Positions 1-64,000 of a stretch of 64,000 nucleotides of DNA are shown here, one piece after another. Location of the stretch: positions 496,001 to 560,000 of the forward strand of contig JARKND010000005.1 of assembly GCA_029309925.1 (NCBI GenBank), written 5' to 3'. Position 1 is the first letter of the stretch. The number at the start of each line of letters is the position of its first letter. Origin of the DNA: Fulvivirgaceae bacterium JP3-4 (GTDB lineage: Bacteria > Bacteroidota > Bacteroidia > Cytophagales > Cyclobacteriaceae). The translations under genes were made by a program, and so were the position numbers. A model generated the notes under the pieces. It did no database searches. It was not told the DNA's origin and was given only the letters and a program-made list of their open reading frames with translations.

Positions 1-1
1 T

Positions 2-271
2 GTAGCCATGTCAAGTCTTTATCGCTTGCCAAGCCGTAAAGCAATGACCAGCGGAACCTTGTCCATAGTGCCCGATGAAAGTAAATTTATGCATTACTTT
101 ATTAAACGCCTGCTTGATACTGCCGGAAAGTACATCAGCACAAGGCAATTGTTCTTCGGCCTGGAAACTGCAGTCCTCAACAATACAAATACAGTTCCGC
201 AATTCGGTGTGATTCAGGATACAGGAGATGAAGGTGGAGAGTTCATTTTTATAAGACACGATAAAAAGTAA
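2..271 (+). CDS. Caspase-family (C14) protein, C-terminal fragment
   Basis: The window opens inside this gene; only its last 89 residues are present. The phrase SRKAMTSG, followed by a helix-rich stretch and then PQFGVIQDTGDEGGEFIFI, matches the C-terminal end of bacterial caspase-like (peptidase C14) domains, where an SRQ-x-x-TSG segment is followed by a PQY..I...GHEGG-F-F block. The catalytic His and Cys would lie upstream and cannot be seen. The frame is open to the left edge, so the ATG at position 8 is probably internal. It converges with rng and ends at a strong hairpin. The family call rests on the motif pattern only. Confidence 0.6.
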   Translation, partial: VAMSSLYRLPSRKAMTSGTLSIVPDESKFMHYFIKRLLDTAGKYISTRQLFFGLETAVLNNTNTVPQFGVIQDTGDEGGEFIFIRHDKK

Positions 272-306
272 GGCAGTCGATTTTGATTTCGACTGCCTTT
301 GTTTTG
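270..306. terminator. Strong hairpin terminator between convergent genes
   Basis: A perfect 11-bp inverted repeat (270-280 with 289-299, 8-nt loop) starts at the caspase-like gene's stop codon and is followed by a T-rich run on the plus strand. It sits between convergent genes (rng ends at 341) and may serve both strands. Confidence 0.85.
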
Positions 307-340
307 ACACCTTCCAAAGTCCCTTCAGGGGACTTAGTGA

Positions 341-1924
341 TTATTCAACCGGTTCAAACTTCGGTGTGCTCGTCTGCAAATTAATTTCCTCCCCCTCCTT
401 ATTCAGAAACTTAAACTCCACGATCGCCATGGATGTGTCCTGCACAAGTTTTATCCAGCGCTTGTACTTGAAATACCAGCGCATGCGTTGTGAGATCAGC
501 CCTTTGGTGAAGTAAGCGTACAGGTACGGGTGCACCGCCAGCACAAGATCTTTTTCGTTTTGTTTTACGAGCAGGTGCTCGATGTTTGTCTCTATAAGGT
601 CGGAAGTAAGGATCGATGCCGAAATCTTTCCTGTTCCGTTACAGGTAGGACAAACCTCTTTCGTTGCGATGTTCATCTGCGGGCGTACACGCTCGCGGGT
701 GATCTGCATCAACCCGAACTTTGAAAGCGGAAGAACGGTAGACTTGGCTTTGTCGTCCATCATCTCCTCTTTCATCACTTTGTAAATGAGTTTCTTGTTG
801 TCAAGGTTCTTCATATCGATGAAGTCGATGACAATAATTCCACCCATATCGCGCAAGCGAAGCTGACGGGCAATTTCTTTAGCTGCTTCTACGTTAACCG
901 AAAGTGCAGTTGTCTCCTGATTTTCCTCGCGGTTGGATTTGTTACCACTGTTCACATCGATCACGTGAAGTGCTTCCGTGTGTTCGATGATGAGGTACCC
1001 ACCACCTCGTAAACTTACGGTTGTTCCGAAGCCAGACTTGATCTGCTTCTCGATGCCGTAGTGTTCGAAGATCTTGGCTTTACCATTGTAGAATTTTACA
1101 ATCTTCTCCTTGTCAGGCGCAATGGTCTGAATGTACTTGCGTACTTCTTCAAACATCTTCTTGTCGTCAACATGAACATTGTCGAAAGACTCATTCAGGA
1201 GGTCGCGGAGGATGGATGAAGTTTTGTCAAGCTCTCCGATAATTTTTTCGCGCGGACCGGCATTGGGAAGACGCGTCATGCCTTGCTCCCAGGTTTTCAC
1301 CAGGTTGCGAAGGTCGCGGTCGAGCTCCGCAACTTCTTTGTTTTCTGCAACGGTGCGAATGATGACACCGAAGTTCGCAGGCTTGATAGACTGAATCAAA
1401 CGAAGAAGGCGTTTGCGTTCTTCGCTGCTCGTGATTTTTTTGGAAACGCTTACAGCATTGCTGAAAGGCACCAGCACCAGGTATCGCCCGGCTAGTGACA
1501 ACTCACAGGATAATCGTGGCCCTTTTGTAGAGATCGGCTCTTTCACGACCTGAACCGGAATCATTTGATTCTTCGACAACTGCTGGGTGATTTTCCCATG
1601 CTTATCGATATCTGGCTCCGGATTGAACTTGTCGAGATTCGCACCATTCATCTTCTTGCCCCGAACCAGTTTCGTAAACTTTTGAAGTGAACTGAACTGT
1701 GGTCCGAGATCGAGGTAGTGTAAAAAGGCGTCCTTTTCATACCCTACATCGATGAAGGCTGCATTCAATCCAGGAACCACTTTCTTGACGGTTCCGAGGT
1801 AAATATCACCTACGTTGAATTTGCTTCCTTCGGCTTCGTGATGGAATTCAACCAGCGTCTTGTCTTTGAGAAGGGCTATACGACATCCGTCTTGAGTGCC
1901 ACTAATAATTAGTTCGTTACTCAA
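341..1924 (-). CDS. rng: Ribonuclease E/G family endoribonuclease
   Basis: Cytoplasmic endoribonuclease for rRNA maturation and mRNA decay. The 527 residues fit RNase G without the long RNase E tail. An S1 RNA-binding domain lies near residues 35-125 (GDIYLGTVKKVVPGLNAAFIDVG). The catalytic magnesium ligands are Asp323 in DVNSG and Asp367 in DFIDM. The zinc-link motif CPTCNGTGK follows, then the small C-terminal domain. Upstream on the same strand lie the bS22-like peptide, a TPR protein and HU, a gene order I recognise as conserved in Bacteroidota. The 77-nt spacer before the start contains a perfect 8-bp hairpin (1966-1990) that could be a leader control element. Confidence 0.95.
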   Translation of the reverse strand: MSNELIISGTQDGCRIALLKDKTLVEFHHEAEGSKFNVGDIYLGTVKKVVPGLNAAFIDVGYEKDAFLHYLDLGPQFSSLQKFTKLVRGKKMNGANLDKFNPEPDIDKHGKITQQLSKNQMIPVQVVKEPISTKGPRLSCELSLAGRYLVLVPFSNAVSVSKKITSSEERKRLLRLIQSIKPANFGVIIRTVAENKEVAELDRDLRNLVKTWEQGMTRLPNAGPREKIIGELDKTSSILRDLLNESFDNVHVDDKKMFEEVRKYIQTIAPDKEKIVKFYNGKAKIFEHYGIEKQIKSGFGTTVSLRGGGYLIIEHTEALHVIDVNSGNKSNREENQETTALSVNVEAAKEIARQLRLRDMGGIIVIDFIDMKNLDNKKLIYKVMKEEMMDDKAKSTVLPLSKFGLMQITRERVRPQMNIATKEVCPTCNGTGKISASILTSDLIETNIEHLLVKQNEKDLVLAVHPYLYAYFTKGLISQRMRWYFKYKRWIKLVQDTSMAIVEFKFLNKEGEEINLQTSTPKFEPVE

Positions 1925-1965
1925 AACACAAAATGGTTAAGTTAAAAAAGATGTGTATAGAATGA

Positions 1966-1990
1966 CGGCAAGGCTAGAGACACCTTGCCG
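1966..1990 (-). promoter_or_regulatory. Hairpin in the leader between the bS22-like gene and rng
   Basis: A perfect 8-bp stem (CGGCAAGG at 1966-1973 with CCTTGCCG at 1983-1990, 9-nt loop) lies 42 nt upstream of rng and just after the bS22-like stop. No T-run follows on the minus strand, so it looks less like an intrinsic terminator than an RNA processing or leader structure. Confidence 0.5.
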
Positions 1991-2001
1991 CCAAGGGAAG
2001 A

Positions 2002-2091
2002 TTATTTCTTCTTATGTCTGTTCTTTCTAAGACGCTTCTTGCGCTTGTGCGTGGCCATTTTGTGCTTCTTTCTTTTCTTTCCGCTTGGCAT
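2002..2091 (-). CDS. 29-aa basic peptide, bS22/AURKAIP1-COX24-like ribosomal protein
   Basis: A 29-residue peptide, more than half Lys/Arg/His, beginning MPSGKKRKKHKMATHKRKK and ending NRHKKK. The composition and the HKxxTHKRKKRLRKNRHKKK pattern match the tiny AURKAIP1/COX24-domain proteins of Bacteroidota, related to mycobacterial bS22 and mitochondrial mS38, which bind the small ribosomal subunit. It lies between the TPR gene (start 2932, stop 2111) and rng, probably co-transcribed with both. The ATG is 19 nt downstream of the TPR stop. The family is recognised from sequence; ribosome association is inferred. Confidence 0.75.
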   Translation of the reverse strand: MPSGKKRKKHKMATHKRKKRLRKNRHKKK

Positions 2092-2110
2092 AATAAATGA
2101 AATGTTTTAG

Positions 2111-2932
2111 TTATTTATTTAAGTCCTTCAGATAGGAGTCGATCGTTGCCTGTACAGCAGGATCGTTGTCCATCTTTTTCACTTTCTCAAACTGTTCACG
2201 CGCAAGTCCTTTTTCTCCCTTGTTCATCCAGGCGATTCCCAACAGCAGTTGGCCCTGGATGTGATTGGGGTTAACTCTTACAAGTTCGGTCAGCCTTTCA
2301 ATCGCGCGGTCATGCTGACCGGATTGAATTGAAAGCATACCCATATTAAAAAGAGCAAGCTCGTTTTTCGGATCCTTCGCCAAGACTTCTCTCAGCATTG
2401 TGATTCCCTGCATCGGATTCGGTGACGTCAGGTACGTCATCGCCATCTTTGTCTTTACTTCCAGATTTCCCGGCTCAACTTCGAGCACCTTGGAATACAT
2501 CTCCTGTGCCTTGGTTGCCATTAAGCCCTGTCGCGTTTGGTCGAGGGCCAGCGTATACGCCTGGTAATAGTTATCTCCGGCTTTTGTCCAGTTATCAGTC
2601 GTCTTAAAGACCTTCGATGCTTCTTCGGCAAACCATGCAGCGCTGTCGTATCGATTAGCTTTTTTATACAGGCTTGCTAAAGAGTCGGCAAAGATAGCAT
2701 TTTTTTCTTTTTCCGTGCCTCTGGCGAATTGGACACGGAATTCCCGTATCCGCGCTTCCACGGCCTCCGGAGCCTTCGAATGGCTTGCAATATGAGAGGC
2801 TACCGTGTCGCTGCCGGAGGTCTCGGCCGCACCCATCGAAGCTTCATTCTCAACTACTGCTTTAGGCAATTGAAAGATGAGCCAGATAAGAAGGGCGCTG
2901 GCGACAAGAAGTATAATGCGGGTTTTGGTCAT
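2111..2932 (-). CDS. Membrane-anchored tetratricopeptide-repeat protein
   Basis: 273 residues with one N-terminal transmembrane helix (about residues 4-24), then a low-complexity linker, then TPR motifs from about residue 80 to the end. The clearest are LALFNMGMLSIQSGQHDRAI and IQGQLLLGIAWMNKGEKGLA, with the usual A/G/Y spacing. The protein is probably tethered in the inner membrane with the TPR part outside the cytoplasm, acting as a protein-protein scaffold. It lies between HU (36-nt gap) and the bS22-like peptide. This TPR gene is a regular member of the rng-HU block in Bacteroidota, but I know of no assigned biochemical role. Confidence 0.85.
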   Translation of the reverse strand: MTKTRIILLVASALLIWLIFQLPKAVVENEASMGAAETSGSDTVASHIASHSKAPEAVEARIREFRVQFARGTEKEKNAIFADSLASLYKKANRYDSAAWFAEEASKVFKTTDNWTKAGDNYYQAYTLALDQTRQGLMATKAQEMYSKVLEVEPGNLEVKTKMAMTYLTSPNPMQGITMLREVLAKDPKNELALFNMGMLSIQSGQHDRAIERLTELVRVNPNHIQGQLLLGIAWMNKGEKGLAREQFEKVKKMDNDPAVQATIDSYLKDLNK

Positions 2933-2968
2933 ATCAAGAGGACTGAAGGGCGTTGCAGCCGAGCAGAA

Positions 2969-3274
2969 TTATTTTTCTGCCAGTTGCTTTACCTTTTCAC
3001 TGTTCTTGATCTTGTTGATGAATATCTTGGCAGGCTTAAAGCTTGGGATGAAATGCTCATCGATTACCAACGCGGTATTTCTGGAAATATTCCGGGCGAT
3101 CTTTTTCTTGCGTTTTTTATTAATGAAACTTCCGAAGCCACGAATGTAAATGTTGTTGCCATTCGCCATCGAAGTCTTGATCACGCTGAAGAATGCTTCC
3201 ACTGATGCCGTTACATCAGCCTTATCCACACCTGTCTTTTCAGCAATTTCGTTGATAATATCTGCTTTCGTCAC
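2969..3274 (-). CDS. HU/IHF-family DNA-binding protein
   Basis: A 101-residue histone-like protein that dimerises and bends DNA. It begins TKADIINEIAEKTGVDKADV, the standard HU helix-turn-helix core, and contains IYIRGFGSFINKKRKKKIARN, the beta-arm entry. I chose the GTG at 3274 over an ATG at 3313: homologues start at this TKADI segment, and the ATG lies inside a perfect TAAATTTG -7 promoter box (3311-3318). It heads the minus-strand group HU-TPR-bS22-rng and is divergent from mutY with about 100 bp between them. Confidence 0.92.
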   Translation of the reverse strand: MTKADIINEIAEKTGVDKADVTASVEAFFSVIKTSMANGNNIYIRGFGSFINKKRKKKIARNISRNTALVIDEHFIPSFKPAKIFINKIKNSEKVKQLAEK

Positions 3275-3310
3275 TGTAGTATATTTAGAGTCAAAAAATA
3301 AACGGGAGGG

Positions 3311-3318
3311 CAAATTTA
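3311..3318 (-). promoter_or_regulatory. -7 promoter box (TAnnTTTG type) for the HU operon
   Basis: The minus strand reads TAAATTTG, a perfect match to the Bacteroidota -7 consensus. It is 37 nt upstream of the GTG start of the HU gene, with a T-run about 18 nt further upstream in the -33 position. A 6-bp inverted repeat (GGCAAA at 3309-3314, TTTGCC at 3320-3325) overlaps the box and could be an operator in the mutY/HU divergent region. Confidence 0.55.
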
Positions 3319-3371
3319 GTTTGCCTTGTCAGATTTAAAAATGAATATTGAAAAAATTGATAATCAAGGGG

Positions 3372-4430
3372 ATGGGTAAACGATATTTTCCGGATAAAAT
3401 CGTTAAGTGGTACGCTGACAACAAAAGGTCGCTTCCCTGGCGGGAGACAAAAGACCCGTACAAAATCTGGCTTTCGGAGATAATCCTGCAACAAACTCGC
3501 GTGGTTCAGGGATTGCCGTACTACCTGCGTTTCATTGACCGCTACCCGACAGTTATGAATCTCGCTGCCGCGCCCCCGGATGAAGTCCTGCGCCTCTGGC
3601 AAGGCCTCGGCTACTACACGCGGGCGCGCAACCTGCAAAAATGTGCACAAACGATTGTTGAGAAGCACGGTGGAAAATTTCCTTCCGCTTATAACGAGTT
3701 GCTCACATTGCCTGGCATCGGTGAATACACCGCAGCTGCTATTGCTTCGATCAGTTTCAGTGAACCGGTAGCCGTTGTAGACGGCAACGTGTTTCGTGTG
3801 TTGTCACGCGTGTTCGGAATAGATACGCCAATCAATTCCCCGGACGGGAAAAAAGAATTTACGCGACTGGCAAACAGCCTGATCGATGCGCGGAACCCTG
3901 CAGAATACAACCAGGGTTTGATGGAGTTTGGAGCTTTGCTTTGCACACCAAAGAATCCGCGGTGCGAAGAATGCGTTTTTAAAAAGAACTGTCATGCATA
4001 TGCGAATCAGCTTATGGATAAGTTACCGGTGAAGCTAAAAGGCAAGGCCAGCCGGAAACGCTACTTCTATTATTTTGTCTTCGACCATGGCGACAAGTTG
4101 CTGATGAGAAAGCGCGAAGAAAAAGACATCTGGTTTGGGTTATTTGATTTTCACCTTGTAGAACGCAATAAGCCAGTGAAACCGGAGAAGCTGCTGCTGG
4201 ATAGTTCGATTGGCGCATGGGTGTCGGATGCAAAAAATGTGACGATCTCCAAACCTTATAAGCACATCCTGACGCATCAAACGATCTTTTCAAGGTTTAT
4301 CATCATAAAAAAGAAGCAAAAGCCGCTCGGAATAAAGGGTACGCATGGCGTTTACAATCTAAAACAGGTCAATGACCTCCCGAAACCGGTTTTGGTATCG
4401 AGATTTCTATCGGATCATTATATTTTATAG
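3372..4430 (+). CDS. mutY: A/G-specific adenine DNA glycosylase
   Basis: Removes adenine mispaired with 8-oxoguanine. The protein is about 352 residues. It has the N-terminal catalytic domain with ILQQTRV (catalytic Glu region SEIILQQT), the helix-hairpin-helix LPGIGEYTAAAI, the catalytic Asp in AVVDGNVFRV, and a 4Fe-4S cluster loop C-x6-C-x2-C-x5-C (CTPKNPRCEECVFKKNC). A MutT-like C-terminal domain that reads 8-oxoG follows (from about residue 220). I prefer the ATG at 3372; an in-frame ATG at 3348 would add eight residues. The gene precedes ssb, gldE and gldD, a common Bacteroidota order. Confidence 0.95.
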   Translation: MGKRYFPDKIVKWYADNKRSLPWRETKDPYKIWLSEIILQQTRVVQGLPYYLRFIDRYPTVMNLAAAPPDEVLRLWQGLGYYTRARNLQKCAQTIVEKHGGKFPSAYNELLTLPGIGEYTAAAIASISFSEPVAVVDGNVFRVLSRVFGIDTPINSPDGKKEFTRLANSLIDARNPAEYNQGLMEFGALLCTPKNPRCEECVFKKNCHAYANQLMDKLPVKLKGKASRKRYFYYFVFDHGDKLLMRKREEKDIWFGLFDFHLVERNKPVKPEKLLLDSSIGAWVSDAKNVTISKPYKHILTHQTIFSRFIIIKKKQKPLGIKGTHGVYNLKQVNDLPKPVLVSRFLSDHYIL

Positions 4431-4445
4431 TTGACTTAAAGATGG

Positions 4446-4453
4446 TACTTTTG
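4446..4453 (+). promoter_or_regulatory. -7 promoter box (TAnnTTTG type) upstream of ssb
   Basis: TACTTTTG is a perfect -7 consensus match, 15 nt after the mutY stop. It would give a roughly 110-nt ssb leader that contains the A/C-rich word array at 4511-4562. No clear -33 TTTG was seen at the usual spacing. Confidence 0.45.
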
Positions 4454-4510
4454 TTATCCCTGCAACCCAAACATGACGAGACACAAGTTGTCTTATAAAG
4501 TTGGCAGGTT

Positions 4511-4562
4511 GCAAACACGGAACACAGAACTCATAACACGGAACTCGAAACTCGTAACTAAT
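4511..4562 (+). repeat. A/C-rich reiterated-word array in the ssb leader
   Basis: About 50 nt made of 7-9-nt variants of GGAACTCGAAAC / CATAACACGGAAC (for example 4528-4556). The same word style recurs at 37511-37646, 38732-38858 and 58331-58378. There is no inverted partner here. It ends about 12 nt before the ssb start. Confidence 0.6.
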
Positions 4563-4573
4563 AAACATATAAT

Positions 4574-5032
4574 ATGTCTGGCGTAAATAAAGTCATTCTT
4601 GTCGGTCGACTCGGCAAAGAACCTGAAGTTCGTAATCTCGATAACGGTACAGCCGTAGCCAATTTTACACTCGCTACTTCAGAGTCGTACAAGGACAAGA
4701 CAACAGGCGAGAAAAAAGAAGTAACGGAATGGCATAACGTTGTTTTGTGGAGAGGACTTGCTGAGATTGCTCAGCGCTACGTCCACAAAGGCGATATGGT
4801 GTATATCGAAGGAAAACTCCGCACCCGTTCATGGGAGAAAGATGGCGTTACCCGTTATACAACCGAAATCGTTGCAGACAACATGACGATGTTGGGCTCA
4901 CGTGGTGGCGGCAACAGTGGTGGAGGATCTTCGTCCGGTGACTATAACTCCGGTGCGAGATCTACTGAGCGTGCATCGGCAGGCAGCTACAGTGCTCCTC
5001 CGGACAACAGCACGGATGATCTTCCGTTCTAA
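4574..5032 (+). CDS. ssb: Single-stranded DNA-binding protein
   Basis: Coats single-stranded DNA in replication and repair. The 152 residues comprise an OB fold over about residues 1-108 ([17 protein letters not shown], with conserved EWHNVVLW and [14 protein letters not shown]) and a Gly/Ser-rich flexible linker from about 110. The acidic tip DDLPF recruits partner proteins. The start is clear because the family begins [11 protein letters not shown]. It lies between mutY and gldE. Confidence 0.97.
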
Positions 5033-5056
5033 TCTCTAAACTAAAAGACTTCTTAC

Positions 5057-6373
5057 TTGGACGAGCCTCCCAGTTATTCTTTTTTACTGACCATCTTTTC
5101 TGATCAGAGCCTGCTGTACTTTCTGCTACTGGCAGCGTTACTGTTCTTTTCAGGATGGGCTTCAGCCGTAGAAGCAGCGTTCTTTTCGCTGGATCATGAT
5201 GAAGTGGGCAGATTTCAAACCAGTAATGATATTCGTGAAAAAAGGATCGCGGCTCTCGTAAAGGAACCGCGACTTCTTTTAAACACACTCACCATCTGCA
5301 AGTACTTCGCGCTTTGCGCCACTGCAGTCATCACCATCATTACCCTGGCAAACGACACAACTGTTGAATCAAATGATTTGTCCGCAGGAACATCTTTGTT
5401 TCTGACAACGGTCATGTTTGCGCTTGCCGGAGTTATTCTCGCAAAGATCATCGGCACAGCCAACAATATTTCAATTGCCCGCGCGAACAGCAGGCTGACT
5501 TCGTTTTTAGTTTCGGTAATCCGACCCATTGCAAAGCCGTTACTAAAAACATCTGTACGTGTTGAACGAAAGCTGAATTCCAAAACCGAAGAAACAGTAA
5601 TGGAAGAGCTCACGCAGGCCTTGCAGCTTGCCACGGTGGACAACGAACCGATCGAGGGTGAAAAAGAAATTCTGGAAGGTATCGTCAACTTTGGCACGAT
5701 GACCGTGCGGCAGGTGATGAAACCAAGATCTGAAATTTCATTTACAACTGCCCGACTTGATTTTTTCCAGCTGATGGAGTTTGTAAACAAGTCTGGTTTT
5801 TCCCGCGTGCCCGTGTGCAAGGATTCCCTTGAAAATGTTGAGGGCTTCCTTTATATCAAAGATCTGCTTCCTTTTCTCGAGGCTGGCCCGGATTTTCGCT
5901 GGCAGAAACTGCTTCGCCCCGCGTATTATGTTCAGGAAACGCGCAAGATCGATTCACTGCTGAAGGAATTCCAGGAAAAGCGTGTTCACATGGCATTAGT
6001 GAAAAACACAGAAGGCGTAATTGTGGGAATAATAACGCTGGAGGACATCATTGAAGAGATCATTGGCGATATCAACGATGAGTTCGATGAACCCGGTCTT
6101 CGCTATCAGCGCTTGAATGAAAACAATTACCTGTTTGACGGGAAAATTTCAATCTATGAATTCTGTCGTGTGCTGAATATTGATACAGCGGTGTTCCAGC
6201 CGGTGAAAGGGATCAACGAATCACTCAACGGTGTTCTCGTTGAAGTCAATGGCGAACTTCCCACTGTAGGTGACAAAATAGTGATCGGTGATTTTACGTT
6301 TATCATCGAAGCAGTCGATCATAAAAAAATCAAAAAAGTGCGGGTTCAGATTCATGAAGAGGCAAATCGCTAA
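5057..6373 (+). CDS. gldE: Gliding motility-associated CBS-domain protein GldE
   Basis: 438 residues with a DUF21/CNNM-type membrane region (helices at about residues 12-36, 78-100 and 108-130). Paired CBS domains follow (about 195-320, containing [14 protein letters not shown] and [26 protein letters not shown]), then a C-terminal CorC/HlyC transporter-associated domain. In flavobacteria GldE supports assembly of the gliding/T9SS machinery, perhaps through GldD. Start: the TTG at 5057, 24 nt after ssb; no ATG precedes the first membrane helix in frame. Its end overlaps gldD by 20 nt, which suggests translational coupling. Confidence 0.9.
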
Positions 6374-6950
6374 TTTTTGCGCAATAGCAACGGCAGTAAT
6401 TATCGTCACCGCGTGTGAGAAGAGTTATTTGCCGAAACCGATCGGCTACAACCGGCTCGAGCTTCCCGAAGCTGAATACGTAAGGCTTCCTGATTCACTT
6501 CCCTACTCATTCGAAGTGTCGAAGCACGCGAAAGTACTTGACGACACATCTGCCATCAACGAGCGCTACTGGATTGAAATTTATTATCCGCTTCTCAAGT
6601 CGAATGTACACATCACGTATAAGCGCGTGGCTAACCAAAAACTTCTCAAGGAATTTCTGGATGACGCATACACGCTCACAGCCAAACACCAGATCAAAGC
6701 TTACGGCATCAACGAGATCATTACAAAAACCGGCAAAGGCGAAACGGCAGTGATCGCTGAACTTGAAGGTGAAGTACCCAGTCAGTTTCAGTTCACCATC
6801 ACCGACTCGACAAAAAACTTTCTTCGTGGAGCACTTTACTTCAACACCAAAGTGCACAACGACTCACTCGCTCCCGCAATTGAGTATATGAAGAAGGACA
6901 TTATGCACATGATCAATACTTTCGAGTGGAATGCTCAGACTTCGAAGTAG
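6354..6950 (+). CDS. gldD: Gliding motility lipoprotein GldD
   Basis: 198 residues. The N terminus [21 protein letters not shown] is a lipoprotein signal ending in a Cys about 21 residues in. After it come the family phrases [16 protein letters not shown] and FEVSKHAKV. GldD is required for gliding and T9SS function in Flavobacterium johnsoniae. The ATG at 6354 gives a proper signal peptide; an upstream in-frame start would place 22 charged residues before it. The gene starts inside gldE (20-nt overlap). It ends with TAG, so TAG is an ordinary stop codon in this genome. Confidence 0.93.
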
Positions 6951-7008
6951 ATTGAAGTATTGTCATCGTTTTATCCACGTATCCACTAAGGCATTAGGCA
7001 CTGGACGT

Positions 7009-7117
7009 TAGTTGGGCGCACCCAACTAGAAAGCACCTGTTCGTGCCTATCCCGCGTTTTGGCGGGAAGCCATTGCCGCGTCAGCGGTCGAGAGCGAAGG
7101 ACCCTCATCAAGTTTGC
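7009..7117 (+). repeat. Multi-hairpin direct repeat, copy 1
   Basis: Positions 7023-7117 align without gaps to 11853-11947 (95 bp, six substitutions). Predicted stems: TAGTTGGG/CCCAACTA (7009-7028), GCAC/GTGC, TCCCGC/GCGGGA (7050-7067), GCCGC/GCGGT (7075-7088) and an overlapping alternative GGTC/GACC. In this copy a further TCATCAA/TTGATGA stem spans about 7105-7134. Five of the six substitutions fall in loops or linkers and one at the outer end of the last stem. The element occupies most of the 337-bp gene-free stretch between gldD and the large exported protein; nothing else was seen there. Confidence 0.8.
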
Positions 7118-7287
7118 AAAAACTGTGTTGATGACTGCGCAGATGTTTTCCGTTAAATTTTCTGTATTCCGAGAAGCTCATTTCATATTGTAGTGAAGTA
7201 TTCATGCCCTGTTATCAGCGTGAGATGCCAATTCTAGTGTAAAAGACTAACTGAGGTTTTAAGGAAGTTTGGTGAAATTCTAAACTT

Positions 7288-10200
7288 ATGCGACCTCTCA
7301 TCTACTTCTTGTCTTTTGTTTTTATTCTGGCGTTTTCGAAAGTCTCCTTCGCTCAATTCACTGGTGATTTTGATCATTCAAATTGGGAGCTTAACGACTC
7401 TCAGGGCGGAACGATCCAGCAAGACGAAGACCATTTGATCTTGACAGGTTCCGAAGATTTGAATGGGACGATCGAATATTCAATAACTCCCATTGAAGAC
7501 ATGCTGATCAGCTTCGACTGGCATTATCAAAGTACAGCGGCCCAGGCATATTCGGATATGGCTTACTACAAGTTAGATAATCAATATCACAATTTACCGT
7601 ACTATAATTATGACTTAGATCAAGCAGGCAAACGTGTGGTATATATCAAGGCAGGCAGCACATTTTCTTTTGTGCAGCAGTCAGATGGCTGCTGTGGTAA
7701 TGCAAGCCTGCATATATTGAATTTTTCGTTTGAATTTGCGAGCGATCCAGTAGGCGGGATCTCATGTGCGAGCGCATCTCCCGTCAACGCTGGAGAAAAG
7801 ATTCTATCTAACGCCCAAAATGGGAGGTGGCACTCTGTGACAATCCCGAATGTCCAAAATGCCAAACTAGTTATCAATGCCTCCGAATACGTTCAAGTCT
7901 ATGCTTACCAAGGCACTTGCAATAATTATTCATTTGTCTCAAGCGACTATGGGTATCGTCCTGTACTAACTGGACTTAGTGCGAATCAAACAGTGTTTCT
8001 GCTAATGTACACCTTTCAAGGTGCAGCTTTGCCATGGACTTTTCAGGTAGAAGAAGCTGGTGCTGGGGAGTCATGTGGGTCAGCTATACCTGCAACTCTT
8101 GGAACAAACGCAGCCGTAGTACCCGAAAATGCAAACTACCTTTGGTATTCGTATACAATGCCTGTGTCGCAGAAGGTGGTTATTTCTTCTGATGCCTCCG
8201 AATATATCGAGATACGGCAAGGTCAATGCGGATTGAGTTATGTCGAAGGTTCGTCTAGTGATATTGAAGTTACGGACGTTCCGGCAGGAAGCCAGTTTTA
8301 CATCCGATGGACAACCACCTATAACGGGACCGACTTTAATTGGCAGTTGGCCGAAGAAGATTTTGCCGATGGAGACCTGTGCAGCACTGCCATTCAAGCA
8401 GTAGAAGGTCTGAATGAATCGGAATCCGATGGCGGCTACACTTGGTTTAAGTTTACGATGCCGAATGAAGAAGGTAAAAAGTTGGTTATAACCTCAGATT
8501 CTCCGGCAAGTTTAAGAGTTACTGAAGGCACGTGTGATAATATAACAAATTATCACTATGGGTATCCTGATCTAACGCTAGCAGAGTTAGCTCCGAATCA
8601 AGAAGTGCTTATTCGCTGGGATATGTACAATGGGGGAACCCTTTCATGGAATATTGCCATAGAGGATATTACTGATGGCGATTTGTGTGCACAACCTCTG
8701 CCAGTGGTGATAGAAGGTGAGAATGTCATTCCGCCCAACAGCTATGGTGAGATGTGGTTTGACCTCGTAATGCCAGAAGATCCAAAAAAATTGGTGATCA
8801 CGTCTACTAACAGCTACTCGTATGCCTATGTTTATACCGGTTCATGTGAAAACCTTGGGTTTCGCAGCTCATTCGATGAAAGTGGTAAAATAAATACCCT
8901 GGCGCCTGGCGAACATGTTTTTATAAGATGGGCTTTATACAATGGAGGAGATTTCTCGTTCACAGTTACCTTTGAAGATTTAGGTCCGGCAGAAACATGC
9001 TCATCCGCGGTGACTGCGAGCGTTGGCGAAAATCACTTATCAACAAACACCGCTGGTTATTACTATTATGTTTTTACGATGCCGGAGGGCGCGAGTAAAA
9101 AACTAAGCATTTCAACAAATGAATCTAATTATATTCGACTGTATAAAGGGACATGTGATGCGCTGACGCCTGTGGGTCAGAATTACTACAACCTAACATC
9201 AGAAAACTTACTGCCAGGGGAAACGGTAATTATAGGGTGGATACTGGACTATGATTTGGACTTTAATTGGAATCTGGAACTCGAAGACATCCCACCCGGC
9301 CAGGCGTGCAGCGCAGCAATCGATGCAAGCATAGGATTAAACAACACAACGGCAGCACCTCGTTGGTTTGATTACACGATGCCAGGCACTGGAAACATTA
9401 CGATTTCATCTGTAGGGCTTACGAACACAAATACCTACTTACGTGTTTATGACGCCTGCGGTGGAGTGCAGCTAGCTCTAAATGACAACTTTCAAAATTT
9501 ACAGAGCAAGATTACACTTAACAACGTGACTTCGGGGACAACGCTAAAAATTTTGTGGGACAACACGTGGAGCAGCGCGGGTTTTGATTGGTCAATTTCC
9601 CTTCAAAACGTAAGCCAGTCAATCACGTTTGGTGAACTCAATTCACGTACAATCATTGATGGTCCGTTTGAATTGGAGGCGTCAGCAACCTCCGGCCTAC
9701 CTATCACTTTTGTAAGCGATAATGAAAACGTTGTGACAATTAACGGTAGCACAGTGACCGTGATAGGCGTGGGTGACGCTACCATTACCGCATCACAGCC
9801 TGGCAATGCAAGCTTCAATGCTGCGCAACCAGTGATGAGAACACTAACAATAACCAAAGCTTCTCAGACAATTTCCTTCAACGACTTGCCGCAAAAGACA
9901 ATTAACGATGCGGATTTTGATTTGACAGCATCAGCCTCATCATCTCTTCCGGTTGTGTTTGAAAGCTCCAATCCAAACGTTGCTACAATCAATGGTAATA
10001 CCGTTTCGATTGTCGGGGTCGGACAAACAACAATCACTGCATCCCAAGGAGGCAATGACATTTACAATGCGGCCTCGTCCATTCTAAGAACACTTACCGT
10101 TACCAAGGCGACCCAGACTATAACTTTTGCTCACCTCGCTGATAAAACGGTTGGTGATCCCGCCTTTGAAATTTCTGCGTCTGCATCTTCAGGTCTTCCT

Positions 10201-11322
10201 GTGACTTTTGTAAGTTCAAATTCATCTGTAGCTACGATCGCTGGAACTTCCGTTACCATAGTTGGAGCAGGCACAACGACTATCACCGCATCGCAGGCGG
10301 GAAATGATACATACGCTGCGGCCACACCGGTGGTTCGGACATTGAAGGTGACAGCCAATCAAACAATCACGTTCGATGCTCTGCCTGCAAAAACATTTGG
10401 AGATGCCGCGTTTCAACTTTCGGCATCGTCAACATCCGGCCTGCCTGTAACTTTTGAGGTATCAAATCCTGAGATCGCTGGAATCAGTGGCAACACACTC
10501 ACCATCCTGCACGCAGGCACGGTGAGTGTTACTGCAAAGCAGTCGGGCAATGAATTGTACAACGCAGCTGCGTCAGTGGTGAGAACACTTGTAATCAACA
10601 AAAAGTCTCAGCAAATCAGTTTTGCAAATCTCAGCAATAAGACATTCGGGGATGCTGCGTTCACAGTCAATGCATCGAGTTCTGAATCATTGCCCATAAC
10701 TTATGCAAGTTCGGATCCATCAATTGCCAGTGTGTCGGGCAATACGGTTTCGCTTGTTTCAGCTGGATCTGTGACAATCACAGCATCGCAGTCAGGCAAC
10801 GGAGACATTCAGGCTGCACAATCAGTCGCTAGAACATTCTGCGTAAACCCGGTGCAGCCGCAGATTACCGCTAACTTCAACGATGACGGAGCGCCAGTCC
10901 TCACCTCGTCAGCTGCGTCAGGAAATCAGTGGCATAAGGATGGTCAACAGGTGCAGGGATCGACAGCGAAGACCCATACTGTAAATTCCGCGGGCAGTTA
11001 TACAGTGGTTGCGAGTGCCGGCACATGCAATAGTTTGCCTTCTGCATCTTTCACGGTGGTGATCACAGATATTACTCCAACCGATAACAAAACTCGTATC
11101 TATCCTAATCCAGCGTCAGATCATTTAACAGTTGAAGGCGTGACCAACACTACAGAGATGGAATTTGTCTCGATGCAGGGGGTTGTTACAAAAGCAAATG
11201 TAAGTCCCCGCAGTTCATCTGGTCGCATTTATGTTGATATCGCTGGCCTTTCTTCAGGTGTTTATTTTCTCATCTTGAAAGAAAAAGGATCGGTAAGCAG
11301 ATTGAAGTTCATTAAACAATAA
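7288..11322 (+). CDS. Large T9SS-exported repeat protein (adhesin-like)
   Basis: 1344 residues. A Sec signal peptide (about residues 1-22, ending SFAQ) is followed by a short N-terminal domain. Then come six repeats of roughly 100 residues (about 158-775), each opening with a Cys after an acidic or Gly turn (ESCGSAI, DLCSTAI, ETCSSAV, QACSAAI) and carrying a second Cys in a GTC-like loop and a closing FNW/LSW strand. Next are five Ig-like repeats of about 82 residues (about 776-1188; QTITFxxLxxKTxxD...GLPVTF...SGN). An Ig-like module and a C-terminal sorting domain (IYPNPASDHLTVEG ... SGVYFLILKEK) end the protein. It is probably displayed on the cell surface or released. The locus is bracketed by a direct repeat. 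Confidence 0.88.
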   Translation: MRPLIYFLSFVFILAFSKVSFAQFTGDFDHSNWELNDSQGGTIQQDEDHLILTGSEDLNGTIEYSITPIEDMLISFDWHYQSTAAQAYSDMAYYKLDNQYHNLPYYNYDLDQAGKRVVYIKAGSTFSFVQQSDGCCGNASLHILNFSFEFASDPVGGISCASASPVNAGEKILSNAQNGRWHSVTIPNVQNAKLVINASEYVQVYAYQGTCNNYSFVSSDYGYRPVLTGLSANQTVFLLMYTFQGAALPWTFQVEEAGAGESCGSAIPATLGTNAAVVPENANYLWYSYTMPVSQKVVISSDASEYIEIRQGQCGLSYVEGSSSDIEVTDVPAGSQFYIRWTTTYNGTDFNWQLAEEDFADGDLCSTAIQAVEGLNESESDGGYTWFKFTMPNEEGKKLVITSDSPASLRVTEGTCDNITNYHYGYPDLTLAELAPNQEVLIRWDMYNGGTLSWNIAIEDITDGDLCAQPLPVVIEGENVIPPNSYGEMWFDLVMPEDPKKLVITSTNSYSYAYVYTGSCENLGFRSSFDESGKINTLAPGEHVFIRWALYNGGDFSFTVTFEDLGPAETCSSAVTASVGENHLSTNTAGYYYYVFTMPEGASKKLSISTNESNYIRLYKGTCDALTPVGQNYYNLTSENLLPGETVIIGWILDYDLDFNWNLELEDIPPGQACSAAIDASIGLNNTTAAPRWFDYTMPGTGNITISSVGLTNTNTYLRVYDACGGVQLALNDNFQNLQSKITLNNVTSGTTLKILWDNTWSSAGFDWSISLQNVSQSITFGELNSRTIIDGPFELEASATSGLPITFVSDNENVVTINGSTVTVIGVGDATITASQPGNASFNAAQPVMRTLTITKASQTISFNDLPQKTINDADFDLTASASSSLPVVFESSNPNVATINGNTVSIVGVGQTTITASQGGNDIYNAASSILRTLTVTKATQTITFAHLADKTVGDPAFEISASASSGLPVTFVSSNSSVATIAGTSVTIVGAGTTTITASQAGNDTYAAATPVVRTLKVTANQTITFDALPAKTFGDAAFQLSASSTSGLPVTFEVSNPEIAGISGNTLTILHAGTVSVTAKQSGNELYNAAASVVRTLVINKKSQQISFANLSNKTFGDAAFTVNASSSESLPITYASSDPSIASVSGNTVSLVSAGSVTITASQSGNGDIQAAQSVARTFCVNPVQPQITANFNDDGAPVLTSSAASGNQWHKDGQQVQGSTAKTHTVNSAGSYTVVASAGTCNSLPSASFTVVITDITPTDNKTRIYPNPASDHLTVEGVTNTTEMEFVSMQGVVTKANVSPRSSSGRIYVDIAGLSSGVYFLILKEKGSVSRLKFIKQ

Positions 11323-11334
11323 ATCTAAGCGCAT

Positions 11335-11763
11335 ATGAAATCACTATGTAAGACAATATTTGCATGCCTTGCAATTTGCCTGGCCACGCTACAAATAGCT
11401 TGTGACAAAGAAGGACCAACAGCTCAGGAAACTCAGTTAAAAAAACTCGAGAGTAAACTGTGGAGCGTTAATAGCGTTATCGTTGATGGCGCGGATCGGA
11501 CATCTCTGTTCCAGGGAATGACGCTGCGATTTTCGGGCAAAACTTTCTCGGCAACATCTGGAGGTCACGTGTGGCCCGCATCAGGGTCTTGGGAATTTAC
11601 AGACGCGGCTGCGACCACCATCCTTAGAAATGACAATGTTACTGTCACCATTGAACAGATTTCTGAATCTCAGTTGGAGCTGTCACTTTTCTGGAGCGAA
11701 ACAACATTTGGTCCTGGCAGGACAAAGTCGATAAGCGGAACGCACGTGTTCAATTTGAGATAA
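11335..11763 (+). CDS. Lipoprotein of unknown function
   Basis: 142 residues with a lipoprotein signal (ACLAICLATLQIAC, Cys23), so membrane-anchored outside the cytoplasm. The remainder looks all-beta: an LESKLWSVNSVIVDG opening, then alternating strands with LRFSGKTFSATSGG and GSWEFTD. That pattern resembles small lipocalin-like lipoproteins of Bacteroidota, but no catalytic motif is visible. It starts 12 nt after the large exported protein and is probably its operon partner; both lie inside the repeat-bracketed interval. Confidence 0.75.
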   Translation: MKSLCKTIFACLAICLATLQIACDKEGPTAQETQLKKLESKLWSVNSVIVDGADRTSLFQGMTLRFSGKTFSATSGGHVWPASGSWEFTDAAATTILRNDNVTVTIEQISESQLELSLFWSETTFGPGRTKSISGTHVFNLR

Positions 11764-11835
11764 GTCATGCAAGCCGCTGTAAAGGGAGATCATTTTTTGG
11801 TTCCCTAATCAACGGTTCACGAAACGATTACCCAG

Positions 11836-11947
11836 TAGTTGGACACCAACATCAACTAGAAAGCACCTGTTCGTGCCTGTCCCGCGTTTTGGCGGGAAGC
11901 CATGGCCGCGGCAGCGGTCATGAGCGAAGGACCCCCATCAAGTTTGC
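11836..11947 (+). repeat. Multi-hairpin direct repeat, copy 2
   Basis: Second copy of the element at 7009-7117, exactly 4830 bp downstream and in the same orientation. The leading hairpin (TAGTTG at 11836, CAACTA at 11853-11858) has changed sequence between the arms but keeps the pairing. It lies in the 450-bp gene-free stretch 11764-12213. The rest of that stretch holds only a small TTCCGC/GCGGAA hairpin near 12077-12095 and nothing else I can support. Confidence 0.8.
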
Positions 11948-12213
11948 GCAGACCAACAGATGCTGACATTTTACGACCCACCACATTTTCAACAGTTTGT
12001 CTTCGAAGTCACCGATATTTTAGATCACTTGTCAGCTTCTCAATTGGTCTGAATTAAGCTAGGGTCTTTCGCTTCTTCCGCTTTCGCGGAATCGCTCAAG
12101 AACCGGTGTGTTTTTTGCTGTTGTTTGCCTTCTTTCACTCCAGCGTCTCTTTTTCTGCGAAACAATTTTTTCGCTCGACATTTCCTCGTAAATCGAAGCA
12201 GAATTCCCGTGAT

Positions 12214-13365
12214 ATGCTGAAGTGCAAACAATCAAAATTCTCGCTTCCTCCTAACGTTAGTTATCTCAATGGTTCGTACATGGCGCCCATGCTGAAGAGC
12301 GTTGAGAAGGTTGGAATCAAGGGACTTCGACTCAAAAAAAATCCTGCTGACATTCCACCGGAAGCTTTCTTTACCGAAAGTGAAATATTGAGACAAGAGT
12401 TTGCAACGCTCATCAATGCAGCGGAACCCTCATCGATCGCTATCATTCCCTCGGTTTCGTACGGCATGGCGATCGTTGCCAAAAATGTGCAGATCAAGAG
12501 TGGCGAACACATCGTTGTTGCATCGGAACAGTTCCCAAGCAACTATTACGTGTGGGCAAAACTCGCTGAAGAAAACCATGCTGAAGTGAAAGCAATTGCT
12601 CCACCTGATACGTTGGTCGAGCGTGGCAAGATCTGGAATGAAAGAATACTCGAGGCAATCAACAATCAAACAAAAATCGTAGCGCTCGGCAATGTGCACT
12701 GGGCTGACGGAACACGTTTCGACCTTAACGCAATTCGCAGGAGAACGAAAGAGGTTGGAGCACTGCTGATCATTGACGGAACGCAATCGGTCGGTGCGCT
12801 GCCCTTCGATGTGCAGGAGATCAATCCTGATGCGCTGATCTGCGCTGGGTATAAATGGTTGTTAGGGCCTTACGGCATTGGTGTGGCTTATTTCGGTGAA
12901 GCATTTGCAAATGGAAAACCACTTGAAGAGAACTGGATCAATCGCCTGAATAGCGAGGATTTCTCCGGCCTTGTTAAGTACGAACCCCAATATCAGCCAG
13001 GGGCTTTGCGATATGACGTAGGCGAACACAGCAACTTCATCAATGTGCCGATGCTGATCCGCTCTATTCGCCAGCTTAACAAATGGAAAGTCTCCAACAT
13101 TCAGGAATACTGCTATCACCTCACAAAGCAACCCATCGCAACACTACGCGAAAAAGGCTTCTGGATTGAAGATGAATCGTGGCGTGGCTCGCATCTTTTC
13201 GGCATTCGACTTCCGAAAACAATTGATACTGAAAAAGTCAAAACAGCATTGCTGAAGAACCGGATCTACGTGTCTTATCGAGGCAGCGCTATTCGTGTTT
13301 CACCGAATGTTTACAATGACCAGGCTGACCTGAACAAGCTTGTCAAAGTATTGAAGAAGTTGTGA
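12214..13365 (+). CDS. Aminotransferase class V-fold PLP-dependent enzyme
   Basis: About 383 residues of the fold-type I, class V family (cysteine desulfurase / selenocysteine lyase-like). The PLP-binding landmarks are DGTQSVGALPFDV (Asp that holds the pyridine nitrogen) and CAGYKWLLGPYG, whose Lys forms the internal aldimine; SVSYGMAIVA contacts the phosphate. There is no obvious cysteine-loop motif of NifS/IscS, so the substrate is unknown. The ATG at 12214 is chosen because the family begins near SLPPNVSYLNGSYMAP; an upstream ATG at 12106 would add 36 unlikely residues. Its stop overlaps the next gene by one nucleotide (TGATG). Confidence 0.85.
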   Translation: MLKCKQSKFSLPPNVSYLNGSYMAPMLKSVEKVGIKGLRLKKNPADIPPEAFFTESEILRQEFATLINAAEPSSIAIIPSVSYGMAIVAKNVQIKSGEHIVVASEQFPSNYYVWAKLAEENHAEVKAIAPPDTLVERGKIWNERILEAINNQTKIVALGNVHWADGTRFDLNAIRRRTKEVGALLIIDGTQSVGALPFDVQEINPDALICAGYKWLLGPYGIGVAYFGEAFANGKPLEENWINRLNSEDFSGLVKYEPQYQPGALRYDVGEHSNFINVPMLIRSIRQLNKWKVSNIQEYCYHLTKQPIATLREKGFWIEDESWRGSHLFGIRLPKTIDTEKVKTALLKNRIYVSYRGSAIRVSPNVYNDQADLNKLVKVLKKL

Positions 13366-14300
13366 TGAATACTTCTAAACGAACGTATTTCCTGGCGGGT
13401 GTACTCTTCTGCATTTTCGGTGCGATCTGCTTTTCCACGAAAGCGATCTTTGTAAAGCTTGCTTATCGCGATACAACTGTTGAGGCTGTAACCCTCCTGG
13501 CACTTCGCATGGTGTTCTCGCTACCTTTCTTCGTTGTGTCTGCAGCGATTGCATCATCAAAAAGCGATAACAAGAAGTTCACAGGCAAACAATGGCTATT
13601 CATTGCCTTAATAGGAAGCCTCGGCTACTATGCGAGTAGTCTTCTTGATTTTCTAGGCTTGCAATATGTCTCAGCAGGGATCGAACGCCTCATACTTTTT
13701 ATTTATCCAACCCTCGTGCTTCTGTTTTCGTCATTGATCTTCGCAGACAAGATCAAAAGGATTCAATGGATTGCGGTTGCCGTGACGTATGCAGGTTTGT
13801 TACTCGCTTTCGTTGGCGAAGCAAATGTCTCTGGTGATCAAAAAGATTTTTACCTGGGATCAGCCCTGATCTTTGCGTGTGCGATTACTTTCGCGTTGTA
13901 CATCGTGGGCAGTGGAAAACTTATTCCGGTGGTGGGCGCGGCTAAGTACAACAGCTATGCGATGACCTTTGCATGCCTCTCTGTGCTCGCACACTATTTT
14001 ATCACAAGCGAAGAATCGTTGTTTAATCTTGATTCACAGGTTTACATCTACAGCATAGCGATGGCATTGCTCGGAACGGTCATACCATCGTACCTCGTGA
14101 CCGAAGGAATAAAACGAGTTGGTTCCGACAACGCTGCGATCATCGGCAGCGTTGGCCCTGTCTCAACCATTATTCAGGCGAATATTTTCTTAAACGAACC
14201 AATCCTCGCTGCGCAGATCGCGGGAACAGTTTTGATCCTGGTCGGGGTACTGATCATCAGCCGCGGGAAGAAAGCTGAAAGCGTAAAGCAGAAAGCATAA
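13365..14300 (+). CDS. EamA/DMT-family transporter
   Basis: 311 residues with ten predicted membrane helices in two EamA halves (about residues 8-140 and 155-295), typical of drug/metabolite transporters that export amino acids or metabolites. The second half contains GTVIPSYLVTEGIKRVGSDNAAI, and the end shows PILAAQIAGTVLILVGV. The ATG at 13365 overlaps the upstream TGA, so it is probably translated with the PLP enzyme; the pair may make and export one metabolite. Its last codons (KKAESVKQKA) are built from a reiterated AAAGC word that belongs to a repeat array. Confidence 0.88.
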   Translation: MNTSKRTYFLAGVLFCIFGAICFSTKAIFVKLAYRDTTVEAVTLLALRMVFSLPFFVVSAAIASSKSDNKKFTGKQWLFIALIGSLGYYASSLLDFLGLQYVSAGIERLILFIYPTLVLLFSSLIFADKIKRIQWIAVAVTYAGLLLAFVGEANVSGDQKDFYLGSALIFACAITFALYIVGSGKLIPVVGAAKYNSYAMTFACLSVLAHYFITSEESLFNLDSQVYIYSIAMALLGTVIPSYLVTEGIKRVGSDNAAIIGSVGPVSTIIQANIFLNEPILAAQIAGTVLILVGVLIISRGKKAESVKQKA

Positions 14301-14405
14301 GCACAGTGATGTTGTATCACTTGCTGGTCTGCCCCTTTTTTGATTTTGGGGAATGGTATTTAAACTTCGTCCGAGCTTTCGGCTTTGTGCTTTAAGCTTT
14401 AAGCT
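14270..14405. repeat. Inverted word array (AAAGC / GCTTT) overlapping a gene end
   Basis: The left arm at 14270-14302 reiterates AAAGC (AAAGCTGAAAGCGTAAAGC and onward) and includes the final codons of the EamA gene. The right arm at 14372-14405 is the inverted word (GCTTTCGGCTTTGTGCTTTA and onward). The 70 nt between show nothing. Together they can fold into a long imperfect hairpin after the gene. Confidence 0.65.
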
Positions 14406-14525
14406 TGTTGCATAAAGCTTTTTTGTCGGTTCGGGCATCGATTTTTCCGGTTCATGAAAAAGAGTAACCTTCATATAAAATGGTCCGCGATAAAATCATA
14501 TGTTAGTATAAAAATATTGTTGTCT

Positions 14526-15173
14526 ATGAAGAAGCTTTTCGTCATTGTGTTTGCGCTGATCTCGCTGAGTACATCTGCCCAGAATCCATATGTCTTTGTT
14601 TTTCTGAACAAGAAGGGCGATGCGGAAAAACTTTCTGATGAAGCAACGAAGACAATCATGGAAGGCCATATGGCGAACATGGACAAGCTGGCCAAAGAGG
14701 GAAAGCTGATTGCTGCCGGACCCTTTGAAGGCGGAGGCGGAATTTTCATTATGAAGACTTCGAGTGTTGAAGAAGCAAAACAATGGATTAGCACAGATCC
14801 AGGTGTGCAGGCCAAACGCTGGAATGTCGATGTATTGCCCTTTACACCACGACAGGGAAAAGTCTGCAGTGCAAAGGAGCCTTACGAAATGGTGTTTTAT
14901 TCTTTTGTGAGATTCAATGCGGTGGTGAGCAAGTTCAATGCATCAACCTATCCAACAATCATCCGGCAACATGATGACTATCTCAAGCAAATTGCCAAAA
15001 CGGGCAACGTGATCATTGAGGGCATCTTCGGTGAAAATGAAGGAGGGATTCTCATCATGAGGGGTGAGGTAGGACGCGAATTGTTCGAAACAGATCCAGG
15101 TGTGCAGGAAGGCCTGCTGGATATAAACACCAAGAAACTTTACATCGCGAAGGGCAGCTTTTGCGAGCAGTGA
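14526..15173 (+). CDS. Exported protein with two YCII-related domains
   Basis: 215 residues. The signal peptide MKKLFVIVFALISLSTSAQ indicates export. Two YciI-like ferredoxin-fold domains follow: about residues 20-105 (MEGHMANMDKLAKEGKLI, GPFEGGGGIFIM) and about 120-213 (IRQHDDYLKQIAKTGNVI, GENEGGILIM). Each keeps the His and Asp pair common in the family. YciI proteins have no firmly established general reaction, and exported tandem versions are typical of Bacteroidota. The ATG at 14526 fits the signal peptide. It converges with the RNA ligase gene and their stop codons abut. Confidence 0.82.
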   Translation: MKKLFVIVFALISLSTSAQNPYVFVFLNKKGDAEKLSDEATKTIMEGHMANMDKLAKEGKLIAAGPFEGGGGIFIMKTSSVEEAKQWISTDPGVQAKRWNVDVLPFTPRQGKVCSAKEPYEMVFYSFVRFNAVVSKFNASTYPTIIRQHDDYLKQIAKTGNVIIEGIFGENEGGILIMRGEVGRELFETDPGVQEGLLDINTKKLYIAKGSFCEQ

Positions 15174-15803
15174 TCAGCCTTCAGTAGTAGCAAGTTCTTC
15201 TTTGTTTTCTGTCGAGTAAGATGATTCGAGCGTAAAATCCTTCAGCACTTTCCATTCGCTTCCCGTGTGCTTCAACAACGCCACCTTGTCAGCGACAAAC
15301 TCGGCTTTATACTCTTTTTTAGCAAACTCCTGCCATGCAGCAGCATAGTTTGATTTTTTCAAATCGCGGAAAGCAAGCGTGAGATGCGGATGATACGGAT
15401 CTTCCTTGTAGTTGGCATTGAAGATGTTCAATTGCTTTTTGCAAAACCGGTGCAATTCTTTCTGAAAAGTCACCAGAGGCTCGCTGGTAACAACGTTGAG
15501 GAATATGACGCGGGGTGGAAAGGACGAGAAATTGTCTAAGCAGATCTTCAGCGGATCATGGCGCTTGATGAACTGCTGCAGCTTGTCGATCAGTTCGGAC
15601 TCCTTGTCAACACGCCAGCGGAAAGGCATATGCAGTGTGATGTGCGGTGGTGAATTGAGTGCCGCCTTGCTGCCATACGTTTCTTTGAAATATTGTTTTA
15701 GCTTTAGTGCATCGTCAAACACCGGAGCCGGAGGAATGAACGCAATGAAGTAAAGCTGCGATTTTTCGTCCTTGTCAAGTGGCATAATTTTAAATGTTTT
15801 CAA
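15174..15803 (-). CDS. 2'-5' RNA ligase/phosphodiesterase family protein (LigT-like)
   Basis: About 203-209 residues of the 2H phosphoesterase superfamily. The two hallmark motifs are present as HITLHMPF (about residue 56) and HPHLTLAF (about residue 140), the two H-x-T catalytic pairs. Members act on 2',3'-cyclic phosphates or 2'-5' linkages in RNA; the cellular substrate is unknown. An alternative ATG at 15785 would remove six residues and agrees better with homologues starting near the DEKSQLYFIAF segment. The gene is divergent from ypdA (54-bp gap). Confidence 0.85.
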   Translation of the reverse strand: MKTFKIMPLDKDEKSQLYFIAFIPPAPVFDDALKLKQYFKETYGSKAALNSPPHITLHMPFRWRVDKESELIDKLQQFIKRHDPLKICLDNFSSFPPRVIFLNVVTSEPLVTFQKELHRFCKKQLNIFNANYKEDPYHPHLTLAFRDLKKSNYAAAWQEFAKKEYKAEFVADKVALLKHTGSEWKVLKDFTLESSYSTENKEELATTEG

Positions 15804-15857
15804 ACAGCTATAAAATTACGATGCCAAACGGCTTCCTGAAAAACTATTTTTAATGCG

Positions 15858-16841
15858 ATGAATGAACAGAAATTATACGATGTGATCATCATCGGTGGGG
15901 GACCAATAGGGCTGGCTTGTGGCATCGAAGCTAAAAAGGCCGGTTTGAATTATCTGATCATCGAGAAGGGATGTCTTGTGAACTCGCTTTACCACTACCC
16001 GCTGAACATGACCTTCTTTTCAACTTCCGACCGGCTGGAGATCGGTAACGTTCCTTTCATTTCGCACGGGGCAAAACCTAACCGCTTCGAAGCGCTTGAA
16101 TATTATCGGAGGGTAGCAATGAGCTGGGATTTAAAATTGAAGCTATACGAAAAAGTCACTTCGGTTTCCCGATCCGGCCAGTATCACTTCGTGGCAACGG
16201 CAAAAGGTTCTTACAAAACCAAGGCTGTTGTGCTGGCGCTTGGATTTTATGACTTACCGTATTTGCTGAACGTTCCGGGTGAGGATCTTCCCAAGGTACG
16301 TCATTATTACGATGAACCGCATCCGTATTTCGGACAGAAGATCGTTGTTGTTGGTGCTGCTAATTCTGCAGTTGATGTTGCTCTTGAAACGTATCGCAAA
16401 GGGGCTGATGTGACGATGGTGATTCGTGAGAATGGCATCCGCGAAAGCGTGAAATACTGGGTGAAGCCTGACATTGAAAACCGTATTGCCGAAGGATCCA
16501 TCAAGGCATTTTTTTACTCACAGATCCTGCGCATCACAGATACATCTGTTGAAATCAAAACACCCGAGGGCACCAAAGTCATCGAAAACGATTTTGTGCT
16601 TGCCATGACAGGCTATCAACCACCATTTGAGTTCCTGACGTCTATAGGCATTGAGTTTTAGGATGACCCCTATCACACGCCTGTCTTCGATGCAGAGACA
16701 ATGGAGACAAACGTAGATAATGTCTACCTCGCTGGTGTGATCTGCGGAGGGCTGAAGACGAATAAATGGTTTATTGAAAACAGCCGTGTTCATGCAGAGA
16801 TGGTCGTGGCTGCGCTGAAAAGAAAAAATCCCTCCGTGTAA
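15858..16841 (+). pseudogene. ypdA: ypdA-type bacillithiol disulfide reductase, interrupted by in-frame TAG
   Basis: FAD/NAD(P)-dependent reductase of the YpdA family, which recycles oxidised bacillithiol. Codons 1-267 encode the FAD motif IIGGGPIGLACG, YpdA-specific LYHYPLNMTFFSTSDRLEIG, and the second dinucleotide site VVGAANSAVDVA. A TAG at 16659-16661 then stops translation after GIEF. The same frame continues without shift through DDPYHTPVFDAETMETN, VYLAGVICGGLKTNKW and FIENSRVHAEM to a TAA at 16839-16841. The joined reading is 327 residues, the family's normal length. The lost 59 residues contain the C-terminal FAD-contact segment. It is either a recent nonsense mutation or a base error (CAG to TAG would suffice). 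Confidence 0.85.
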
Positions 16842-16853
16842 CGAAGGGATTTT
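16825..16853. terminator. Hairpin terminator at the end of ypdA
   Basis: A perfect 9-bp stem AAAATCCCT (16825-16833) with AGGGATTTT (16845-16853) straddles the ypdA TAA. A/T runs on both sides suit a bidirectional terminator between convergent genes. Confidence 0.7.
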
Positions 16854-16877
16854 CAGGAAAGTCTTGCGAAAATAGAT

Positions 16878-17447
16878 TTAGTCGAGTGCGTTTGCAGTGA
16901 TCTTCACATAGAATGTGCTCACCACGCGAAACGCAACTGGTGTGCGTGACAGGGTTCCCTCGCTATACATTTTAATCTGCTTGTCATCAAGAAGGTTTTG
17001 CGCGATGTTGCTCAAGCCAGCTGCATCGATCGCGAGCGTAGTCTCCGTAGTCGTTGCTCCTAGGTTGACACCACTGGCAGCAGCCATCGGCACCGATATC
17101 GATGGAGTCGTTCCATCGTATGGACCGAACGCAGCGATTCCGCCCACAAGTGTTACAGGTTGATTGTGCGGAGAGTTGTCGAAGTTCGTAATGCGATACG
17201 TGATCTTTGTGATTTCGACAGACTTGATTTTGTCGATGTACGGAGCGAAAACAGGATAGTCTGCGAGGTCAAGGATCTGCATGTCTTCATACGGAACATT
17301 TTCACCGGTCAGATTTTCGTCTGAGTCCCAGTTGATGATGAGTTCTTCCTCGAACGTAACGTCATCGGCTTTTTCGAAGAGATCGCACGATGAGAAGGCT
17401 GACGCGCACGCAAATAGCGCCACGATTTTCAGATTAGGTATTCTCAT
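16878..17447 (-). CDS. Lipoprotein of unknown function
   Basis: 189 residues with a lipoprotein signal (VALFACASAFSSC, Cys21). The mature part is beta-rich with no catalytic signature. One stretch, IKSVEITKITYRITNFDNS, is typical of small exported beta-sandwich proteins of Bacteroidota. The ATG gives a clean signal peptide. It lies 63 nt downstream of the fructosamine kinase gene on the same strand and may be the last gene of a TonB receptor-kinase-lipoprotein group. I do not recognise the family. Confidence 0.72.
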   Translation of the reverse strand: MRIPNLKIVALFACASAFSSCDLFEKADDVTFEEELIINWDSDENLTGENVPYEDMQILDLADYPVFAPYIDKIKSVEITKITYRITNFDNSPHNQPVTLVGGIAAFGPYDGTTPSISVPMAAASGVNLGATTTETTLAIDAAGLSNIAQNLLDDKQIKMYSEGTLSRTPVAFRVVSTFYVKITANALD

Positions 17448-17510
17448 AAAGTGGAGTTTTAGGGTTATTTGTACTAACGAATACTTACCAAAGTAAGCAA
17501 ATGTCTCCCT

Positions 17511-18383
17511 TTATACATAATGATTTAGAATGGAAACCACCTGACGAATATAACCCCCGCCAAATAAATTTACGTGAACAAGCAGGGGGTATAGATTGTA
17601 AAGATCCACCCTTTCCCGGAAGCCTTTTTCCAAAGGAAAATTCGTGTTGTAGCTTTCATAAAACGCATTTTCAAAGCCACCGAATAATTGTGTGAAGGAG
17701 ATTTCAGCCTCCCGGTTTCCATAATAAACTGCAGGGTCTATCAGACAGGGATCGCCTCTTTCGTCAACAATTAGGTTACCGCTCCACAGATCGCCATGAA
17801 GCATTGAAGGTTTTTCTTCCGGAAGGAAAGTTTCAATTTTTCCGAAGAGACGATCGAACTTAGCTGCAGTCTCCGCTGGAATTTTTCCATCCTGTAATGC
17901 AAGCGCGACCTGGGGCTTCAGACGTTCGTTGACGAAAAATGCAGACCAATCGGAGTGCTTGCTGTTGATTTGCGGAAGTGACCCAATGTAGTTATTGTGG
18001 TCAAGTCCAAAGGAAGTCGCTGAATGTTTGTGAAGTGTCGCGAGTTGCTCGCCTAATTTTTTCCAGTAATTTTTCCCGCGTGTAGCAGGGCTGATGAATT
18101 CCAGCAGGAGAAATTGAAACGCATCTGCTGTTCCAGCGCAAATCACGTTGGGGATGCGGACAGCGCGGGTCGACTGGAGCAGCATCAGGCCGTCCGCTTC
18201 CGCGGAAAACATGCCAGGAAATTTGTTTGCGCTATTCCACTTTAGAAAGAATTTTCCCGCAGAGGTGGCCAGCGCTCCGCCATTATTGATGCATCCTCCC
18301 GAGATGAAATTGAACTCCGAGCCAGTGCATTTCACCTGACGTTCGATCTCTGTTATTATCGACTCGGGAACTTGGCTCAGCAT
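17511..18383 (-). CDS. Fructosamine-3-kinase family protein
   Basis: 290 residues of the fructosamine/ketosamine-3-kinase family, cytosolic enzymes that phosphorylate sugar adducts on amines so that they break down (protein deglycation or Amadori-compound salvage). Visible motifs: ISGGCINNGG near the N terminus, KFFLKW with the ATP-binding Lys, the catalytic loop HGDLWSGNLIV, and the metal-binding LIDPAVYYGNREAEISF. The length matches the family. Its ATG overlaps the stop of the upstream TonB receptor by one nucleotide (TAATG), so the two are probably translationally coupled. Confidence 0.92.
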   Translation of the reverse strand: MLSQVPESIITEIERQVKCTGSEFNFISGGCINNGGALATSAGKFFLKWNSANKFPGMFSAEADGLMLLQSTRAVRIPNVICAGTADAFQFLLLEFISPATRGKNYWKKLGEQLATLHKHSATSFGLDHNNYIGSLPQINSKHSDWSAFFVNERLKPQVALALQDGKIPAETAAKFDRLFGKIETFLPEEKPSMLHGDLWSGNLIVDERGDPCLIDPAVYYGNREAEISFTQLFGGFENAFYESYNTNFPLEKGFRERVDLYNLYPLLVHVNLFGGGYIRQVVSILNHYV

Positions 18384-20404
18384 TATTTTGAAACACTGAA
18401 TTTAAGTCCTGCATAAAAATTCCTTGGTGCTGCCGCATTGAAATAACGTCCACCGATTGCGTTAAGGTCGTTGCCGAGGCTGTAGGTTTTATCGAGGAGG
18501 TTGTCAACGCCTGCGAAGACATCCAGCGCATGTGATTTGATCGGAGTTCTGAAACCCACCCGTGATCCGACAAGAAAACTTTCTTTTGCAAATACGGTGT
18601 TGTCATCCGTAAGAGGAATATGGTCAGTGTAGATTGACGTCAGGTTTACATAAAACCTGCGTTTCAACGTCAGGTCGATTCCTGAACTGTTCACAACCGG
18701 AGGCACACCGGTGAGGCTGTTGCCTGCAAAATCACTTTCGCCTGCAAAACGATAATGATTGTAAGCGTATGAATTGAAAATTCGCAGATCGCTTAGAATA
18801 GTCTTCTGATTTCGGATGGGATGCCATGTTACCGCAGCCTCGATGCCGCGCTGCATTGTTTCCCCGGCATTCACGAAATATTCAGCATTGTCAGGCTGCC
18901 TTCTGATGACAAGGGTATTATCAAGTTTAAAGCGATAGACAGTCAGGTCGAATTCAAGTGACTTTCTGAAGCGATGACCCCTTACGCCAACCTCGAGGTT
19001 TGTTCCCTGTTCCGGTTGAATCTCCATATCCCACACTGCACGTGAAGGAAATAATTCAGCCAGGCCGGGAGGGGAAAATCCTTTGCTGAGACTTCCGAAG
19101 ATTGTGAGTCCCGGTGTGATCCTGTTCAATAGCGCGATGCGTGGCGAAAAGGCCGCGTCCAATTCGCGTTCGGCATCAACGTTCGTTGGATATGAGCGCG
19201 TGAACGTGTAACGCACGGACGCAAGACTTGCACCCAATGTCAAGGCAAAGTTTTCAGGCAGCTGGTATTCCACCTGCGCGAATGCAAGAAGTTGTGATGA
19301 GGTGAGGACATCGGAAGTTTGAAGCGTGTCGCGTATGCCGAAAGAGTTGCCGTAGATGTTGATGGGAGAATCGAATCCCTGGTACTCACCACCAAATGTA
19401 AGCTTGCCTTCCTTTTCCTTGCCAAATACAAATTCGGTCTGAAGTCTTGCACCGTAGTTCGTTTCATCACGGATCTCTTCGTTTCGAATGGTCGGGTTCA
19501 AAAAGTCGGATCTCGAGGCGTAGATGCCCAGCGTTGTGTTCCATGATTCTGTCCACTGATGATTTAATGAAATTCCACCGAACGGTGTCTTATTATTGAT
19601 TGCTGCCTGTTGCTCAATGGCACCACGCGTAGCGCCTGCAGGTCTCGCTTGCGCGGGATTTTGGTTGAACTGTGTCAGCGTCAATCCTCCGGGTGTTTCG
19701 TAAAAAAGATCAGAATAAAGAAACGTTGCAGACAGCGATGTCTTTGATGAAAGAAGCCAGGTCAAATCTGCCTGGATGGCGTCACGCGTCATGCGCGATT
19801 GCTCGCGGTAGCCATCCGCTTCCTGATGTGCGAACAATATTCTGCCGTTGAATTTTTCTGAATGAAGCTGACCACTGAATGTATAGCGCTTGAGACCATA
19901 ACCGCCAGCCAATGCCTGTACATCAAATTGATTTTTTCGAATAGAGGGACTGTTCAGCAAGAGAACGCCTCCTGTTCCTGCTCCATACAAACTGCCACCT
20001 GGTCCTTTGATAATTTCCATCGAGCCGATTGAATTGAAATCGATCAGGTTGAGGTACGTATTTCCACCACCATCTGTAAATGGAAGACCGTTCCAATACA
20101 CTTTCACGTTCCGAACTCCGAAAGGAGAACGGAGCAGACTTCCGCGAATAGAAAACCGATAGCTGCCGGGTGAGCGTTCCTCCATCCTTACGCCAGGCAC
20201 TGTGTTGATCGCTGGCAGAATCGATGTGTTGCTGAAGCGCTCAAGGCTTTGGGTGCTAAGATAAGCCACAGAGGCTGCAACTTCCTCGAGCGTGCGATCT
20301 GCTGCGTACGCCTGGATGGTCACCGGCTGTAGTTGCTGTATGGAGTCAAGTGACTGCGCAAAGCCGGCTGTCGAAAGCAGGAAGAAAAGGACAGGAAGTC
20401 TCAT
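18383..20404 (-). CDS. TonB-dependent outer-membrane receptor
   Basis: 673 residues. The signal peptide (about 1-16, ending GFAQ) is followed by a plug domain (about 25-150: ILPAINTVPGVRMEERSPG, MEIIKGPGGSLYGAGTGGVL). A 22-strand barrel then ends in an aromatic-containing strand (NFYAGLKFSVSK). It lacks the N-terminal carboxypeptidase-like domain of SusC receptors, so it resembles classical iron-complex or small-ligand receptors. The substrate cannot be read from the sequence. The one-nucleotide overlap with the fructosamine kinase hints that the ligand may be an amine-sugar conjugate; this is inference only. Confidence 0.93.
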   Translation of the reverse strand: MRLPVLFFLLSTAGFAQSLDSIQQLQPVTIQAYAADRTLEEVAASVAYLSTQSLERFSNTSILPAINTVPGVRMEERSPGSYRFSIRGSLLRSPFGVRNVKVYWNGLPFTDGGGNTYLNLIDFNSIGSMEIIKGPGGSLYGAGTGGVLLLNSPSIRKNQFDVQALAGGYGLKRYTFSGQLHSEKFNGRILFAHQEADGYREQSRMTRDAIQADLTWLLSSKTSLSATFLYSDLFYETPGGLTLTQFNQNPAQARPAGATRGAIEQQAAINNKTPFGGISLNHQWTESWNTTLGIYASRSDFLNPTIRNEEIRDETNYGARLQTEFVFGKEKEGKLTFGGEYQGFDSPINIYGNSFGIRDTLQTSDVLTSSQLLAFAQVEYQLPENFALTLGASLASVRYTFTRSYPTNVDAERELDAAFSPRIALLNRITPGLTIFGSLSKGFSPPGLAELFPSRAVWDMEIQPEQGTNLEVGVRGHRFRKSLEFDLTVYRFKLDNTLVIRRQPDNAEYFVNAGETMQRGIEAAVTWHPIRNQKTILSDLRIFNSYAYNHYRFAGESDFAGNSLTGVPPVVNSSGIDLTLKRRFYVNLTSIYTDHIPLTDDNTVFAKESFLVGSRVGFRTPIKSHALDVFAGVDNLLDKTYSLGNDLNAIGGRYFNAAAPRNFYAGLKFSVSK

Positions 20405-20486
20405 AAGATGATTGAGAGAGAAAGATAGTCAATTTAAAAAGAGCATTTCAAAGGAAAGGTGCTAAGCGAAGACTCGCCACAATTCG

Positions 20487-21653
20487 TTACAACGCTGCAA
20501 TGACATCCTCGACTGGACGCGTGCCCGGGAAGAATTCGAGAAGGCGAAGCATGACGCGGTCAACAAGCGTGTCAGGACAGGAAGCTCCACTGGTGAGCAC
20601 GATTTTCACTTTGTCTTTCTGCGGAATGAAATTGCTGGTGACAGCTTTGCGTTTTGCTTCGTAAATGAAGTGATGGATTTCAGAAGCTGATTTTATTTCG
20701 CTGTCGGAGTTGATAAAATAGGTTGGAAACTTGCGTTCACAAAGCTCCACAATGTGCGATGTGTTGGAACTGTTATAACCGCCCACGACTACAGCGAAGT
20801 CCGCGTCAGTTTCAAGCAGCTCATATGTTGCATCCTGATTGTCGTTGGTAGCATAGCATAAGGTGTCGCGCGTGTCAGCGATGTGATCTTTAAGATTGTC
20901 AGCACCATACTTTTCAATCATTACCTGGCGGAAGTAATCGGCAATGGCCTGCGTCTCCGTAGCAAGCATGGTTGTTTGATTGACAACACCTACGCGCTGA
21001 AGGTCGCGCTCAGGATCAAATCCTTCAGAATGTTTCCAGGCAAACTCCTCGAAAAAATCTTCTTTTGATTTCTTTCCAAGGATATAATCGCCAAGACTTT
21101 TAGCGTCCTCCATGTCACGCACAATTACAGAGGCTGCACCCTGTGCGCTGTGCGAGAAGGTAGCGCGCGTTTCTTCGTGCTTCGGCTTGCCGTGAATGAT
21201 TACCGTATAGTTTTCCTTTCCCAGTTTCTCCGCACGATTCCAGACCTTTTCAACAAAAGGGCATGTGGTATTGTATTTCTGAACTTCCACACCCTTGTCG
21301 AGGAGAAGCGACTCGATCTCAACGGTTGTTCCAAACGCAGGAATAATTACGACATCGTCCCTGCCGATCTCGTCCCAGGGGATGAACTGCCTGCCGTCAG
21401 TATCCATGATGAACTTGATTCCGCGGCCTTGCAGGTCGTTGTTCACCTCCTGGTTGTGAATCATCTGGCTGAGAAGGAAGACGCGCTTATCAGGATTTTC
21501 CTCAATGGCTTTATAACTTATCTCGATCGCGTTTTCAACTCCATAACAAAAGCCAAAATGACGCGCGATGTAAAATTCAACTGGCCCGAAGTCCAGACGG
21601 GTAGGTGTAAAGTCCTGCTTGCGAAGGTCCTTTACTCTCCTGAACTCTTTCAC
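20487..21653 (-). CDS. ispH: 4-hydroxy-3-methylbut-2-enyl diphosphate reductase
   Basis: Last step of the MEP isoprenoid pathway; a cytosolic 4Fe-4S enzyme making IPP and DMAPP. It is the long Bacteroidota form. Cluster cysteines sit in HFGFCYGVENAI, NTTCPFVEKVW and TSGASCPDT; the substrate-binding histidines are in QMIHNQEVN and HGKPKHEETRATFSH. The first standard start codon is the GTG at 21653. However, the frame stays open upstream and encodes KKFDIPAYYRSSITGK, which looks like the conserved N terminus of this form, yet no ATG, GTG or TTG exists between the upstream TGA and this GTG. An ATC at 21704 or ATT at 21716 may be the true start. Confidence 0.93.
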   Translation of the reverse strand: MKEFRRVKDLRKQDFTPTRLDFGPVEFYIARHFGFCYGVENAIEISYKAIEENPDKRVFLLSQMIHNQEVNNDLQGRGIKFIMDTDGRQFIPWDEIGRDDVVIIPAFGTTVEIESLLLDKGVEVQKYNTTCPFVEKVWNRAEKLGKENYTVIIHGKPKHEETRATFSHSAQGAASVIVRDMEDAKSLGDYILGKKSKEDFFEEFAWKHSEGFDPERDLQRVGVVNQTTMLATETQAIADYFRQVMIEKYGADNLKDHIADTRDTLCYATNDNQDATYELLETDADFAVVVGGYNSSNTSHIVELCERKFPTYFINSDSEIKSASEIHHFIYEAKRKAVTSNFIPQKDKVKIVLTSGASCPDTLVDRVMLRLLEFFPGTRPVEDVIAAL

Positions 21654-21761
21654 CTTGCCGGTGATGGAAGAGCGATAGTATGCGGGGATGTCGAACTTTT
21701 TGATACGGGCGAAAATTAACGTGGCAAAGTGACGAGAAAAATCTCATCTGTGCAAATAAGA

Positions 21762-21785
21762 AACGCAGGGATTGCGCCCTGCGTT
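21762..21785 (-). terminator. Hairpin downstream of the protease/DUF2158-like pair
   Basis: A perfect 9-bp stem AACGCAGGG (21762-21770) with CCCTGCGTT (21777-21785), 6-nt loop, is followed on the minus strand by a T-rich stretch. It separates the minus-strand protease/small-protein unit from ispH. Confidence 0.6.
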
Positions 21786-21884
21786 CCTGTATTATTAACA
21801 AACAAAAACAAAGATTGTTCATGGCGCCTTTGCGCCAGGTTCTGAAAAAGAAAGTGAATCCGTCACGCTTTCGCGTAACTTTAT

Positions 21885-22058
21885 CTAAGCAGCTTTTGAC
21901 AACTTATCTTCTTCAATTGTGTTTTTGCGTGGCTCTTTCTTCTCCATGTCAAACCACATTACTTCAACCACGTTTTTCTTGATGTACTTCAGAACTTCTA
22001 CTACTTTTCCATCAATCTTGCTGCGAACACGTTCGCCCTTTCTAAACAATCTTCTCAT
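21885..22058 (-). CDS. Small YodC/DUF2158-like protein
   Basis: 57 residues starting MRRLFRKGERVRSKIDGKVVEV. The layout, GxxV-x-K-x-GK-x-x-x-V with a later VMWFDMEKKE and a closing acidic EEDKL, resembles the YodC/DUF2158 family of small beta-barrel proteins of unknown role. An upstream in-frame ATG at 22091 would add 11 residues overlapping the protease gene's end; the ATG at 22058 (16 nt after the protease stop) is more plausible. Its neighbour is a DegP/Q protease, probably in one transcript. The fold assignment is inferred from the pattern. Confidence 0.65.
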   Translation of the reverse strand: MRRLFRKGERVRSKIDGKVVEVLKYIKKNVVEVMWFDMEKKEPRKNTIEEDKLSKAA

Positions 22059-22074
22059 AACTTTTACTTCACTC

Positions 22075-23559
22075 TTACATCTTAAAAGCATAGTAATAAT
22101 CTCGTCTTGAGTTCTCGTACTTGCCTCCGAGAATTACCAGCTCACCTGATTTCGTCTTTTTAAGTATCTCGTTAACTTCTTTAACGGATTTTACCGGTGT
22201 ATCGTTAATATTTGTGATAATAAAACCCTCGCGGATCTCGGTATCCCGAACAAGTTTGCCGTTGTTTCCAAGGGCTTTTACCCGTACACCGCTCTCAATA
22301 TCAAGATTTTCGAGGACTTTCCTATCAACTTCTTCTAATTCTATGCCGAGGGAAGCAAAGCCTTTCCGGTCTTCAGCCCGGATCGTTCCGATTTTGCCTT
22401 CGCTGGTTTTCAGCACTACAGGGATAACAAGTTCCTTACCCTTACGGTTTACTGTAACATTCAGTTTGTCTCCCGGACGATGTCTTCCCACATACTCGAT
22501 CAGGGCAGTATTGGAGCGGATTGGCGTTTCATCAATTTTCACCACTACGTCACCCTCTTTCAGACCAGCCTCCTTAGCCGAGCTTGACTGCGCAAATGCA
22601 CTGATATAAGCACCTTCGCGAACACTCAAGTCATACTCCTTAACCAGCTGGCTGTTCACACTTGTAATGCTAACGCCAAGCCATCCACGCTGCACTACGC
22701 CATATTGAAGCAGATCTTCCACAATCTTGCTTACAATGTCAGAAGGCACCGCGAAACCATAACCTGAGTATGAACCGGTCGGGCTGGCGATCGCAGTGTT
22801 AATGCCCAGAAGGCCTCCCTGAAGATCGACAAGGGCTCCACCACTGTTACCAGGATTTATCGCTGCATCAGTTTGAATGAATGATTCGATACCTGTATTG
22901 CCCTGGCCATTATTGTTGCGTCCAAGGATGTTGATGCTACGACCTTTTGCACTGATGATACCGGCAGTAACCGTTGAGTTTAGATTGAACGGATTACCTA
23001 CAGCAAGAACCCACTCTCCCACCTTCGCTTTATCTGAATCCACGAATGAAAGATAAGGTAAGCCTTTCTCCTTAATTCTGATCAACGCAAGATCTGTGTC
23101 AGGATCGGTTCCGATGACTTCGGCAGCATAAGTTCTGTTGTCTAACAATGAAACTTCAATCTCGTCAGCATTTTCAACAACGTGGTTATTTGTGACGATA
23201 TAACCATCAGCATTGATGATTACGCCAGAGCCACCGGCCTGCTTCGGACCAAATTGCTCTCGCGGAATTCCGAAGAAATCGCGGAATGGATCTTCTGCAT
23301 TCGATCGTCCCTGCACAGGGCTCGAATAAGTCGACCGAATGTGTACAACGGCAGGCATCACCTTCTCAGCAGCGGCTGTAAAGTCAAGTGGCACGGCTTC
23401 GCCTTTTTCATTTTTGGTGTATGCGACTTTCGACACCGGAACATTTGCTACGTATTCAACTTTGACTTTCCCGCTATCGTCATCTAAAAATTTGTAAGAG
23501 GCCACTGTGCACACGCTCCCAAGCACTGCAGCCAGAAATAATGAACTAAATCTTCTCAT
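22075..23559 (-). CDS. DegP/DegQ-type periplasmic serine protease (Do-like)
   Basis: 494 residues. The N-terminal membrane anchor or signal (about 1-22) is followed by a trypsin-like domain (about 60-290) with the catalytic triad His126 (TNNHVVE), Asp156 (DTDLALI) and Ser239 (NPGNSGGAL). Two PDZ domains follow (about 300-395 and 400-480; QRGWLGVSITSVN and VRVKALGNNGKLV). It works as a periplasmic quality-control protease and chaperone for misfolded envelope proteins. The length matches the HtrA family. It has its own 230-bp upstream region, consistent with envelope-stress regulation, but no recognisable operator. Confidence 0.95.
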   Translation of the reverse strand: MRRFSSLFLAAVLGSVCTVASYKFLDDDSGKVKVEYVANVPVSKVAYTKNEKGEAVPLDFTAAAEKVMPAVVHIRSTYSSPVQGRSNAEDPFRDFFGIPREQFGPKQAGGSGVIINADGYIVTNNHVVENADEIEVSLLDNRTYAAEVIGTDPDTDLALIRIKEKGLPYLSFVDSDKAKVGEWVLAVGNPFNLNSTVTAGIISAKGRSINILGRNNNGQGNTGIESFIQTDAAINPGNSGGALVDLQGGLLGINTAIASPTGSYSGYGFAVPSDIVSKIVEDLLQYGVVQRGWLGVSITSVNSQLVKEYDLSVREGAYISAFAQSSSAKEAGLKEGDVVVKIDETPIRSNTALIEYVGRHRPGDKLNVTVNRKGKELVIPVVLKTSEGKIGTIRAEDRKGFASLGIELEEVDRKVLENLDIESGVRVKALGNNGKLVRDTEIREGFIITNINDTPVKSVKEVNEILKKTKSGELVILGGKYENSRRDYYYAFKM

Positions 23560-23791
23560 ATGTCAATCGATTTTTATCCTTTTAAAACTTCACTTGTTCA
23601 AAAATCAGGCAGAACAAAATACCCATGAAATTTTGTCATCTTCATTGCCTCTGAATGCTTAAAGCTGCATTTCTGCTGCCATAACGTTAGTTTTTGACTT
23701 TAAGTACGAAAGATTTCGGACTTTGTTGCCGCCTTTATACAGATGGTCATTTCGTATCGACAGACAGTCAAAAACACTATCTTGAACTACC

Positions 23792-24577
23792 ATGGAATAT
23801 TCAACTATCATTCCAAACACAAGCGTTCAAACTGTAGTCGAATGCTATTGGATTGTGTCGGGAACCGATACTGAAGAACAAAAGATCATCCCTGATGGGT
23901 TTCCGGAAATCATTTTTCATTTTGGAGACGCTTATCAACTGACAGACGCCAGCGGACGCACTGCGCTTCAGGAAAAAATTCTGATCTCAGGTCAGCTTTC
24001 AAAACCGATCTTGCTTAAACCTACGGGGAGAAGTGACGTTTTTGGAATTAAGTTCAAACCTGCCGGAATATGGAAACTTCTCGGCACTGACATGGGTGCC
24101 ATCAGAGATGATGTGATTTCATTTACACATGATGGAAGTTTGGTCGAATTATATCTTGAGCTGGAATCGCTGAGTGCCGAGGAGCGTGTACGCACTACAG
24201 AGGCGTTTATCACATCAAAGGTTGTCTATGCAGACTCGGATGAAACCGATGCAATCCTGTCAACTATCGAGGCGCGACATGGGAACCTTTCCATAGATGA
24301 GATCTGCGAACAGCATCACATCACACCGCGAACGCTGCAGCGAATATTCCAGCAGCGCATTGGCGTCACCGCGAAACAATATGCACGCATCGTGCGCTTC
24401 AAAACGGTGTATGCCCTATTGCAAAAACCATCGCTGACAAAAAGTGATTCTGTATTTCTCTCGGGATATTTTGATCAGCCGCATTTCAACAGGGAGTTTC
24501 GCGAGTTTACACAGGAGAATCCCGAGAAATGGTTTCGCGACAACCACAGCTTTTCAAACTTTTTTATGAACAGGTGA
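23792..24577 (+). CDS. AraC-family transcriptional regulator
   Basis: 261 residues. The N-terminal sensor half (about 1-150) has EQKIIPDGFPEIIFHFGD and GRSDVFGIKFKPAGIWKLLG, the DUF6597 pattern. The C-terminal AraC DNA-binding domain with two helix-turn-helix motifs spans about 160-255 (ISIDEICEQHHITPRTLQRI-type first helix pair; SGYFDQPHFNREFREFTQENPEKW signature). It probably controls an adjacent gene, most simply the exported DUF6265 protein 61 nt downstream. The 232-bp gap before it contains no other gene and no clear promoter match. Confidence 0.9.
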   Translation: MEYSTIIPNTSVQTVVECYWIVSGTDTEEQKIIPDGFPEIIFHFGDAYQLTDASGRTALQEKILISGQLSKPILLKPTGRSDVFGIKFKPAGIWKLLGTDMGAIRDDVISFTHDGSLVELYLELESLSAEERVRTTEAFITSKVVYADSDETDAILSTIEARHGNLSIDEICEQHHITPRTLQRIFQQRIGVTAKQYARIVRFKTVYALLQKPSLTKSDSVFLSGYFDQPHFNREFREFTQENPEKWFRDNHSFSNFFMNR

Positions 24578-24638
24578 TTGTCGTTTTTATACAAGCGATG
24601 GCCTCTCGGGAAATTTACTTTTGAGAAAAAAATTCAAA

Positions 24639-25088
24639 ATGAAAACGATACTCACTACGCTCGTCACTATTCTTTTTATTGCTTCATCTGCATCTGCGCA
24701 AAAGAAAGAATTCGCATGGCTTATCGGAACATGGAAACTGAAGGACAAGAACATCGTGGAAACGTGGTCGCTGGATGAAGATGGCAAATCATTAAAAGGT
24801 GTGTCAATGAAAGTGAATGGCAACGAGAGCACCATTCTTGAAGAGACCCGCCTTGTGTATAAGAACAATTCGTTTTACTACGTTGCAGATGTCACAGGCA
24901 ACCAGGGGGCTATTGATTTTAAGATCTCTTCGTTTGACGAGACCAGTTTCGTTTCGGAAAATCCGAGCCATGACTTTCCCAAGCTCATTCGCTACCGGTA
25001 CATCACACGTGATAACAAGCAATTTATTGAAGCCGCGATAGAAGGTGATGGGAAAGTTATTCCCTACAACTTTGAAAAAGTCCGATAA
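24639..25088 (+). CDS. Exported DUF6265-type protein
   Basis: 149 residues with a signal peptide (MKTILTTLVTILFIASSASAQ). The mature part starts KEFAWLIGTWKLKDKNIVETW and has NPSHDFPKLIRYRY and a closing EGDGKVIPYNFEKV, the pattern of DUF6265 beta-barrel (lipocalin-like) proteins of unknown function. The ATG at 24639 is chosen because a TTG 18 nt upstream would only add charged residues. It follows the AraC regulator on the same strand. Confidence 0.8.
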   Translation: MKTILTTLVTILFIASSASAQKKEFAWLIGTWKLKDKNIVETWSLDEDGKSLKGVSMKVNGNESTILEETRLVYKNNSFYYVADVTGNQGAIDFKISSFDETSFVSENPSHDFPKLIRYRYITRDNKQFIEAAIEGDGKVIPYNFEKVR

Positions 25089-25193
25089 AAATTCACCCTG
25101 CGTACGTCATTTTCCGAAAATGGTTCAAACTTTTAGCGCAAATACTGCATCTAAAGGTAAACCAGGACTAAGTTCCTGACGTAAACAAGGGGA

Positions 25194-25349
25194 ATGAACA
25201 ATCTTTTTCCAATTTTTCAGAAGGAGCCACTACAGCCGGAAAAGGACGATGACAATCGCCTGCTGAAGAAATTGCGTATAGCCCTGTTGTTCTGGTTCAT
25301 CTCACTGCTCATCACTATCATCTGGTTTAGTTTCTCACCAGCGTTTTAA
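25194..25349 (+). CDS. Small single-helix membrane protein
   Basis: 51 residues: a charged N-terminal half (QKEPLQPEKDDDNRLLKKL) and one membrane helix (about residues 29-46, IALLFWFISLLITIIWFSF). The reading frame is clean with an ATG and TAA in a 436-bp gap that otherwise holds only an inverted repeat. I do not recognise a family; the helix with a charged cytoplasmic tail suggests a small membrane accessory protein. Confidence 0.55.
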   Translation: MNNLFPIFQKEPLQPEKDDDNRLLKKLRIALLFWFISLLITIIWFSFSPAF

Positions 25350-25358
25350 AATGCAGGC

Positions 25359-25506
25359 TCACCGCAGAGGCGCAGAGGGCCGCGGAGATTTATTTTCACG
25401 TTGTTTCCTTTTAACAGAATTCGATAGCGTCTTAAGAGATTCAATTCGCTTTATACCTGCATTTTATTTCGAAATTTCTTTGCGGCCCTCTGCGCCTCTG
25501 CGGTGA
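25359..25506. repeat. 25-bp perfect inverted repeat, CGCAGAGG word family
   Basis: The left arm 25359-25383 and right arm 25482-25506 are exact reverse complements (TCACCGCAGAGGCGCAGAGG and onward), 98 nt apart. The arms reiterate a GCAGAGG word. Related degenerate arms occur at 27432-27470 and 59026-59198. The repeat ends 19 nt before the methyltransferase start. Confidence 0.85.
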
Positions 25507-25524
25507 ACACCTTATTTTTGCGCG

Positions 25525-26706
25525 ATGATCATAACCGGCAAAATCACTCTTAAGAAAGGAAAAGAAGTTTCTATTCAGCGCTTTCACCCATGGATCTTCT
25601 CGGGTGCCATTCAAAAAATGGAAGGCGAAGTTGTTGACGGCTGCTGGGTCGAGGTAAACGACTTCAAAGGAAAAACACTTGGCTTCGGTCATTATCAGAA
25701 CGGTAGTATTGCCGTGCGAATGCTTTCCTTTGATCAGGCTGCACCCACTGACACTTTCTGGGAAACCAAACTCCGGAAGGCACTGAATGTTCGTCACGCC
25801 TCAGGACTTCCATCGGAAGTCACCAATGCTTTTCGACTGACACATGCAGAAGGAGATGGTGTGCCAGGGTTGGTGATCGACTACTATGACGGTGTTCTAA
25901 TTGTTCAGGCGCACTCAGCAGGCATGCATAACGACAGACATGAGATCGCAGCTGCGCTTAAACTTGTTCTTCCCGGCCTTACTGCTGTGTTCTACAAGAG
26001 CCAGGGAAGTTTGCCGGGAAAAGTACGCGACAATAAGGAAGAATACCTGCTCGGGCTCGGTGCCGTTCCACACGTTGTTGTTGAAAACAAGTACAGATTT
26101 TTGATCGATTGGGAGGAAGGCCAGAAGACGGGATTTTTCCTGGATCAGCGCGAGAACAGAAAACTGCTTGGTGATTTTTCGAAGGGAAAAAATGTGTTGA
26201 ATACGTTTTGCTACACAGGGGGATTTTCGGTGTATGCGCTGCACGCGGGAGCGAAGCTTGTTCACTCGGTTGATGCATCACAAAAGGCAATCGATCTCAC
26301 CCGCAAGAACATTGAGCTGAATGGATTTAGCCCGGAGCTGCACGAGTGTTTTGCCATTGACACTTTTGATTTCATGAAAGACAAGCAGGACCTCTACGAT
26401 GTTATTATTCTTGACCCACCTGCCTTCGCCAAACATCGCGATGCGCGTCATCAGGCCGTGCGCGGTTATCAGCGGTTGAATGCAGAGACGATGAAGGTGA
26501 TACGTCCGGGCGGAATACTGTTTACATTCTCGTGTTCGCAAGTAGTAGATCGCCAGCTTTTTTACGACACAATTGTGTCGGCTGCAATCCAGGCCGGTCG
26601 GCAGATTAAAGTTCTTCACCACCTCTCTCAACCCGCGGATCACCCCGTGTCAATTTTCCATCCGGAAGGTGAGTATCTAAAAGGGCTTGTGCTCTACGTG
26701 GAGTAA
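25525..26706 (+). CDS. Class I SAM-dependent rRNA methyltransferase, RlmI-like
   Basis: 393 residues. An N-terminal PUA-type RNA-binding domain (about 1-75, FHPWIFSGAI) is followed by the RlmI middle domain (HAEGDGVPGLVIDYYDG) and a Rossmann methyltransferase domain (about 215-390). Key motifs: GFFLDQRENR, VLNTFCYTGGFSVYA (SAM motif I), VHSVDAS, and the catalytic-loop signature IILDPPAFAKH. A second conserved Cys is in FTFSCSQVV. RlmI makes 5-methylcytosine in 23S rRNA; the exact target site here is inferred only from family. The length matches. Confidence 0.93.
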   Translation: MIITGKITLKKGKEVSIQRFHPWIFSGAIQKMEGEVVDGCWVEVNDFKGKTLGFGHYQNGSIAVRMLSFDQAAPTDTFWETKLRKALNVRHASGLPSEVTNAFRLTHAEGDGVPGLVIDYYDGVLIVQAHSAGMHNDRHEIAAALKLVLPGLTAVFYKSQGSLPGKVRDNKEEYLLGLGAVPHVVVENKYRFLIDWEEGQKTGFFLDQRENRKLLGDFSKGKNVLNTFCYTGGFSVYALHAGAKLVHSVDASQKAIDLTRKNIELNGFSPELHECFAIDTFDFMKDKQDLYDVIILDPPAFAKHRDARHQAVRGYQRLNAETMKVIRPGGILFTFSCSQVVDRQLFYDTIVSAAIQAGRQIKVLHHLSQPADHPVSIFHPEGEYLKGLVLYVE

Positions 26707-26713
26707 AACCCTA

Positions 26714-26868
26714 CCCCTAAATCCCCTGAAGGGGACTTTAATACCGTCTTACCTCACCGATCACACATGTTCTTATTGTACGTGCTCCGTTAAAAAAGCT
26801 AAAAAAATTTCCGACCTGTTCCTTTGTAAAGGACCTTGCATTCAAGTCCCCTTTAGGGGATTTAGGGG
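26714..26868. repeat. Inverted repeat CCCCTAAATCCCC / GGGGATTTAGGGG
   Basis: The 25-bp arms 26714-26738 and 26844-26868 are reverse complements with one mismatch; each arm also carries an internal AGTCCCCT..AGGGGACT-type hairpin. A shorter relative (AAGTCCCTTCAGGGGACTT, 317-335) lies after the first terminator of the window. It sits between convergent genes, directly after the RlmI-like gene. Confidence 0.8.
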
Positions 26869-26887
26869 TTGGTATCAGGGGTGGGTA

Positions 26888-27319
26888 TTAGGGGTTATGC
26901 GCCTCATCCGTACTCTTGTGACAGATCATCTGCCATACTTTGTTTCTGATTGCAAACACGCGGACGTAGTGGAGGGCGTACCTTGAGATCTTTTCTTTGC
27001 CCTGACGCTCAACGGAAAGCTTGCCGAAGATGATGGCTATGTCTCCGTGCATTTCTACTTTAGTCGAGTCGTGGACACGTGACAGGAATTTTTCTGCTCC
27101 CATCTTTTCGATATTTCTGATCCAGCTTTCTTTTGAATCGATAAGCCCGGTGGCGTGTGTGAAGACAAAATCTTCTCCATAGTGTTTCTTCAGAAAATCA
27201 ATATTCTTGTCGACAACCGCCTGGTCGATTTTACGGTTGAGATCGTCAAGTTCTTTGTCTGGCTGAGCGAAAGAGGAAAGCGTGACGAGGAGAAATAGCT
27301 TGGTGATGATGAACTTCAT
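26888..27319 (-). CDS. Exported NTF2-like (DUF4440-type) protein
   Basis: 143 residues. The signal peptide (about 1-18, ending SSFAQ) precedes an NTF2-like alpha+beta cone fold: DKELDDLNRKIDQAVVDKN, a long first helix, then FLKKHYGEDFVFTHATG, and strands with VEMHGDIAIIFGKL and RYALHYVRVFAIRNKVWQM. This resembles the DUF4440 group, which includes SnoaL-like enzymes and binding proteins; no catalytic residues can be assigned. It converges with RlmI. Confidence 0.78.
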   Translation of the reverse strand: MKFIITKLFLLVTLSSFAQPDKELDDLNRKIDQAVVDKNIDFLKKHYGEDFVFTHATGLIDSKESWIRNIEKMGAEKFLSRVHDSTKVEMHGDIAIIFGKLSVERQGKEKISRYALHYVRVFAIRNKVWQMICHKSTDEAHNP

Positions 27320-27431
27320 AGGTGCCGGTTCTGGTTACGCGTATTAAGATAGTGCAAATTTCGTTGCGCTCCATTTGGGCCTCTCGAACACACCTAGAGG
27401 CTGCACGCACGATGATCTCCAAATTGCAAAT

Positions 27432-27470
27432 CACTCGGTGGCTCTCTGTGCCTCCTCCGCATCTCTGTGG
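27432..27470. repeat. Degenerate single arm of the CGCAGAGG word family
   Basis: The sequence GGCTCTCTGTGCCTCCTCCG and onward repeats the CTCTGTG/CTCCG words of the perfect inverted repeat at 25482-25506. No inverted partner was found nearby. It lies between the NTF2-like gene and gldB. Confidence 0.45.
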
Positions 27471-27485
27471 TGCAGTATTTTGTAT

Positions 27486-28490
27486 TTAATTTCTCTCAGG
27501 TTTATACTTTGAATCGCGGAAGATTTTTGCCCCGCTCGGCTCGCTCATTAATTCTGGCAATGTTGTGTCTGGCTTTTCGTCCATGTAGGCGTTAACAATT
27601 TGCCAGCCCACAAATTGCCCGATCCGTCCCGGACACTCCGGACCGACATCGAGTGTCTTAGGGCGCTCGCCAAGATATTTCTGCTTCATCACATGACTGG
27701 TAGAAAACAACACCTCGTCCTGGACCAGTCGTGCCCAGATCAGGTCCTGATTATTTCGCGCGCCACGCATTTCCTCAGGGGTGTACCAGATAAAAATACT
27801 GTCAGGAACACAGGGAAGCATCCGCTTTGCGAAATAAAATGACTTACCGTACGCGATCATGTCTGCGAGCACTGTTTTATCGTTGTTGTCCGTTTTGTTA
27901 AATCGGTTGCTGATACCGTAGATCAGCATACACGATGGGACAATGTTCTCCTTATTGTATTGACGAAGTAGATATTCGTAAACGTTCGGCCTGTATTTCG
28001 CTCCGTGGCCGAGGAATGAATCCAGCCCGACAATGATGAGCGAGTCGGACACATAAAGATCAGTATCCAGCCCGTTGACAATTGTTTCTACACGGGGCGG
28101 AACAAAGTCCGGGTAGTAGTATTTCAGGTTGGTGAATGCTTCTTCGAATTGTGCCTCGAGTTCACTGCCATCGCCAAAAACTTTTTTCGTTTCCATCAGC
28201 AGGGTGTCGAAGGCAGGATGCGTGATCTTGCGGAAGACTTCATTGATGAACACGGAGTCGTTCGGATATTCCTGGCGTTTGAAAATAAAGTCGCGGAAGA
28301 TCGGCTTGCGCGTGAGCAACGAGACCAGCGCTTTTTTTGAGGACAGATTTCCGATCGAGTCTTCAAAATGCAGGATGTCAACCGAAACCCGTGAGCTTAC
28401 TTCAGGAATAACCGCACATTTTTCTTCTTCGTTCTTATTGCAGGACCACAACAAAAGACCAAGCGAAAAGGCCAGCAGGATTTTTTTCAT
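27486..28490 (-). CDS. gldB: Gliding motility lipoprotein GldB
   Basis: 334 residues with a lipoprotein signal (KKILLAFSLGLLLWSC). GldB hallmarks are RVSVDILHFEDSIGN near the N terminus, LIIVGLDSFLGHGAKY, and the C-terminal block GRIGQFVGWQIVNAYMDEK followed by IFRDSKYKPERN. GldB is a membrane lipoprotein needed for gliding and T9SS function in flavobacteria; its biochemical role is unclear. The ATG at 28490 gives a normal signal peptide (an upstream ATG at 28514 adds eight residues). It follows the DUF6702 gene on the same strand by 24 nt. Confidence 0.9.
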   Translation of the reverse strand: MKKILLAFSLGLLLWSCNKNEEEKCAVIPEVSSRVSVDILHFEDSIGNLSSKKALVSLLTRKPIFRDFIFKRQEYPNDSVFINEVFRKITHPAFDTLLMETKKVFGDGSELEAQFEEAFTNLKYYYPDFVPPRVETIVNGLDTDLYVSDSLIIVGLDSFLGHGAKYRPNVYEYLLRQYNKENIVPSCMLIYGISNRFNKTDNNDKTVLADMIAYGKSFYFAKRMLPCVPDSIFIWYTPEEMRGARNNQDLIWARLVQDEVLFSTSHVMKQKYLGERPKTLDVGPECPGRIGQFVGWQIVNAYMDEKPDTTLPELMSEPSGAKIFRDSKYKPERN

Positions 28491-28514
28491 AGGGGCGAAA
28501 ATACGCGAATTCAA

Positions 28515-29024
28515 TTACTTGATATCAAACGTAATCTTGTCTACGGGAGTACTTCGTGTAAGTCTTAAACTTCTCACCGTTTCCCGCACTGTGATGTTCA
28601 CCAGGTTATTCTGGTCTTCGTGCGTTTCGGTAATGATCGAGTTCTGAACCTGGATGGTTTTGAATTTTTTCACTTTGCTGACTTCGATGTAAAAAACAAA
28701 CGCGTCATCCTCGCGTTCATGGCCCAGGTAGTTCACTTGTTGGGGCTTGCCGTCAAGGGAGATCTTAAAGTTCGAGCGGATATATTCACCGGTCATTTGA
28801 TCGGTCGTCTTGCCGTTTTTAGGCTGGAGCAGGTCAAGGTCTGGCTGGTTGAGTTTGTTTTTTATGGAAAGCTCCAGGTCATCGATGAACACGCGCATCA
28901 TGATTTCAAGCGCCTTGTCTTTCTCATCAAATTCGATTTCGGTCACCGACACGTGCATGGGGTGAACGAAGAGCGAGAGTGCTGACACCTGAATGATGGC
29001 CGCCAGTGTAAAAAGTAACTTCAT
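28515..29024 (-). CDS. DUF6702 family exported protein
   Basis: 169 residues with a signal peptide (about 1-18). The mature start HPMHVSVTEIEFDEKDKALE and MMRVFIDDLELSIKNK are the recognisable DUF6702 phrases; the rest is beta-rich. The family has no known activity but is commonly found beside HupE/UreJ and M1 peptidase genes in Bacteroidota, as here: HupE starts 145 bp away on the opposite strand, followed by three M1 genes. The ATG at 29024 fits the signal peptide; an upstream start at 29060 is less likely. Confidence 0.85.
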   Translation of the reverse strand: MKLLFTLAAIIQVSALSLFVHPMHVSVTEIEFDEKDKALEIMMRVFIDDLELSIKNKLNQPDLDLLQPKNGKTTDQMTGEYIRSNFKISLDGKPQQVNYLGHEREDDAFVFYIEVSKVKKFKTIQVQNSIITETHEDQNNLVNITVRETVRSLRLTRSTPVDKITFDIK

Positions 29025-29168
29025 AAGTGTAAACTGAATGCGAAGTAAGCAAATTGTCAACCAATTTCCCGACTACCGGTCATTCTTACCTGCCGGTCAG
29101 CAAAAAAAATAGCAGCTTTTCTCCGTTCCGATTTTAAACCTTATACTTGAAGCCCTTTTACGCTAACC

Positions 29169-29756
29169 ATGAGTCAATTCAGAATCTACTTCGATCTCGG
29201 ACGGGAGCATATCCTGGACGTTGCGAACGGCTATGATCATATCCTGTTTGTGATCGCATTGTGTGTTCTTTACCAGCTGCGCGACTGGAAGCATGTGCTT
29301 ATCCTGGTAACCGCATTTACCATCGGCCACTCCATCACCCTGGCGCTTTCAACTTTCAATATCATTTCGGTGAATGTTGAGCTTATTGAATTCCTCATTC
29401 CCGTCACGATCTTCATAACGGCTGTTTCAAACCTGTTCAAGCATGAGGATGCAATCCACGGTAGGGCTATGCAACTCAATTACTTTTATGCAGCCTTCTT
29501 TGGCCTGATCCATGGCATGGGATTCTCCAATTACCTGAAAAGCATCCTCGGCCGCGATAAAAATATTGTATCCCAACTTTTTGCCTTTAACATCGGTTTA
29601 GAGTTAGGCCAAATAATAATCGTTGTGATCTTGCTCGTTGCAGGATTTATTTTAACAGATCTTTTTGGCGTAAACCGCAGAGACTGGAAAATGGTCATTT
29701 CTTCCGCTGTAGCGGGAATTGCCCTTATCCTGATCAAAGAAAAAATTTTTTGGTAG
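29169..29756 (+). CDS. HupE/UreJ family membrane protein
   Basis: 195 residues with about six membrane helices. Family landmarks are the histidine pattern H-x7-GYDHILFVIAL in helix 1, TIGHSITLAL in helix 2 and FGLIHGMGFSNYL in helix 4. HupE/UreJ proteins are secondary permeases for nickel or cobalt in hydrogenase and urease systems; neither enzyme is visible here, so the metal and role are open. It is divergent from DUF6702 and 26 nt upstream of the first M1 peptidase, suggesting one transcript. Confidence 0.9.
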   Translation: MSQFRIYFDLGREHILDVANGYDHILFVIALCVLYQLRDWKHVLILVTAFTIGHSITLALSTFNIISVNVELIEFLIPVTIFITAVSNLFKHEDAIHGRAMQLNYFYAAFFGLIHGMGFSNYLKSILGRDKNIVSQLFAFNIGLELGQIIIVVILLVAGFILTDLFGVNRRDWKMVISSAVAGIALILIKEKIFW

Positions 29757-29782
29757 ACACTCATTAACCTTTTTTAAAATCT

Positions 29783-31993
29783 ATGATTCGTTTTCTTTTT
29801 GTTTTTGCACTGGCGCTCAATTTTGCCTTTGCACAGGAGAAAAACTGGCAGGGCAAATTCGAGCAGCTCGATCAAACCCTACCGACTCCAAATGAATACC
29901 GGACTGGCTCGGGTGCTCCCGGTCCAAGATACTGGCAGCAGCAGGCCGACTACGTGATCGCAGTTGAATTGAATGACGACAACCAGAGCATCATGGGTAC
30001 AGAAACCATTACCTATCACAACAATTCGCCTGATGTGCTGGGTTATCTGTGGCTGCAACTCGACCAGAACATCCTCGCAGACGAAAATACGCTTGCATCA
30101 ACCAGCACGGGTGCGCTTGTTGACTCGGCAGCAGCCAAAACATACGCCACACGTGTGTCAGACTTCGATGCCGGATTTAAAATCAAAGGCGTAAAGGAAA
30201 CGAGCGGCAAACCATTGCAATACATCATCAACAACACGATGATGCGTGTTGATCTTCCTCAGCCGTTGAAGTCCGGTGACAAGGTTTCATTCAACATCGA
30301 CTGGTCTTTTAACATTGTTGACCGCAGTATCTTCGGTCAGCGCAGTGGAATGGAATATTTCCCGGCCGACAAGAATTACATTTATACGATCGCTCAGTTC
30401 TTCCCAAGAATGTGCGTGTATGACGACTACGAAGGCTGGCAGAACAAGCAGTTTCTCGGACGAGGTGAGTTCACACTTCCTTTCGGAGATTATAAAGTGA
30501 AGATCACCGTGCCTTCAGATCACGTCATCGCTGCAACCGGTGTGCTGCAAAATCCGCAGGATGTGCTGACGAAGACTGAGATGGAGAGATTTCAAAAAGC
30601 AAAAACAACTTTCGACAAGCCTGTGATCATTGTAACGCAGGCAGAAGCTACCGCGAAAGAAAAAACAAAATCTAAGCAGAAGAAGACCTGGGAATTTCAC
30701 GCTCAGAACGTCCGCGACTTCGCCTTTGCAAGCTCACGAAAATTTATCTGGGATGCACAGGCCGTGAAGATCGGAGCCAACACCCCGCTTGCGATGTCCT
30801 ACTATCCGAAAGAAGGTAATCCACTGTGGGAGGCTGAGTCGACCAGGGCCGTGAAGAATACGCTCGAAGTTTACTCGCGCATGACCATCGATTATCCTTA
30901 TCCTGTTGCGATCTCCGTTCACACCGCGAGCATTGGCATGGAATATCCGATGATCTGTTTCAACTATGGCCGTCCAAGACCTGACGGAACAATTCCCCCG
31001 CAAACAAGAAAAGGTATGATCGGTGTGATCATCCATGAGGTGGGACACAACTTCTTTCCGATGATCATCAACAACGATGAGCGCCAGACTACGTGGATGG
31101 ATGAGGGTATCAACAGTTTTGTTGAAGTTCTCACCGAGCGCGAGCGTTATCCTGATATTGACTGGAGCAGCGACACACCGAAAGGACTTGTGAACTACAT
31201 GAAAGGTGACACACGTACGAAACGTCCGCTGATGGTAAATCCTGAGCAGGTGATCCAGCTCGGACCCGAGCAGTATGCAAAGGCAGCGATGGCGCTTGAC
31301 ATCCTGCGTGAAACAGTAATGGGCAAGGAATTATTTGATAAGGCGTTTAAGGAATACGCACAACGCTGGGCGTTCAAACATCCGAAGCCGGCAGACTTTT
31401 TCCGTACGCTTGAAGATGCCTCTGCCGTTGACCTTGACTGGTTCTGGAGAGGATGGTTCTATACAACCGATAATGTTGATCAGAGTATCGATGAAGTGAA
31501 ATGGTTCAAACTACGTGACGAAAAATCAAACATCGAAAACAAAAATGTAAAGGCTCAGAGAGGCGACCTCGCGTCAAATGGCAGCAACAAAGCGAACCCT
31601 TTCAATGGTGCACCACAGGAATTTACGCTGATGAATACGGATCCGCAGCTGTATGGTGAATTCAGAAGCCGCATAGACGACAAGGCCGTGATGCAGAAAC
31701 TACAAGGCAAGAATATCTACGAAGTTACGTTGTCAAACAAAGGTGGATTGGTAATGCCTGTAATCATCGAGTGGAATTACAAAGATGGTACGAAGGAGAT
31801 CGAACGCATTCCCGCGGAGATCTGGAGAATTAACGAGACGAAGTTCAGCAAGGTATTTGTGAAAGAAAAAGAAGTAGCCAGCGTTGTGCTTGATCCTAGA
31901 TTCGAAACCACCGATATCAACACCGATGACAACGTGTTTCCGAAAATGGAAAAGGATTCCAGATTTGATGAGTTCAAAAAGAAAGCCGATTAA
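29783..31993 (+). CDS. M1 family metallopeptidase, paralogue 1 of 3
   Basis: 736 residues. The signal peptide (about 1-17) marks an exported enzyme. An N-terminal beta domain opens with WQGKFEQLDQTLPTPNEYRTG and ADYVIAVELND. The zinc site is His418-Glu419-x2-His422 (HEVGHNFFPMI) with the third ligand Glu441 in WMDEGINSF, the M1 spacing. The usual GAMEN exopeptidase loop is replaced by GMEYPMI. A beta-rich C-terminal domain ends with an acidic/Lys tail. It probably trims peptides in the periplasm or outside the cell. Two close paralogues follow in tandem, and HupE precedes it. Confidence 0.93.
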   Translation: MIRFLFVFALALNFAFAQEKNWQGKFEQLDQTLPTPNEYRTGSGAPGPRYWQQQADYVIAVELNDDNQSIMGTETITYHNNSPDVLGYLWLQLDQNILADENTLASTSTGALVDSAAAKTYATRVSDFDAGFKIKGVKETSGKPLQYIINNTMMRVDLPQPLKSGDKVSFNIDWSFNIVDRSIFGQRSGMEYFPADKNYIYTIAQFFPRMCVYDDYEGWQNKQFLGRGEFTLPFGDYKVKITVPSDHVIAATGVLQNPQDVLTKTEMERFQKAKTTFDKPVIIVTQAEATAKEKTKSKQKKTWEFHAQNVRDFAFASSRKFIWDAQAVKIGANTPLAMSYYPKEGNPLWEAESTRAVKNTLEVYSRMTIDYPYPVAISVHTASIGMEYPMICFNYGRPRPDGTIPPQTRKGMIGVIIHEVGHNFFPMIINNDERQTTWMDEGINSFVEVLTERERYPDIDWSSDTPKGLVNYMKGDTRTKRPLMVNPEQVIQLGPEQYAKAAMALDILRETVMGKELFDKAFKEYAQRWAFKHPKPADFFRTLEDASAVDLDWFWRGWFYTTDNVDQSIDEVKWFKLRDEKSNIENKNVKAQRGDLASNGSNKANPFNGAPQEFTLMNTDPQLYGEFRSRIDDKAVMQKLQGKNIYEVTLSNKGGLVMPVIIEWNYKDGTKEIERIPAEIWRINETKFSKVFVKEKEVASVVLDPRFETTDINTDDNVFPKMEKDSRFDEFKKKAD

Positions 31994-32036
31994 ATACGTA
32001 AAAGTGGGTATCGGAATAGTTTAAAATAATTTTTGG

Positions 32037-32068
32037 AGTGCCGTATTTTTACGGCACTTTTGTTTTTG
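32037..32068 (+). terminator. Intrinsic terminator after M1 paralogue 1
   Basis: An 8-bp stem AGTGCCGT/ACGGCACT (32037-32044, 32051-32058) with a 6-nt loop is followed by TTTTGTTTTT. It lies in the 94-bp gap between the first and second M1 genes, so these may be separate transcripts. Confidence 0.85.
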
Positions 32069-32087
32069 GGAATTTTAATATAAACCT

Positions 32088-34334
32088 ATGAAGATCGTAA
32101 AACGAATTGTTGCGATTGCGCTTTTGGCATTATTGACGTGGAGCGCTTTTGCACAGCAACAGCAGCAGGCGTGGAAAGGAAAGTTTGAACAGTTGGATCA
32201 GACACTTCCGACACCTAACAGCTATCGCACCGGTTCAGGTGCCCCGGGTCCGGCATACTGGCAACAACGGGCCGACTATGTGATCAACGTTGAAGTTGAT
32301 GACAACACGCAACTGCTCACCGGCTCTGAAACCATCACCTACTATAATAACTCACCGGAGACATTGCGTTACCTCTGGCTGCAACTTGATCAGAACATTT
32401 TTGGGCCGGATAATCTTACGGACCAAACCAACACAGGCGCTATACGCGATTCATTACCCACAGCATACCTGGGTTATGTTGCAGGCATCACTGTTTCCGA
32501 TTACAAAGGTGGCTATACCATTAAGTCGGTGAAAGATGCTTCAGGGAAACAGCTCCCAACCACGATCAATAAAACTATGATGCGAGTCGATCTTCCGACA
32601 CCGATGAAGACGGGAGATAAATTTGTGTTTTCCATTGACTGGAGCTACACTGAATACAATCGCCAGAACTTTAGCGGTCGTGGCGGCTACGAATATTTTC
32701 CGGAGGATGGCAACTACCTCTACACGTTCGCGCAGTGGTTCCCCCGCATGTGTGTGTTTGATGACTACGAAGGCTGGCAGAACAAGCAGTTCTTCGGTCT
32801 CGGTGAGTTTGCGCTGACATTTGGAAATTATCGCGTAAGAATTACCGTGCCGTCTGACCATATCGTTGGTGCTACCGGTACAATTCAGAATATGAACGAA
32901 GTGCTTACAAAAACTCAGATCGAGCGCTACGAAAGGGCAAAGCAATCATTTGACAAACCAGTTGTCATAGTTACGGAAGAAGAAGCGCGTCAGAAAGAAA
33001 AAACAAAATCAACGAAGAAGAGCACGTGGGAATTCTACGCAGAGAATGTTCGCGACTTTGCCTTTGCACACTCGCGCAAGTTCATCTGGGACGCGCAGGC
33101 TGTTAAACTGAATGACAAAACGCCACTCGCAATGTCACTCTATCCGAAAGAAGGAAATCCACTCTGGGGCAAGGAGTCGACCAAAGCCGTGAAGAATGCC
33201 CTTGAGGTTTATTCAAAGCGTACAATCGATTATCCTTATCCTGTAGCCTACTCCGTTCATACAGCGAATCAGGGCATGGAATATCCGATGATCTGCTTCA
33301 ATGGCGGACGCCCGAACAAAGACGGCACCTACTCTCAGCAAACCCTTATCGGGATGATCCACGTAATCATTCACGAAGTAGGACACAACTTCTTCCCGAT
33401 GATCATCAATTCTGACGAGCGTCAGTGGACCTGGATGGATGAAGGATTGAATTCCTTCCTTGATAAAGAAACATTGCAGGAGCGTTACCCTGAATTGAAC
33501 TACATGAGAGGAACACCGAAGACGATCGTGAACTACATGAAAGGTGACAAGAGCCAGATGCGTCCGATGATGACAAGCTCAGATAACATTCGCACGATCG
33601 AGTTTGGTAACAACGGCTACTCAAAACCTTCGGCTGCCCTCACGCTGTTGCGCGAGACAGTAATGGGTCCTGAGCTGTTCGACAAAGCCTTCAAGGAGTA
33701 CGCACAGCGCTGGGCATTCAAGCATCCCGGGCCGGCAGATTTCTTTCGCACAATGGAAGATGCGTCCGCTGTTGACCTTGATTGGTTCTGGAGAGGTTGG
33801 TTCTACACAACCGATCATGTTGATGTCGAATTGGCCGAGGTGAAATGGTTCAAGCTGAAAAATCAGAAGTCGGATCCGGAAAAGAAAAATGTGAAGACCA
33901 GTGGAGGAGACCTCGCTGGAAAATCTCAGAACGCTGCATCGGACTTCAGCAACGGACCTCAGGAATTTACACTCACAGACACACCTGAGCAGCTTTATGG
34001 TGAGTTCAAGAGCCGTATCGATGATAACGCAGTGCGTCAGAAACTCAACGGAAAGAATATCTACCAGCTCAAATTCAAAAATGCCGGTGGACTTGTCTCT
34101 CCGATCGTGATCGAATGGACCTTTAAAGACGGCTCGAAAGAGATTGAACGTATTCCGGCCGAGGTCTGGAGGATCAATGAAAGTGAGATCACAAAAGTGT
34201 TTGTGAAAGACAAGGAAGTTGTTAACATTGTTGTCGATCCGAATTCGGAACTGGCGGATGTGAACGCTGCCAACAATGCGTTTCCCAAGCGCCCGGTGGA
34301 TTCGAAATTTGATCAGTTCAAAAAGAACAATTAG
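32088..34334 (+). CDS. M1 family metallopeptidase, paralogue 2 of 3
   Basis: 748 residues, closely similar to its two neighbours along the whole length. It has a signal peptide (about 1-22), WKGKFEQLDQTLPTPNSYRTG, zinc ligands His429, His433 (HEVGHNFFPMI) and Glu452 (MDEGLNSFL), and GMEYPMI in place of GAMEN. The RWAFKHPGPADFFRTMEDAS helix is shared with paralogue 1. The lysine-rich insert after VRDFAFAHSRKFIWD-type segments and the C-terminal beta domain are conserved. It ends in TAG. Terminators on both sides suggest a single-gene transcript. Confidence 0.93.
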   Translation: MKIVKRIVAIALLALLTWSAFAQQQQQAWKGKFEQLDQTLPTPNSYRTGSGAPGPAYWQQRADYVINVEVDDNTQLLTGSETITYYNNSPETLRYLWLQLDQNIFGPDNLTDQTNTGAIRDSLPTAYLGYVAGITVSDYKGGYTIKSVKDASGKQLPTTINKTMMRVDLPTPMKTGDKFVFSIDWSYTEYNRQNFSGRGGYEYFPEDGNYLYTFAQWFPRMCVFDDYEGWQNKQFFGLGEFALTFGNYRVRITVPSDHIVGATGTIQNMNEVLTKTQIERYERAKQSFDKPVVIVTEEEARQKEKTKSTKKSTWEFYAENVRDFAFAHSRKFIWDAQAVKLNDKTPLAMSLYPKEGNPLWGKESTKAVKNALEVYSKRTIDYPYPVAYSVHTANQGMEYPMICFNGGRPNKDGTYSQQTLIGMIHVIIHEVGHNFFPMIINSDERQWTWMDEGLNSFLDKETLQERYPELNYMRGTPKTIVNYMKGDKSQMRPMMTSSDNIRTIEFGNNGYSKPSAALTLLRETVMGPELFDKAFKEYAQRWAFKHPGPADFFRTMEDASAVDLDWFWRGWFYTTDHVDVELAEVKWFKLKNQKSDPEKKNVKTSGGDLAGKSQNAASDFSNGPQEFTLTDTPEQLYGEFKSRIDDNAVRQKLNGKNIYQLKFKNAGGLVSPIVIEWTFKDGSKEIERIPAEVWRINESEITKVFVKDKEVVNIVVDPNSELADVNAANNAFPKRPVDSKFDQFKKNN

Positions 34335-34358
34335 TTTACCATACAGGTTAAAATTCAG

Positions 34359-34391
34359 GCCACTCCTCACAGAGTGGCTTTTTTATTTTTA
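34359..34391 (+). terminator. Intrinsic terminator after M1 paralogue 2
   Basis: A 7-bp stem GCCACTC/GAGTGGC (34359-34365, 34372-34378) with a 6-nt loop is followed by a long T-run. Confidence 0.88.
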
Positions 34392-34433
34392 TTATTCCCC
34401 AACAGTTGATATTTTTTGTGTCCCGAAACCCCT

Positions 34434-35216
34434 ATGATCGAATGTAAGAATTGCGGGACTGCTTTCGAAGGAAAGTTTTGTCCCAACTGCTCGCAGAAAG
34501 CCGCGACCCACCGCTTTACGCTTGCTCACTTTGCGCACGAAACCACACATGCCGTCACCCACACTGACAAGGGCGTCCTGCTATTAATTAAAGAAATGTT
34601 CGTGCGCCCGGGAGTGGTAGCCCGTGAATACGTGGAAGGAAAGCGAAAAAAGTATTTTAACCCAATCACTTTTCTGCTCATCCTGATGGCAGTCCAGGTA
34701 TTCGCGGTGAAGAAGACTGACATTTACGGCAACTTTACGCGACAGATGCAGAAGGCCTACGAGGCCATGGCCAAAGCAAATCCTGATTCTGTGAAAGGCA
34801 CACAGGATTTTAATCAGCAATTGAAAAAGGCGGATAAGCAGGCTTCGATCGCCACTGATAACAACAAGCTTCTCACGGTAATTTTTATTCCGCTCTTGTC
34901 TGCACTGACCTGGCTGTTTTTTAAAAAATCGGGATTTAACTACGCTGAGAACCTTGTGTTCAACGTGCTGATCAATGCTCAGCTGATCGTGTGGTTTCTA
35001 CTCATCTGTATCATCCCGGTGCTGATCAAAGTCAAACTCGTGGTCCTCGTCATGTACATTTACATTATTGCATCGTGGGTATATTCGCTCATTGCTTACA
35101 AACAATTTTACCGTCAGAAATGGGGATGGATAATCCTTAAAGGACTCACAGTTCAGCTGATCTACTTTGTAATCCTGACGTATGCGTCAAGCGCGATGGT
35201 CACTTATCTTGAATAA
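34434..35216 (+). CDS. DUF3667 zinc-ribbon membrane protein
   Basis: 260 residues. The N-terminal zinc ribbon C-x2-C-x8-C-x2-C (CKNCGTAFEGKFCPNC) and a cytoplasmic helical part with THTDKGVLLLIKEMFVRPG and YFNPITFLLILMAVQVF identify DUF3667. Four or five membrane helices follow from about residue 85 to the end. Function unknown. The ATG at 34434 puts the ribbon at the very N terminus; an upstream TTG adds six residues. It is inserted between the second and third M1 paralogues and starts a likely two-gene unit with the third (11-nt gap). Confidence 0.85.
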   Translation: MIECKNCGTAFEGKFCPNCSQKAATHRFTLAHFAHETTHAVTHTDKGVLLLIKEMFVRPGVVAREYVEGKRKKYFNPITFLLILMAVQVFAVKKTDIYGNFTRQMQKAYEAMAKANPDSVKGTQDFNQQLKKADKQASIATDNNKLLTVIFIPLLSALTWLFFKKSGFNYAENLVFNVLINAQLIVWFLLICIIPVLIKVKLVVLVMYIYIIASWVYSLIAYKQFYRQKWGWIILKGLTVQLIYFVILTYASSAMVTYLE

Positions 35217-35227
35217 CCATACAACCT

Positions 35228-37444
35228 ATGAAAAAAATAATTCTATATCTTCTACTCTTTCCGGCAATGGCGTTTGCGCAGGAGCAAGCCGGATGGAAAG
35301 GTAAGTTTGAGCAGCTCGATCAGATGCTGCCAACTCCTAATGAATATCGCACCGGCTCCGGAACACCAGGATCGAAATACTGGCAGCAGCGTGCTGACTA
35401 TACGATTGATGCGGAGATAGACGAAACAACGAACGTTTTGAAAGGGAAAGAGACAATTGTTTATCACAACAACTCTCCCGAGAACCTGAAGTACCTCTGG
35501 TTACAGCTCGATCAGAACATTAATAAAAAGGAAAGCGAAGATTTCGGAAGTTTCTTCGGTCCGGTGCGCGACTCGTTGTCAACGCTGCACATGCAATACC
35601 TCACGAGGCCGATCGAATTTCCTGCAGGCTATACCATTGCGTCAGTGAAAGATGGTGGAGGAAAAGATCTTCCGATCACCATCAACCAGACCATGATGCG
35701 CATCGACCTTCCAACTCCGCTGAAGGCCGGTGAAAAGTATACGCTCAACATCACGTGGTCTTACCCGATCACGGATCGTTCTAACTTTCTGCTTTCGCGC
35801 GAGGGTTATGAATATTTTCCCGAAGACAAGAACACGGTTTACCTGATCGCACACTGGTTTCCACGCATGTGTGTGTTTGATGATTACGAAGGCTGGCAGA
35901 ACAAACAGTTTCAGCGCCTGGGCGAGTTTGCACTTGAGTTTGGTGACTACAAAGTAAACATTACGGTGCCGGCCGATCACATTGTCTCCTCAACGGGATT
36001 ATTACAGAATGCAAAAGATGTGCTTACAGCCAAAGAGCTGGAGCGTTATGAGAAAGGAAAAACATCATTCGAAAAGCCATTGTTTGTCGTGACTCCGGAG
36101 GAAGCGAAGGCGAAAGAAAAAATCAAATCAACTGCGAAGAAGACATGGACTTTTCACGCGGAAAACGTTCGTGATTTTGCTTTTGCCAGCTCGCGAAAAT
36201 TTATCTGGGACATGCAGGCTGTAAAGCTTCCTACGAACACTGTGCTGGCGATGTCATTTTATCCAAAGGAAGGATTGCCCGTATGGCAGGAAGAGTCAAC
36301 ACTTGCCGTGAAGAACGCGCTCGAAGTTTATTCTAAATACACATTTGATTACCCTTATCCAACCGCCAACTCTGTGAATACATCAAACATCGGCATGGAA
36401 TTTCCGATGATCAGCTTCAATGGGGGTCGTCCCGATAAAGACGGGAAGATGAGTGATGCAGCAAAAGCAGGGATGATACAGGTAATCGTTCATGAGGTAG
36501 GACACAACTGGTTCCCCATGATCGTGAGCTCTGACGAAAGGCAATGGATGTGGATGGATGAAGGTTTGAATACGTTCCTGCATACGCGTACGGAGATGGA
36601 GCGTTATCCCAAATCAAATCCCACAAGACCGAAAAGCATTGTGCCTTACATGAAGGGCGACAAGAATGTAATGCGTCCTGTGATGGTCACGTCTGACAAC
36701 GAGCGCCTCACCGCTTTTGGCAACAACTACTACGAAAAGCCAACAGTGGCGCTGACGATTCTTCGCGAAACAGTGATGGGCAAAGAGTTGTTTGACAAAG
36801 CATTCAGTGAATATGCCAATTCGTGGAAATTCAAACACCCCAAGCCAGCCGATCTTTTCAGATTGCTTGAAGAAGCATCCGGTACCGACCTCGACTGGTT
36901 CTGGCGCGGATGGTTCTACTCAACCGATAATGTTGATATGTCAGTTGAGGAGGTAAAATGGTTTAAGTTGAAAGGTCAGCAGAGCGATCCTGAGAAGAAG
37001 AACAAGACTGTGAAGTCGGGTGACCTGTCGGCATCGGCAAAGTCGACTACAGATTTTTCATCAGGTCCTCAGGAGTTCACGCTCATTAACACACCTGAGG
37101 ATCTCTATGGTGAATTCAAGAGTCGTGTTGACGACAATGCAATCCGGCAAAAGCTGCAGGGTAAAAATATTTACCAGGTGAAATTCAAAAATCGCGGTGG
37201 GCTTGTGATGCCGTTGATTATCGAATGGACGTACAAAGACGGCACAAAGGAGCTTGAAAAAATTCCCGCTGAAGTATGGAGAATCAATGAGGAAGAATTT
37301 ACTAAGGTTTTTGTAAAGGATAAGGAAGTCGTGAACATGGTTCTCGATCCGCAGAACGATCTTGCCGATGTTGACGAAGAGAATAACGTCTTTCCAAAAA
37401 AGTCAGGAGAATCCCAGTTTGATTCTTTCAAGAAGAAAAACTAA
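35228..37444 (+). CDS. M1 family metallopeptidase, paralogue 3 of 3
   Basis: 738 residues. Signal peptide (about 1-17) and the same architecture as the two upstream paralogues: WKGKFEQLDQMLPTPNEYRTG, zinc ligands His422, His426 (HEVGHNWFPMI) and Glu445 (MDEGLNTFL), GMEFPMI at the GAMEN position and a KKKN tail. It differs most in the segment after the HExxH helix (HTRTEMERYPKSNPTRP), which in M1 enzymes lines the specificity pocket, so substrate preference may have diverged. It follows DUF3667 by 11 nt. A hairpin (37475-37514) lies downstream. Confidence 0.93.
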   Translation: MKKIILYLLLFPAMAFAQEQAGWKGKFEQLDQMLPTPNEYRTGSGTPGSKYWQQRADYTIDAEIDETTNVLKGKETIVYHNNSPENLKYLWLQLDQNINKKESEDFGSFFGPVRDSLSTLHMQYLTRPIEFPAGYTIASVKDGGGKDLPITINQTMMRIDLPTPLKAGEKYTLNITWSYPITDRSNFLLSREGYEYFPEDKNTVYLIAHWFPRMCVFDDYEGWQNKQFQRLGEFALEFGDYKVNITVPADHIVSSTGLLQNAKDVLTAKELERYEKGKTSFEKPLFVVTPEEAKAKEKIKSTAKKTWTFHAENVRDFAFASSRKFIWDMQAVKLPTNTVLAMSFYPKEGLPVWQEESTLAVKNALEVYSKYTFDYPYPTANSVNTSNIGMEFPMISFNGGRPDKDGKMSDAAKAGMIQVIVHEVGHNWFPMIVSSDERQWMWMDEGLNTFLHTRTEMERYPKSNPTRPKSIVPYMKGDKNVMRPVMVTSDNERLTAFGNNYYEKPTVALTILRETVMGKELFDKAFSEYANSWKFKHPKPADLFRLLEEASGTDLDWFWRGWFYSTDNVDMSVEEVKWFKLKGQQSDPEKKNKTVKSGDLSASAKSTTDFSSGPQEFTLINTPEDLYGEFKSRVDDNAIRQKLQGKNIYQVKFKNRGGLVMPLIIEWTYKDGTKELEKIPAEVWRINEEEFTKVFVKDKEVVNMVLDPQNDLADVDEENNVFPKKSGESQFDSFKKKN

Positions 37445-37450
37445 GGTTAG

Positions 37451-37646
37451 AATGACCAATGATCAATAATCAAATTCCAAACGGAGTGGTGTCATGGCGC
37501 TACTCTGTTTGGAACTCGAAAACCAGAAACCCGCAACTCGAAACAACTCGAAACCCGCAACGCTGAACTCGCAACCCGAACCTGGAACCTGAAACTTGCA
37601 ACCTGGAACCTGGAACCTTGAGCTTTGAACGTGAAACTTCGAACCT
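37451..37646. repeat. Composite word arrays after M1 paralogue 3
   Basis: Two word families. 37451-37516 holds ATCAATAATCAA and a hairpin of TTCCAAACGGAGT (37475-37487) with ACTCTGTTTGGAA (37502-37514, one wobble). 37511-37646 is a long run of GAACTCGAAACCCGCAAC-style words reaching into the dehydratase stop codon. It fills the 200-bp gap between the M1 gene and the convergent dehydratase gene. Confidence 0.7.
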
Positions 37647-38592
37647 ATTTCGAAAAGAGCTGCCCCACCCGCTCCAGGTCTACATTTCCTCCCGAAAAAA
37701 TAATTCCGACTTTTTTGCCTTTGAATTTTTCTTTCGCCTTTAGCACGGCAGCAAAAGGAACTGCACCGGAGGGTTCAACAATCATTTTCAACCGTTCCCA
37801 CACAAGTCGCATTGCTGCGATAATCTCGTCATCGGTAACGGTAATAATTTCTTTGACATTGTCACGTATCACGGGGAAAGTCTTGTCGCCAAGGGATGTC
37901 AGCAATCCATCGGCAATGGTGTTGGATTGAGACTGCTCGATCTTTCCGCTTTGCATGGAGCGGAATGCATCGTCTGCGCCTGCGGGTTCGCCTGCGATTA
38001 CCTGCGTTTTTGGTGAGAAGTATTTTGCAGCCAGCAACGTTCCGCTGAGTAGTCCGCCACCGCCAACAGGAGCAACGATATAATCAAGGTCACTGACATC
38101 TTCTATAAGCTCCAGCGCAGCCGTTGCCTGTCCTTCCATAACGCGATAATTGTTGAAGGGATGGATTTCCGTTGCACCGGTTTTTTTGATCACTTCCGCC
38201 AGCGTGGTTTCTCTCGACTGAAGATTTGGCTCGCACTCATAAATTTTTCCGCCATAGCCCTCTACACCTTTTTTCTTGATCTGCGGTGCCCTGCGTGGCA
38301 TCACGATGTGCGCCTGCGTCTTGAGAATTTTAGCCGCACGGGCAACGGCCTGCGCGTGGTTTCCACTGGAGTGCGTAGCGATTCCTTTTGCCCGTTCCGA
38401 CTCGCTCAACGAAAGCGCAGCGTTCATTGCACCACGTGCCTTGAAGGCGCCAACGTTCTGAAGATTTTCACATTTGAAATAAATACTGCACCCAGCAATC
38501 TCATCGATGCTTGACGAGGTCATCACCGGTGTACGATGAACATACGGCCTGATCCGCACATAAGCAGCCTCTATACTTTCTTTCGTTATCAT
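37645..38592 (-). CDS. Threonine/serine dehydratase (PLP-dependent, serine racemase-like)
   Basis: 315 residues of fold-type II PLP enzymes, without the C-terminal regulatory ACT domain of biosynthetic IlvA. The PLP Lys is in GAFKARGA (about residue 52), the phosphate-binding loop is PVGGGGLLSG, and the substrate loop is SSGNHAQA. MIVEPSGAVPFAA and GIIFSGGNVD complete the signature. It deaminates threonine or serine to 2-oxo acids, or may racemise serine; the two cannot be separated by sequence alone. Both ends are flanked by the same two families of simple-word repeats (37451-37646 and 38601-38858). Confidence 0.92.
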   Translation of the reverse strand: MITKESIEAAYVRIRPYVHRTPVMTSSSIDEIAGCSIYFKCENLQNVGAFKARGAMNAALSLSESERAKGIATHSSGNHAQAVARAAKILKTQAHIVMPRRAPQIKKKGVEGYGGKIYECEPNLQSRETTLAEVIKKTGATEIHPFNNYRVMEGQATAALELIEDVSDLDYIVAPVGGGGLLSGTLLAAKYFSPKTQVIAGEPAGADDAFRSMQSGKIEQSQSNTIADGLLTSLGDKTFPVIRDNVKEIITVTDDEIIAAMRLVWERLKMIVEPSGAVPFAAVLKAKEKFKGKKVGIIFSGGNVDLERVGQLFSK

Positions 38593-38600
38593 AGCAAGTT

Positions 38601-38695
38601 AAATTCCAATAACCAATAACCAAGTCACAAACAGAGTGTTCTTTGATTTAAAATCCCAATAATCAATAATCAAATCACAAACAGATTGTTCTTGG
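38601..38695. repeat. Tandem ~50-bp repeat upstream of the dehydratase
   Basis: Copy 1 (38601-38645) and copy 2 (38651-38695) share the pattern AATTCCAATAACCAATAACC, then CAAATCACAAACAGAGTGTTCTT with few changes. A partial third copy starts at 38717. The same words (AATAATCAA, CAAACGGAGTG) occur on the other side of the gene at 37462-37490. Confidence 0.7.
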
Positions 38696-38731
38696 CGAGA
38701 AGATTCGCGACACCGTTTGGAATTCCAATAA

Positions 38732-38858
38732 CCAACTGTAAACACGCAACCCCTAACCGTAAACCCGCAACCCGGAACACCAAACCCGTAACCCTGAACA
38801 CTAAACCGTAACCCGCAACCCGGAACTTTGAACCTTGAACCTCGAACCTTAAACCTTC
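38732..38858. repeat. A/C-rich reiterated-word array between dehydratase and polA
   Basis: About 125 nt of 8-11-nt variants of AACCCGCAACCCGGAAC / AAACCGTAACCC. It is the counterpart of 37511-37646 on the other side of the dehydratase gene and is in the same strand orientation. It ends at the polA stop region. Confidence 0.7.
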
Positions 38859-38866
38859 GATCGCGG

Positions 38867-41608
38867 TCAATGCGCATCCAGCCAATTATCAGCAATCCCC
38901 ACCTCAACCTCCATCGGCACCTCGAGTTGTACTGCATTCCGCATCAGTTCAATAACGTTCGCTTTTACAATATCTTTTTCATCCTTGTGGAGATCAAAAA
39001 CAAGTTCATCGTGAACCTGCATCGTCATCTTCGTTTTTAGTTTCTCTTTTTTCAGCCAGGCGTGGATGTTCACCATTGCAATCTTAATGATGTCTGCAGC
39101 ACTTCCCTGGATAGGAGCATTAATGGCATTTCGCTCGGCAAACCCGCGGGTCGCAGCGTTTCGCGAATTGATGTCTCGGAGGTAGCGCCTTCTTCCCATG
39201 ATCGTTTCCACATATTCACGTTCTCTGGCACTGTTGATTGAATCATCCATATACTTTTTGATCGCGGAAAATTCCGTGAAGTACGATTTGATGATCTCCG
39301 ATGCTTCTGATCGCGAAATTCCAAGATTCTGTGAGAGGCCGAATGCGGAACTTCCGTAAAGGATTCCGAAATTTACTTCCTTCGCTTTTCTACGCATGTC
39401 GGCAGTCACCTGGTCGAGCGGAACATTGAATACTTTTGCCGCAGTGGTAGTGTGAATGTCGCGCTTTGTTCTGAATGCCTCGATCATCGTTTCGTCTTTG
39501 GCGAAAGATGCAGCAATGCGCAGTTCAATCTGCGAGTAGTCGGCCGACATGAAAAGGTAATCTTCATTGCGCGCCACAAATGCCTTGCGGATCTGGCGTC
39601 CCTTCTCGGTTCGGATCGGAATGTTCTGGAGATTTGGATTATTGGAACTGAGTCGTCCTGTGACGGCCCAGGCCTGACGGTAGTCAGTGTGAATTCGCCC
39701 GTCATACTGACTGATCATCCGCGGAAGCGCATCCACGTATGTCGACCGAAGTTTGTCGTACTCGCGATAGTCGAGAATTTTACGGGCGATCTCATGTTCG
39801 GCAGCAAGTCCCTGAAGCACATCTTCACCTGTGGCATACTGGCCCGACTTCGTTTTCTTCGGCTTTTCAATAAGCTTCATCTTCTCGAATAGAATTTCTC
39901 CAAGCTGCTTGGGCGAACCGATATTAAATTCAACGCCTGCTACGGCATAAATTTCTTTCTGAACGCGCTCGATCTCGGTCTTGAGGTCTTCCGACATTTT
40001 GTTGAGCGCCTTCACATCCACTTTTACCCCTTCGAATTCCATCGCGGCAAGCACCTTAGCCAGCGGCATCTCGATATCAGCCATCAGCTTCTCGTGGCCG
40101 CGTGTTTTCAGATCGTTGATGATCGGATCTTTGAGTTGAAACGTCTTGTCGACACGTTCGCAAACCTGGTTCTTCGACTTTGAATCCGGGTCAGCCAGCA
40201 TTTCGAAGTTGAGATATTGAGAACACAGGACAGGCAACGCATGCGAAGCTTCAGGTTCTATCAGATAGTGCGCGAGCATCGGATCGAACAACTCTCCCTT
40301 TAGTTCGACACCAAACTTGTGCAGGACAAGCATCGCGAACTTCAGGTTGTGGCCGACCTTTGAAATTGATTCACTTTCAAAAGCAGGCTGCAATTCGCGG
40401 ACGATGTTTTCGGCTTCATCCTGATTGTGTACCGGGATAAAGTGCGCTTCATTTGCCTTCCAGGAGATGGCGATGCCTTTAAGCTGATATTCGAAGTTTG
40501 CAGCGTCATCGGTGATCAGCTCAAGAGCAAACGAATTTTGCTTGCAGAGGTTTTCGACAAAGGCCCTTCGCAGTTCAGGAACATCAACAGTATAATAGTT
40601 CAGGTTCTCCGGACTTACATCAACTTTTGGTGCGAGCACATCTGCTTGCGGATTTTTACCAAACATTGAAAGCTGAGGACTGGCGGGAACTTTTGGTGCC
40701 GCAGTAGCCGGTCTGCTTCCTGCCGCAGGATCCGCGAAAGCGCGCCCTGCGATACCCTTAAACTCAAGGTCATCGAAGATCGGTTTCAGAATATCTACAA
40801 TCGGTCCGGTGTAACGCAATTGCTCTTCATCAAAAGCAACTGGAACATCGGTGATGATGGTCGCAAGTTTTTTTGATAGAATGGCCTGCTCACCGTATTG
40901 CGTCATCAAATCTTTCTGTTTGCCTTTAAGCTCGTGCGCGTGAGCGACTGCATTTTCAACCGTACCATATTGTTTCAACAGCGCGGCAGCAGTTTTCGGC
41001 CCGATGCCAGGCACGCCCGGGATATTATCAGATGTGTCGCCCTGCAACCCGAGCATGTCAGTGACTTGCGATACCTCTGCGATGTCCCACTTCTCACAAA
41101 CTTCTTTTACACCAAGCACATCGACCGCGTTGCCCATGTATGCCGGCTTGTAGAGAAAAACGCACTCATTCACGAGCTGGCCGAAATCTTTGTCGGGCGT
41201 CATCATATAGACTTCAAAGCCTTGCTTACAAGCCTGTGAAGCAATGGTTCCGATGATGTCGTCCGCTTCGTATCCGTCCAGCTCAAGGATGGGGATATTA
41301 AATCCGCGAATGATTTCCTTACACTTCGGAATTCCATAGCGAATGTCTTCCGGAGTCTCCTGACGGGTAGCTTTATAGTCAGCAAAAATTGTATCGCGAA
41401 ATGTCTTAGCGGCTGTATCGAAAGCAACGCCAATATGTGTGGGCTTTTGTTTCTGGATTACTTCCATCAGCGTATTTGTAAATCCGAAAGGCACTGATGT
41501 GTTGATCCCCTTCGAGTTTATGCGCGGTGTTTTTGTAAAAGCAAAGTGAGCCCGGTAAATAAGGGCATAAGCATCAAGCAGGAATAGCTTTTTGGTTGGT
41601 TTCTCCAT
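38867..41608 (-). CDS. polA: DNA polymerase I
   Basis: About 913 residues in three parts: the 5'-3' exonuclease (about 1-290; LFLLDAYALIYRAHFAF, DKDFGQLV, LQGDTSDNIPGVPGIGPKTA), a central 3'-5' exonuclease-fold domain (about 330-540) and the polymerase domain (about 560-913; SADYSQIELRIAA, RRKAKEVNFGILYG and the catalytic MQVHDELVFD). It fills gaps in repair and Okazaki processing. In the central domain the usual DxE motif reads FALE and the second Asp position reads KFAML, so proofreading is probably lost. I prefer the ATG at 41608 over 41614. Confidence 0.96.
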   Translation of the reverse strand: MEKPTKKLFLLDAYALIYRAHFAFTKTPRINSKGINTSVPFGFTNTLMEVIQKQKPTHIGVAFDTAAKTFRDTIFADYKATRQETPEDIRYGIPKCKEIIRGFNIPILELDGYEADDIIGTIASQACKQGFEVYMMTPDKDFGQLVNECVFLYKPAYMGNAVDVLGVKEVCEKWDIAEVSQVTDMLGLQGDTSDNIPGVPGIGPKTAAALLKQYGTVENAVAHAHELKGKQKDLMTQYGEQAILSKKLATIITDVPVAFDEEQLRYTGPIVDILKPIFDDLEFKGIAGRAFADPAAGSRPATAAPKVPASPQLSMFGKNPQADVLAPKVDVSPENLNYYTVDVPELRRAFVENLCKQNSFALELITDDAANFEYQLKGIAISWKANEAHFIPVHNQDEAENIVRELQPAFESESISKVGHNLKFAMLVLHKFGVELKGELFDPMLAHYLIEPEASHALPVLCSQYLNFEMLADPDSKSKNQVCERVDKTFQLKDPIINDLKTRGHEKLMADIEMPLAKVLAAMEFEGVKVDVKALNKMSEDLKTEIERVQKEIYAVAGVEFNIGSPKQLGEILFEKMKLIEKPKKTKSGQYATGEDVLQGLAAEHEIARKILDYREYDKLRSTYVDALPRMISQYDGRIHTDYRQAWAVTGRLSSNNPNLQNIPIRTEKGRQIRKAFVARNEDYLFMSADYSQIELRIAASFAKDETMIEAFRTKRDIHTTTAAKVFNVPLDQVTADMRRKAKEVNFGILYGSSAFGLSQNLGISRSEASEIIKSYFTEFSAIKKYMDDSINSAREREYVETIMGRRRYLRDINSRNAATRGFAERNAINAPIQGSAADIIKIAMVNIHAWLKKEKLKTKMTMQVHDELVFDLHKDEKDIVKANVIELMRNAVQLEVPMEVEVGIADNWLDAH

Positions 41609-41668
41609 AAGCATGCAACTTAGGAATTGATCCGAAGGTTTGCATTATAAAAATTCTTAAATTTATAA

Positions 41669-42205
41669 ATGCAGGAAACGATGCTCCACCCGCCTCGAAC
41701 GATTATGGAGGTTTTCAAGATGCTTCCCCAAGGGACTTTGGCAGAAGTAATTGAAAACACGCTATATATGTCGCCCACACCAACGGCCCAGCATCAACGA
41801 CTCATCAGGGAGTTGCTCGACCAATTCAGCTTGTTCCTTAAGGAGGAAAAAACAGGAGAAATATTTGTTTCCCCGCTCGATGTCTTTCTCGATGAATCCT
41901 CAAATGCTGTTGAACCGGATTTATTTTTTATCAGGTCAGAAAATATTTCAATCGTTGATCCAAACGGCCACATCCATGGAGTTCCGGATTTGATAATTGA
42001 AGTATTGTCTCCTGGAAATCAATCGCATGACAAAGTCAGGAAGAAGGCGTTGTATGAGAGATTTGGTGTGAAGGAGTACTGGATTGTTGATCCGGCAACG
42101 AAGGAAACTATCGGCTATAAACTGGTTGATAATAAATACATTTCGCTGGGCGAATTCGCGGGTGAGATAAGATCACAATTGCTTAACCATTCTTTTTCCT
42201 TTTGA
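41669..42205 (+). CDS. Uma2-family PD-(D/E)XK nuclease-fold protein
   Basis: 178 residues of the Uma2/DUF820 family. The motif set VEPDLFFI, PDLIIEVLSPGNQSHD and KALYERFGVKEYWIVDP provides the acidic and lysine residues of the PD-(D/E)XK nuclease fold. Members are widespread, mostly uncharacterised, and proposed to be endonucleases. Its stop codon overlaps the start of the acyl-CoA synthetase gene (TTGA), although no functional link is evident. Confidence 0.88.
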   Translation: MQETMLHPPRTIMEVFKMLPQGTLAEVIENTLYMSPTPTAQHQRLIRELLDQFSLFLKEEKTGEIFVSPLDVFLDESSNAVEPDLFFIRSENISIVDPNGHIHGVPDLIIEVLSPGNQSHDKVRKKALYERFGVKEYWIVDPATKETIGYKLVDNKYISLGEFAGEIRSQLLNHSFSF

Positions 42206-43848
42206 CTACAGCATCAGCATCCAATCCACTGGAGATCTTTTTGTATTGGGAACGAAACATTCCCGATCAGCTTTTCTTGCGTCAGCCGATCAAAGGCGTT
42301 TACAAAGAGTGGACTTATAAGCAGGCCGGAGATGAAGCCCGAAGAATTGCATCGGCATTGTTGAAGTATAATTTGCCAGCGAAGAGTCACGTTTCCATAC
42401 TTTCTAAAAATTGTGCTCACTGGATAATGGCGGACCTGGCAATCTGGATGGCGGGGCACGTATCCGTTCCGTTGTATCCAACATTATCACGCAGCGGTAT
42501 CCATCAGATCCTCGAGCATAGTCACGCGCAGATCTTATTCATTGGAAAACTCGACAACTTTGCTGAGCAGGAAGCCGGTATCCCCGGAAACGTGAAATGC
42601 ATTTGTTTTTCTGCGTACGGAGAAACAGAAGGTGAGCAGTGGGACAAGCTGCTCGCTGAAAACGAACCGCTGCAGAATATTTCTAAACGTTCGCCTGACG
42701 AGCTTGCTACAATTAAATATACTTCCGGCACAACCGGAAATCCAAAGGGGGTGATGATCACTTTTGGCGCCTTTCATCGCGTGACACCCGGGGCTCTGAA
42801 ACGATATGGTGTCAGGAACCACGGAAGGTTTTTCTCTTATCTTCCGCTGAGCCACATCGCAGAACGGATGCTCGTGGAGTGTGGCGCGCTCTACTCAGGC
42901 GCTGAGATACATTTTTCTGAATCGCTCGAGAAATTTGGTGAGAACCTCATGCATGCGCAGCCAACGGTTTTTCTTGGCGTGCCGCGCATCTGGGCAAAGT
43001 TCAGAGAAAAGATTGAACAGAAAATGCCGTCATTGGATCGTTTGTTAAAAATTCCGGTTGTCAGGACGATCGTCAAGAAAGCAATTCGCAGGAAGCTCGG
43101 ACTCGCAAAAGCAGAACTGATTGCTGCTGGCGCTGCTCCAATGTCTGTTGATCTTCTTGAATGGTTTCATAAGCTGGACATTCTGATCCAGGAAGTCTAT
43201 GGAATGACTGAAGGACTCGCGTACAGCCACACCAACCTGAAAGATGCAAAGTTCGGAACCGTTGGACGCGCCTGGCCGGATGTTGAATGTAAATTTACAG
43301 AGGAAGGTGAGTTGCTGATCAAACACGCTTCGATGATGGTGGGCTATTATCGCGAGCCGCAACTGACAGCAAATGCTTTCACAGCTGACGGATTTTTGAA
43401 AACAGGCGACAAAGGCGAAGTAGACAAGGATGGATTCTTCACCCTTACAGGAAGGATAAAGGATCAGTTCAAAACCGATAAAGCGAAGTTCGTTGATCCA
43501 GCTCCGATCGAACTCAAGTTACTCGCAAATCCTGATATTGAACAGGTATGTGTGGTAGGAATGGGAATACCGCAGCCACTCGCGCTCGTTGTGTTGTCTG
43601 TGACTGGCAAACAAAAAACTGAATCAGCGATTGTTGAAAGCCTCACAAAGATTATTGAAGAGGTTAACCCGGAACTTGAAGCCTACGAACGCCTGAGGGC
43701 TGCCGTAATTATTCAGGAAGACTGGACCGTGGAAAACGGATTGATGACCCCAACGCTGAAAGTAAAACGGAATGAAGTTGAGAAGATTCACCTGCCGAAA
43801 TATCCACAGTGGTATGAAAAGGGTGAGTTGGTGGTGTGGGAGCGATAA
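42202..43848 (+). CDS. AMP-binding long-chain acyl-CoA synthetase-like protein
   Basis: 548 residues of the ANL superfamily: activates a fatty acid with ATP and transfers it to CoA (or another acceptor). Visible motifs: the P-loop YTSGTTGNPKGVMITF, the A5 block VYGMTEGLAYSH, the A8 hinge GDKGEVDKDGFFTLTGRIKD, and a Lys-bearing segment after it. It is shorter than typical FadD-type LACS and belongs to the Bacteroidota AMP-dependent synthetase group that starts FLYWERNIPDQLFLRQ. The start is the TTG at 42202 overlapping the Uma2 stop; no ATG is available nearby. Confidence 0.9.
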   Translation: MTTASASNPLEIFLYWERNIPDQLFLRQPIKGVYKEWTYKQAGDEARRIASALLKYNLPAKSHVSILSKNCAHWIMADLAIWMAGHVSVPLYPTLSRSGIHQILEHSHAQILFIGKLDNFAEQEAGIPGNVKCICFSAYGETEGEQWDKLLAENEPLQNISKRSPDELATIKYTSGTTGNPKGVMITFGAFHRVTPGALKRYGVRNHGRFFSYLPLSHIAERMLVECGALYSGAEIHFSESLEKFGENLMHAQPTVFLGVPRIWAKFREKIEQKMPSLDRLLKIPVVRTIVKKAIRRKLGLAKAELIAAGAAPMSVDLLEWFHKLDILIQEVYGMTEGLAYSHTNLKDAKFGTVGRAWPDVECKFTEEGELLIKHASMMVGYYREPQLTANAFTADGFLKTGDKGEVDKDGFFTLTGRIKDQFKTDKAKFVDPAPIELKLLANPDIEQVCVVGMGIPQPLALVVLSVTGKQKTESAIVESLTKIIEEVNPELEAYERLRAAVIIQEDWTVENGLMTPTLKVKRNEVEKIHLPKYPQWYEKGELVVWER

Positions 43849-43970
43849 ATCCCGGTGACCATTTATCAAGTTGTGTAATGATTGATTAAATAGGGTCTAT
43901 GATGAACTAAGCAGCACTGGTTCAAAACATACGACCCCTTCAGGGTCGGAATCCATTTCCAATTTTTTCT

Positions 43971-44356
43971 CTATAAACATTTGACCTCTTCGAGGTCAAG
44001 AAGGACACTTTCGTGGAAGTGAGAAACTTCGATGGAGTTGAACTATCCTCGCTGTGTTTAGAAAAATTTTAAGCTGATACGAATACCAATGGATGTGCTC
44101 CTTTGGGAGCGTTTACCTCCGCTCGCGTGATCCTGTGTAAGAAGTAATGTACAATATCCGATCCCGAAGGGATCACATGTTTATAGTAAACGCCCTGAAA
44201 CTCGACACGCGACCCCGAAGGGGTCGAATGCTTCGGCCGAATACCCGTAAGAACATTGCAGTCTATCTGATAGCGAAAGGATCGAACGATCAAAGACGAT
44301 TTTTATCTATAGACATGCGGTCCGTTTGAAATCACTTCTGTGTGCGGAATTCATCT
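43971..44356. repeat. MITE/REP-like tandem unit, copy 1
   Basis: It opens with CTATAAACATTTGACCTCTT (43971 onward, a 27-bp hairpin-bearing end), and 44160-44186 carries the same 27-bp element in inverse orientation (GATCCCGAAGGGATCACATG and onward), making a 216-bp MITE-like unit. A further hairpin GACCCCGAAGGGGTC lies at 44211-44225, and a degenerate CTATAGACATGCGGTCC end near 44309. An extra hairpin (CGACCCCTTCAGGGTCG, 43932-43948) lies just outside. No reading frame is convincing. Confidence 0.8.
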
Positions 44357-44403
44357 TCCGAAATATCCACAACGGTAGGAGGAAGGTCCGTTGGTGTATT
44401 TTT

Positions 44404-44780
44404 CTATATAAACCTTTGACCCCTTTGAGGTCAGAAAGACGTTTTGTGGAAGTGAGAAACTTCGATGGAGTTGAATTTCCTCGCTGTGTTTGGAAAATTT
44501 CGAGCCGATACGAATATCATAGATGCGGGCTCCTTTGAGAGCGCTTACATCCGCTCGCGTGATCCTCTGCAAGACGTAATGTACAATATCCGATCCCGAA
44601 GGGATCACATGTTTATAGTAAACGTTATACAACCGCCACGCGACCCCGAAGGGGTCGAATGTTTCGGGCGAATTCTTCCGTAAGAGGCGATGGCGCTGAT
44701 CACGAAAGGATTGCATTATCGAAGACGACTTTCATCTACAAACATGCGATCCATTCAAATCACTTCCGTGTTAGGAATTA
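44404..44780. repeat. MITE/REP-like tandem unit, copy 2
   Basis: Second copy of the 43971-44356 unit, offset by 431-433 bp. A 49-bp block (44144-44192 and 44576-44624) and a 30-bp block (44013-44042 and 44446-44475) are identical; the rest is diverged. Its far end reaches the stop codon of the dienelactone hydrolase gene at 44778. Together the copies fill the 929-bp gene-free stretch 43849-44777. Confidence 0.8.
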
Positions 44781-45629
44781 CTTCAATCGTTCTTTAAAAA
44801 ACGCAAGCGTGTGCTTGTACGCATCTTCGGTTGATGCCTTGTCGTAGATCGCGTTGCTGGGGTTTGCAAAACCATGATCTGCATCGTAGTTCTTCACCGT
44901 GATTTTTTTGCCGGCTTCCTTCATGCTGGCTTCAAACTTCTGAACGACTTCTGGCGTGATGTATTTTTCCTTTGCTGCAAAGATGCCAAGCACATCTGTA
45001 TTCAATTTCTTCAGGGTTTCAACATCTGTCACCGGCATTCCATAATATATTACGCATCCAGCGGCCTGTTTACCGGCAGTCAGCGATGCCATCAGGGACT
45101 GCGTTCCACCGAAACACCAGCCGATCGTTCCGACTTTTGCATTCTTTCCTGCATATTCCAATGCGCCTTTCACAATTGCATCACCGCGTTCCTGCTTGAA
45201 CTCCGTCATAAATTTCCGCGCTTCATCGCGATCGGCCGTCACATTACCATCATACATGTCAAGGGCGATCACATTCACGTTGCCAAGGTCTTTGTATAAC
45301 TGTTCTGCCTGACGCTTGATGTTGTCATTCAATCCCCACCACTCCTGGAAAACAAAAATCCAGTTGTTGGTTTTTGATTTTGCTTCGAGCAGATATCCTT
45401 TCGCTTCTTTTCCGTCCGGTGTCTTAAAAGAAATCATCTTTCCACCTTCCTGCGTAATATGCACATAAGCTCTTGGCTTCTGATGTGCCCCGCTGGAATT
45501 GAAATCCTTGTTCGAGGCGAGCAGAGCGAACTTTTCCATTGGCGCTGTATGACAGACGGTGATTTGCTGCTGGGTGAAAGCCATTGTGGCCACTACGAGC
45601 AGCGCGAGCAGTATTGCAATTTTCTTCAT
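44778..45629 (-). CDS. Exported dienelactone hydrolase family protein
   Basis: 283 residues with a signal peptide (about 1-19, ending AFTQ) and an alpha/beta hydrolase domain of the dienelactone hydrolase type. The nucleophile Cys is in IGWCFGGTQSL, the histidine in DADHGFANPS, and the oxyanion region in VFQEWWGLND. The position normally held by the triad Asp reads AAKEKYITP, apparently a Glu. The family hydrolyses lactones and esters; the natural substrate is unknown. About 80 residues precede the hydrolase core. Transcribed toward the MITE-like repeats. Confidence 0.88.
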   Translation of the reverse strand: MKKIAILLALLVVATMAFTQQQITVCHTAPMEKFALLASNKDFNSSGAHQKPRAYVHITQEGGKMISFKTPDGKEAKGYLLEAKSKTNNWIFVFQEWWGLNDNIKRQAEQLYKDLGNVNVIALDMYDGNVTADRDEARKFMTEFKQERGDAIVKGALEYAGKNAKVGTIGWCFGGTQSLMASLTAGKQAAGCVIYYGMPVTDVETLKKLNTDVLGIFAAKEKYITPEVVQKFEASMKEAGKKITVKNYDADHGFANPSNAIYDKASTEDAYKHTLAFFKERLK

Positions 45630-45675
45630 AGTATTTAGAATTATTGTCTATAAACCCGGATGACCGAATATTGTT

Positions 45676-46146
45676 CTAATCTTTCAATTGTCCAGTGATG
45701 ACGCGGTCGTATGTGATGAAATCGGTGTTGATCGGCTCAAATCCTTTTTGACGGAGCAGCATGGCAACCTGTGCACGATGATAGGATGAGTGATTCACCA
45801 GATGGATCATGATATTCTCAACATTGTTGCTATACGGCTCGTTGACGTAGTTTTTATAGGTGAGCATGCGGTCAAAATTGTCAGTGGACTCGACAAATTC
45901 AAGCCACTCTTTCCCGGCCCGCTCAGACAGGCTTAACAACTGGTCAAGTGAGTAGTCGCCCCAGAGCTTCACGTCAGGTGCGGGAAGGCCTTTAATCCTG
46001 TGCAGCCACAGGAACTGCGCTGCCACAACATGACCCATCAGCGAGAGAATTTTTTCATCCTGCACATGCTGCCGTTGAATCGTTCCGAGCACTCTCTTGT
46101 TTGCCCACGCATTGTATTGATAAAGCTTTAAAAAGTATTTTTTCAT
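45676..46146 (-). CDS. DinB family protein
   Basis: 156 residues of the DinB/YfiT four-helix-bundle superfamily. The metal-binding histidines appear as LMGHVVAAQFLWLHRI (helix 2) and HLVNHSSYHRAQVAMLL (helix 3-4), and the opening YQYNAWANKRVL is the typical first helix. Members are often thiol-dependent metal enzymes such as bacillithiol transferases; no specific substrate can be assigned. The ATG matches the family N terminus. Confidence 0.88.
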   Translation of the reverse strand: MKKYFLKLYQYNAWANKRVLGTIQRQHVQDEKILSLMGHVVAAQFLWLHRIKGLPAPDVKLWGDYSLDQLLSLSERAGKEWLEFVESTDNFDRMLTYKNYVNEPYSNNVENIMIHLVNHSSYHRAQVAMLLRQKGFEPINTDFITYDRVITGQLKD

Positions 46147-46297
46147 AGTCCGGGCAAGTTACATCGAAATTATTTTCCGCCAGCTGCCTGCTATTCCAAT
46201 TTAAAGTTCCGGTCGTCACCGTACTTCCGCTATCGTTTGAAATTAGCTTTCAGCTTGCATCAATATTTCATAACTTATATGCCACCAAACTCAAGTC

Positions 46298-48619
46298 ATG
46301 GCATCATTTTTTAAACGCGGTTGGATTTTTCTTGTCATCGCGGTTCTCATTGTAGCGACCTTCGTCATTTTCTGGCGCAAGCCACAACCTGCAGGCACGC
46401 GCCTGCCGGAGACCGTCAGCTACAATTTTCACATCCGCCCTATAATTTCAGACCGCTGTTTCAAATGTCATGGACCGGATGCAAACCAGCGCAAAGCTGA
46501 GCTGAGACTCGACACAGAGGAAGGACTGTACAAAGCTTTAAAGGAAGACAGTGATGGACGTGTGATCATACCGGGTGACCCGGAACATTCGGAATTGTTC
46601 CTACGCATTGCATCATCGGATACTTCGATGCTGATGCCTCCGCCATCGTCAAACCTTGCGCTTTCGGATTTTGAAATTCAGCTGATAAAGAAATGGATCA
46701 ATCAGGGCGCGAAGTATGAGAAGCACTGGGCGTTCAACGCACCTCAACCAGTGAACGTGCCTGAGGCAGATAATGACTGGGCCCGCAACGAAATTGACCA
46801 TTTCGTTCTTGCAAAAATGGACGAAGCGGGTCTCCGTCCTAACGATGAAGCTGACAAGGCACGAATGCTCAAACGCGTTTCATTCGACCTCACGGGCCTG
46901 CCACCGGACCTTGAAACGCAGGAACAGTTTCTGAAAGATGAATCACCGCAGGCTTATGAAAAACTTGTCGACAAGCTTCTTGCGAGCAGACACTATGGCG
47001 AGAAGATGGCGATTCACTGGCTTGATGTGGCGCGCTACGCAGACTCGCATGGTTACCAGGATGACGGCTACCGCACCATGTGGCCGTGGAGAGATTGGGT
47101 GATCCACGCTTTCAACCAAAATTATCCCTACGACAGCTTCCTTACCTGGCAACTCGCGGGTGATTTGCTCGACAACCCTACAAAAGAAATGCTGCTCGCA
47201 ACCGGGTTCAATCGCAATCACAAGATCACGCAGGAGGGCGGTGTGATCGATGAAGAGTATCGCATCGAATACGTGACGGATCGCACAAATACTTTTGGCA
47301 AAGCATTTCTGGGGTTGACATTTGAATGTGCGAAATGTCACGACCACAAATACGATCCGATCTCACAAAAGGATTATTTCCGCACGTTTGCCTTCTTCAA
47401 TCAGCTCAATGAGAAAGGACTTCAGGGCGATATCACGCTTGCATCGCTTGCTGATCCACCGAGAATATGGATCAGCAATGAAGAAGTGAAAAGCATCCTC
47501 ACCTTCATCAACAAAAAAGACAAAGATGCCGTGCCGGTGATGATCATGAAGGACAGCAGTGTGGTGAGGCCCACGCACGTCCTGATTCGCGGTGCCTACG
47601 ATGCGCCTGGCGACAAGGTGACACCGAATGTGCCGCAGGCCATTTATCCTTACGATACAATTCAATACGGACAGAATCGGTTGGGACTCGCAAAGTGGCT
47701 GCTGTCAAGAGATCATCCGTTGACATCGCGCGTCTTTGTCAACCGCCTATGGCAGGAATTCTTTGGCCGTGGCATCGTGAAGACGAGCGGAGACTTTGGA
47801 ATGCAGGGTGAGTTGCCAACACATCCCGAACTTCTTGACTGGCTTGCCCTTGATTTTATGAACAATGGCTGGGACGTCAAAAGACTTGTAAAGCAGATCG
47901 TGATGTCGTCAACGTATCGGCAGTCTGCAGAAATGACAAAAAATAAGATGGCGGTGGATCCGGAGAATATTTACCTCTGGCACGGACCGCGAATGCGCCT
48001 GCCATCTGAACTGGTAAAAGATCACGTGCTCGCAAGTTCGGGTTTGCTCGTGAAGGAAATCGGTGGCCCAAGTGTAAAGCCATATCAGCCAAAAGGTATC
48101 TGGGAATCTTCAACGTCTGGCCGTGGTGTCCTGGCCTATTATGTACAGGATCATGAAGACAAGCTCTATCGCAGAGGGATGTACAATTTTATCAAGCGCA
48201 CCGTTCCTCCACCGGTGATGCTGCTGTTTGACGCGAGCAACCGCGATCAGTGCGAAGTGAAGCGCATGCGTACAAACACTCCGTTGCAGGCGCTGGTGAT
48301 GATGAACGATCCGATGGTCCTTGAGGCATCAAGGGTGCTGGCGGAGAGGTTGTCTTTGGAGAAGTCTTCCAGTGAAGAAAAGATTGAGAAAGCATTCCGG
48401 TTGATCTTGTGCCGCGTTCCGGGTGAAAAAGAGAAACAAATTTTTACAAAGCATTTTGGAGAGGAGAAAGAATTGTTTGCGAAAGATGAAAAGAAGGCTC
48501 ACGCTTTTATCCAACAAGGAGAGTATAAACATGAGGCTGTTGAGAACACGGTTGAGCTTGCATCACTGATGCAGGTCATTCACACAATGTATAACATGGA
48601 CGAAGCCATCACGAAATAA
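46298..48619 (+). CDS. Planctomycete-type cytochrome protein (PSCyt1-PSCyt2-PSD1)
   Basis: 773 residues. An N-terminal membrane helix (about 9-25) anchors it. A cytochrome-like domain with the heme motif CFKCH follows (about residue 55), then DUF1549/PSCyt2 (IDHFVLAKMDEAGLRPNDEA, LDVARYADSHGYQDDG) with a second heme motif CAKCH. DUF1553/PSD1 ends it (HPLTSRVFVNRLWQEFFGRG; FDASNRDQCEVKRMRTNTPL). These proteins are abundant in Planctomycetes, with proposed but unproven roles in extracytoplasmic electron transfer or glycan breakdown. First gene of a tight three-gene operon with 2-nt gaps. Confidence 0.92.
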   Translation: MASFFKRGWIFLVIAVLIVATFVIFWRKPQPAGTRLPETVSYNFHIRPIISDRCFKCHGPDANQRKAELRLDTEEGLYKALKEDSDGRVIIPGDPEHSELFLRIASSDTSMLMPPPSSNLALSDFEIQLIKKWINQGAKYEKHWAFNAPQPVNVPEADNDWARNEIDHFVLAKMDEAGLRPNDEADKARMLKRVSFDLTGLPPDLETQEQFLKDESPQAYEKLVDKLLASRHYGEKMAIHWLDVARYADSHGYQDDGYRTMWPWRDWVIHAFNQNYPYDSFLTWQLAGDLLDNPTKEMLLATGFNRNHKITQEGGVIDEEYRIEYVTDRTNTFGKAFLGLTFECAKCHDHKYDPISQKDYFRTFAFFNQLNEKGLQGDITLASLADPPRIWISNEEVKSILTFINKKDKDAVPVMIMKDSSVVRPTHVLIRGAYDAPGDKVTPNVPQAIYPYDTIQYGQNRLGLAKWLLSRDHPLTSRVFVNRLWQEFFGRGIVKTSGDFGMQGELPTHPELLDWLALDFMNNGWDVKRLVKQIVMSSTYRQSAEMTKNKMAVDPENIYLWHGPRMRLPSELVKDHVLASSGLLVKEIGGPSVKPYQPKGIWESSTSGRGVLAYYVQDHEDKLYRRGMYNFIKRTVPPPVMLLFDASNRDQCEVKRMRTNTPLQALVMMNDPMVLEASRVLAERLSLEKSSSEEKIEKAFRLILCRVPGEKEKQIFTKHFGEEKELFAKDEKKAHAFIQQGEYKHEAVENTVELASLMQVIHTMYNMDEAITK

Positions 48620-48621
48620 TT

Positions 48622-50073
48622 ATGAGCAAAGAATTTTTAGAGAACCGGCTTGGCATCAACCGCAGACATTTTCTTGGAAAGCTGAGTGTTGGCCTTGGCA
48701 GTGCTGCGCTGGGATCGCTGCTGATCCCCGGACTTTTTGATGGCAAAGGCGATGATGCTCTTGCGATGGCGGGTATTCCACACTTCGCTCCCAAGGCAAA
48801 AAGAATTATTTATCTTTTCCAAAATGGTGCCCCATCGCAGCTTGAAAGTTTCGATTACAAGCCAATGCTCAACAAGATGCACGGGCAGGATCTGCCAGCC
48901 TCGGTTCGCATGGGTCAGCGACTTACCGGAATGACATCGGGTCAGAAAAATTTTCCGCTCGTAGGTTCGTACTTCAAGTTTGCACAGCACGGCCAGTCCG
49001 GAGCGTGGATCAGTGAGCTGTTTCCGCACATGGCGAAAATTGCAGATGAACTCTGCTTCATCAAGAGCATGCACACAGAGGCGATCAATCACGATCCCGC
49101 ACTGACGTTCATGCAGACCGGTGCGCAACAGGGAAATCGCCCAAGTATGGGAGCATGGCTGAGCTATGGACTCGGCAGCGAAAACAAAAATCTTCCTGCG
49201 TATTGTGTTTTGCTTTCCCGCGGACGCGGAAATGGCCAGGGCGTATATTCGAAGTTGTGGACGAACGGATTCCTGGACAGCGTTCATCAGGGCGTGCAGT
49301 TCAGCAGCGGAGAAGAACCCGTTTTGTATCTCAACAATCCATCCGGCACCGATCGCGAAAGCAGAAGGCGGATGCTCGATAAACTTTCTGAGCTGAATTC
49401 AATCGGTCATGATGCTTTTGGTGATCCGGAGATCACAACGCGTATTCAGCAATATGAAATGGCATACCGGATGCAAACAGCAGTGCCTGAGCTTGCAGAT
49501 ATTTCAAAGGAGCCAGATCACATCATTAAGATGTACGGACCGGAGTGTTTGGTTCCGGGTTCCTATGCGGCAAACTGTTTGCTTGCGCGAAAGCTTTCCG
49601 AATCGGGAGTGCGCTTTGTTCAGTTGTATCATCAGGGTTGGGATCAGCATGGCAACCTCACAGGTGAAATGCCACTGCAGGCACAGGATGCCGATCGCGC
49701 TTCCGCTGCACTTGTTCTCGATCTAAAACAACGAGGCTTGCTGGATGAGACGCTTGTCATCTGGGGAGGAGAGTTTGGAAGAACGAATTACTGCCAGGGC
49801 GATTTGAGCGACAAAAATTACGGACGTGATCACCATCCGCGCGCTTACACCATCTGGATGGCGGGTGGAGGCGTTAAAAAGGGGATGACGTACGGTGAGA
49901 CAGATGAATTCGGATACAACGTTGTGAAAGATCCCGTTCACGTCAATGATTTTCACGCCACCGTTCTGCATCTGATGGGACTCGATCATGAAAAGCTCAC
50001 ATTCAAACACCTTGGAAGAAGGTACCGCCTCACCGATGTGGCCGGAAAAGTAGTTAAGCCCCTTATCGCATAG
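48622..50073 (+). CDS. DUF1501 protein with Tat signal
   Basis: 483 residues. The N terminus INRRHFLGKLSVGLGSAAL is a twin-arginine signal, so it is exported folded. The body is the DUF1501 (sulfatase/alkaline-phosphatase-like) domain: RIIYLFQNGAPSQLESFDYK, a metal-site His-Asp region LYHQGWDQHGN, the GGEFGRTNYCQGD loop and DHHPRAYTIWMAGGGVKKG. DUF1501 genes typically accompany PSD1/DUF1549 genes, as here. It is 2 nt from its neighbours on each side. The reaction is not known. Confidence 0.92.
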   Translation: MSKEFLENRLGINRRHFLGKLSVGLGSAALGSLLIPGLFDGKGDDALAMAGIPHFAPKAKRIIYLFQNGAPSQLESFDYKPMLNKMHGQDLPASVRMGQRLTGMTSGQKNFPLVGSYFKFAQHGQSGAWISELFPHMAKIADELCFIKSMHTEAINHDPALTFMQTGAQQGNRPSMGAWLSYGLGSENKNLPAYCVLLSRGRGNGQGVYSKLWTNGFLDSVHQGVQFSSGEEPVLYLNNPSGTDRESRRRMLDKLSELNSIGHDAFGDPEITTRIQQYEMAYRMQTAVPELADISKEPDHIIKMYGPECLVPGSYAANCLLARKLSESGVRFVQLYHQGWDQHGNLTGEMPLQAQDADRASAALVLDLKQRGLLDETLVIWGGEFGRTNYCQGDLSDKNYGRDHHPRAYTIWMAGGGVKKGMTYGETDEFGYNVVKDPVHVNDFHATVLHLMGLDHEKLTFKHLGRRYRLTDVAGKVVKPLIA

Positions 50074-50075
50074 TC

Positions 50076-52217
50076 ATGGAGTTGTTTAAGAAAATTGTTG
50101 GCTACGCGGTTGTCGCCCTGCAAGTGCTCATTGTCCTCTTGTTAGTATTCGAGGATCAGCTGAGTATTCCGGTGTGGCTGCAGGCACTGGGAAGAGTGCA
50201 TCCGTTAATGCTGCACCTGCCGATCGGACTCCTCCTCATCACTACATTGCTCGCCTTTGGTCAGAAGTTGTTCAGCGAATCTTATAAGGAACTTTTCAGC
50301 TTCCTGCTTTTCCTCAGCGCGTTTACGGCATCGTTGTCGGCTTTCATGGGAATGGTTCTCTCGCTTGAAGGCGGATACAACGAAACAGACCTTCAGTTTC
50401 ACAAGTGGTTTGGCGTTGTGCTGAGTTTCCTCTGCTGGGGATTGATTTCACTGCGCGTCTCGCCATTGATGCTTCGGCCAGCGCTCCTCGTGGGAACGTT
50501 GCTGCTGATTGTCACGGGTCATTTTGGTGCAAGCCTCACGCATGGAGAAGATTTTATTTTAGGCCCGCTGGCACAGAACAAAAAAATTGAAAGAGTGATC
50601 ACGGATAGCTCATCCGTTTTTTCAGCCGCGATTGAACCGGTTCTTGAATCAAAATGCTACAGTTGCCACAATGAAGAGAAAGCAAAGGGAAAACTTATTC
50701 TTACGTCTCAGGCGGCAATCGAGAAAGGTGGTAAGAACGGACCGCTCTGGAAATCCGGTCAAAGTTTGCTGATCGATCGGTTGAATCTTCCTGTTGATCA
50801 CAAGAAGCACATGCCGCCAAAAGACAAAGCGCAACTCACCGAAGAAGAAATGGAAGTGATAGCGTCATGGGTTGCTCACGGTGGAAATTTTGCGGTGGCA
50901 TTAAACGAATTGCCGGAGCAGGATTCGCTTCGCATCGCTGCAGCAAAAGTGGTTGATCTATATTTTGATGACGCTGTTGCCGGGCCGATCTACAAATTTG
51001 CTTCCGCTTCCAGTGAAAAAATCAAGAATCTGAACACACCTTACCGTACGGTATTCCAACTTGCGGCAAATGAGCCTGCCTTGCAGGTTGATTTTTTTCT
51101 CAGCGAATCGTTTCAGTCGAAATTCATTGATGAGCTGCAGCCTGTGAACGAACAGGTCGTTGCAATGAACCTTTCGAAGATGCCCGTAACGGATGAAGAT
51201 CTCGGCAAGCTAAAACGTTTTTCAAACCTCGAGAAATTGATTCTCAATCAGACAAAGATTGAAGGCAAGACCCTCGCGACTCTCAATGAAATGCCGAATC
51301 TGAAAATTTTGTCTTTGTCGGGCACGAAAGTGAAATTTGAGCACGTGAAAGTTTTTGAAAAAAGTCGTTCAGTGCGTGAAGTGTATTTATGGGACACTGG
51401 AATTTCTGCAGCCGAAACAGTGCGTCTCACACAGTCGATTCCGCAAATAAAATGGGATGCTGGTTATCATCCCGATGAAAAGGAAGTATTGCGATTAAGT
51501 GCTCCGATCCTTAGAAATGACGGACAGGTTTTGAAGACAGGCGAAAGTGTACAGTACAAGCACAATCTTCCTGGCGCAACGATTCGTTACTCCGTCAACG
51601 GCAAAATGCCGGACAGTTTGTCGGGAGAAATTTACAAGGAGCCAATCGCGATAAAACAGTACTCGATCGTCAGGACGAAAGCGTTTAAAGATGGATGGCT
51701 GAGCAGCAACGCTTCGGAGCACATTTTTTTCCCCGCAGGCATAAAACCGGATCGTGCAGAATTGCTTACTAAACCCGAAGATCGCTATCCCGGTGAAGGC
51801 GGAACAACGCTGATCGATAATCGTAAGGGGATGCCGGATTTTTATCGCGATCCCGTGTGGATGGGTTTCCGAACTCAAAACCTTGAAGCACTTTTCTATT
51901 TCGATAAAAACGTTCCGGAGATTTCGAATGTCACACTAAGCTATGCGCGCAACGTTTATGCGATGTGCATGCCGCCATCTGAAATGCAGGTGTGGGGTGG
52001 CGATGACGAAAAAAACCTTAAGCTGTTGGCATCCTACAAACCCGACCAGCCAAAGGAATACGTGTCCACGCGGATCGAAGGAGCGGACATCAAATTCCCG
52101 CCATCGAAATTCAGATGTTACAAGCTTGTCGCGAAAACCCTCACGAAACTCCCCGACTTCAGAAAAGCACCGAAGGAGAAAGGGTGGCTGATGGTGGACG
52201 AGGTGTTCTTTAATTAG
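50076..52217 (+). CDS. Membrane c-type cytochrome with LRR-like and CHB_HEX_C domains
   Basis: 713 residues. Four to five N-terminal membrane helices (about 7-160, DUF2231-like; LGRVHPLMLHLPIGLLLI) are followed by a cytochrome domain with heme motif CYSCH and the PPKDKAQLTEEEMEVIASWV tail (about 180-270). LRR-like segments follow (about 360-455; LEKLILNQTKIEGKTLATL), then a chitobiase/hexosaminidase C-terminal module (about 480-550; ATIRYSVNGKMPDSLSGEIY) and a carbohydrate-binding-like end. The architecture suggests membrane electron transfer linked to a sugar-binding extracellular part; this is inference. Third gene of the operon. Confidence 0.88.
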   Translation: MELFKKIVGYAVVALQVLIVLLLVFEDQLSIPVWLQALGRVHPLMLHLPIGLLLITTLLAFGQKLFSESYKELFSFLLFLSAFTASLSAFMGMVLSLEGGYNETDLQFHKWFGVVLSFLCWGLISLRVSPLMLRPALLVGTLLLIVTGHFGASLTHGEDFILGPLAQNKKIERVITDSSSVFSAAIEPVLESKCYSCHNEEKAKGKLILTSQAAIEKGGKNGPLWKSGQSLLIDRLNLPVDHKKHMPPKDKAQLTEEEMEVIASWVAHGGNFAVALNELPEQDSLRIAAAKVVDLYFDDAVAGPIYKFASASSEKIKNLNTPYRTVFQLAANEPALQVDFFLSESFQSKFIDELQPVNEQVVAMNLSKMPVTDEDLGKLKRFSNLEKLILNQTKIEGKTLATLNEMPNLKILSLSGTKVKFEHVKVFEKSRSVREVYLWDTGISAAETVRLTQSIPQIKWDAGYHPDEKEVLRLSAPILRNDGQVLKTGESVQYKHNLPGATIRYSVNGKMPDSLSGEIYKEPIAIKQYSIVRTKAFKDGWLSSNASEHIFFPAGIKPDRAELLTKPEDRYPGEGGTTLIDNRKGMPDFYRDPVWMGFRTQNLEALFYFDKNVPEISNVTLSYARNVYAMCMPPSEMQVWGGDDEKNLKLLASYKPDQPKEYVSTRIEGADIKFPPSKFRCYKLVAKTLTKLPDFRKAPKEKGWLMVDEVFFN

Positions 52218-52219
52218 CC

Positions 52220-52384
52220 GATGTGCCAATTATTCAATATGCCAATCGAAATGCAACGGACCGCTTTCGCACAATGGCTAATTGGCACATTAACTAATTG
52301 GCACATTGGCACATTAACCAATTGGCACATTGGCACATTAACTAAATTGGCACATTGGCACATTAACCAATTGGCACATTAACT
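52220..52384. repeat. Inverted word array, GGCACATT
   Basis: The left segment (52220-52247, GATGTGCCAATTATTC and onward) is the inverse of the word AATTGGCACATT. The word is then reiterated about ten times at 52272-52384 (AATTGGCACATTAACTAATT and onward). The array fills the gap between convergent genes and runs into the oxygenase stop codon. Confidence 0.85.
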
Positions 52385-52997
52385 ACAAGTGCCTCAGATC
52401 CGCATGCTGATCCAGTATCCACCCCGTCAGACTTAATCTCTCGCGGTTGGCAGGGCGCACTTCGTGCTCAATCTGGTCGCTGCGAAAACAAATCAGTCTT
52501 CCTGCGATCGGTAAAAACTCTTTTTCACCATCAGGCAGAAACACCCGGAGTTGGCCACCATTCGCTTCCGTCCAGTCGTTATTGAGATAGCAGATTACCG
52601 AGAGCTTCCGGTGGTCGTCTTTTTTGAACTGGTCGAGGTGACGCTTGTAATATGATCCTGCCGGGTAGATCGTCAGGTGCACTTCGTAATCTTTCAGGCT
52701 GAGGAAAAGCGATTGATTGAGATATTCAACCAGTTTGCTCAAGCGATCGAGGTACAGTTTTGCCGGTGCGGGCGCGGAATTTTTGTCAAGCCATTTGATA
52801 TAATCACCACGGATCGCTTCGTTGATCTGACGATCCTGCTGTTTGCCGATACCAGCTTTTTTGAATTCCGCCAGACCATTTCTGAATTCATCGAGCGCCA
52901 GAATAGCATTCACTTCACTCTGGCTCAGAAATTGGTCTGCCACGGCATACCCGTGTTCTGCAAGGTCATCGGCAATAGAATCAAATACGGTGATCAT
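52383..52997 (-). CDS. 2-oxoglutarate/Fe(II)-dependent oxygenase
   Basis: 204 residues of the prolyl-4-hydroxylase-like 2OG-Fe(II) superfamily. Iron ligands: H-x-D in YYKRHLDQFKK and the distal His in QIEHEVRP; the 2-oxoglutarate Arg is in NRERLSLTGWI. Other landmarks are LSVICYLNNDW and GGQLRVFLPDGE. It probably hydroxylates a protein side chain; the target is unknown. The ATG is 15 nt from the window of divergent transcription toward the LEA-type lipoprotein gene. Confidence 0.9.
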   Translation of the reverse strand: MITVFDSIADDLAEHGYAVADQFLSQSEVNAILALDEFRNGLAEFKKAGIGKQQDRQINEAIRGDYIKWLDKNSAPAPAKLYLDRLSKLVEYLNQSLFLSLKDYEVHLTIYPAGSYYKRHLDQFKKDDHRKLSVICYLNNDWTEANGGQLRVFLPDGEKEFLPIAGRLICFRSDQIEHEVRPANRERLSLTGWILDQHADLRHL

Positions 52998-53047
52998 GTA
53001 ACAAATTTACATTCTAAATGTCTATACTTACGAACGTGCAACAATTT

Positions 53048-53521
53048 ATGACGCAAAAATCACCGCGCTTGTCGCGCATCAACATAATTCTCATCGTGTT
53101 GCTTTCGGCTCTTGCATTCCAATGTCAGAAACCGGACCAGGACATCGTGCTAAGAAGAGTGAAGGATGTGGTAGTCGATGCTACATCAGATCCCATGCTG
53201 AAAGCCAACGCAGTGTTTTATAATCCGAACAACGTCAGAGGACGGATCAAAAAAGTTAAAGTTGATATTTATGTCAACGGAAAAAAAGCGGCCAATGTGG
53301 ACCAGGACTTCAAGCTCATTGTGCCTGCCCAGTCCGAGTTTACGGTGCCGATCGAAGTGAAGCTGGCCGTAAAGGAACTCGGTTTTATGGACACCGTCTT
53401 CGGAATGATTGGCGGAAAGAAATTTGAAGTGCGATACGAAGGTTTCCTGAAGCTCAACTACCACGGCATCCCCATCAAAGTTCCGGTCAACTATAAAGAC
53501 GATGTGAGGCTGAAGTTTTGA
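53048..53521 (+). CDS. LEA type 2 (water-stress/hypersensitive) lipoprotein
   Basis: 157 residues. A lipoprotein signal ends at a Cys in LSALAFQC. The single LEA14-like beta-sandwich domain has LKANAVFYNPNNVRGRIKKV, VDIYVNGKKAANVDQD and the polar ending KVPVNYKDDV. These domains are small, soluble and often found in the periplasm; function unknown. The ATG at 53048 is preferred to 53018, which would put ten polar residues before the signal. Confidence 0.82.
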   Translation: MTQKSPRLSRINIILIVLLSALAFQCQKPDQDIVLRRVKDVVVDATSDPMLKANAVFYNPNNVRGRIKKVKVDIYVNGKKAANVDQDFKLIVPAQSEFTVPIEVKLAVKELGFMDTVFGMIGGKKFEVRYEGFLKLNYHGIPIKVPVNYKDDVRLKF

Positions 53522-53583
53522 TCATCCCTTTTCGCTTGATTTTCATGGGATAAGGCGGTACATTTTGTTACCTAACTGAACCT

Positions 53584-55314
53584 ATGAAAAACTCCGTAGC
53601 CCTCTTCTTCATTTGTCTCTTCCTTTTTCAATGTGACACTTCTTCGGACTCCGGAAAGGCCAGATTCAAAATTTCATTCACAAAACAGATGGCTGATCAG
53701 TCCCAGGATGGACGGTTGCTGCTTTTGATCTCCAACAACGACAAGGCTGAGCCGCGAAATCAGATCAATGATGGCCTTAACACGCAGATGGTTTTTGGTG
53801 TCGATGTTGAAGGAATGAAAGCCGGAGATGAAATCGCGATCGATGAAAAAGCATTTGGTTTCCCCATCAGTTCAATCAGCGAAATCCCCAAAGGAAATTA
53901 TTTTGTGCAGGCGCTGCTGAATCGTTATGAAACATTCAAATTGAAAACCGGTCACACCGTAAAGCTTCCGCCTGATCAGGGTGAGGGCCAGCAATGGAAC
54001 AATAAGCCTGGCAATTTTTACAGCCAGCCAGTCTCTGTGTCGTTCGATCCATCAGCCAGCGATGTCACGGAAATCGTCATGGATCAGAAAATTCCTCCCG
54101 TGAAGGAGCCTGCTGATACGAAATATATCAAACACATAAAAATCCAGAGTCAGAAGCTTACAGAGTTCTGGGGACGGCCCATGTTCCTCGGAGCGCATGT
54201 TCTGTTACCCGAAGGCTTTGAAGAACATCCCGAGGCTCGCTATCCCATCATGATTTTCCACGGACATTTTCCGGATGACTTCGGAGGCTTCAGTGAGAAG
54301 GCGCCTGATCCGAATATGGACACAACCGATTTCAACGCGCGGTTCGGAATCTATGGTTACAGAAAATTCCAGGAACAGGAAGCGTACAATTTTTACAGGC
54401 AGTGGATCTCGAAAAATTTTCCGCGTTTTCTTATCGTTGAAATTCAGCATGCGAACCCCTACTATGACGATTCATACGCAGTGAACTCCGCTAACCTCGG
54501 GCCTTACGGAGATGCGATCATGTACGAACTCCTTCCGGAGATCGAGAAAAAATTTCGAGGCATCGGACAAGGCTGGGCGAGATTTACTTACGGTGGTTCT
54601 ACCGGTGGCTGGGAAGCGCTTGCTGCGCAGATGTTCTATCCCGATGAGTTCAACGGATGTTTCGCTGCCTGCCCCGACCCGATCGACTTCCGCGCATACT
54701 GCCTTGTCGATTTATACAAAGACAAAAATGCATATTGGTACGAGAGCGATTTCAAAAAACTTCCGAAGCCTTCGCACCGGAATTACCTTGGCCAGATTCA
54801 ATCCACAATGGAAGAAAGCAACCACTTTGAACTTGCCCTCGGCACGAAATCCCGTTCGGGTCAGCAATGGGATATCTGGGAAGCAGTCTATTCTCCGCAG
54901 GGTGAAGACGGATATCCGAAGCGAATATTTAATAAGGAAACAGGTGAGATCGACCCGGAAGTGGCGAAGTACTGGAAAGAAAATTACGACTTGCGTTATA
55001 TCCTCGAGCGCGACTGGGCAACACTAGGTCCGAAGCTTAAGGGTAAGATCCATATCTACTGTGGTGATATGGACAACTATTATCTCAACAACGCGGTTTA
55101 CCTGATGGAAGATTTTTTAAAGAAGACGAAAAATCCGTTCTATGGCGGAGAGGTGGATTACGGGGATCGCGCGGAGCACTGCTGGAATGGAGACCAGGAA
55201 AATCCAAACTATGTGTCCAGGCTGCGCTATAACACAATGTACCTTCCCAAAATATTAAAGAGGATTGAAGAGAGCGCACCGAAAGGCGCTGATCTGAAGA
55301 GCTGGCGTTATTAA
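53584..55314 (+). CDS. Esterase-like alpha/beta-hydrolase lipoprotein
   Basis: 576 residues. A lipoprotein signal ends at Cys17 (LFLFQC). An N-terminal beta domain (about 25-180) precedes a D-type esterase alpha/beta-hydrolase domain (about 190-560). Visible: YPIMIFHGHFPDDFGGF, a nucleophile elbow GGSTGGWEAL (Ser about 340), and a late His in RAEHCWNG. It resembles putative esterases such as Fes/S-formylglutathione hydrolase relatives, here anchored in the envelope. The substrate is unknown. It converges with a small minus-strand reading frame; their stops overlap. Confidence 0.82.
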   Translation: MKNSVALFFICLFLFQCDTSSDSGKARFKISFTKQMADQSQDGRLLLLISNNDKAEPRNQINDGLNTQMVFGVDVEGMKAGDEIAIDEKAFGFPISSISEIPKGNYFVQALLNRYETFKLKTGHTVKLPPDQGEGQQWNNKPGNFYSQPVSVSFDPSASDVTEIVMDQKIPPVKEPADTKYIKHIKIQSQKLTEFWGRPMFLGAHVLLPEGFEEHPEARYPIMIFHGHFPDDFGGFSEKAPDPNMDTTDFNARFGIYGYRKFQEQEAYNFYRQWISKNFPRFLIVEIQHANPYYDDSYAVNSANLGPYGDAIMYELLPEIEKKFRGIGQGWARFTYGGSTGGWEALAAQMFYPDEFNGCFAACPDPIDFRAYCLVDLYKDKNAYWYESDFKKLPKPSHRNYLGQIQSTMEESNHFELALGTKSRSGQQWDIWEAVYSPQGEDGYPKRIFNKETGEIDPEVAKYWKENYDLRYILERDWATLGPKLKGKIHIYCGDMDNYYLNNAVYLMEDFLKKTKNPFYGGEVDYGDRAEHCWNGDQENPNYVSRLRYNTMYLPKILKRIEESAPKGADLKSWRY

Positions 55315-55415
55315 ACTGTCATACCGAAAACTCCAGTATAAATGCCGATGACGATCGCGACAGCCACGCCTACTACCAGTAATATTTTCCGTTTGCTGAT
55401 CATGATTTCTACCAT
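55311..55415 (-). CDS. Putative 34-aa membrane peptide
   Basis: MVEIMISKRKILLVVGVAVA and onward: one membrane helix of about 20 residues flanked by a KRK cytoplasmic anchor. The stop overlaps that of the esterase gene by three nucleotides. Small frames of this kind occur by chance; the positive-inside pattern and clean ATG are the only support. Confidence 0.35.
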   Translation of the reverse strand: MVEIMISKRKILLVVGVAVAIVIGIYTGVFGMTV

Positions 55416-55511
55416 AACGACTATTAGACTCCAAAAGTACAGCATAAGTTGTCTGGAGTATAATTAATTTGATCAGACAGCAGGAAATACGGTGCGAACC
55501 GTAGGAATTAC

Positions 55512-55874
55512 TTGCTGAATCGTGATACAGGCCTGTCAGATTCTTTTGTTCAGCACACTAAGCCGTGCAAATTTTGTCCGCTTTGCCATCCTGATTCAAT
55601 CATCGCGGTCCATAGCGTCTACCGCGCCATAGCTAAAACAAACGAGGCAGCCAGGGACGACATACTACGAAGCATAAACTGGCAAGACCTGTTTAAGACT
55701 TATCGCTACGGTTAGTGTTTTAGTGAATCTGCTCGCCCTTACCGCTATGAGGCAATGAGCGCGATGAGCGCATCACAACTTCAACGTGGTGCTCTAAAAG
55801 ATGGGTCATACAAGAAATCACTCGCTGTCCAACTTTTTGGCTACGCGCTGTGTCTAATGAAAAAAACCGATTGA
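55512..55874 (+). pseudogene. Small reading frame split by an in-frame TAG
   Basis: From a TTG at 55512 a 67-codon frame encodes a CKFCPLCHPD cysteine cluster and ends ...KTYRYG at a TAG (55713-55715). The same frame then stays open for 52 more codons (SESARPYRYEAMSAMSAS ... GYALCLMKKTD) to a TGA at 55872-55874, four nucleotides before the next gene's GTG. I do not recognise the product, and codon use differs from the neighbours (ATA, CTA, AGG used). It may be a decayed acquired gene or chance. The frame is open upstream to 55473. Confidence 0.4.
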
Positions 55875-55878
55875 AAAA

Positions 55879-56283
55879 GTGAAAGCGATCTATTTCCAAC
55901 TTGTTCTTGCGCTCCTGCTAGCCGCCTGCTCAGATTCTGAAAAGCCTGCAACATTTGAAGGCACATACCAGGGTGTATTTTACCGCGTTCGTGACAATGT
56001 AAAGGGCGAAAGCTCAAACGTCACGTTGAATTTCTCAAATGGTCATTACACGGGCACGAGCAGCATTACGAAATATCCCGCGCTGTGCGAAGGAACGTTT
56101 GCACCTGCTGAGGAACAGGTGAACTTTACGAACACCTGCATGTGGACCGCTGAGTTCGACTGGACTTTGATCCTCGATGGCACATTCAAGATCACGCATA
56201 CCGATACTGAACTCATTCTTTCGAAAGAAATCGATCCGCAGAACGGAGATTATTACGTCTTGAAAAAAGATGTAGCCCGGTAA
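55879..56283 (+). CDS. Small lipoprotein of unknown function
   Basis: 134 residues beginning with GTG. The lipoprotein signal YFQLVLALLLAAC (Cys17) is followed by a short beta-rich domain opening FEGTYQGVFYRVRDNVKGE. The pattern of about eight strands resembles small lipocalin-like lipoproteins; two additional cysteines (in ALCEG and TCMWT) could form a disulfide. Convergent with the LTA4H-like peptidase gene. Confidence 0.72.
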   Translation: MKAIYFQLVLALLLAACSDSEKPATFEGTYQGVFYRVRDNVKGESSNVTLNFSNGHYTGTSSITKYPALCEGTFAPAEEQVNFTNTCMWTAEFDWTLILDGTFKITHTDTELILSKEIDPQNGDYYVLKKDVAR

Positions 56284-56343
56284 ATCACCAGCGCTTCCCA
56301 GCCTCACATGGTGTCACGATAAGTAACAGCGATTGGCCCCGTG

Positions 56344-58206
56344 TTACTTGATTAGTTTATCGAACGTGTTTGTGGCAACAAAGTGATAGTTTGGTCTCGC
56401 TTTGTCGTAGATGGCTTTTGCGCGCCTGCGTCCATCTTCCGTCTTCAGCATTTCGTTGTAAAGCGGACTAAGGAATTTTCTGCGCCCGGTGTTGATCAGG
56501 AACGACTCGATTTTCGGATTCATCTTTGCATAGTTGTTGCGGATAGAGATAACGCCCCAGGCCGTGATGATCTCCGAATTACCCGAGTTTGAAAAATTTC
56601 CAAAGCTGTCAACCGCTTTCATCTGTTCCTGCGTCAGTGTCTCAGGTAGATTCTTCAGGAAATGCAGCCACTCGTGTGTGCTCCAGTCTTTGCTCTGAGT
56701 TGCGTCCAAAGGTTTCTCGGCTTTCCAGCTGGCGAGAACCTCATCTACTTTTTTGAATCTTGTCGATGAAGGTTGGGGATGATCAGCGGGCAACCCTTCT
56801 GTAACGATCCATTTGTTGAACGTTGAGTCCTTGAGACCGATGTTGAAATTCGTTTGATAGTATGAAGTGATGTAATTTTTAAATCCTTCGGTATCCATCG
56901 ATTTGAAAGCATTCTCTGTAAAGTAACTCTTCAGGAACGCATCAAACTTATCGCGGCCATGTGCTTCTTCAATCGATCTCAAAAAATAATAGCCTTTGTT
57001 ATACGCGATATCAGTTACGCCATCGTCCGGACTTCTTCCCTCAAGGTTCAGTAAAAGCTTTGTGTCGGCTGAAAGATTCGCAGCGTTCAGGGACTCGATC
57101 TCATCTTTGAGATCCTGCAGGTTCAGTGACGCAAGCATTTCAGCATAGTCTTTTCCATAAAGCTTCTCCATGATGCGGGTTTCGAAATAGACCGTGAACC
57201 CTTCATTCAGCCAGAAGTCGTTCCAGGTCGAATTCGTCACAAGATTTCCTGACCAGCTGTGCGCCAGCTCGTGTGCGATCAGTGACGTGAGGGATCGATC
57301 ACCGGACAGTATTGTTGGTGTTGCAAAAGTCAGCCTTGGATTTTCCATTCCACCAAAAGGAAAGCTTGGTGGGAGCACAATCACATCGTACCGCTCCCAC
57401 GCATACGGGCCATATAATTCTTCGGCACCTGCAATCATTTTTTCGAGGTCGGCAAATTCCCAGGCAGCTGTGTCGACCAATGAAGGTTCTGCGTAAACAC
57501 CGCTGCGGTTGCTGATTGGTTTGAAAGAAACATCTCCGACTGCCAGTGCGAGTAGATAAGAAGAGATGGGCTGTTTCATCTCAAATTTATATGTGCCCGT
57601 CTCGTTCTTCTGCTGCGGATTGGATGCACTCATCAGCGCAAGCAGATCTTTCGGTACTGAAACCTCAGCGTCATAGGTAAAATGAATGCCGGGAGAGTCC
57701 TGGCTTGGCACCCAACTTCTTGCAAGGATCGCCTGTGATTGCGTAAATAAGAACGGAAATTTTTTGCCTGCTGTTTGTTGTGCGCTCAGCCACTGCAACG
57801 CTTCCGCGGATGGGTCCGTCACATATTCGATGCTCACCGCTTTTGTTTCAGGCTTGATCGACACAATCAATTCCTCTCCAAGAATTTCGTTTTTCTGGCC
57901 GATCTTAAAGTAGGTAGCCTCATCGTTATCGAGTGTCACTTTTGCGATAGACAATCCTTTCGAATCAAACACAATAACTCCGGGGTTCCCCTGCTGTTCG
58001 ATCTTCCATTTAGCTGTGCCGGAAATCTTTTTGCTGTCAAAATCTACAGAAGCTTTCCAGCTGAGGTGCGTTACTTTTGCTTCGTTCGGGCGGGAGTATG
58101 AATGCGGATCTTTTTTCATAACGATCGTTTCCTGTTTGGGTTGTGTTGCACATCGCGTCATCACTGCGGCCACTACGATAAGGGCGGTTATTGTCTTGAT
58201 GTTCAT
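56344..58206 (-). CDS. M1 family aminopeptidase, leukotriene A4 hydrolase-like
   Basis: 620 residues. A lipoprotein-type signal ends near Cys19 (MTRCATQPK). The N-terminal beta saddle precedes the thermolysin-like zinc domain with the GGMENPRL exopeptidase loop and HELAHSWSGNLVTN followed by WLNEGFTVYFE (third ligand Glu). The C-terminal helical domain (WSTHEWLHFLKNLPETLT) is the LTA4H-type repeat. The GxMEN motif is intact here, unlike the three exported M1 paralogues at 29.8-37.4 kb, so this is a typical aminopeptidase. The length matches the family. Confidence 0.92.
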   Translation of the reverse strand: MNIKTITALIVVAAVMTRCATQPKQETIVMKKDPHSYSRPNEAKVTHLSWKASVDFDSKKISGTAKWKIEQQGNPGVIVFDSKGLSIAKVTLDNDEATYFKIGQKNEILGEELIVSIKPETKAVSIEYVTDPSAEALQWLSAQQTAGKKFPFLFTQSQAILARSWVPSQDSPGIHFTYDAEVSVPKDLLALMSASNPQQKNETGTYKFEMKQPISSYLLALAVGDVSFKPISNRSGVYAEPSLVDTAAWEFADLEKMIAGAEELYGPYAWERYDVIVLPPSFPFGGMENPRLTFATPTILSGDRSLTSLIAHELAHSWSGNLVTNSTWNDFWLNEGFTVYFETRIMEKLYGKDYAEMLASLNLQDLKDEIESLNAANLSADTKLLLNLEGRSPDDGVTDIAYNKGYYFLRSIEEAHGRDKFDAFLKSYFTENAFKSMDTEGFKNYITSYYQTNFNIGLKDSTFNKWIVTEGLPADHPQPSSTRFKKVDEVLASWKAEKPLDATQSKDWSTHEWLHFLKNLPETLTQEQMKAVDSFGNFSNSGNSEIITAWGVISIRNNYAKMNPKIESFLINTGRRKFLSPLYNEMLKTEDGRRRAKAIYDKARPNYHFVATNTFDKLIK

Positions 58207-58283
58207 GGCTTGTTGTTAAGATCCCCAAGAACGGAAACTTTTATGTCTCCAAAAAGAGATTTACCGCAGACGGCTAACTTCTG

Positions 58284-58320
58284 AAAAATAAAAAAGCAGA
58301 CCCGTGGGGTGGGGCCTGCT
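58284..58320 (-). terminator. Intrinsic terminator of the His/Arg-rich protein gene
   Basis: On the minus strand AGCAGG...CCTGCT-type arms (58312-58320 with 58295-58303, one mismatch) are followed by TTTTTTATTTTT. It lies 61 nt beyond the stop of the gene at 58381, after a word array. Confidence 0.7.
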
Positions 58321-58330
58321 CAATTAATAA

Positions 58331-58378
58331 CGCGAAACTCAGAACAACTCGGAACCCGAAACCCGGAACCCGAAACGT
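58331..58378. repeat. A/C-rich reiterated-word array
   Basis: Words of the GAACCCGAAACCCGG kind (GGAACCCGAAACCCGGAACC at 58351-58370), like those at 4511, 37511 and 38732. It begins three nucleotides from the stop of the His/Arg-rich protein gene and lies between that stop and its terminator. Confidence 0.7.
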
Positions 58379-58380
58379 TT

Positions 58381-58956
58381 TTACCAGTCGCATTCCTTAC
58401 CGTACGCTGGGCGACCATTGTCGAGGTACGAACCGAAATCATCATCGTAATAGTCGACTTCGTAACGCTTCACCTGGCGCAGGTTTACATGACGCATGCC
58501 CACGGGAATCGCTGTGCTCATCGACCAGTTCCTTCCGGAATACGAAAAGTAGACGTTGCGTGAATAGTCATAGTACACATCGTAGTCGCGGTAGTAAACA
58601 TAGCGCGGTCTTGTGTAATAGTGATGTACAACTACGGGCCTTCTGTGGCAGTAGCGGTCATGCACGTGCACATGTCTTACCACAACCCGTCTGTTGTCGT
58701 GGTGATGGTGGCGATTCTTGTTGTGTCCGTAGTGATTGCCTCTGTCGTGGCGATCGTTGTCCCACCGGTCGTTGTCGTGCCTGTCGCGATCGTTTCGGTC
58801 ATTGTCCCGGTGCGAATAGCGTTCGCGATTGTTGTCACTTCTGTTGTCGGTCCGCTCGCGGTCTCCCCCTCTGTCTCGTCCCCTGCTTTGTGCATTCGAC
58901 TGTACTGCACTGATCACAGACAAAGCTATCATCAGTGAAAAAACTGTACGCTTCAT
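58381..58956 (-). CDS. Exported His/Arg/Asp-rich low-complexity protein
   Basis: 191 residues. The signal peptide (about 1-22, ending SNAQ) is followed by about 70 residues rich in Arg, Asp, His and Asn (DRDRHDNDRWDNDRHDRG, NRHHHHDNRR). A Tyr/Arg/Val segment (RYVYYRDYDVYYDYSRN) and a C-terminal region ending GKECDW complete it. The biased part could bind metals or acidic polymers. The ATG at 58956 is preferred; ATGs at 58962 and 59091 are upstream. Similar proteins in Bacteroidota are usually annotated as hypothetical. The opposite strand's open frames here are composition artefacts. Confidence 0.75.
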   Translation of the reverse strand: MKRTVFSLMIALSVISAVQSNAQSRGRDRGGDRERTDNRSDNNRERYSHRDNDRNDRDRHDNDRWDNDRHDRGNHYGHNKNRHHHHDNRRVVVRHVHVHDRYCHRRPVVVHHYYTRPRYVYYRDYDVYYDYSRNVYFSYSGRNWSMSTAIPVGMRHVNLRQVKRYEVDYYDDDFGSYLDNGRPAYGKECDW

Positions 58957-59025
58957 TGTCATATAGGTTAAGGGGTTTGAAATCCCTTCCAGCCGGGTGT
59001 AAGGCAAACCGAGTGCCAGAATACC

Positions 59026-59198
59026 AAATCCACACCGCGGAGAGCACAGAGTAAGCGCGGAGGAATCGCGGAGTTTTATATTAGTATGCAAAAAAATTCA
59101 TCGGAAGCACCATTCAATTCTGCACCACTTTGTTTAACCCTTAAATAATCTCCGCGCTACCTCCAGCGATTCCTCCGTGCACTCTGCGGTGTGGATTT
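59026..59198. repeat. Imperfect inverted repeat of the GCGGAG word family
   Basis: AAATCCACACCGC (59026-59038) is perfectly inverted at 59186-59198. The arms continue with a GGAGGAATCGCGGAG-like word that appears inverted as CCAGCGATTCCTCCG. This lies between the divergent His/Arg-rich gene and purM; the rest of this 298-bp stretch shows nothing definite. Confidence 0.75.
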
Positions 59199-59254
59199 CG
59201 GGATTTCGGCTGTTTTGCATTTCTGCATTATATTTACGCCTTAATCCATCATCA

Positions 59255-60421
59255 GTGTCAGATCGCTACAATCAACGAGGAGTTTCCGCATCGAAGGAAG
59301 ATGTTCACCAGGCTATTTCGAAATTAGATAAGGGTTTATTTCCAAAAGCATTCTGCAAGATCGTTCCCGATTATCTCGGCAACGATAAAGATTATTGTGT
59401 GGTGATGCATGCTGACGGTGCCGGCACTAAATCTTCGCTGGCCTATATGTACTGGAAAGAAACCGGTGATCTGTCTGTGTGGAGAGGAATTGCGCAGGAT
59501 GCGATCATCATGAACATCGATGACCTGCTCTGTGTGGGCGCGATCGATAATATTTTGTTGTCATCTACAATCGGGCGCAACAAAAACCTCATCCCGGGTG
59601 AAGTCATTTCATCGATCATCAACGGCACTGAAGAAGTCTTGGAAATGCTTCGCGCGAACGGATTGAACATCACCAGCACGGGCGGAGAAACTGCAGACCT
59701 GGGCGATCTCGTCAGAACGATAGTAGTGGACAGCACCGTAGTCTGCAGGATGAAGCGCAGCGATGTTCTCGACAATAGCAGGATTCAGCCTGGAGATGTC
59801 GTTGTCGGATTGGCATCGTACGGAAAGGCAAAGTATGAAAGCGAGTACAACGGAGGTATGGGCAGCAACGGGCTCACTTCCGCACGCCACGATGTGTTCG
59901 ACAACGAGTACGCTACGAAATATCCGGAGTCATACGACAAGGACGTTCCAGCGAAACTGGTTTACACCGGAAAATATAAACTGACAACGCGCGTTGAAGG
60001 CACTGGCGTGGATGCAGGAAAACTCGTTTTGTCTCCAACGCGGACGTATGCTCCAATCATTGTTGAAGTCCTGCGAAAAATGCGCGCAAAAATTCACGGT
60101 ATGGTTCACTGCAGCGGTGGAGCACAAACGAAGGTGCTGCATTTCATTGACAACGTTCACGTGATCAAAGATAATCTCTTCCCGGTGCCACCTTTGTTTA
60201 GAATCATTCACGAAGAGAGCGGTACAGACTGGAAGGAAATGTACAAGGTTTTCAATATGGGTCATCGCATGGAACTCTACCTCGATGAGTCGTCAGCAAA
60301 GGAGGTCATTGCGACCTCAGAAAAATTCGGTGTGGAGGCGAAAGTGATCGGAAGAGTCGAGGCTTCTCCGAAAAAACAAGTGACCGTTAAGAGCGAGTTT
60401 GGCGAGTTTGTCTACAACTAA
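59255..60421 (+). CDS. purM: Phosphoribosylformylglycinamidine cyclo-ligase
   Basis: Fifth step of purine synthesis, cytosolic: FGAM plus ATP gives AIR. It is the Bacteroidota-type PurM of about 388 residues, longer than the 345 of E. coli. Motifs: SDRYNQRGVSASKEDVHQAI at the start, HADGAGTKSSLAYMYWKETG, DDLLCVGAIDNILLSSTIGR, TSTGGETADLGDLVRTIVVD and GMVHCSGGAQTKVL. The start is GTG at 59255 because homologues begin with SDRYNQRG; a longer frame from 59177 runs through an upstream repeat. Confidence 0.95.
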   Translation: MSDRYNQRGVSASKEDVHQAISKLDKGLFPKAFCKIVPDYLGNDKDYCVVMHADGAGTKSSLAYMYWKETGDLSVWRGIAQDAIIMNIDDLLCVGAIDNILLSSTIGRNKNLIPGEVISSIINGTEEVLEMLRANGLNITSTGGETADLGDLVRTIVVDSTVVCRMKRSDVLDNSRIQPGDVVVGLASYGKAKYESEYNGGMGSNGLTSARHDVFDNEYATKYPESYDKDVPAKLVYTGKYKLTTRVEGTGVDAGKLVLSPTRTYAPIIVEVLRKMRAKIHGMVHCSGGAQTKVLHFIDNVHVIKDNLFPVPPLFRIIHEESGTDWKEMYKVFNMGHRMELYLDESSAKEVIATSEKFGVEAKVIGRVEASPKKQVTVKSEFGEFVYN

Positions 60422-60422
60422 G

Positions 60423-60505
60423 AATCCAAGATCCAAATTCCAAATTCCAAGGTCCAAGGTTGAAACGCGTTGATCTTGGGATTTGGATCTTGGATCTTGG
60501 ATTTT
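60423..60505. repeat. Inverted word array, AATCCAAGATCC / GGATCTTGG
   Basis: The left arm 60423-60464 reiterates ATCCAAGATCCAAATTCC-type words; the right arm 60470-60505 is the inverse (TTGGGATTTGGATCTTGGAT and onward). It begins just after the purM stop and ends at the DUF4097 stop, so it may act as a bidirectional terminator between the convergent genes. Confidence 0.85.
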
Positions 60506-61451
60506 ATTTGCTGATTTCGGCCGTTCCGGATCCGGTACCAATTCTGATGGTAATATCCTGATCACCCACCTTCGCTGTCTTCCGGATTTGCTTCTGACTT
60601 CCTCCGTTATCGATGGTTTCCTCTTTGTCGAATTTGAAGGGCGCGACAATGTCACCCCCACTTTTGTTTGCTGTCATTACAACCGTTCCGCTGATCGGCC
60701 TTCCGTTAAACTCAAGTCGGGAATCGCCTGAGCCGCTGTTAACTGAAATACTTGACTTAAGATCGCCACCCAGGGATACCGTTGCGTTGCCGGAACCTGT
60801 GTTAAACTTGCTGCTGCCGGCTATCGTTACCGAATTGGCCTTGATATCGCCACTACCTGTGTTTACTTCAAATTCTCCTGATACCTTGTCGAAACGGATA
60901 TCACCGGAACCAGCGTTCAGGTCGTAAATACCCTTGCTGTCGCGGAGGCTGATGTTGCCGGAGCCGGTGTTAAGTTTCAGTTCACCATCCATTCTTTCGA
61001 GTGTCGCATCGCCTGAGCCTGTGTTAAAATCAAGCTCTCCTTTTACAGCAGTCAGCTCAATATCTCCCGAACCTGTATTTGAACGAACATCGGCCGTCAG
61101 ATCAGTGATCACAATATTTCCTGAGCCGCTGTTGAGCTTAAGGCTTGTATTGTCAGGCACCTCAAGCGTCCAGAACGAATTGCCGGAATGACTTCCGCGA
61201 TCGAATTTCTCCTCGAGCACAAGGCGTCCTTCGCTCTCTTCCATCACCACTGTATACTCATCATCGTCATAGCTGTACCGCACGTTGACTTTCGTTTCCG
61301 CGGAAGCGCTTTTCTTTATCGTAATATCACCGCTTGCCGTAGAGAGGCGGATGCTCTTGATATTTTTAAAAGTTTTGTTTTCAGTTTTCTCCTGACCGAA
61401 AGCAACGGTGACCAGGAAAAGAAGGATAGATGCAAAGATGGAGTGTTTCAT
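60504..61451 (-). CDS. Exported DUF4097 beta-repeat (GSGD solenoid) protein
   Basis: 315 residues with a signal peptide (about 1-19, ending AFGQ). From about residue 95 it consists of roughly nine 20-residue repeats centred on NTGSGDI/NTGSGNI, the DUF4097 right-handed beta-solenoid pattern. The N-terminal portion (IRLSTASGDITIKKSASAE) is a shorter version. These proteins are extracytoplasmic and of unknown function; putative adhesin or shielding roles have been suggested in general. Its start is near a word array (61469-61570). Confidence 0.9.
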   Translation of the reverse strand: MKHSIFASILLFLVTVAFGQEKTENKTFKNIKSIRLSTASGDITIKKSASAETKVNVRYSYDDDEYTVVMEESEGRLVLEEKFDRGSHSGNSFWTLEVPDNTSLKLNSGSGNIVITDLTADVRSNTGSGDIELTAVKGELDFNTGSGDATLERMDGELKLNTGSGNISLRDSKGIYDLNAGSGDIRFDKVSGEFEVNTGSGDIKANSVTIAGSSKFNTGSGNATVSLGGDLKSSISVNSGSGDSRLEFNGRPISGTVVMTANKSGGDIVAPFKFDKEETIDNGGSQKQIRKTAKVGDQDITIRIGTGSGTAEISK

Positions 61452-61468
61452 ATTTCAAGGGGAGTGTT

Positions 61469-61570
61469 GAATGACGAATTACAAATGACGAATGACGAAT
61501 GATAAATCGATCCTGACGTTTCTGACTGCTTCCCATTCGTCATTCGTCACTCTCTATTCGTCATTAAATT
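61469..61570. repeat. Inverted word array, ATGACGAATGACGA / CGTCATTCGTCA
   Basis: The left arm 61469-61507 repeats ATGACGAAT (GAATGACGAATTACAAATG and onward); the right arm 61532-61570 repeats ATTCGTC (CATTCGTCATTCGTCAC and onward). It lies between DUF4097 (starts 61451) and the TrmH-like gene (ends 61667). Confidence 0.85.
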
Positions 61571-61572
61571 GT

Positions 61573-61609
61573 CCCGTCAGGCAAATCCGAAACCGGCTTA
61601 CCTGACGGG
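61573..61609 (-). terminator. Hairpin between the TrmH-like and DUF4097 genes
   Basis: A perfect 9-bp stem CCCGTCAGG (61573-61581) with CCTGACGGG (61601-61609), 19-nt loop, lies downstream of the TrmH-like stop. No strong T-run follows, so the terminator call is tentative. Confidence 0.4.
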
Positions 61610-61666
61610 GTATATAGTTGATTGCTTTCCTGTATTAGATACCTTCGCCAACCGGAAAGGTTGCAT

Positions 61667-62197
61667 CTAGCTGTGAAGTTTTTTAAAAAATTCCCAGGTA
61701 ATGATCCCGAGGCATACGGAGACATTGAGCGAATGTTTGGTGCCAAACTGTGGAATTTCAATGGCAACATCTCCCAGTGGTAACACATCTTCGCTTACGC
61801 CATTGACTTCATTCCCGAACACGAGGCAATATTTTTTTCCATGCTCAGGCGAAAATTGCTGAAGCTGCACGCTGGATGAAGTCTGCTCAATAATGATCAC
61901 CGTGTATCCATCACTCTTTAGCTTTCCGACCAGCTCAGATGTGGATTCAGCATATTCCCACGCTACCGAATCTGTGGCGCCAAGTGCAGTCTTCTCGATT
62001 TCACGGTGCGGAGGCGTTCCCGTAATTCCCGTCAGGTAAATTTTTTCAAACCGAAAAGCGTCTGTCGTGCGAAATGCAGACCCAACGTTGTGAAGGCTGC
62101 GTATGTTGTCGAGGACGACTACAATCGGCAACTTATCGGATGCCTTGAACTCATCTACGGAGATCCGGCCGAGCTCTTCGAGCTTTAACTTCTTCAT
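61667..62197 (-). CDS. TrmH (SPOUT) family RNA methyltransferase
   Basis: 176 residues of the SPOUT class with its knotted C-terminal domain. Motifs 1-3 are visible: LDNIRSLHNVGSAFRTTDAF, YCLVFGNEVNGVSEDV and EIPQFGTKHSLNVSVCLGI. It methylates ribose 2'-OH in tRNA or rRNA; the target is not assignable. The ATG at 62197 is used; a TTG at 62227 would add ten residues. It follows the four-helix membrane protein gene by 26 nt, possibly in the ECF sigma operon. Confidence 0.9.
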   Translation of the reverse strand: MKKLKLEELGRISVDEFKASDKLPIVVVLDNIRSLHNVGSAFRTTDAFRFEKIYLTGITGTPPHREIEKTALGATDSVAWEYAESTSELVGKLKSDGYTVIIIEQTSSSVQLQQFSPEHGKKYCLVFGNEVNGVSEDVLPLGDVAIEIPQFGTKHSLNVSVCLGIITWEFFKKLHS

Positions 62198-62223
62198 GCC
62201 ACGAAAATAATCAACATTTCGCT

Positions 62224-62820
62224 TCAATCGCCTTCGGCCTGTGCAATCAGATCTTCAATCTGTCTGAGATATTTTCCATACGAGATCCGCGTCATCCATT
62301 TGGTTAAAAAGTAGCAGGCGGGTGTGACAATGGCCATCGTTACGATAAGGCTTAGATAAAACCGCGGCAGAAGCATCATTTCGGCTGCGTCCTTTTTCAT
62401 TGAGACGCCCAACACAAATCCAGCTGCGACACAAAGCGGAAAAAATCCCCATGAGATCTTTTGCTGGAACTGTATGGTCTGTGTTACAATGTCGTGGACG
62501 CTGTGAAGAACAGAGAGTACCTTTTCATCAGACTGATAAAGTTTCTTAATCTTCCGGTAAACGCGGAGGTTGATCATAAAAAGAAATGTATACGCTACAA
62601 CCACGATGACGAGCCCGACTTTGACGATAGTTTGATCCACCAGGAAAAGCATCCCGGCAAAGATCATCCCGAACAAAACGCAAAACACAAGTCCGAGACC
62701 GAAGGCCAGGATCAGGTTGGCCACAGGGTGCTTTGAGTGCTTGGGAACCGTAATCGTTCCTGTAACGGGGACGCTCAGCTTTTCTTTCTCCAATGTCTTC
62801 CACGCTTCTTTCAAATCCAT
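62224..62820 (-). CDS. Four-helix membrane protein, likely sigma-factor partner
   Basis: 198 residues. A short cytoplasmic N terminus (MDLKEAWKTLEKEKLSVPV) is followed by two pairs of membrane helices (about 34-58, 64-86, 121-139, 149-170) and a charged C terminus. It starts one nucleotide after the ECF sigma factor stop, which is typical of anti-sigma factors or of sensors coupled to them, but no zinc-binding HxxxCxxC motif is present. I do not recognise the family; an anti-sigma role is inferred from position and topology. Confidence 0.7.
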   Translation of the reverse strand: MDLKEAWKTLEKEKLSVPVTGTITVPKHSKHPVANLILAFGLGLVFCVLFGMIFAGMLFLVDQTIVKVGLVIVVVAYTFLFMINLRVYRKIKKLYQSDEKVLSVLHSVHDIVTQTIQFQQKISWGFFPLCVAAGFVLGVSMKKDAAEMMLLPRFYLSLIVTMAIVTPACYFLTKWMTRISYGKYLRQIEDLIAQAEGD

Positions 62821-62821
62821 G

Positions 62822-63307
62822 TTACAGCGGTTTAAGTGTTTTGATAAGAAGTTCCTTAACGCGATGAAGTTTCACTGCGAGATGGTTCTTCGTCAAACCT
62901 GCGATCTCTGCGATTTCTTCATTTTCATATCCATCCAGATGCAGCGAAATGATCATGCGGTCAATTTCGTTCAACTGACGGATTGCAACATACAAGGCCT
63001 CACTGTCGTGCGAAGCAGATTTGTCGGCAACATTAAACGTGGTCATGTCATCATGGTGATCGATCACATTTGGTCTTCGCTTAAACGTCAGAACGGTATT
63101 AAGCCCGATCCGGTACAGCCAGGTTGAAAATTTCGATCGTCCTTCGAAGCGCGGGAATGATCGCCACGCCTGAAAGATGATTTCCTGGAAGAGATCCTTC
63201 TCATCCTCCTCGTGGTTCACATAAAGCCGGATGACTTTAAATATGATCCCGCGGTTCTCTTCGATCCGCCTGGTGAACTCCTTGTCAGGTGAAGACATCA
63301 TCGACAA
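62822..63307 (-). CDS. RNA polymerase ECF-type sigma factor
   Basis: 161 residues, sigma-70 family, ECF subgroup. Region 2: LYVNHEEDEKDLFQEIIFQAWRSFPRFEG with STWLYRIGLN. Region 4: MIISLHLDGYENEEIAEIAGLTKNHLAVKLHRVKELL, the helix-turn-helix that reads the -35 element. It redirects RNA polymerase to stress or surface genes. The membrane protein that follows by one nucleotide is the likely partner. The ATG at 63307 or 63298 is equally possible. A 34-residue membrane peptide lies just upstream. Confidence 0.93.
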   Translation of the reverse strand: MSMMSSPDKEFTRRIEENRGIIFKVIRLYVNHEEDEKDLFQEIIFQAWRSFPRFEGRSKFSTWLYRIGLNTVLTFKRRPNVIDHHDDMTTFNVADKSASHDSEALYVAIRQLNEIDRMIISLHLDGYENEEIAEIAGLTKNHLAVKLHRVKELLIKTLKPL

Positions 63308-63313
63308 ATGTTA

Positions 63314-63418
63314 CTATTGCATGTTGTTGACGACCAGGTAGGAAATCGTAAAACCCGCTCCGAAAAAAAGGCCGAGAATTGCAGCTTTGATGATCCAGCT
63401 CTTCAGATTTATTTTCAT
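63314..63418 (-). CDS. 34-aa single-helix membrane peptide upstream of the sigma gene
   Basis: MKINLKSWIIKAAILGLFFG and onward, ending VVNNMQ: a positively charged N terminus and one membrane helix of about 20 residues. It ends six nucleotides before the sigma factor start and shares its strand. The clean ATG, topology and tight spacing favour a real gene; the family is not recognised. Confidence 0.5.
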   Translation of the reverse strand: MKINLKSWIIKAAILGLFFGAGFTISYLVVNNMQ

Positions 63419-63436
63419 AGTTCGTGTGGTAAAAGT

Positions 63437-63511
63437 CAATGGCTTTAAGCTATACCTATGGCCGAAGTCAAGTTAACGGCAATGGCTTTTGGCTATAGCT
63501 ATGGCCCAAAG
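63437..63511. repeat. Tandem GGCTTTAAGCTATACC-type repeat
   Basis: Two 30-bp copies 43 bp apart (63437-63466 and 63480-63509; four mismatches, CAATGGCTTTAAGCTATACC type), followed by the inverse word GGGC..AAAGCCATGGCTA. This lies in the divergent 193-bp region between the sigma operon peptide and the methyltransferase gene; nothing else was seen there except a near-consensus TACTTTCG at about 63593. Confidence 0.7.
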
Positions 63512-63611
63512 CCATGGCTAATTTCTTCATTTGTCAATCAGTACCATTTGAACGGCAATTATTACAGGTCAGAAAAATAATCTTCATTGGAGCTACTTTC
63601 GTTTAACAGAT

Positions 63612-64000
63612 ATGCGGCTTGCCATCCTTTTCCTTCTGATTTCCTTTACAGGTTTCGCACAGGATCCTTACAAGAATATCTATTCAGCCCACGCGTGGAA
63701 GGAGCGCGACAAATGGCAAAAACCAGACGAGCTGATAAAACTGCTAAACCTGAAAGCTGGCGATCAGGCAGCTGACATTGGTTGCCACGAAGGGTACATG
63801 ACGTTCAAGCTCTCGAAAGTGGTTGGTCCTGAGGGAAAAGTTTACGCAGTTGATGTAGAGGAAAGCAAAGTGAAAAAAGTTGAATCGCTTGCCGCGGAAT
63901 CGAAAATAAAAAATATCACACCCATCAAAGGCGACTACGACAACCCTAAACTTCCGCTCAATACACTCAACGCTGTGATCATTCTCGATACCTATCACGA
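63612..64000 (+). CDS. Exported class I SAM-dependent methyltransferase (partial, cut by window end)
   Basis: The first 129 residues are in the window. The signal peptide (about 1-16, MRLAILFLLISFTGFAQ) is followed by a Rossmann methyltransferase domain: motif I ADIGCHEGYMTFKLSK, motif II YAVDVEESKV, and a motif-IV-like LNAVIILDTYH. Secreted-type methyltransferases with this build are common in Bacteroidota, where the substrate is unknown. The gene continues beyond 64000, so the C terminus is not visible. Confidence 0.85.
   Translation, partial: MRLAILFLLISFTGFAQDPYKNIYSAHAWKERDKWQKPDELIKLLNLKAGDQAADIGCHEGYMTFKLSKVVGPEGKVYAVDVEESKVKKVESLAAESKIKNITPIKGDYDNPKLPLNTLNAVIILDTYH

Follow-up and report, generated by a model that had tools for sequence, protein, structure and literature searches.

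The window, which is the whole stretch of 64,000 nucleotides from Fulvivirgaceae bacterium JP3-4 that was analysed, carries two neighbouring genes with a copy of a hairpin-forming repeat on either side. The larger gene encodes a protein that has a type IX secretion C-terminal sorting domain according to Pfam. Its neighbour has no Pfam match at E <= 0.001. The repeat copies, their substructures and the two bracketed genes are listed in Table 1.

Table 1. Repeat halves, hairpins and bracketed genes, in window coordinates
Feature	Position	Strand	Basis or remark
Lone left (L) half, copy 1	7022..7113	+	R1 model match, 55.4 bits
L half of full dimer, copy 2	11852..11943	+	R1 model match, 55.7 bits
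Right (R) half of copy-2 dimer, inverted	12053..12120	-	R1 model match, 60.3 bits, the best in the window
Dimer spacer, 109 bp	11944..12052	no strand	Holds GTCTTCGAAGTCACCG at 11999-12014
Optional second hairpin, TCCCGC-GTTTTG-GCGGGA	7050..7067 (copy 2: 11880-11897)	+	Folding
Tip hairpin of copy 1, 8-bp arms	7072..7091	+	6/8 paired, counted from sequence
Tip hairpin of copy 2, 8-bp arms	11902..11921	+	8/8 paired, by sequence, folding and tip script
Tip hairpin of R half, TTCCGC-GAAA-GCGGAA	12076..12091	-	R1 alignment
TAGTTG..CAACTA stem, upstream of the half and outside the family consensus	7009..7028 (copy 2: 11836-11858)	+	Sequence
Bracketed gene, 1344 aa, outside the element	7288..11322	+	Pfam PF18962, PF23759
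Bracketed gene, 142 aa, outside the element	11335..11763	+

The two copies in the window

As the original prediction stated, positions 7023-7117 and 11853-11947 form an ungapped alignment of 95 bp, share one orientation at a distance of 4830 bp, and differ by six substitutions (7049, 7074, 7081, 7090, 7091 and 7105; 94% identity). With copy 1 as the query against its own genome, copy 2 is matched at E 1.6e-35. The likeness falls to background about 10 bp outside the repeat on both sides when the flanks are compared at the 4830-bp offset. Ending the second copy at 11947 was a mistake, since a second, inverted half located at 12053-12120 had been missed. Nor is this a two-copy feature: the repeat makes up one half of an element that is interspersed through the genome, where 38 or more halves are present.

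The proposed inner stem GCCGC/GCGGT is present, but it is merely part of an 8-bp tip stem formed by nucleotides 7072-7079 with 7084-7091 in copy 1 and by 11902-11909 with 11914-11921 in copy 2. A tip-extraction script took another register for copy 1, which likewise pairs at six of eight positions. Five of the six substitutions had been assigned to loops or linkers and one to the end of a stem, but positions 7074, 7090 and 7091 sit in the tip stem, and two of these three changes break a pair in copy 1. There are no compensatory changes between the two window copies taken alone. Similarly, the leading TAGTTG/CAACTA stem is present at both window copies but is not a feature of the family, and was not seen at the left flanks of the other elements that were examined. 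In folding, the advantage of single halves over shuffled sequences is only modest, with plus-strand z values of -2.04 and -2.17 and minus-strand values of -1.90 and -0.97.

The repeat family and its hairpins

There are 38 halves in the loci that were read in this genome, and at least 37 matches to the R1 model at E <= 0.1 when 131 of 1211 candidates were scored. The copy count called for by the original prediction thus yields many dispersed copies rather than two. Each half is a hairpin in which the foot, GCACCnGTTCYTGAGC ... AGCGAARGACCC, is conserved and the tip stem changes fast, at times with an extra hairpin beside it; the optional second-hairpin insert is carried by 5 of the 22 halves in alignment A1. 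Inverted dimers are represented by 12 pairs, all of them with the feet outwards, and are 250-274 bp long in nine cases. Their spacers are partly conserved and measure 109-133 bp in 9/12 dimers. The spacer pattern GTCTTCGAAGTCACCG recurs in other dimers: at one mismatch or fewer it occurs at seven places in the genome, all within or adjoining elements of the family, versus none for the pattern read backwards. The ends of the element tend to differ, with AATAGAAAGC on the L side and AAAAAAGTAGC on the R side. Lone halves are common, as 14 of the 38 have no scored partner.

According to open reading frame calls, seven dimers are located between convergent genes, four between tandem genes and one between divergent genes, and some lie 4-30 bp from stop codons. 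The median identity among halves in this genome is 61%, which suggests that most copies are old, and present-day movement of the element is at most putative. The two window copies are 94% identical to each other against this 61% median.

The original prediction also proposed selection on structure, which is invisible in the two window copies, but the larger family exhibits strong covariation between paired positions. In alignment A2 (45 rows fitted to a model that was built from 22 of them, with one site entered twice, once from each strand), local hairpin pairing reaches 93.9% of cells versus 76.8% (sd 1.1) in shuffles, there are 89 double-change cells versus 26.4, and the covariation score is 0.412 versus 0.140, with 0/500 shuffles for each of these three measures. 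Pairs with two-sided change number 9 versus 6.2 (2/500). The lower stem TYCT/AGRA, beyond which comes a separate tip stem, is paired in 96.1% of cells in this alignment, and two of its four pairs show two-sided change. The most variable foot pair is unpaired in 5 of the 45 rows, including both window L halves, where G stands opposite G.

An extra tip hairpin is found in 33 of 36 halves and is absent from three. Its 8-bp arms have at least seven positions paired in 23 of the 36, and it is shorter in a solo sub-type. When arms are matched with their own partners, 91% of positions pair versus 45% for swapped partners (33 of 36 halves used), and this figure is inflated by a script that takes the best hairpin in each half and lowered by some misplaced arms (e.g. 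R_C5_507, R_C4_22 and most solo halves). The script took 36 of the 38 halves, and the three tipless halves were excluded from averages. As a control for this picking, the best tip hairpin forms 7.46 of 8 pairs versus 6.15 with the letters shuffled (24 chosen tips).

Relatives and described REP classes

Neither sister species has a match to the family, and a blastn search of a plasmid collection with the repeat gave no match. A weak DNA match in relative G025 (E 0.0097) was judged to be chance, as was the single record, from Conexibacter, returned by a pattern scan of genome contigs that may omit the species studied here. There is, however, a related family in another genus (genome G060), in which TGTCATCCTGAGC is intact in all six rows and two inverted pairs occur. 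An unpaired TGTC tag is present in each of these six rows but is reduced to TG or less in the 38 halves described above, where the degenerate tag reads TG-TTCCTGAGC. Thus, among the aligned rows TGTC is kept only in G060, as is the leading paired AT of the stem.

A short form, TYCTGAGC-n-GCGAAGRAYC, is found in 118 of 395 genomes of the phylum, whereas the reversed-pattern control is found in two, and GTCA lies directly 5′ of the short form in 15 of the 18 units read. An exact-string literature search for the short motif returned no paper on it. The short form fits the CGTC/TGTC-tagged REP superfamily as the available text of Di Nocera et al. (2013, PMC3733652) describes it, a comparison that rests on the wording of that description. 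In that text, these REPs are widespread and carry an unpaired CGTC (or TGTC/CCTC) tag at one end of a stem of 8-9 bp that starts with paired A and T and closes on a loop of 4-5 nucleotides. Dimers that are arranged head-to-head (tags outward) predominate, and according to the same text no transposase or other mobilising enzyme was known as of 2013. The resemblance to the elements described there includes hairpin repeats in tens of mostly intergenic copies, dimers with outward feet, the lack (here as judged from Y1 genes) of a neighbouring transposase gene, the naming of Bacteroidetes among the hosts and, in G060 and most of the short relatives read, a TGTC foot followed by AT. By comparison with the same description, the present family differs in having a degenerate foot, an optional second hairpin, a downstream tail that is not CCA, dimers with a long and partly conserved spacer and, in 33/36 halves, the extra tip hairpin in place of the 4-5-nt loop.

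The GTAG-tagged REPs and REPINs that are mobilised by RAYT (TnpA-REP) share imperfect hairpins, inverted dimers and species-restricted families with the elements reported here, but these lack a conserved GTAG tag. The genome encodes five Y1_Tnp genes, none of which is flanked by the repeat; in a search confined to these genes, no R1 match at E <= 0.5 lies within 1.5 kb of any of the five, and a RAYT was therefore rejected as the mobiliser. A further comparison, made by description only, is with the Bacteroidetes TnpA-REP subclass 2.6, whose ‘atypical secondary structures’ (PMC6006769, as far as its available text goes) are alike in the kind of host, in their unusual structure and in having copies elsewhere in the genome. 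Unlike the repeat considered here, those structures flank a transposase gene.

Origin of the repeat and of the gene bracket

We consider that the repeat quite probably belongs to an interspersed REP-like element, as one of its hairpin units, which occur either alone or in inverted dimers. What is new here is a long-hairpin variant of a bacterial REP type that has already been described, and the most likely ancestor of its units is the shorter CGTC/TGTC-tagged REP, a widespread type across the phylum. Probably an enzyme encoded elsewhere and acting in trans recognises the hairpin in its single-stranded form and copies it, and intergenic positions, chiefly at the 3′ ends of genes, would tolerate the copies. 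The original prediction of a REP/MITE-type mobile element was right as to class, as judged from dispersed copies, inverted dimers and two element-free places in the sister species, but its MITE side is disfavoured.

If the element were a MITE of ~250 bp, its halves would serve as terminal inverted repeats, and the transposase encoded by a full-length insertion sequence would recognise them in double-stranded form. The size and inverted halves fit this arrangement, with 9/12 dimers in the appropriate length range and L and R ends that tend to differ, and bacterial MITEs share with it the format of a ~250-bp non-coding element with inverted halves. Halves of the same element nevertheless match no better than swapped halves (outer part 0.822 versus 0.802, inner part 0.896 versus 0.904; 12 dimers), and tip-arm identity is 0.42 within elements versus 0.38 between them (nine elements, with some arms misplaced by the script). 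Strong pairing inside each half, with no such matching between the two halves of an element, is the behaviour of REP units rather than of MITE ends. Moreover, lone halves are frequent, no consistent duplicated word is found at the ends of the 12 dimers, whose exact limits are uncertain, and no target-site duplication was resolved. No insertion sequence with such ends is present among the open reading frames of two stretches with spaced halves. One such pair (C1:2214789 and 2216307, about 1.5 kb apart) flanks a 381-aa ORF that by reading is unlike a transposase, and its two halves belong to different sub-types; the other (C5:907-911 kb) encloses ORFs that by reading look ordinary. A search for MITE literature that names Cytophagales found none. 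A MITE is an unlikely identity for this element.

A role at the RNA level, as a bidirectional terminator or an mRNA-stabilising 3′ end, could be imagined from the dimer rod, which is closed by GCACC/GGTGC and then followed by a T run. Whole dimers fold far above shuffles (z -9.06 and -5.43 for the two that were folded), although any inverted dimer folds well. Runs of at least five A residues, read on the R strand (T residues on its complement), are found at the R end of 9 of 12 dimers and at the L end of six, and the prevalence of convergent neighbours and of nearby stop codons is in keeping with such a role. A terminator-like site is predicted at 7123-7142, just past copy 1, but the same scan leaves the window dimer without any call, and its two sites in 6900-12300 compare with a shuffle mean of 5.0. 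Pairing between the halves of the 12 dimers shows no covariation, and the family is unmatched in both sister species. Positions 6500-12500 of the window have no Rfam match up to E 5, and the dedicated structured RNA that the original prediction allowed for is not needed. We regard an RNA function as an improbable origin for the family, and use as a terminator after insertion would be compatible with a REP-like element.

Templated quasi-palindrome repair is a known process, and it could also yield the pair covariation described above. It is conceivable, if rather doubtful, that the copies are inert, decaying repeats whose stems are kept paired by such mutation without any recognition of the hairpin. 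Many tips are near-perfect despite widely differing sequences, as this would predict, but the foot outside the tip is conserved as well, also in G060, and templated repair does not explain the foot.

The bracketed genes had been proposed to have moved or duplicated with the repeat. Both same-genus genomes lack these genes between gldD and the aminotransferase gene, which gives circumstantial support to this proposal, but they carry other, different genes at that junction and no remaining repeat copy, and movement driven by the repeat is conjectural. Elsewhere, two adjoining genes that flank a dimer here have no element between them in either same-genus genome. Among eight stretches around gldD in relatives, the aminotransferase gene is nearby in only two (G001 and G002), and an empty-site comparison at C4:342 kb found the right neighbour in one of five genomes, with the left neighbour not beside it. 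A composite unit, in which two copies moved or duplicated the enclosed genes or themselves arose by segmental duplication, might account for the closeness of the window copies relative to other halves and for the N-terminal 771 residues of the 1344-aa protein, for which 11 relatives gave no match at E <= 1e-8. Yet this N-terminal region has no second match in its own genome, the likeness between the copies is confined to the repeat, and the G+C content of the interval is ordinary (0.451 versus 0.466 for the window). Such a unit is very unlikely.

Equally speculative, and highly improbable, is the idea that a CGTC-type REP has grown in one species into a composite of two long-tipped hairpins and a conserved spacer (~250 bp) that is spread by its own putative single-strand enzyme, with pairs of units able to carry enclosed genes. 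If true, this would offer a first handle on the mobilisation of CGTC REPs. The narrow family, which has a relative in a second genus and no match in the sister species, makes a small system for the origin and insertion of these REPs. For the window itself the outcome is deflating: the repeat most likely brackets the gene for the secreted protein only incidentally, and is not apparently tied to it. The lone unit and the dimer that flank the two sister-absent genes are probably copies that survive in the intergenic space of a variable junction.

Half elements and inverted dimers

The 95-bp repeat noticed at 7023-7117 (copy 1) and 11853-11947 (copy 2) of the window is confirmed by direct alignment: the two copies are ungapped on one strand at an offset of 4830, and their six substitutions lie at the six positions first reported. 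Likeness at this offset drops to background within about 10 bp of either end, so the repeat does not mark the boundary of a longer ungapped duplication. When copy 1 was used as query against its own 5.8-Mb genome (the window is C5:496001-560000), it recovered itself, copy 2 (E 1.6e-35) and three weaker places, while copy 2 recovered seven places including itself (E ≤ 0.01). The core common to the places read is GCACCnGTTCYTGAGC, then a variable hairpin (the tip) and then AGCGAARGACCC, and the same core often recurs inverted slightly more than 100 bp onward. There are eight genomic matches to the pattern GAGCRAAGGAYCC versus none for a reversed control. Similarly, the spacer word GTCTTCGAAGTCACCG has seven matches with at most one mismatch versus none for its control, all seven inside or adjoining elements of the family.

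A covariance model, R1, was made from 22 halves (single hairpin units; alignment A1). Scoring 131 of the 1211 candidates in this genome gave at least 37 matches at E ≤ 0.1. Because the strong match at copy 2 is followed by another on the opposite strand (see table), copy 2 represents the left half of a complete dimer. Copy 1 stands alone as a single half.

Matches of the covariance model R1 in the window
Match	Position	Strand	E value
Strong	7022-7113	+	
Strong	11852-11943	+	
Strong	12053-12120	-	
Chance level	43903-43946		0.21

Across 26 sources, R1 yields 45 rows at E ≤ 0.5, namely 38 halves of this genome, six of G060 (another genus) and one duplicate, a counted site read again on its opposite strand. 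Twenty-four of the 38 pair into 12 inverted dimers, invariably with the GCACC ends outwards, and 14 are without a scored partner. In nine dimers the total length is 250-274 bp and the spacer 109-133 bp; the remaining three measure 307, 348 and 468 bp, and the longest holds an inserted stretch. A nested stretch from GCAATGCC to GCTATTGC is found inside three elements, at C5:473 kb (L070), C5:1674 kb (L072) and C1:592 kb (L067), and seems to be a further repeat interspersed in this genome. Some lone halves belong to sub-types that each have a conserved downstream flank of their own (C1:2211-2216 kb, C5:1406 kb and C5:1432 kb), where ATAACGCACGC is common to C5:1406 and 1432 kb, and CAGCAATGGAACGC to C1:2211 and 2214 kb.

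Although only 28 of the 703 pairs of own halves have members within 5 kb of each other, such neighbours make up five of the ten most alike pairs. This enrichment points to local copying. The window pair ranks tenth, with an identity of 84% in the model-fitted alignment versus 94% by direct comparison.

Pairing within the half

The original prediction read structural selection from the two window copies. That reading fails, with half of the six substitutions (those at 7074, 7090 and 7091) inside the 8-bp tip stem, which by sequence is complete in copy 2 and 6/8 paired in copy 1. The repeat family as a whole nevertheless shows a structural signal over 11 pairs. In the 45-row alignment A2, which was fitted to R1, contains the 22 rows that built it and gives statistics that ignore the relatedness of rows, 93.9% of cells are paired versus 76.8% (s.d. 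1.1) in shuffles, 89 versus 26.4 cells are changed on both sides, and the covariation score is 0.412 versus 0.140; none of 500 shuffles reaches any of these values. Two-sided change is seen in nine pairs of A2 versus 6.2 in shuffles (2/500), and sliding the partner columns by 1-3 leaves at most 50.6% of cells paired. RNAalifold, run on A1 (22 rows, aligned without structure), finds two-sided changes in 8 of 11 pairs. When tip arms are exchanged between copies, pairing in 33 halves falls from 91% to 45%, the former being inflated by best-hairpin selection (control: 7.46 versus 6.15 of 8). For single halves, folding exceeds that of shuffles by only about 2 s.d. on the plus strand and by a smaller margin on the minus strand. 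Templated repair of palindromes can leave the same pattern as compensatory change.

The constrained unit is the half, not the dimer. Among the 12 dimers, compatibility between left and right outer arms reaches 0.822 in true partners, against 0.802 after swapping (452 of 5000 permutations as high), and for inner arms it is 0.896 and 0.904 (4286 of 5000). At the most variable pair of the foot, the conserved outer part, four dimers have C-G in one half but T-A in its partner, each paired locally. Six dimers have an identical pair in both halves or C-G plus T-G, and in two it is unpaired in one half (C-A in the right half at C5:473 kb, G-G in the window's left half). Folding of whole dimers gives rods whose stability greatly exceeds that of shuffles (z -9.06 at C4:342 kb, -5.43 in the window), and rod-like folding will be expected of any inverted dimer.

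Insertion sites, relatives and known REP types

Many copies, covariation of local pairs, feet-outward dimers and related forms in the phylum are all observed, and the element is absent from the same-genus sisters G001 and G002 at two syntenic places, C5:1001 kb and the gldD-aminotransferase junction. Probably the single-stranded hairpin is recognised in trans by a putative enzyme, and copies would survive mainly at gene 3' ends, with a possible secondary use as terminator. At C5:1001 kb, the dimer sits between two genes that are also adjacent in both sisters, with a gap of about 337 bp here versus about 170 and 190 bp there, distances that depend on the start codons chosen. The comparison is one of presence versus absence and not of a clean empty site, because the DNA is too diverged to reveal exact ends. 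In a second comparison of this kind, at C4:342 kb, the right neighbour was found in one of five genomes and the left neighbour was not beside it. No consistent target duplication occurs across the ends of the 12 dimers. By ORF calls, seven are in convergent, four in tandem (two sharing one intergenic region) and one in divergent context, the last classed by hand against the script's label, as the neighbouring gene starts beyond the dimer.

There is no R1 match at E ≤ 0.1 in G001 or G002 (131 of 883 and 131 of 1955 candidates scored), and 38 relatives give only weak matches (E 0.06-0.1) in two genomes. Across 295 genomes of the family including this one, matches at E ≤ 0.001 occur only here and in G060, under stricter filters that lose some weak matches. 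The six G060 rows, most of which read AGCACCTGTCATCCTGAGC-hairpin-GCGAAGGACCCC and which include two inverted pairs, connect the long form with a short one, TYCTGAGCN{1,30}GCGAAGRAYC, present in 118 of 395 genomes from the phylum; the backwards pattern has single matches in two (G542, G558). GTCA directly precedes 15 of 18 short-form units (13 of 30 loci examined from the phylum search), several of which then have an inverted partner. Copy number of the short hairpin is uneven across the phylum, with 61 to 214 exact matches in G508, G469, G543, G579 and G382.

As described in the text of PMC3733652, CGTC-tagged REPs often carry TGTC as tag, have A and T opening the stem, occur predominantly as head-to-head dimers, include Bacteroidetes among their host phyla and have no associated transposase. 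Going by that text, the repeat fits this superfamily. However, in the halves of this genome the tag is no longer intact and a loop of 4-5 nt is lacking, and thus the repeat is classed as a variant rather than a plain member. Y1_Tnp is the one transposase class searched; this genome has five such genes, and none has an R1 match (E ≤ 0.5) inside 1.5 kb, in line with the statement in PMC3733652 on CGTC repeats. TnpA-REP subclass 2.6 of Bacteroidetes, described in PMC6006769 as having atypical flanking structures, is a lead for comparison on the strength of that description. A different perfect hairpin, ACCCCCGGCTTAAGCCGGGGGT, lies upstream of one Y1 transposase gene (L029) and twice near C1:592 kb (L067), and may be the adjoining gene's own REP.

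The gldD-aminotransferase junction

Two genes lie between copies 1 and 2. Pfam assigns a type IX sorting domain to the 1344-aa protein and identifies the upstream gene as gldD. In G001 and G002, gldD, the aminotransferase gene and the next downstream genes, which we take to be EamA-, YCII- and 2H-type, are in conserved order, and the intervening ORF differs (213 aa in G001, 293 aa in G002). Neither the 1344-aa nor the 142-aa gene has a match in these stretches. The N-terminal 771 aa of the larger protein match only themselves in this genome, and a search of 11 relatives gives nothing at E ≤ 1e-8.

A proposed check was whether sister strains lack the interval and retain one repeat copy. The genes are indeed absent from this junction in both sisters, but no repeat copy is there: R1 finds nothing at either junction, and elsewhere in the stretch L137 gives one chance-level match (E 0.076). 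The suggestion that the repeats moved the bracketed genes is likewise not borne out, since the interval has ordinary G+C and in the sisters the junction is occupied by other genes and free of repeats. Window 6950-12106 is a variable spot whose gene content differs among the three species of the genus compared; therefore the junction itself varies, and the repeats flank a part particular to this species.

Other repeats were seen in the window. A second repeat of 96 nt (44097-44192 and 44529-44624) is 94% identical between copies 432 bp apart, and 29846-37437 contains three similar tandem stretches, about 2.3 and 3.1 kb apart, whose aligned pieces are mostly 63-76% identical.
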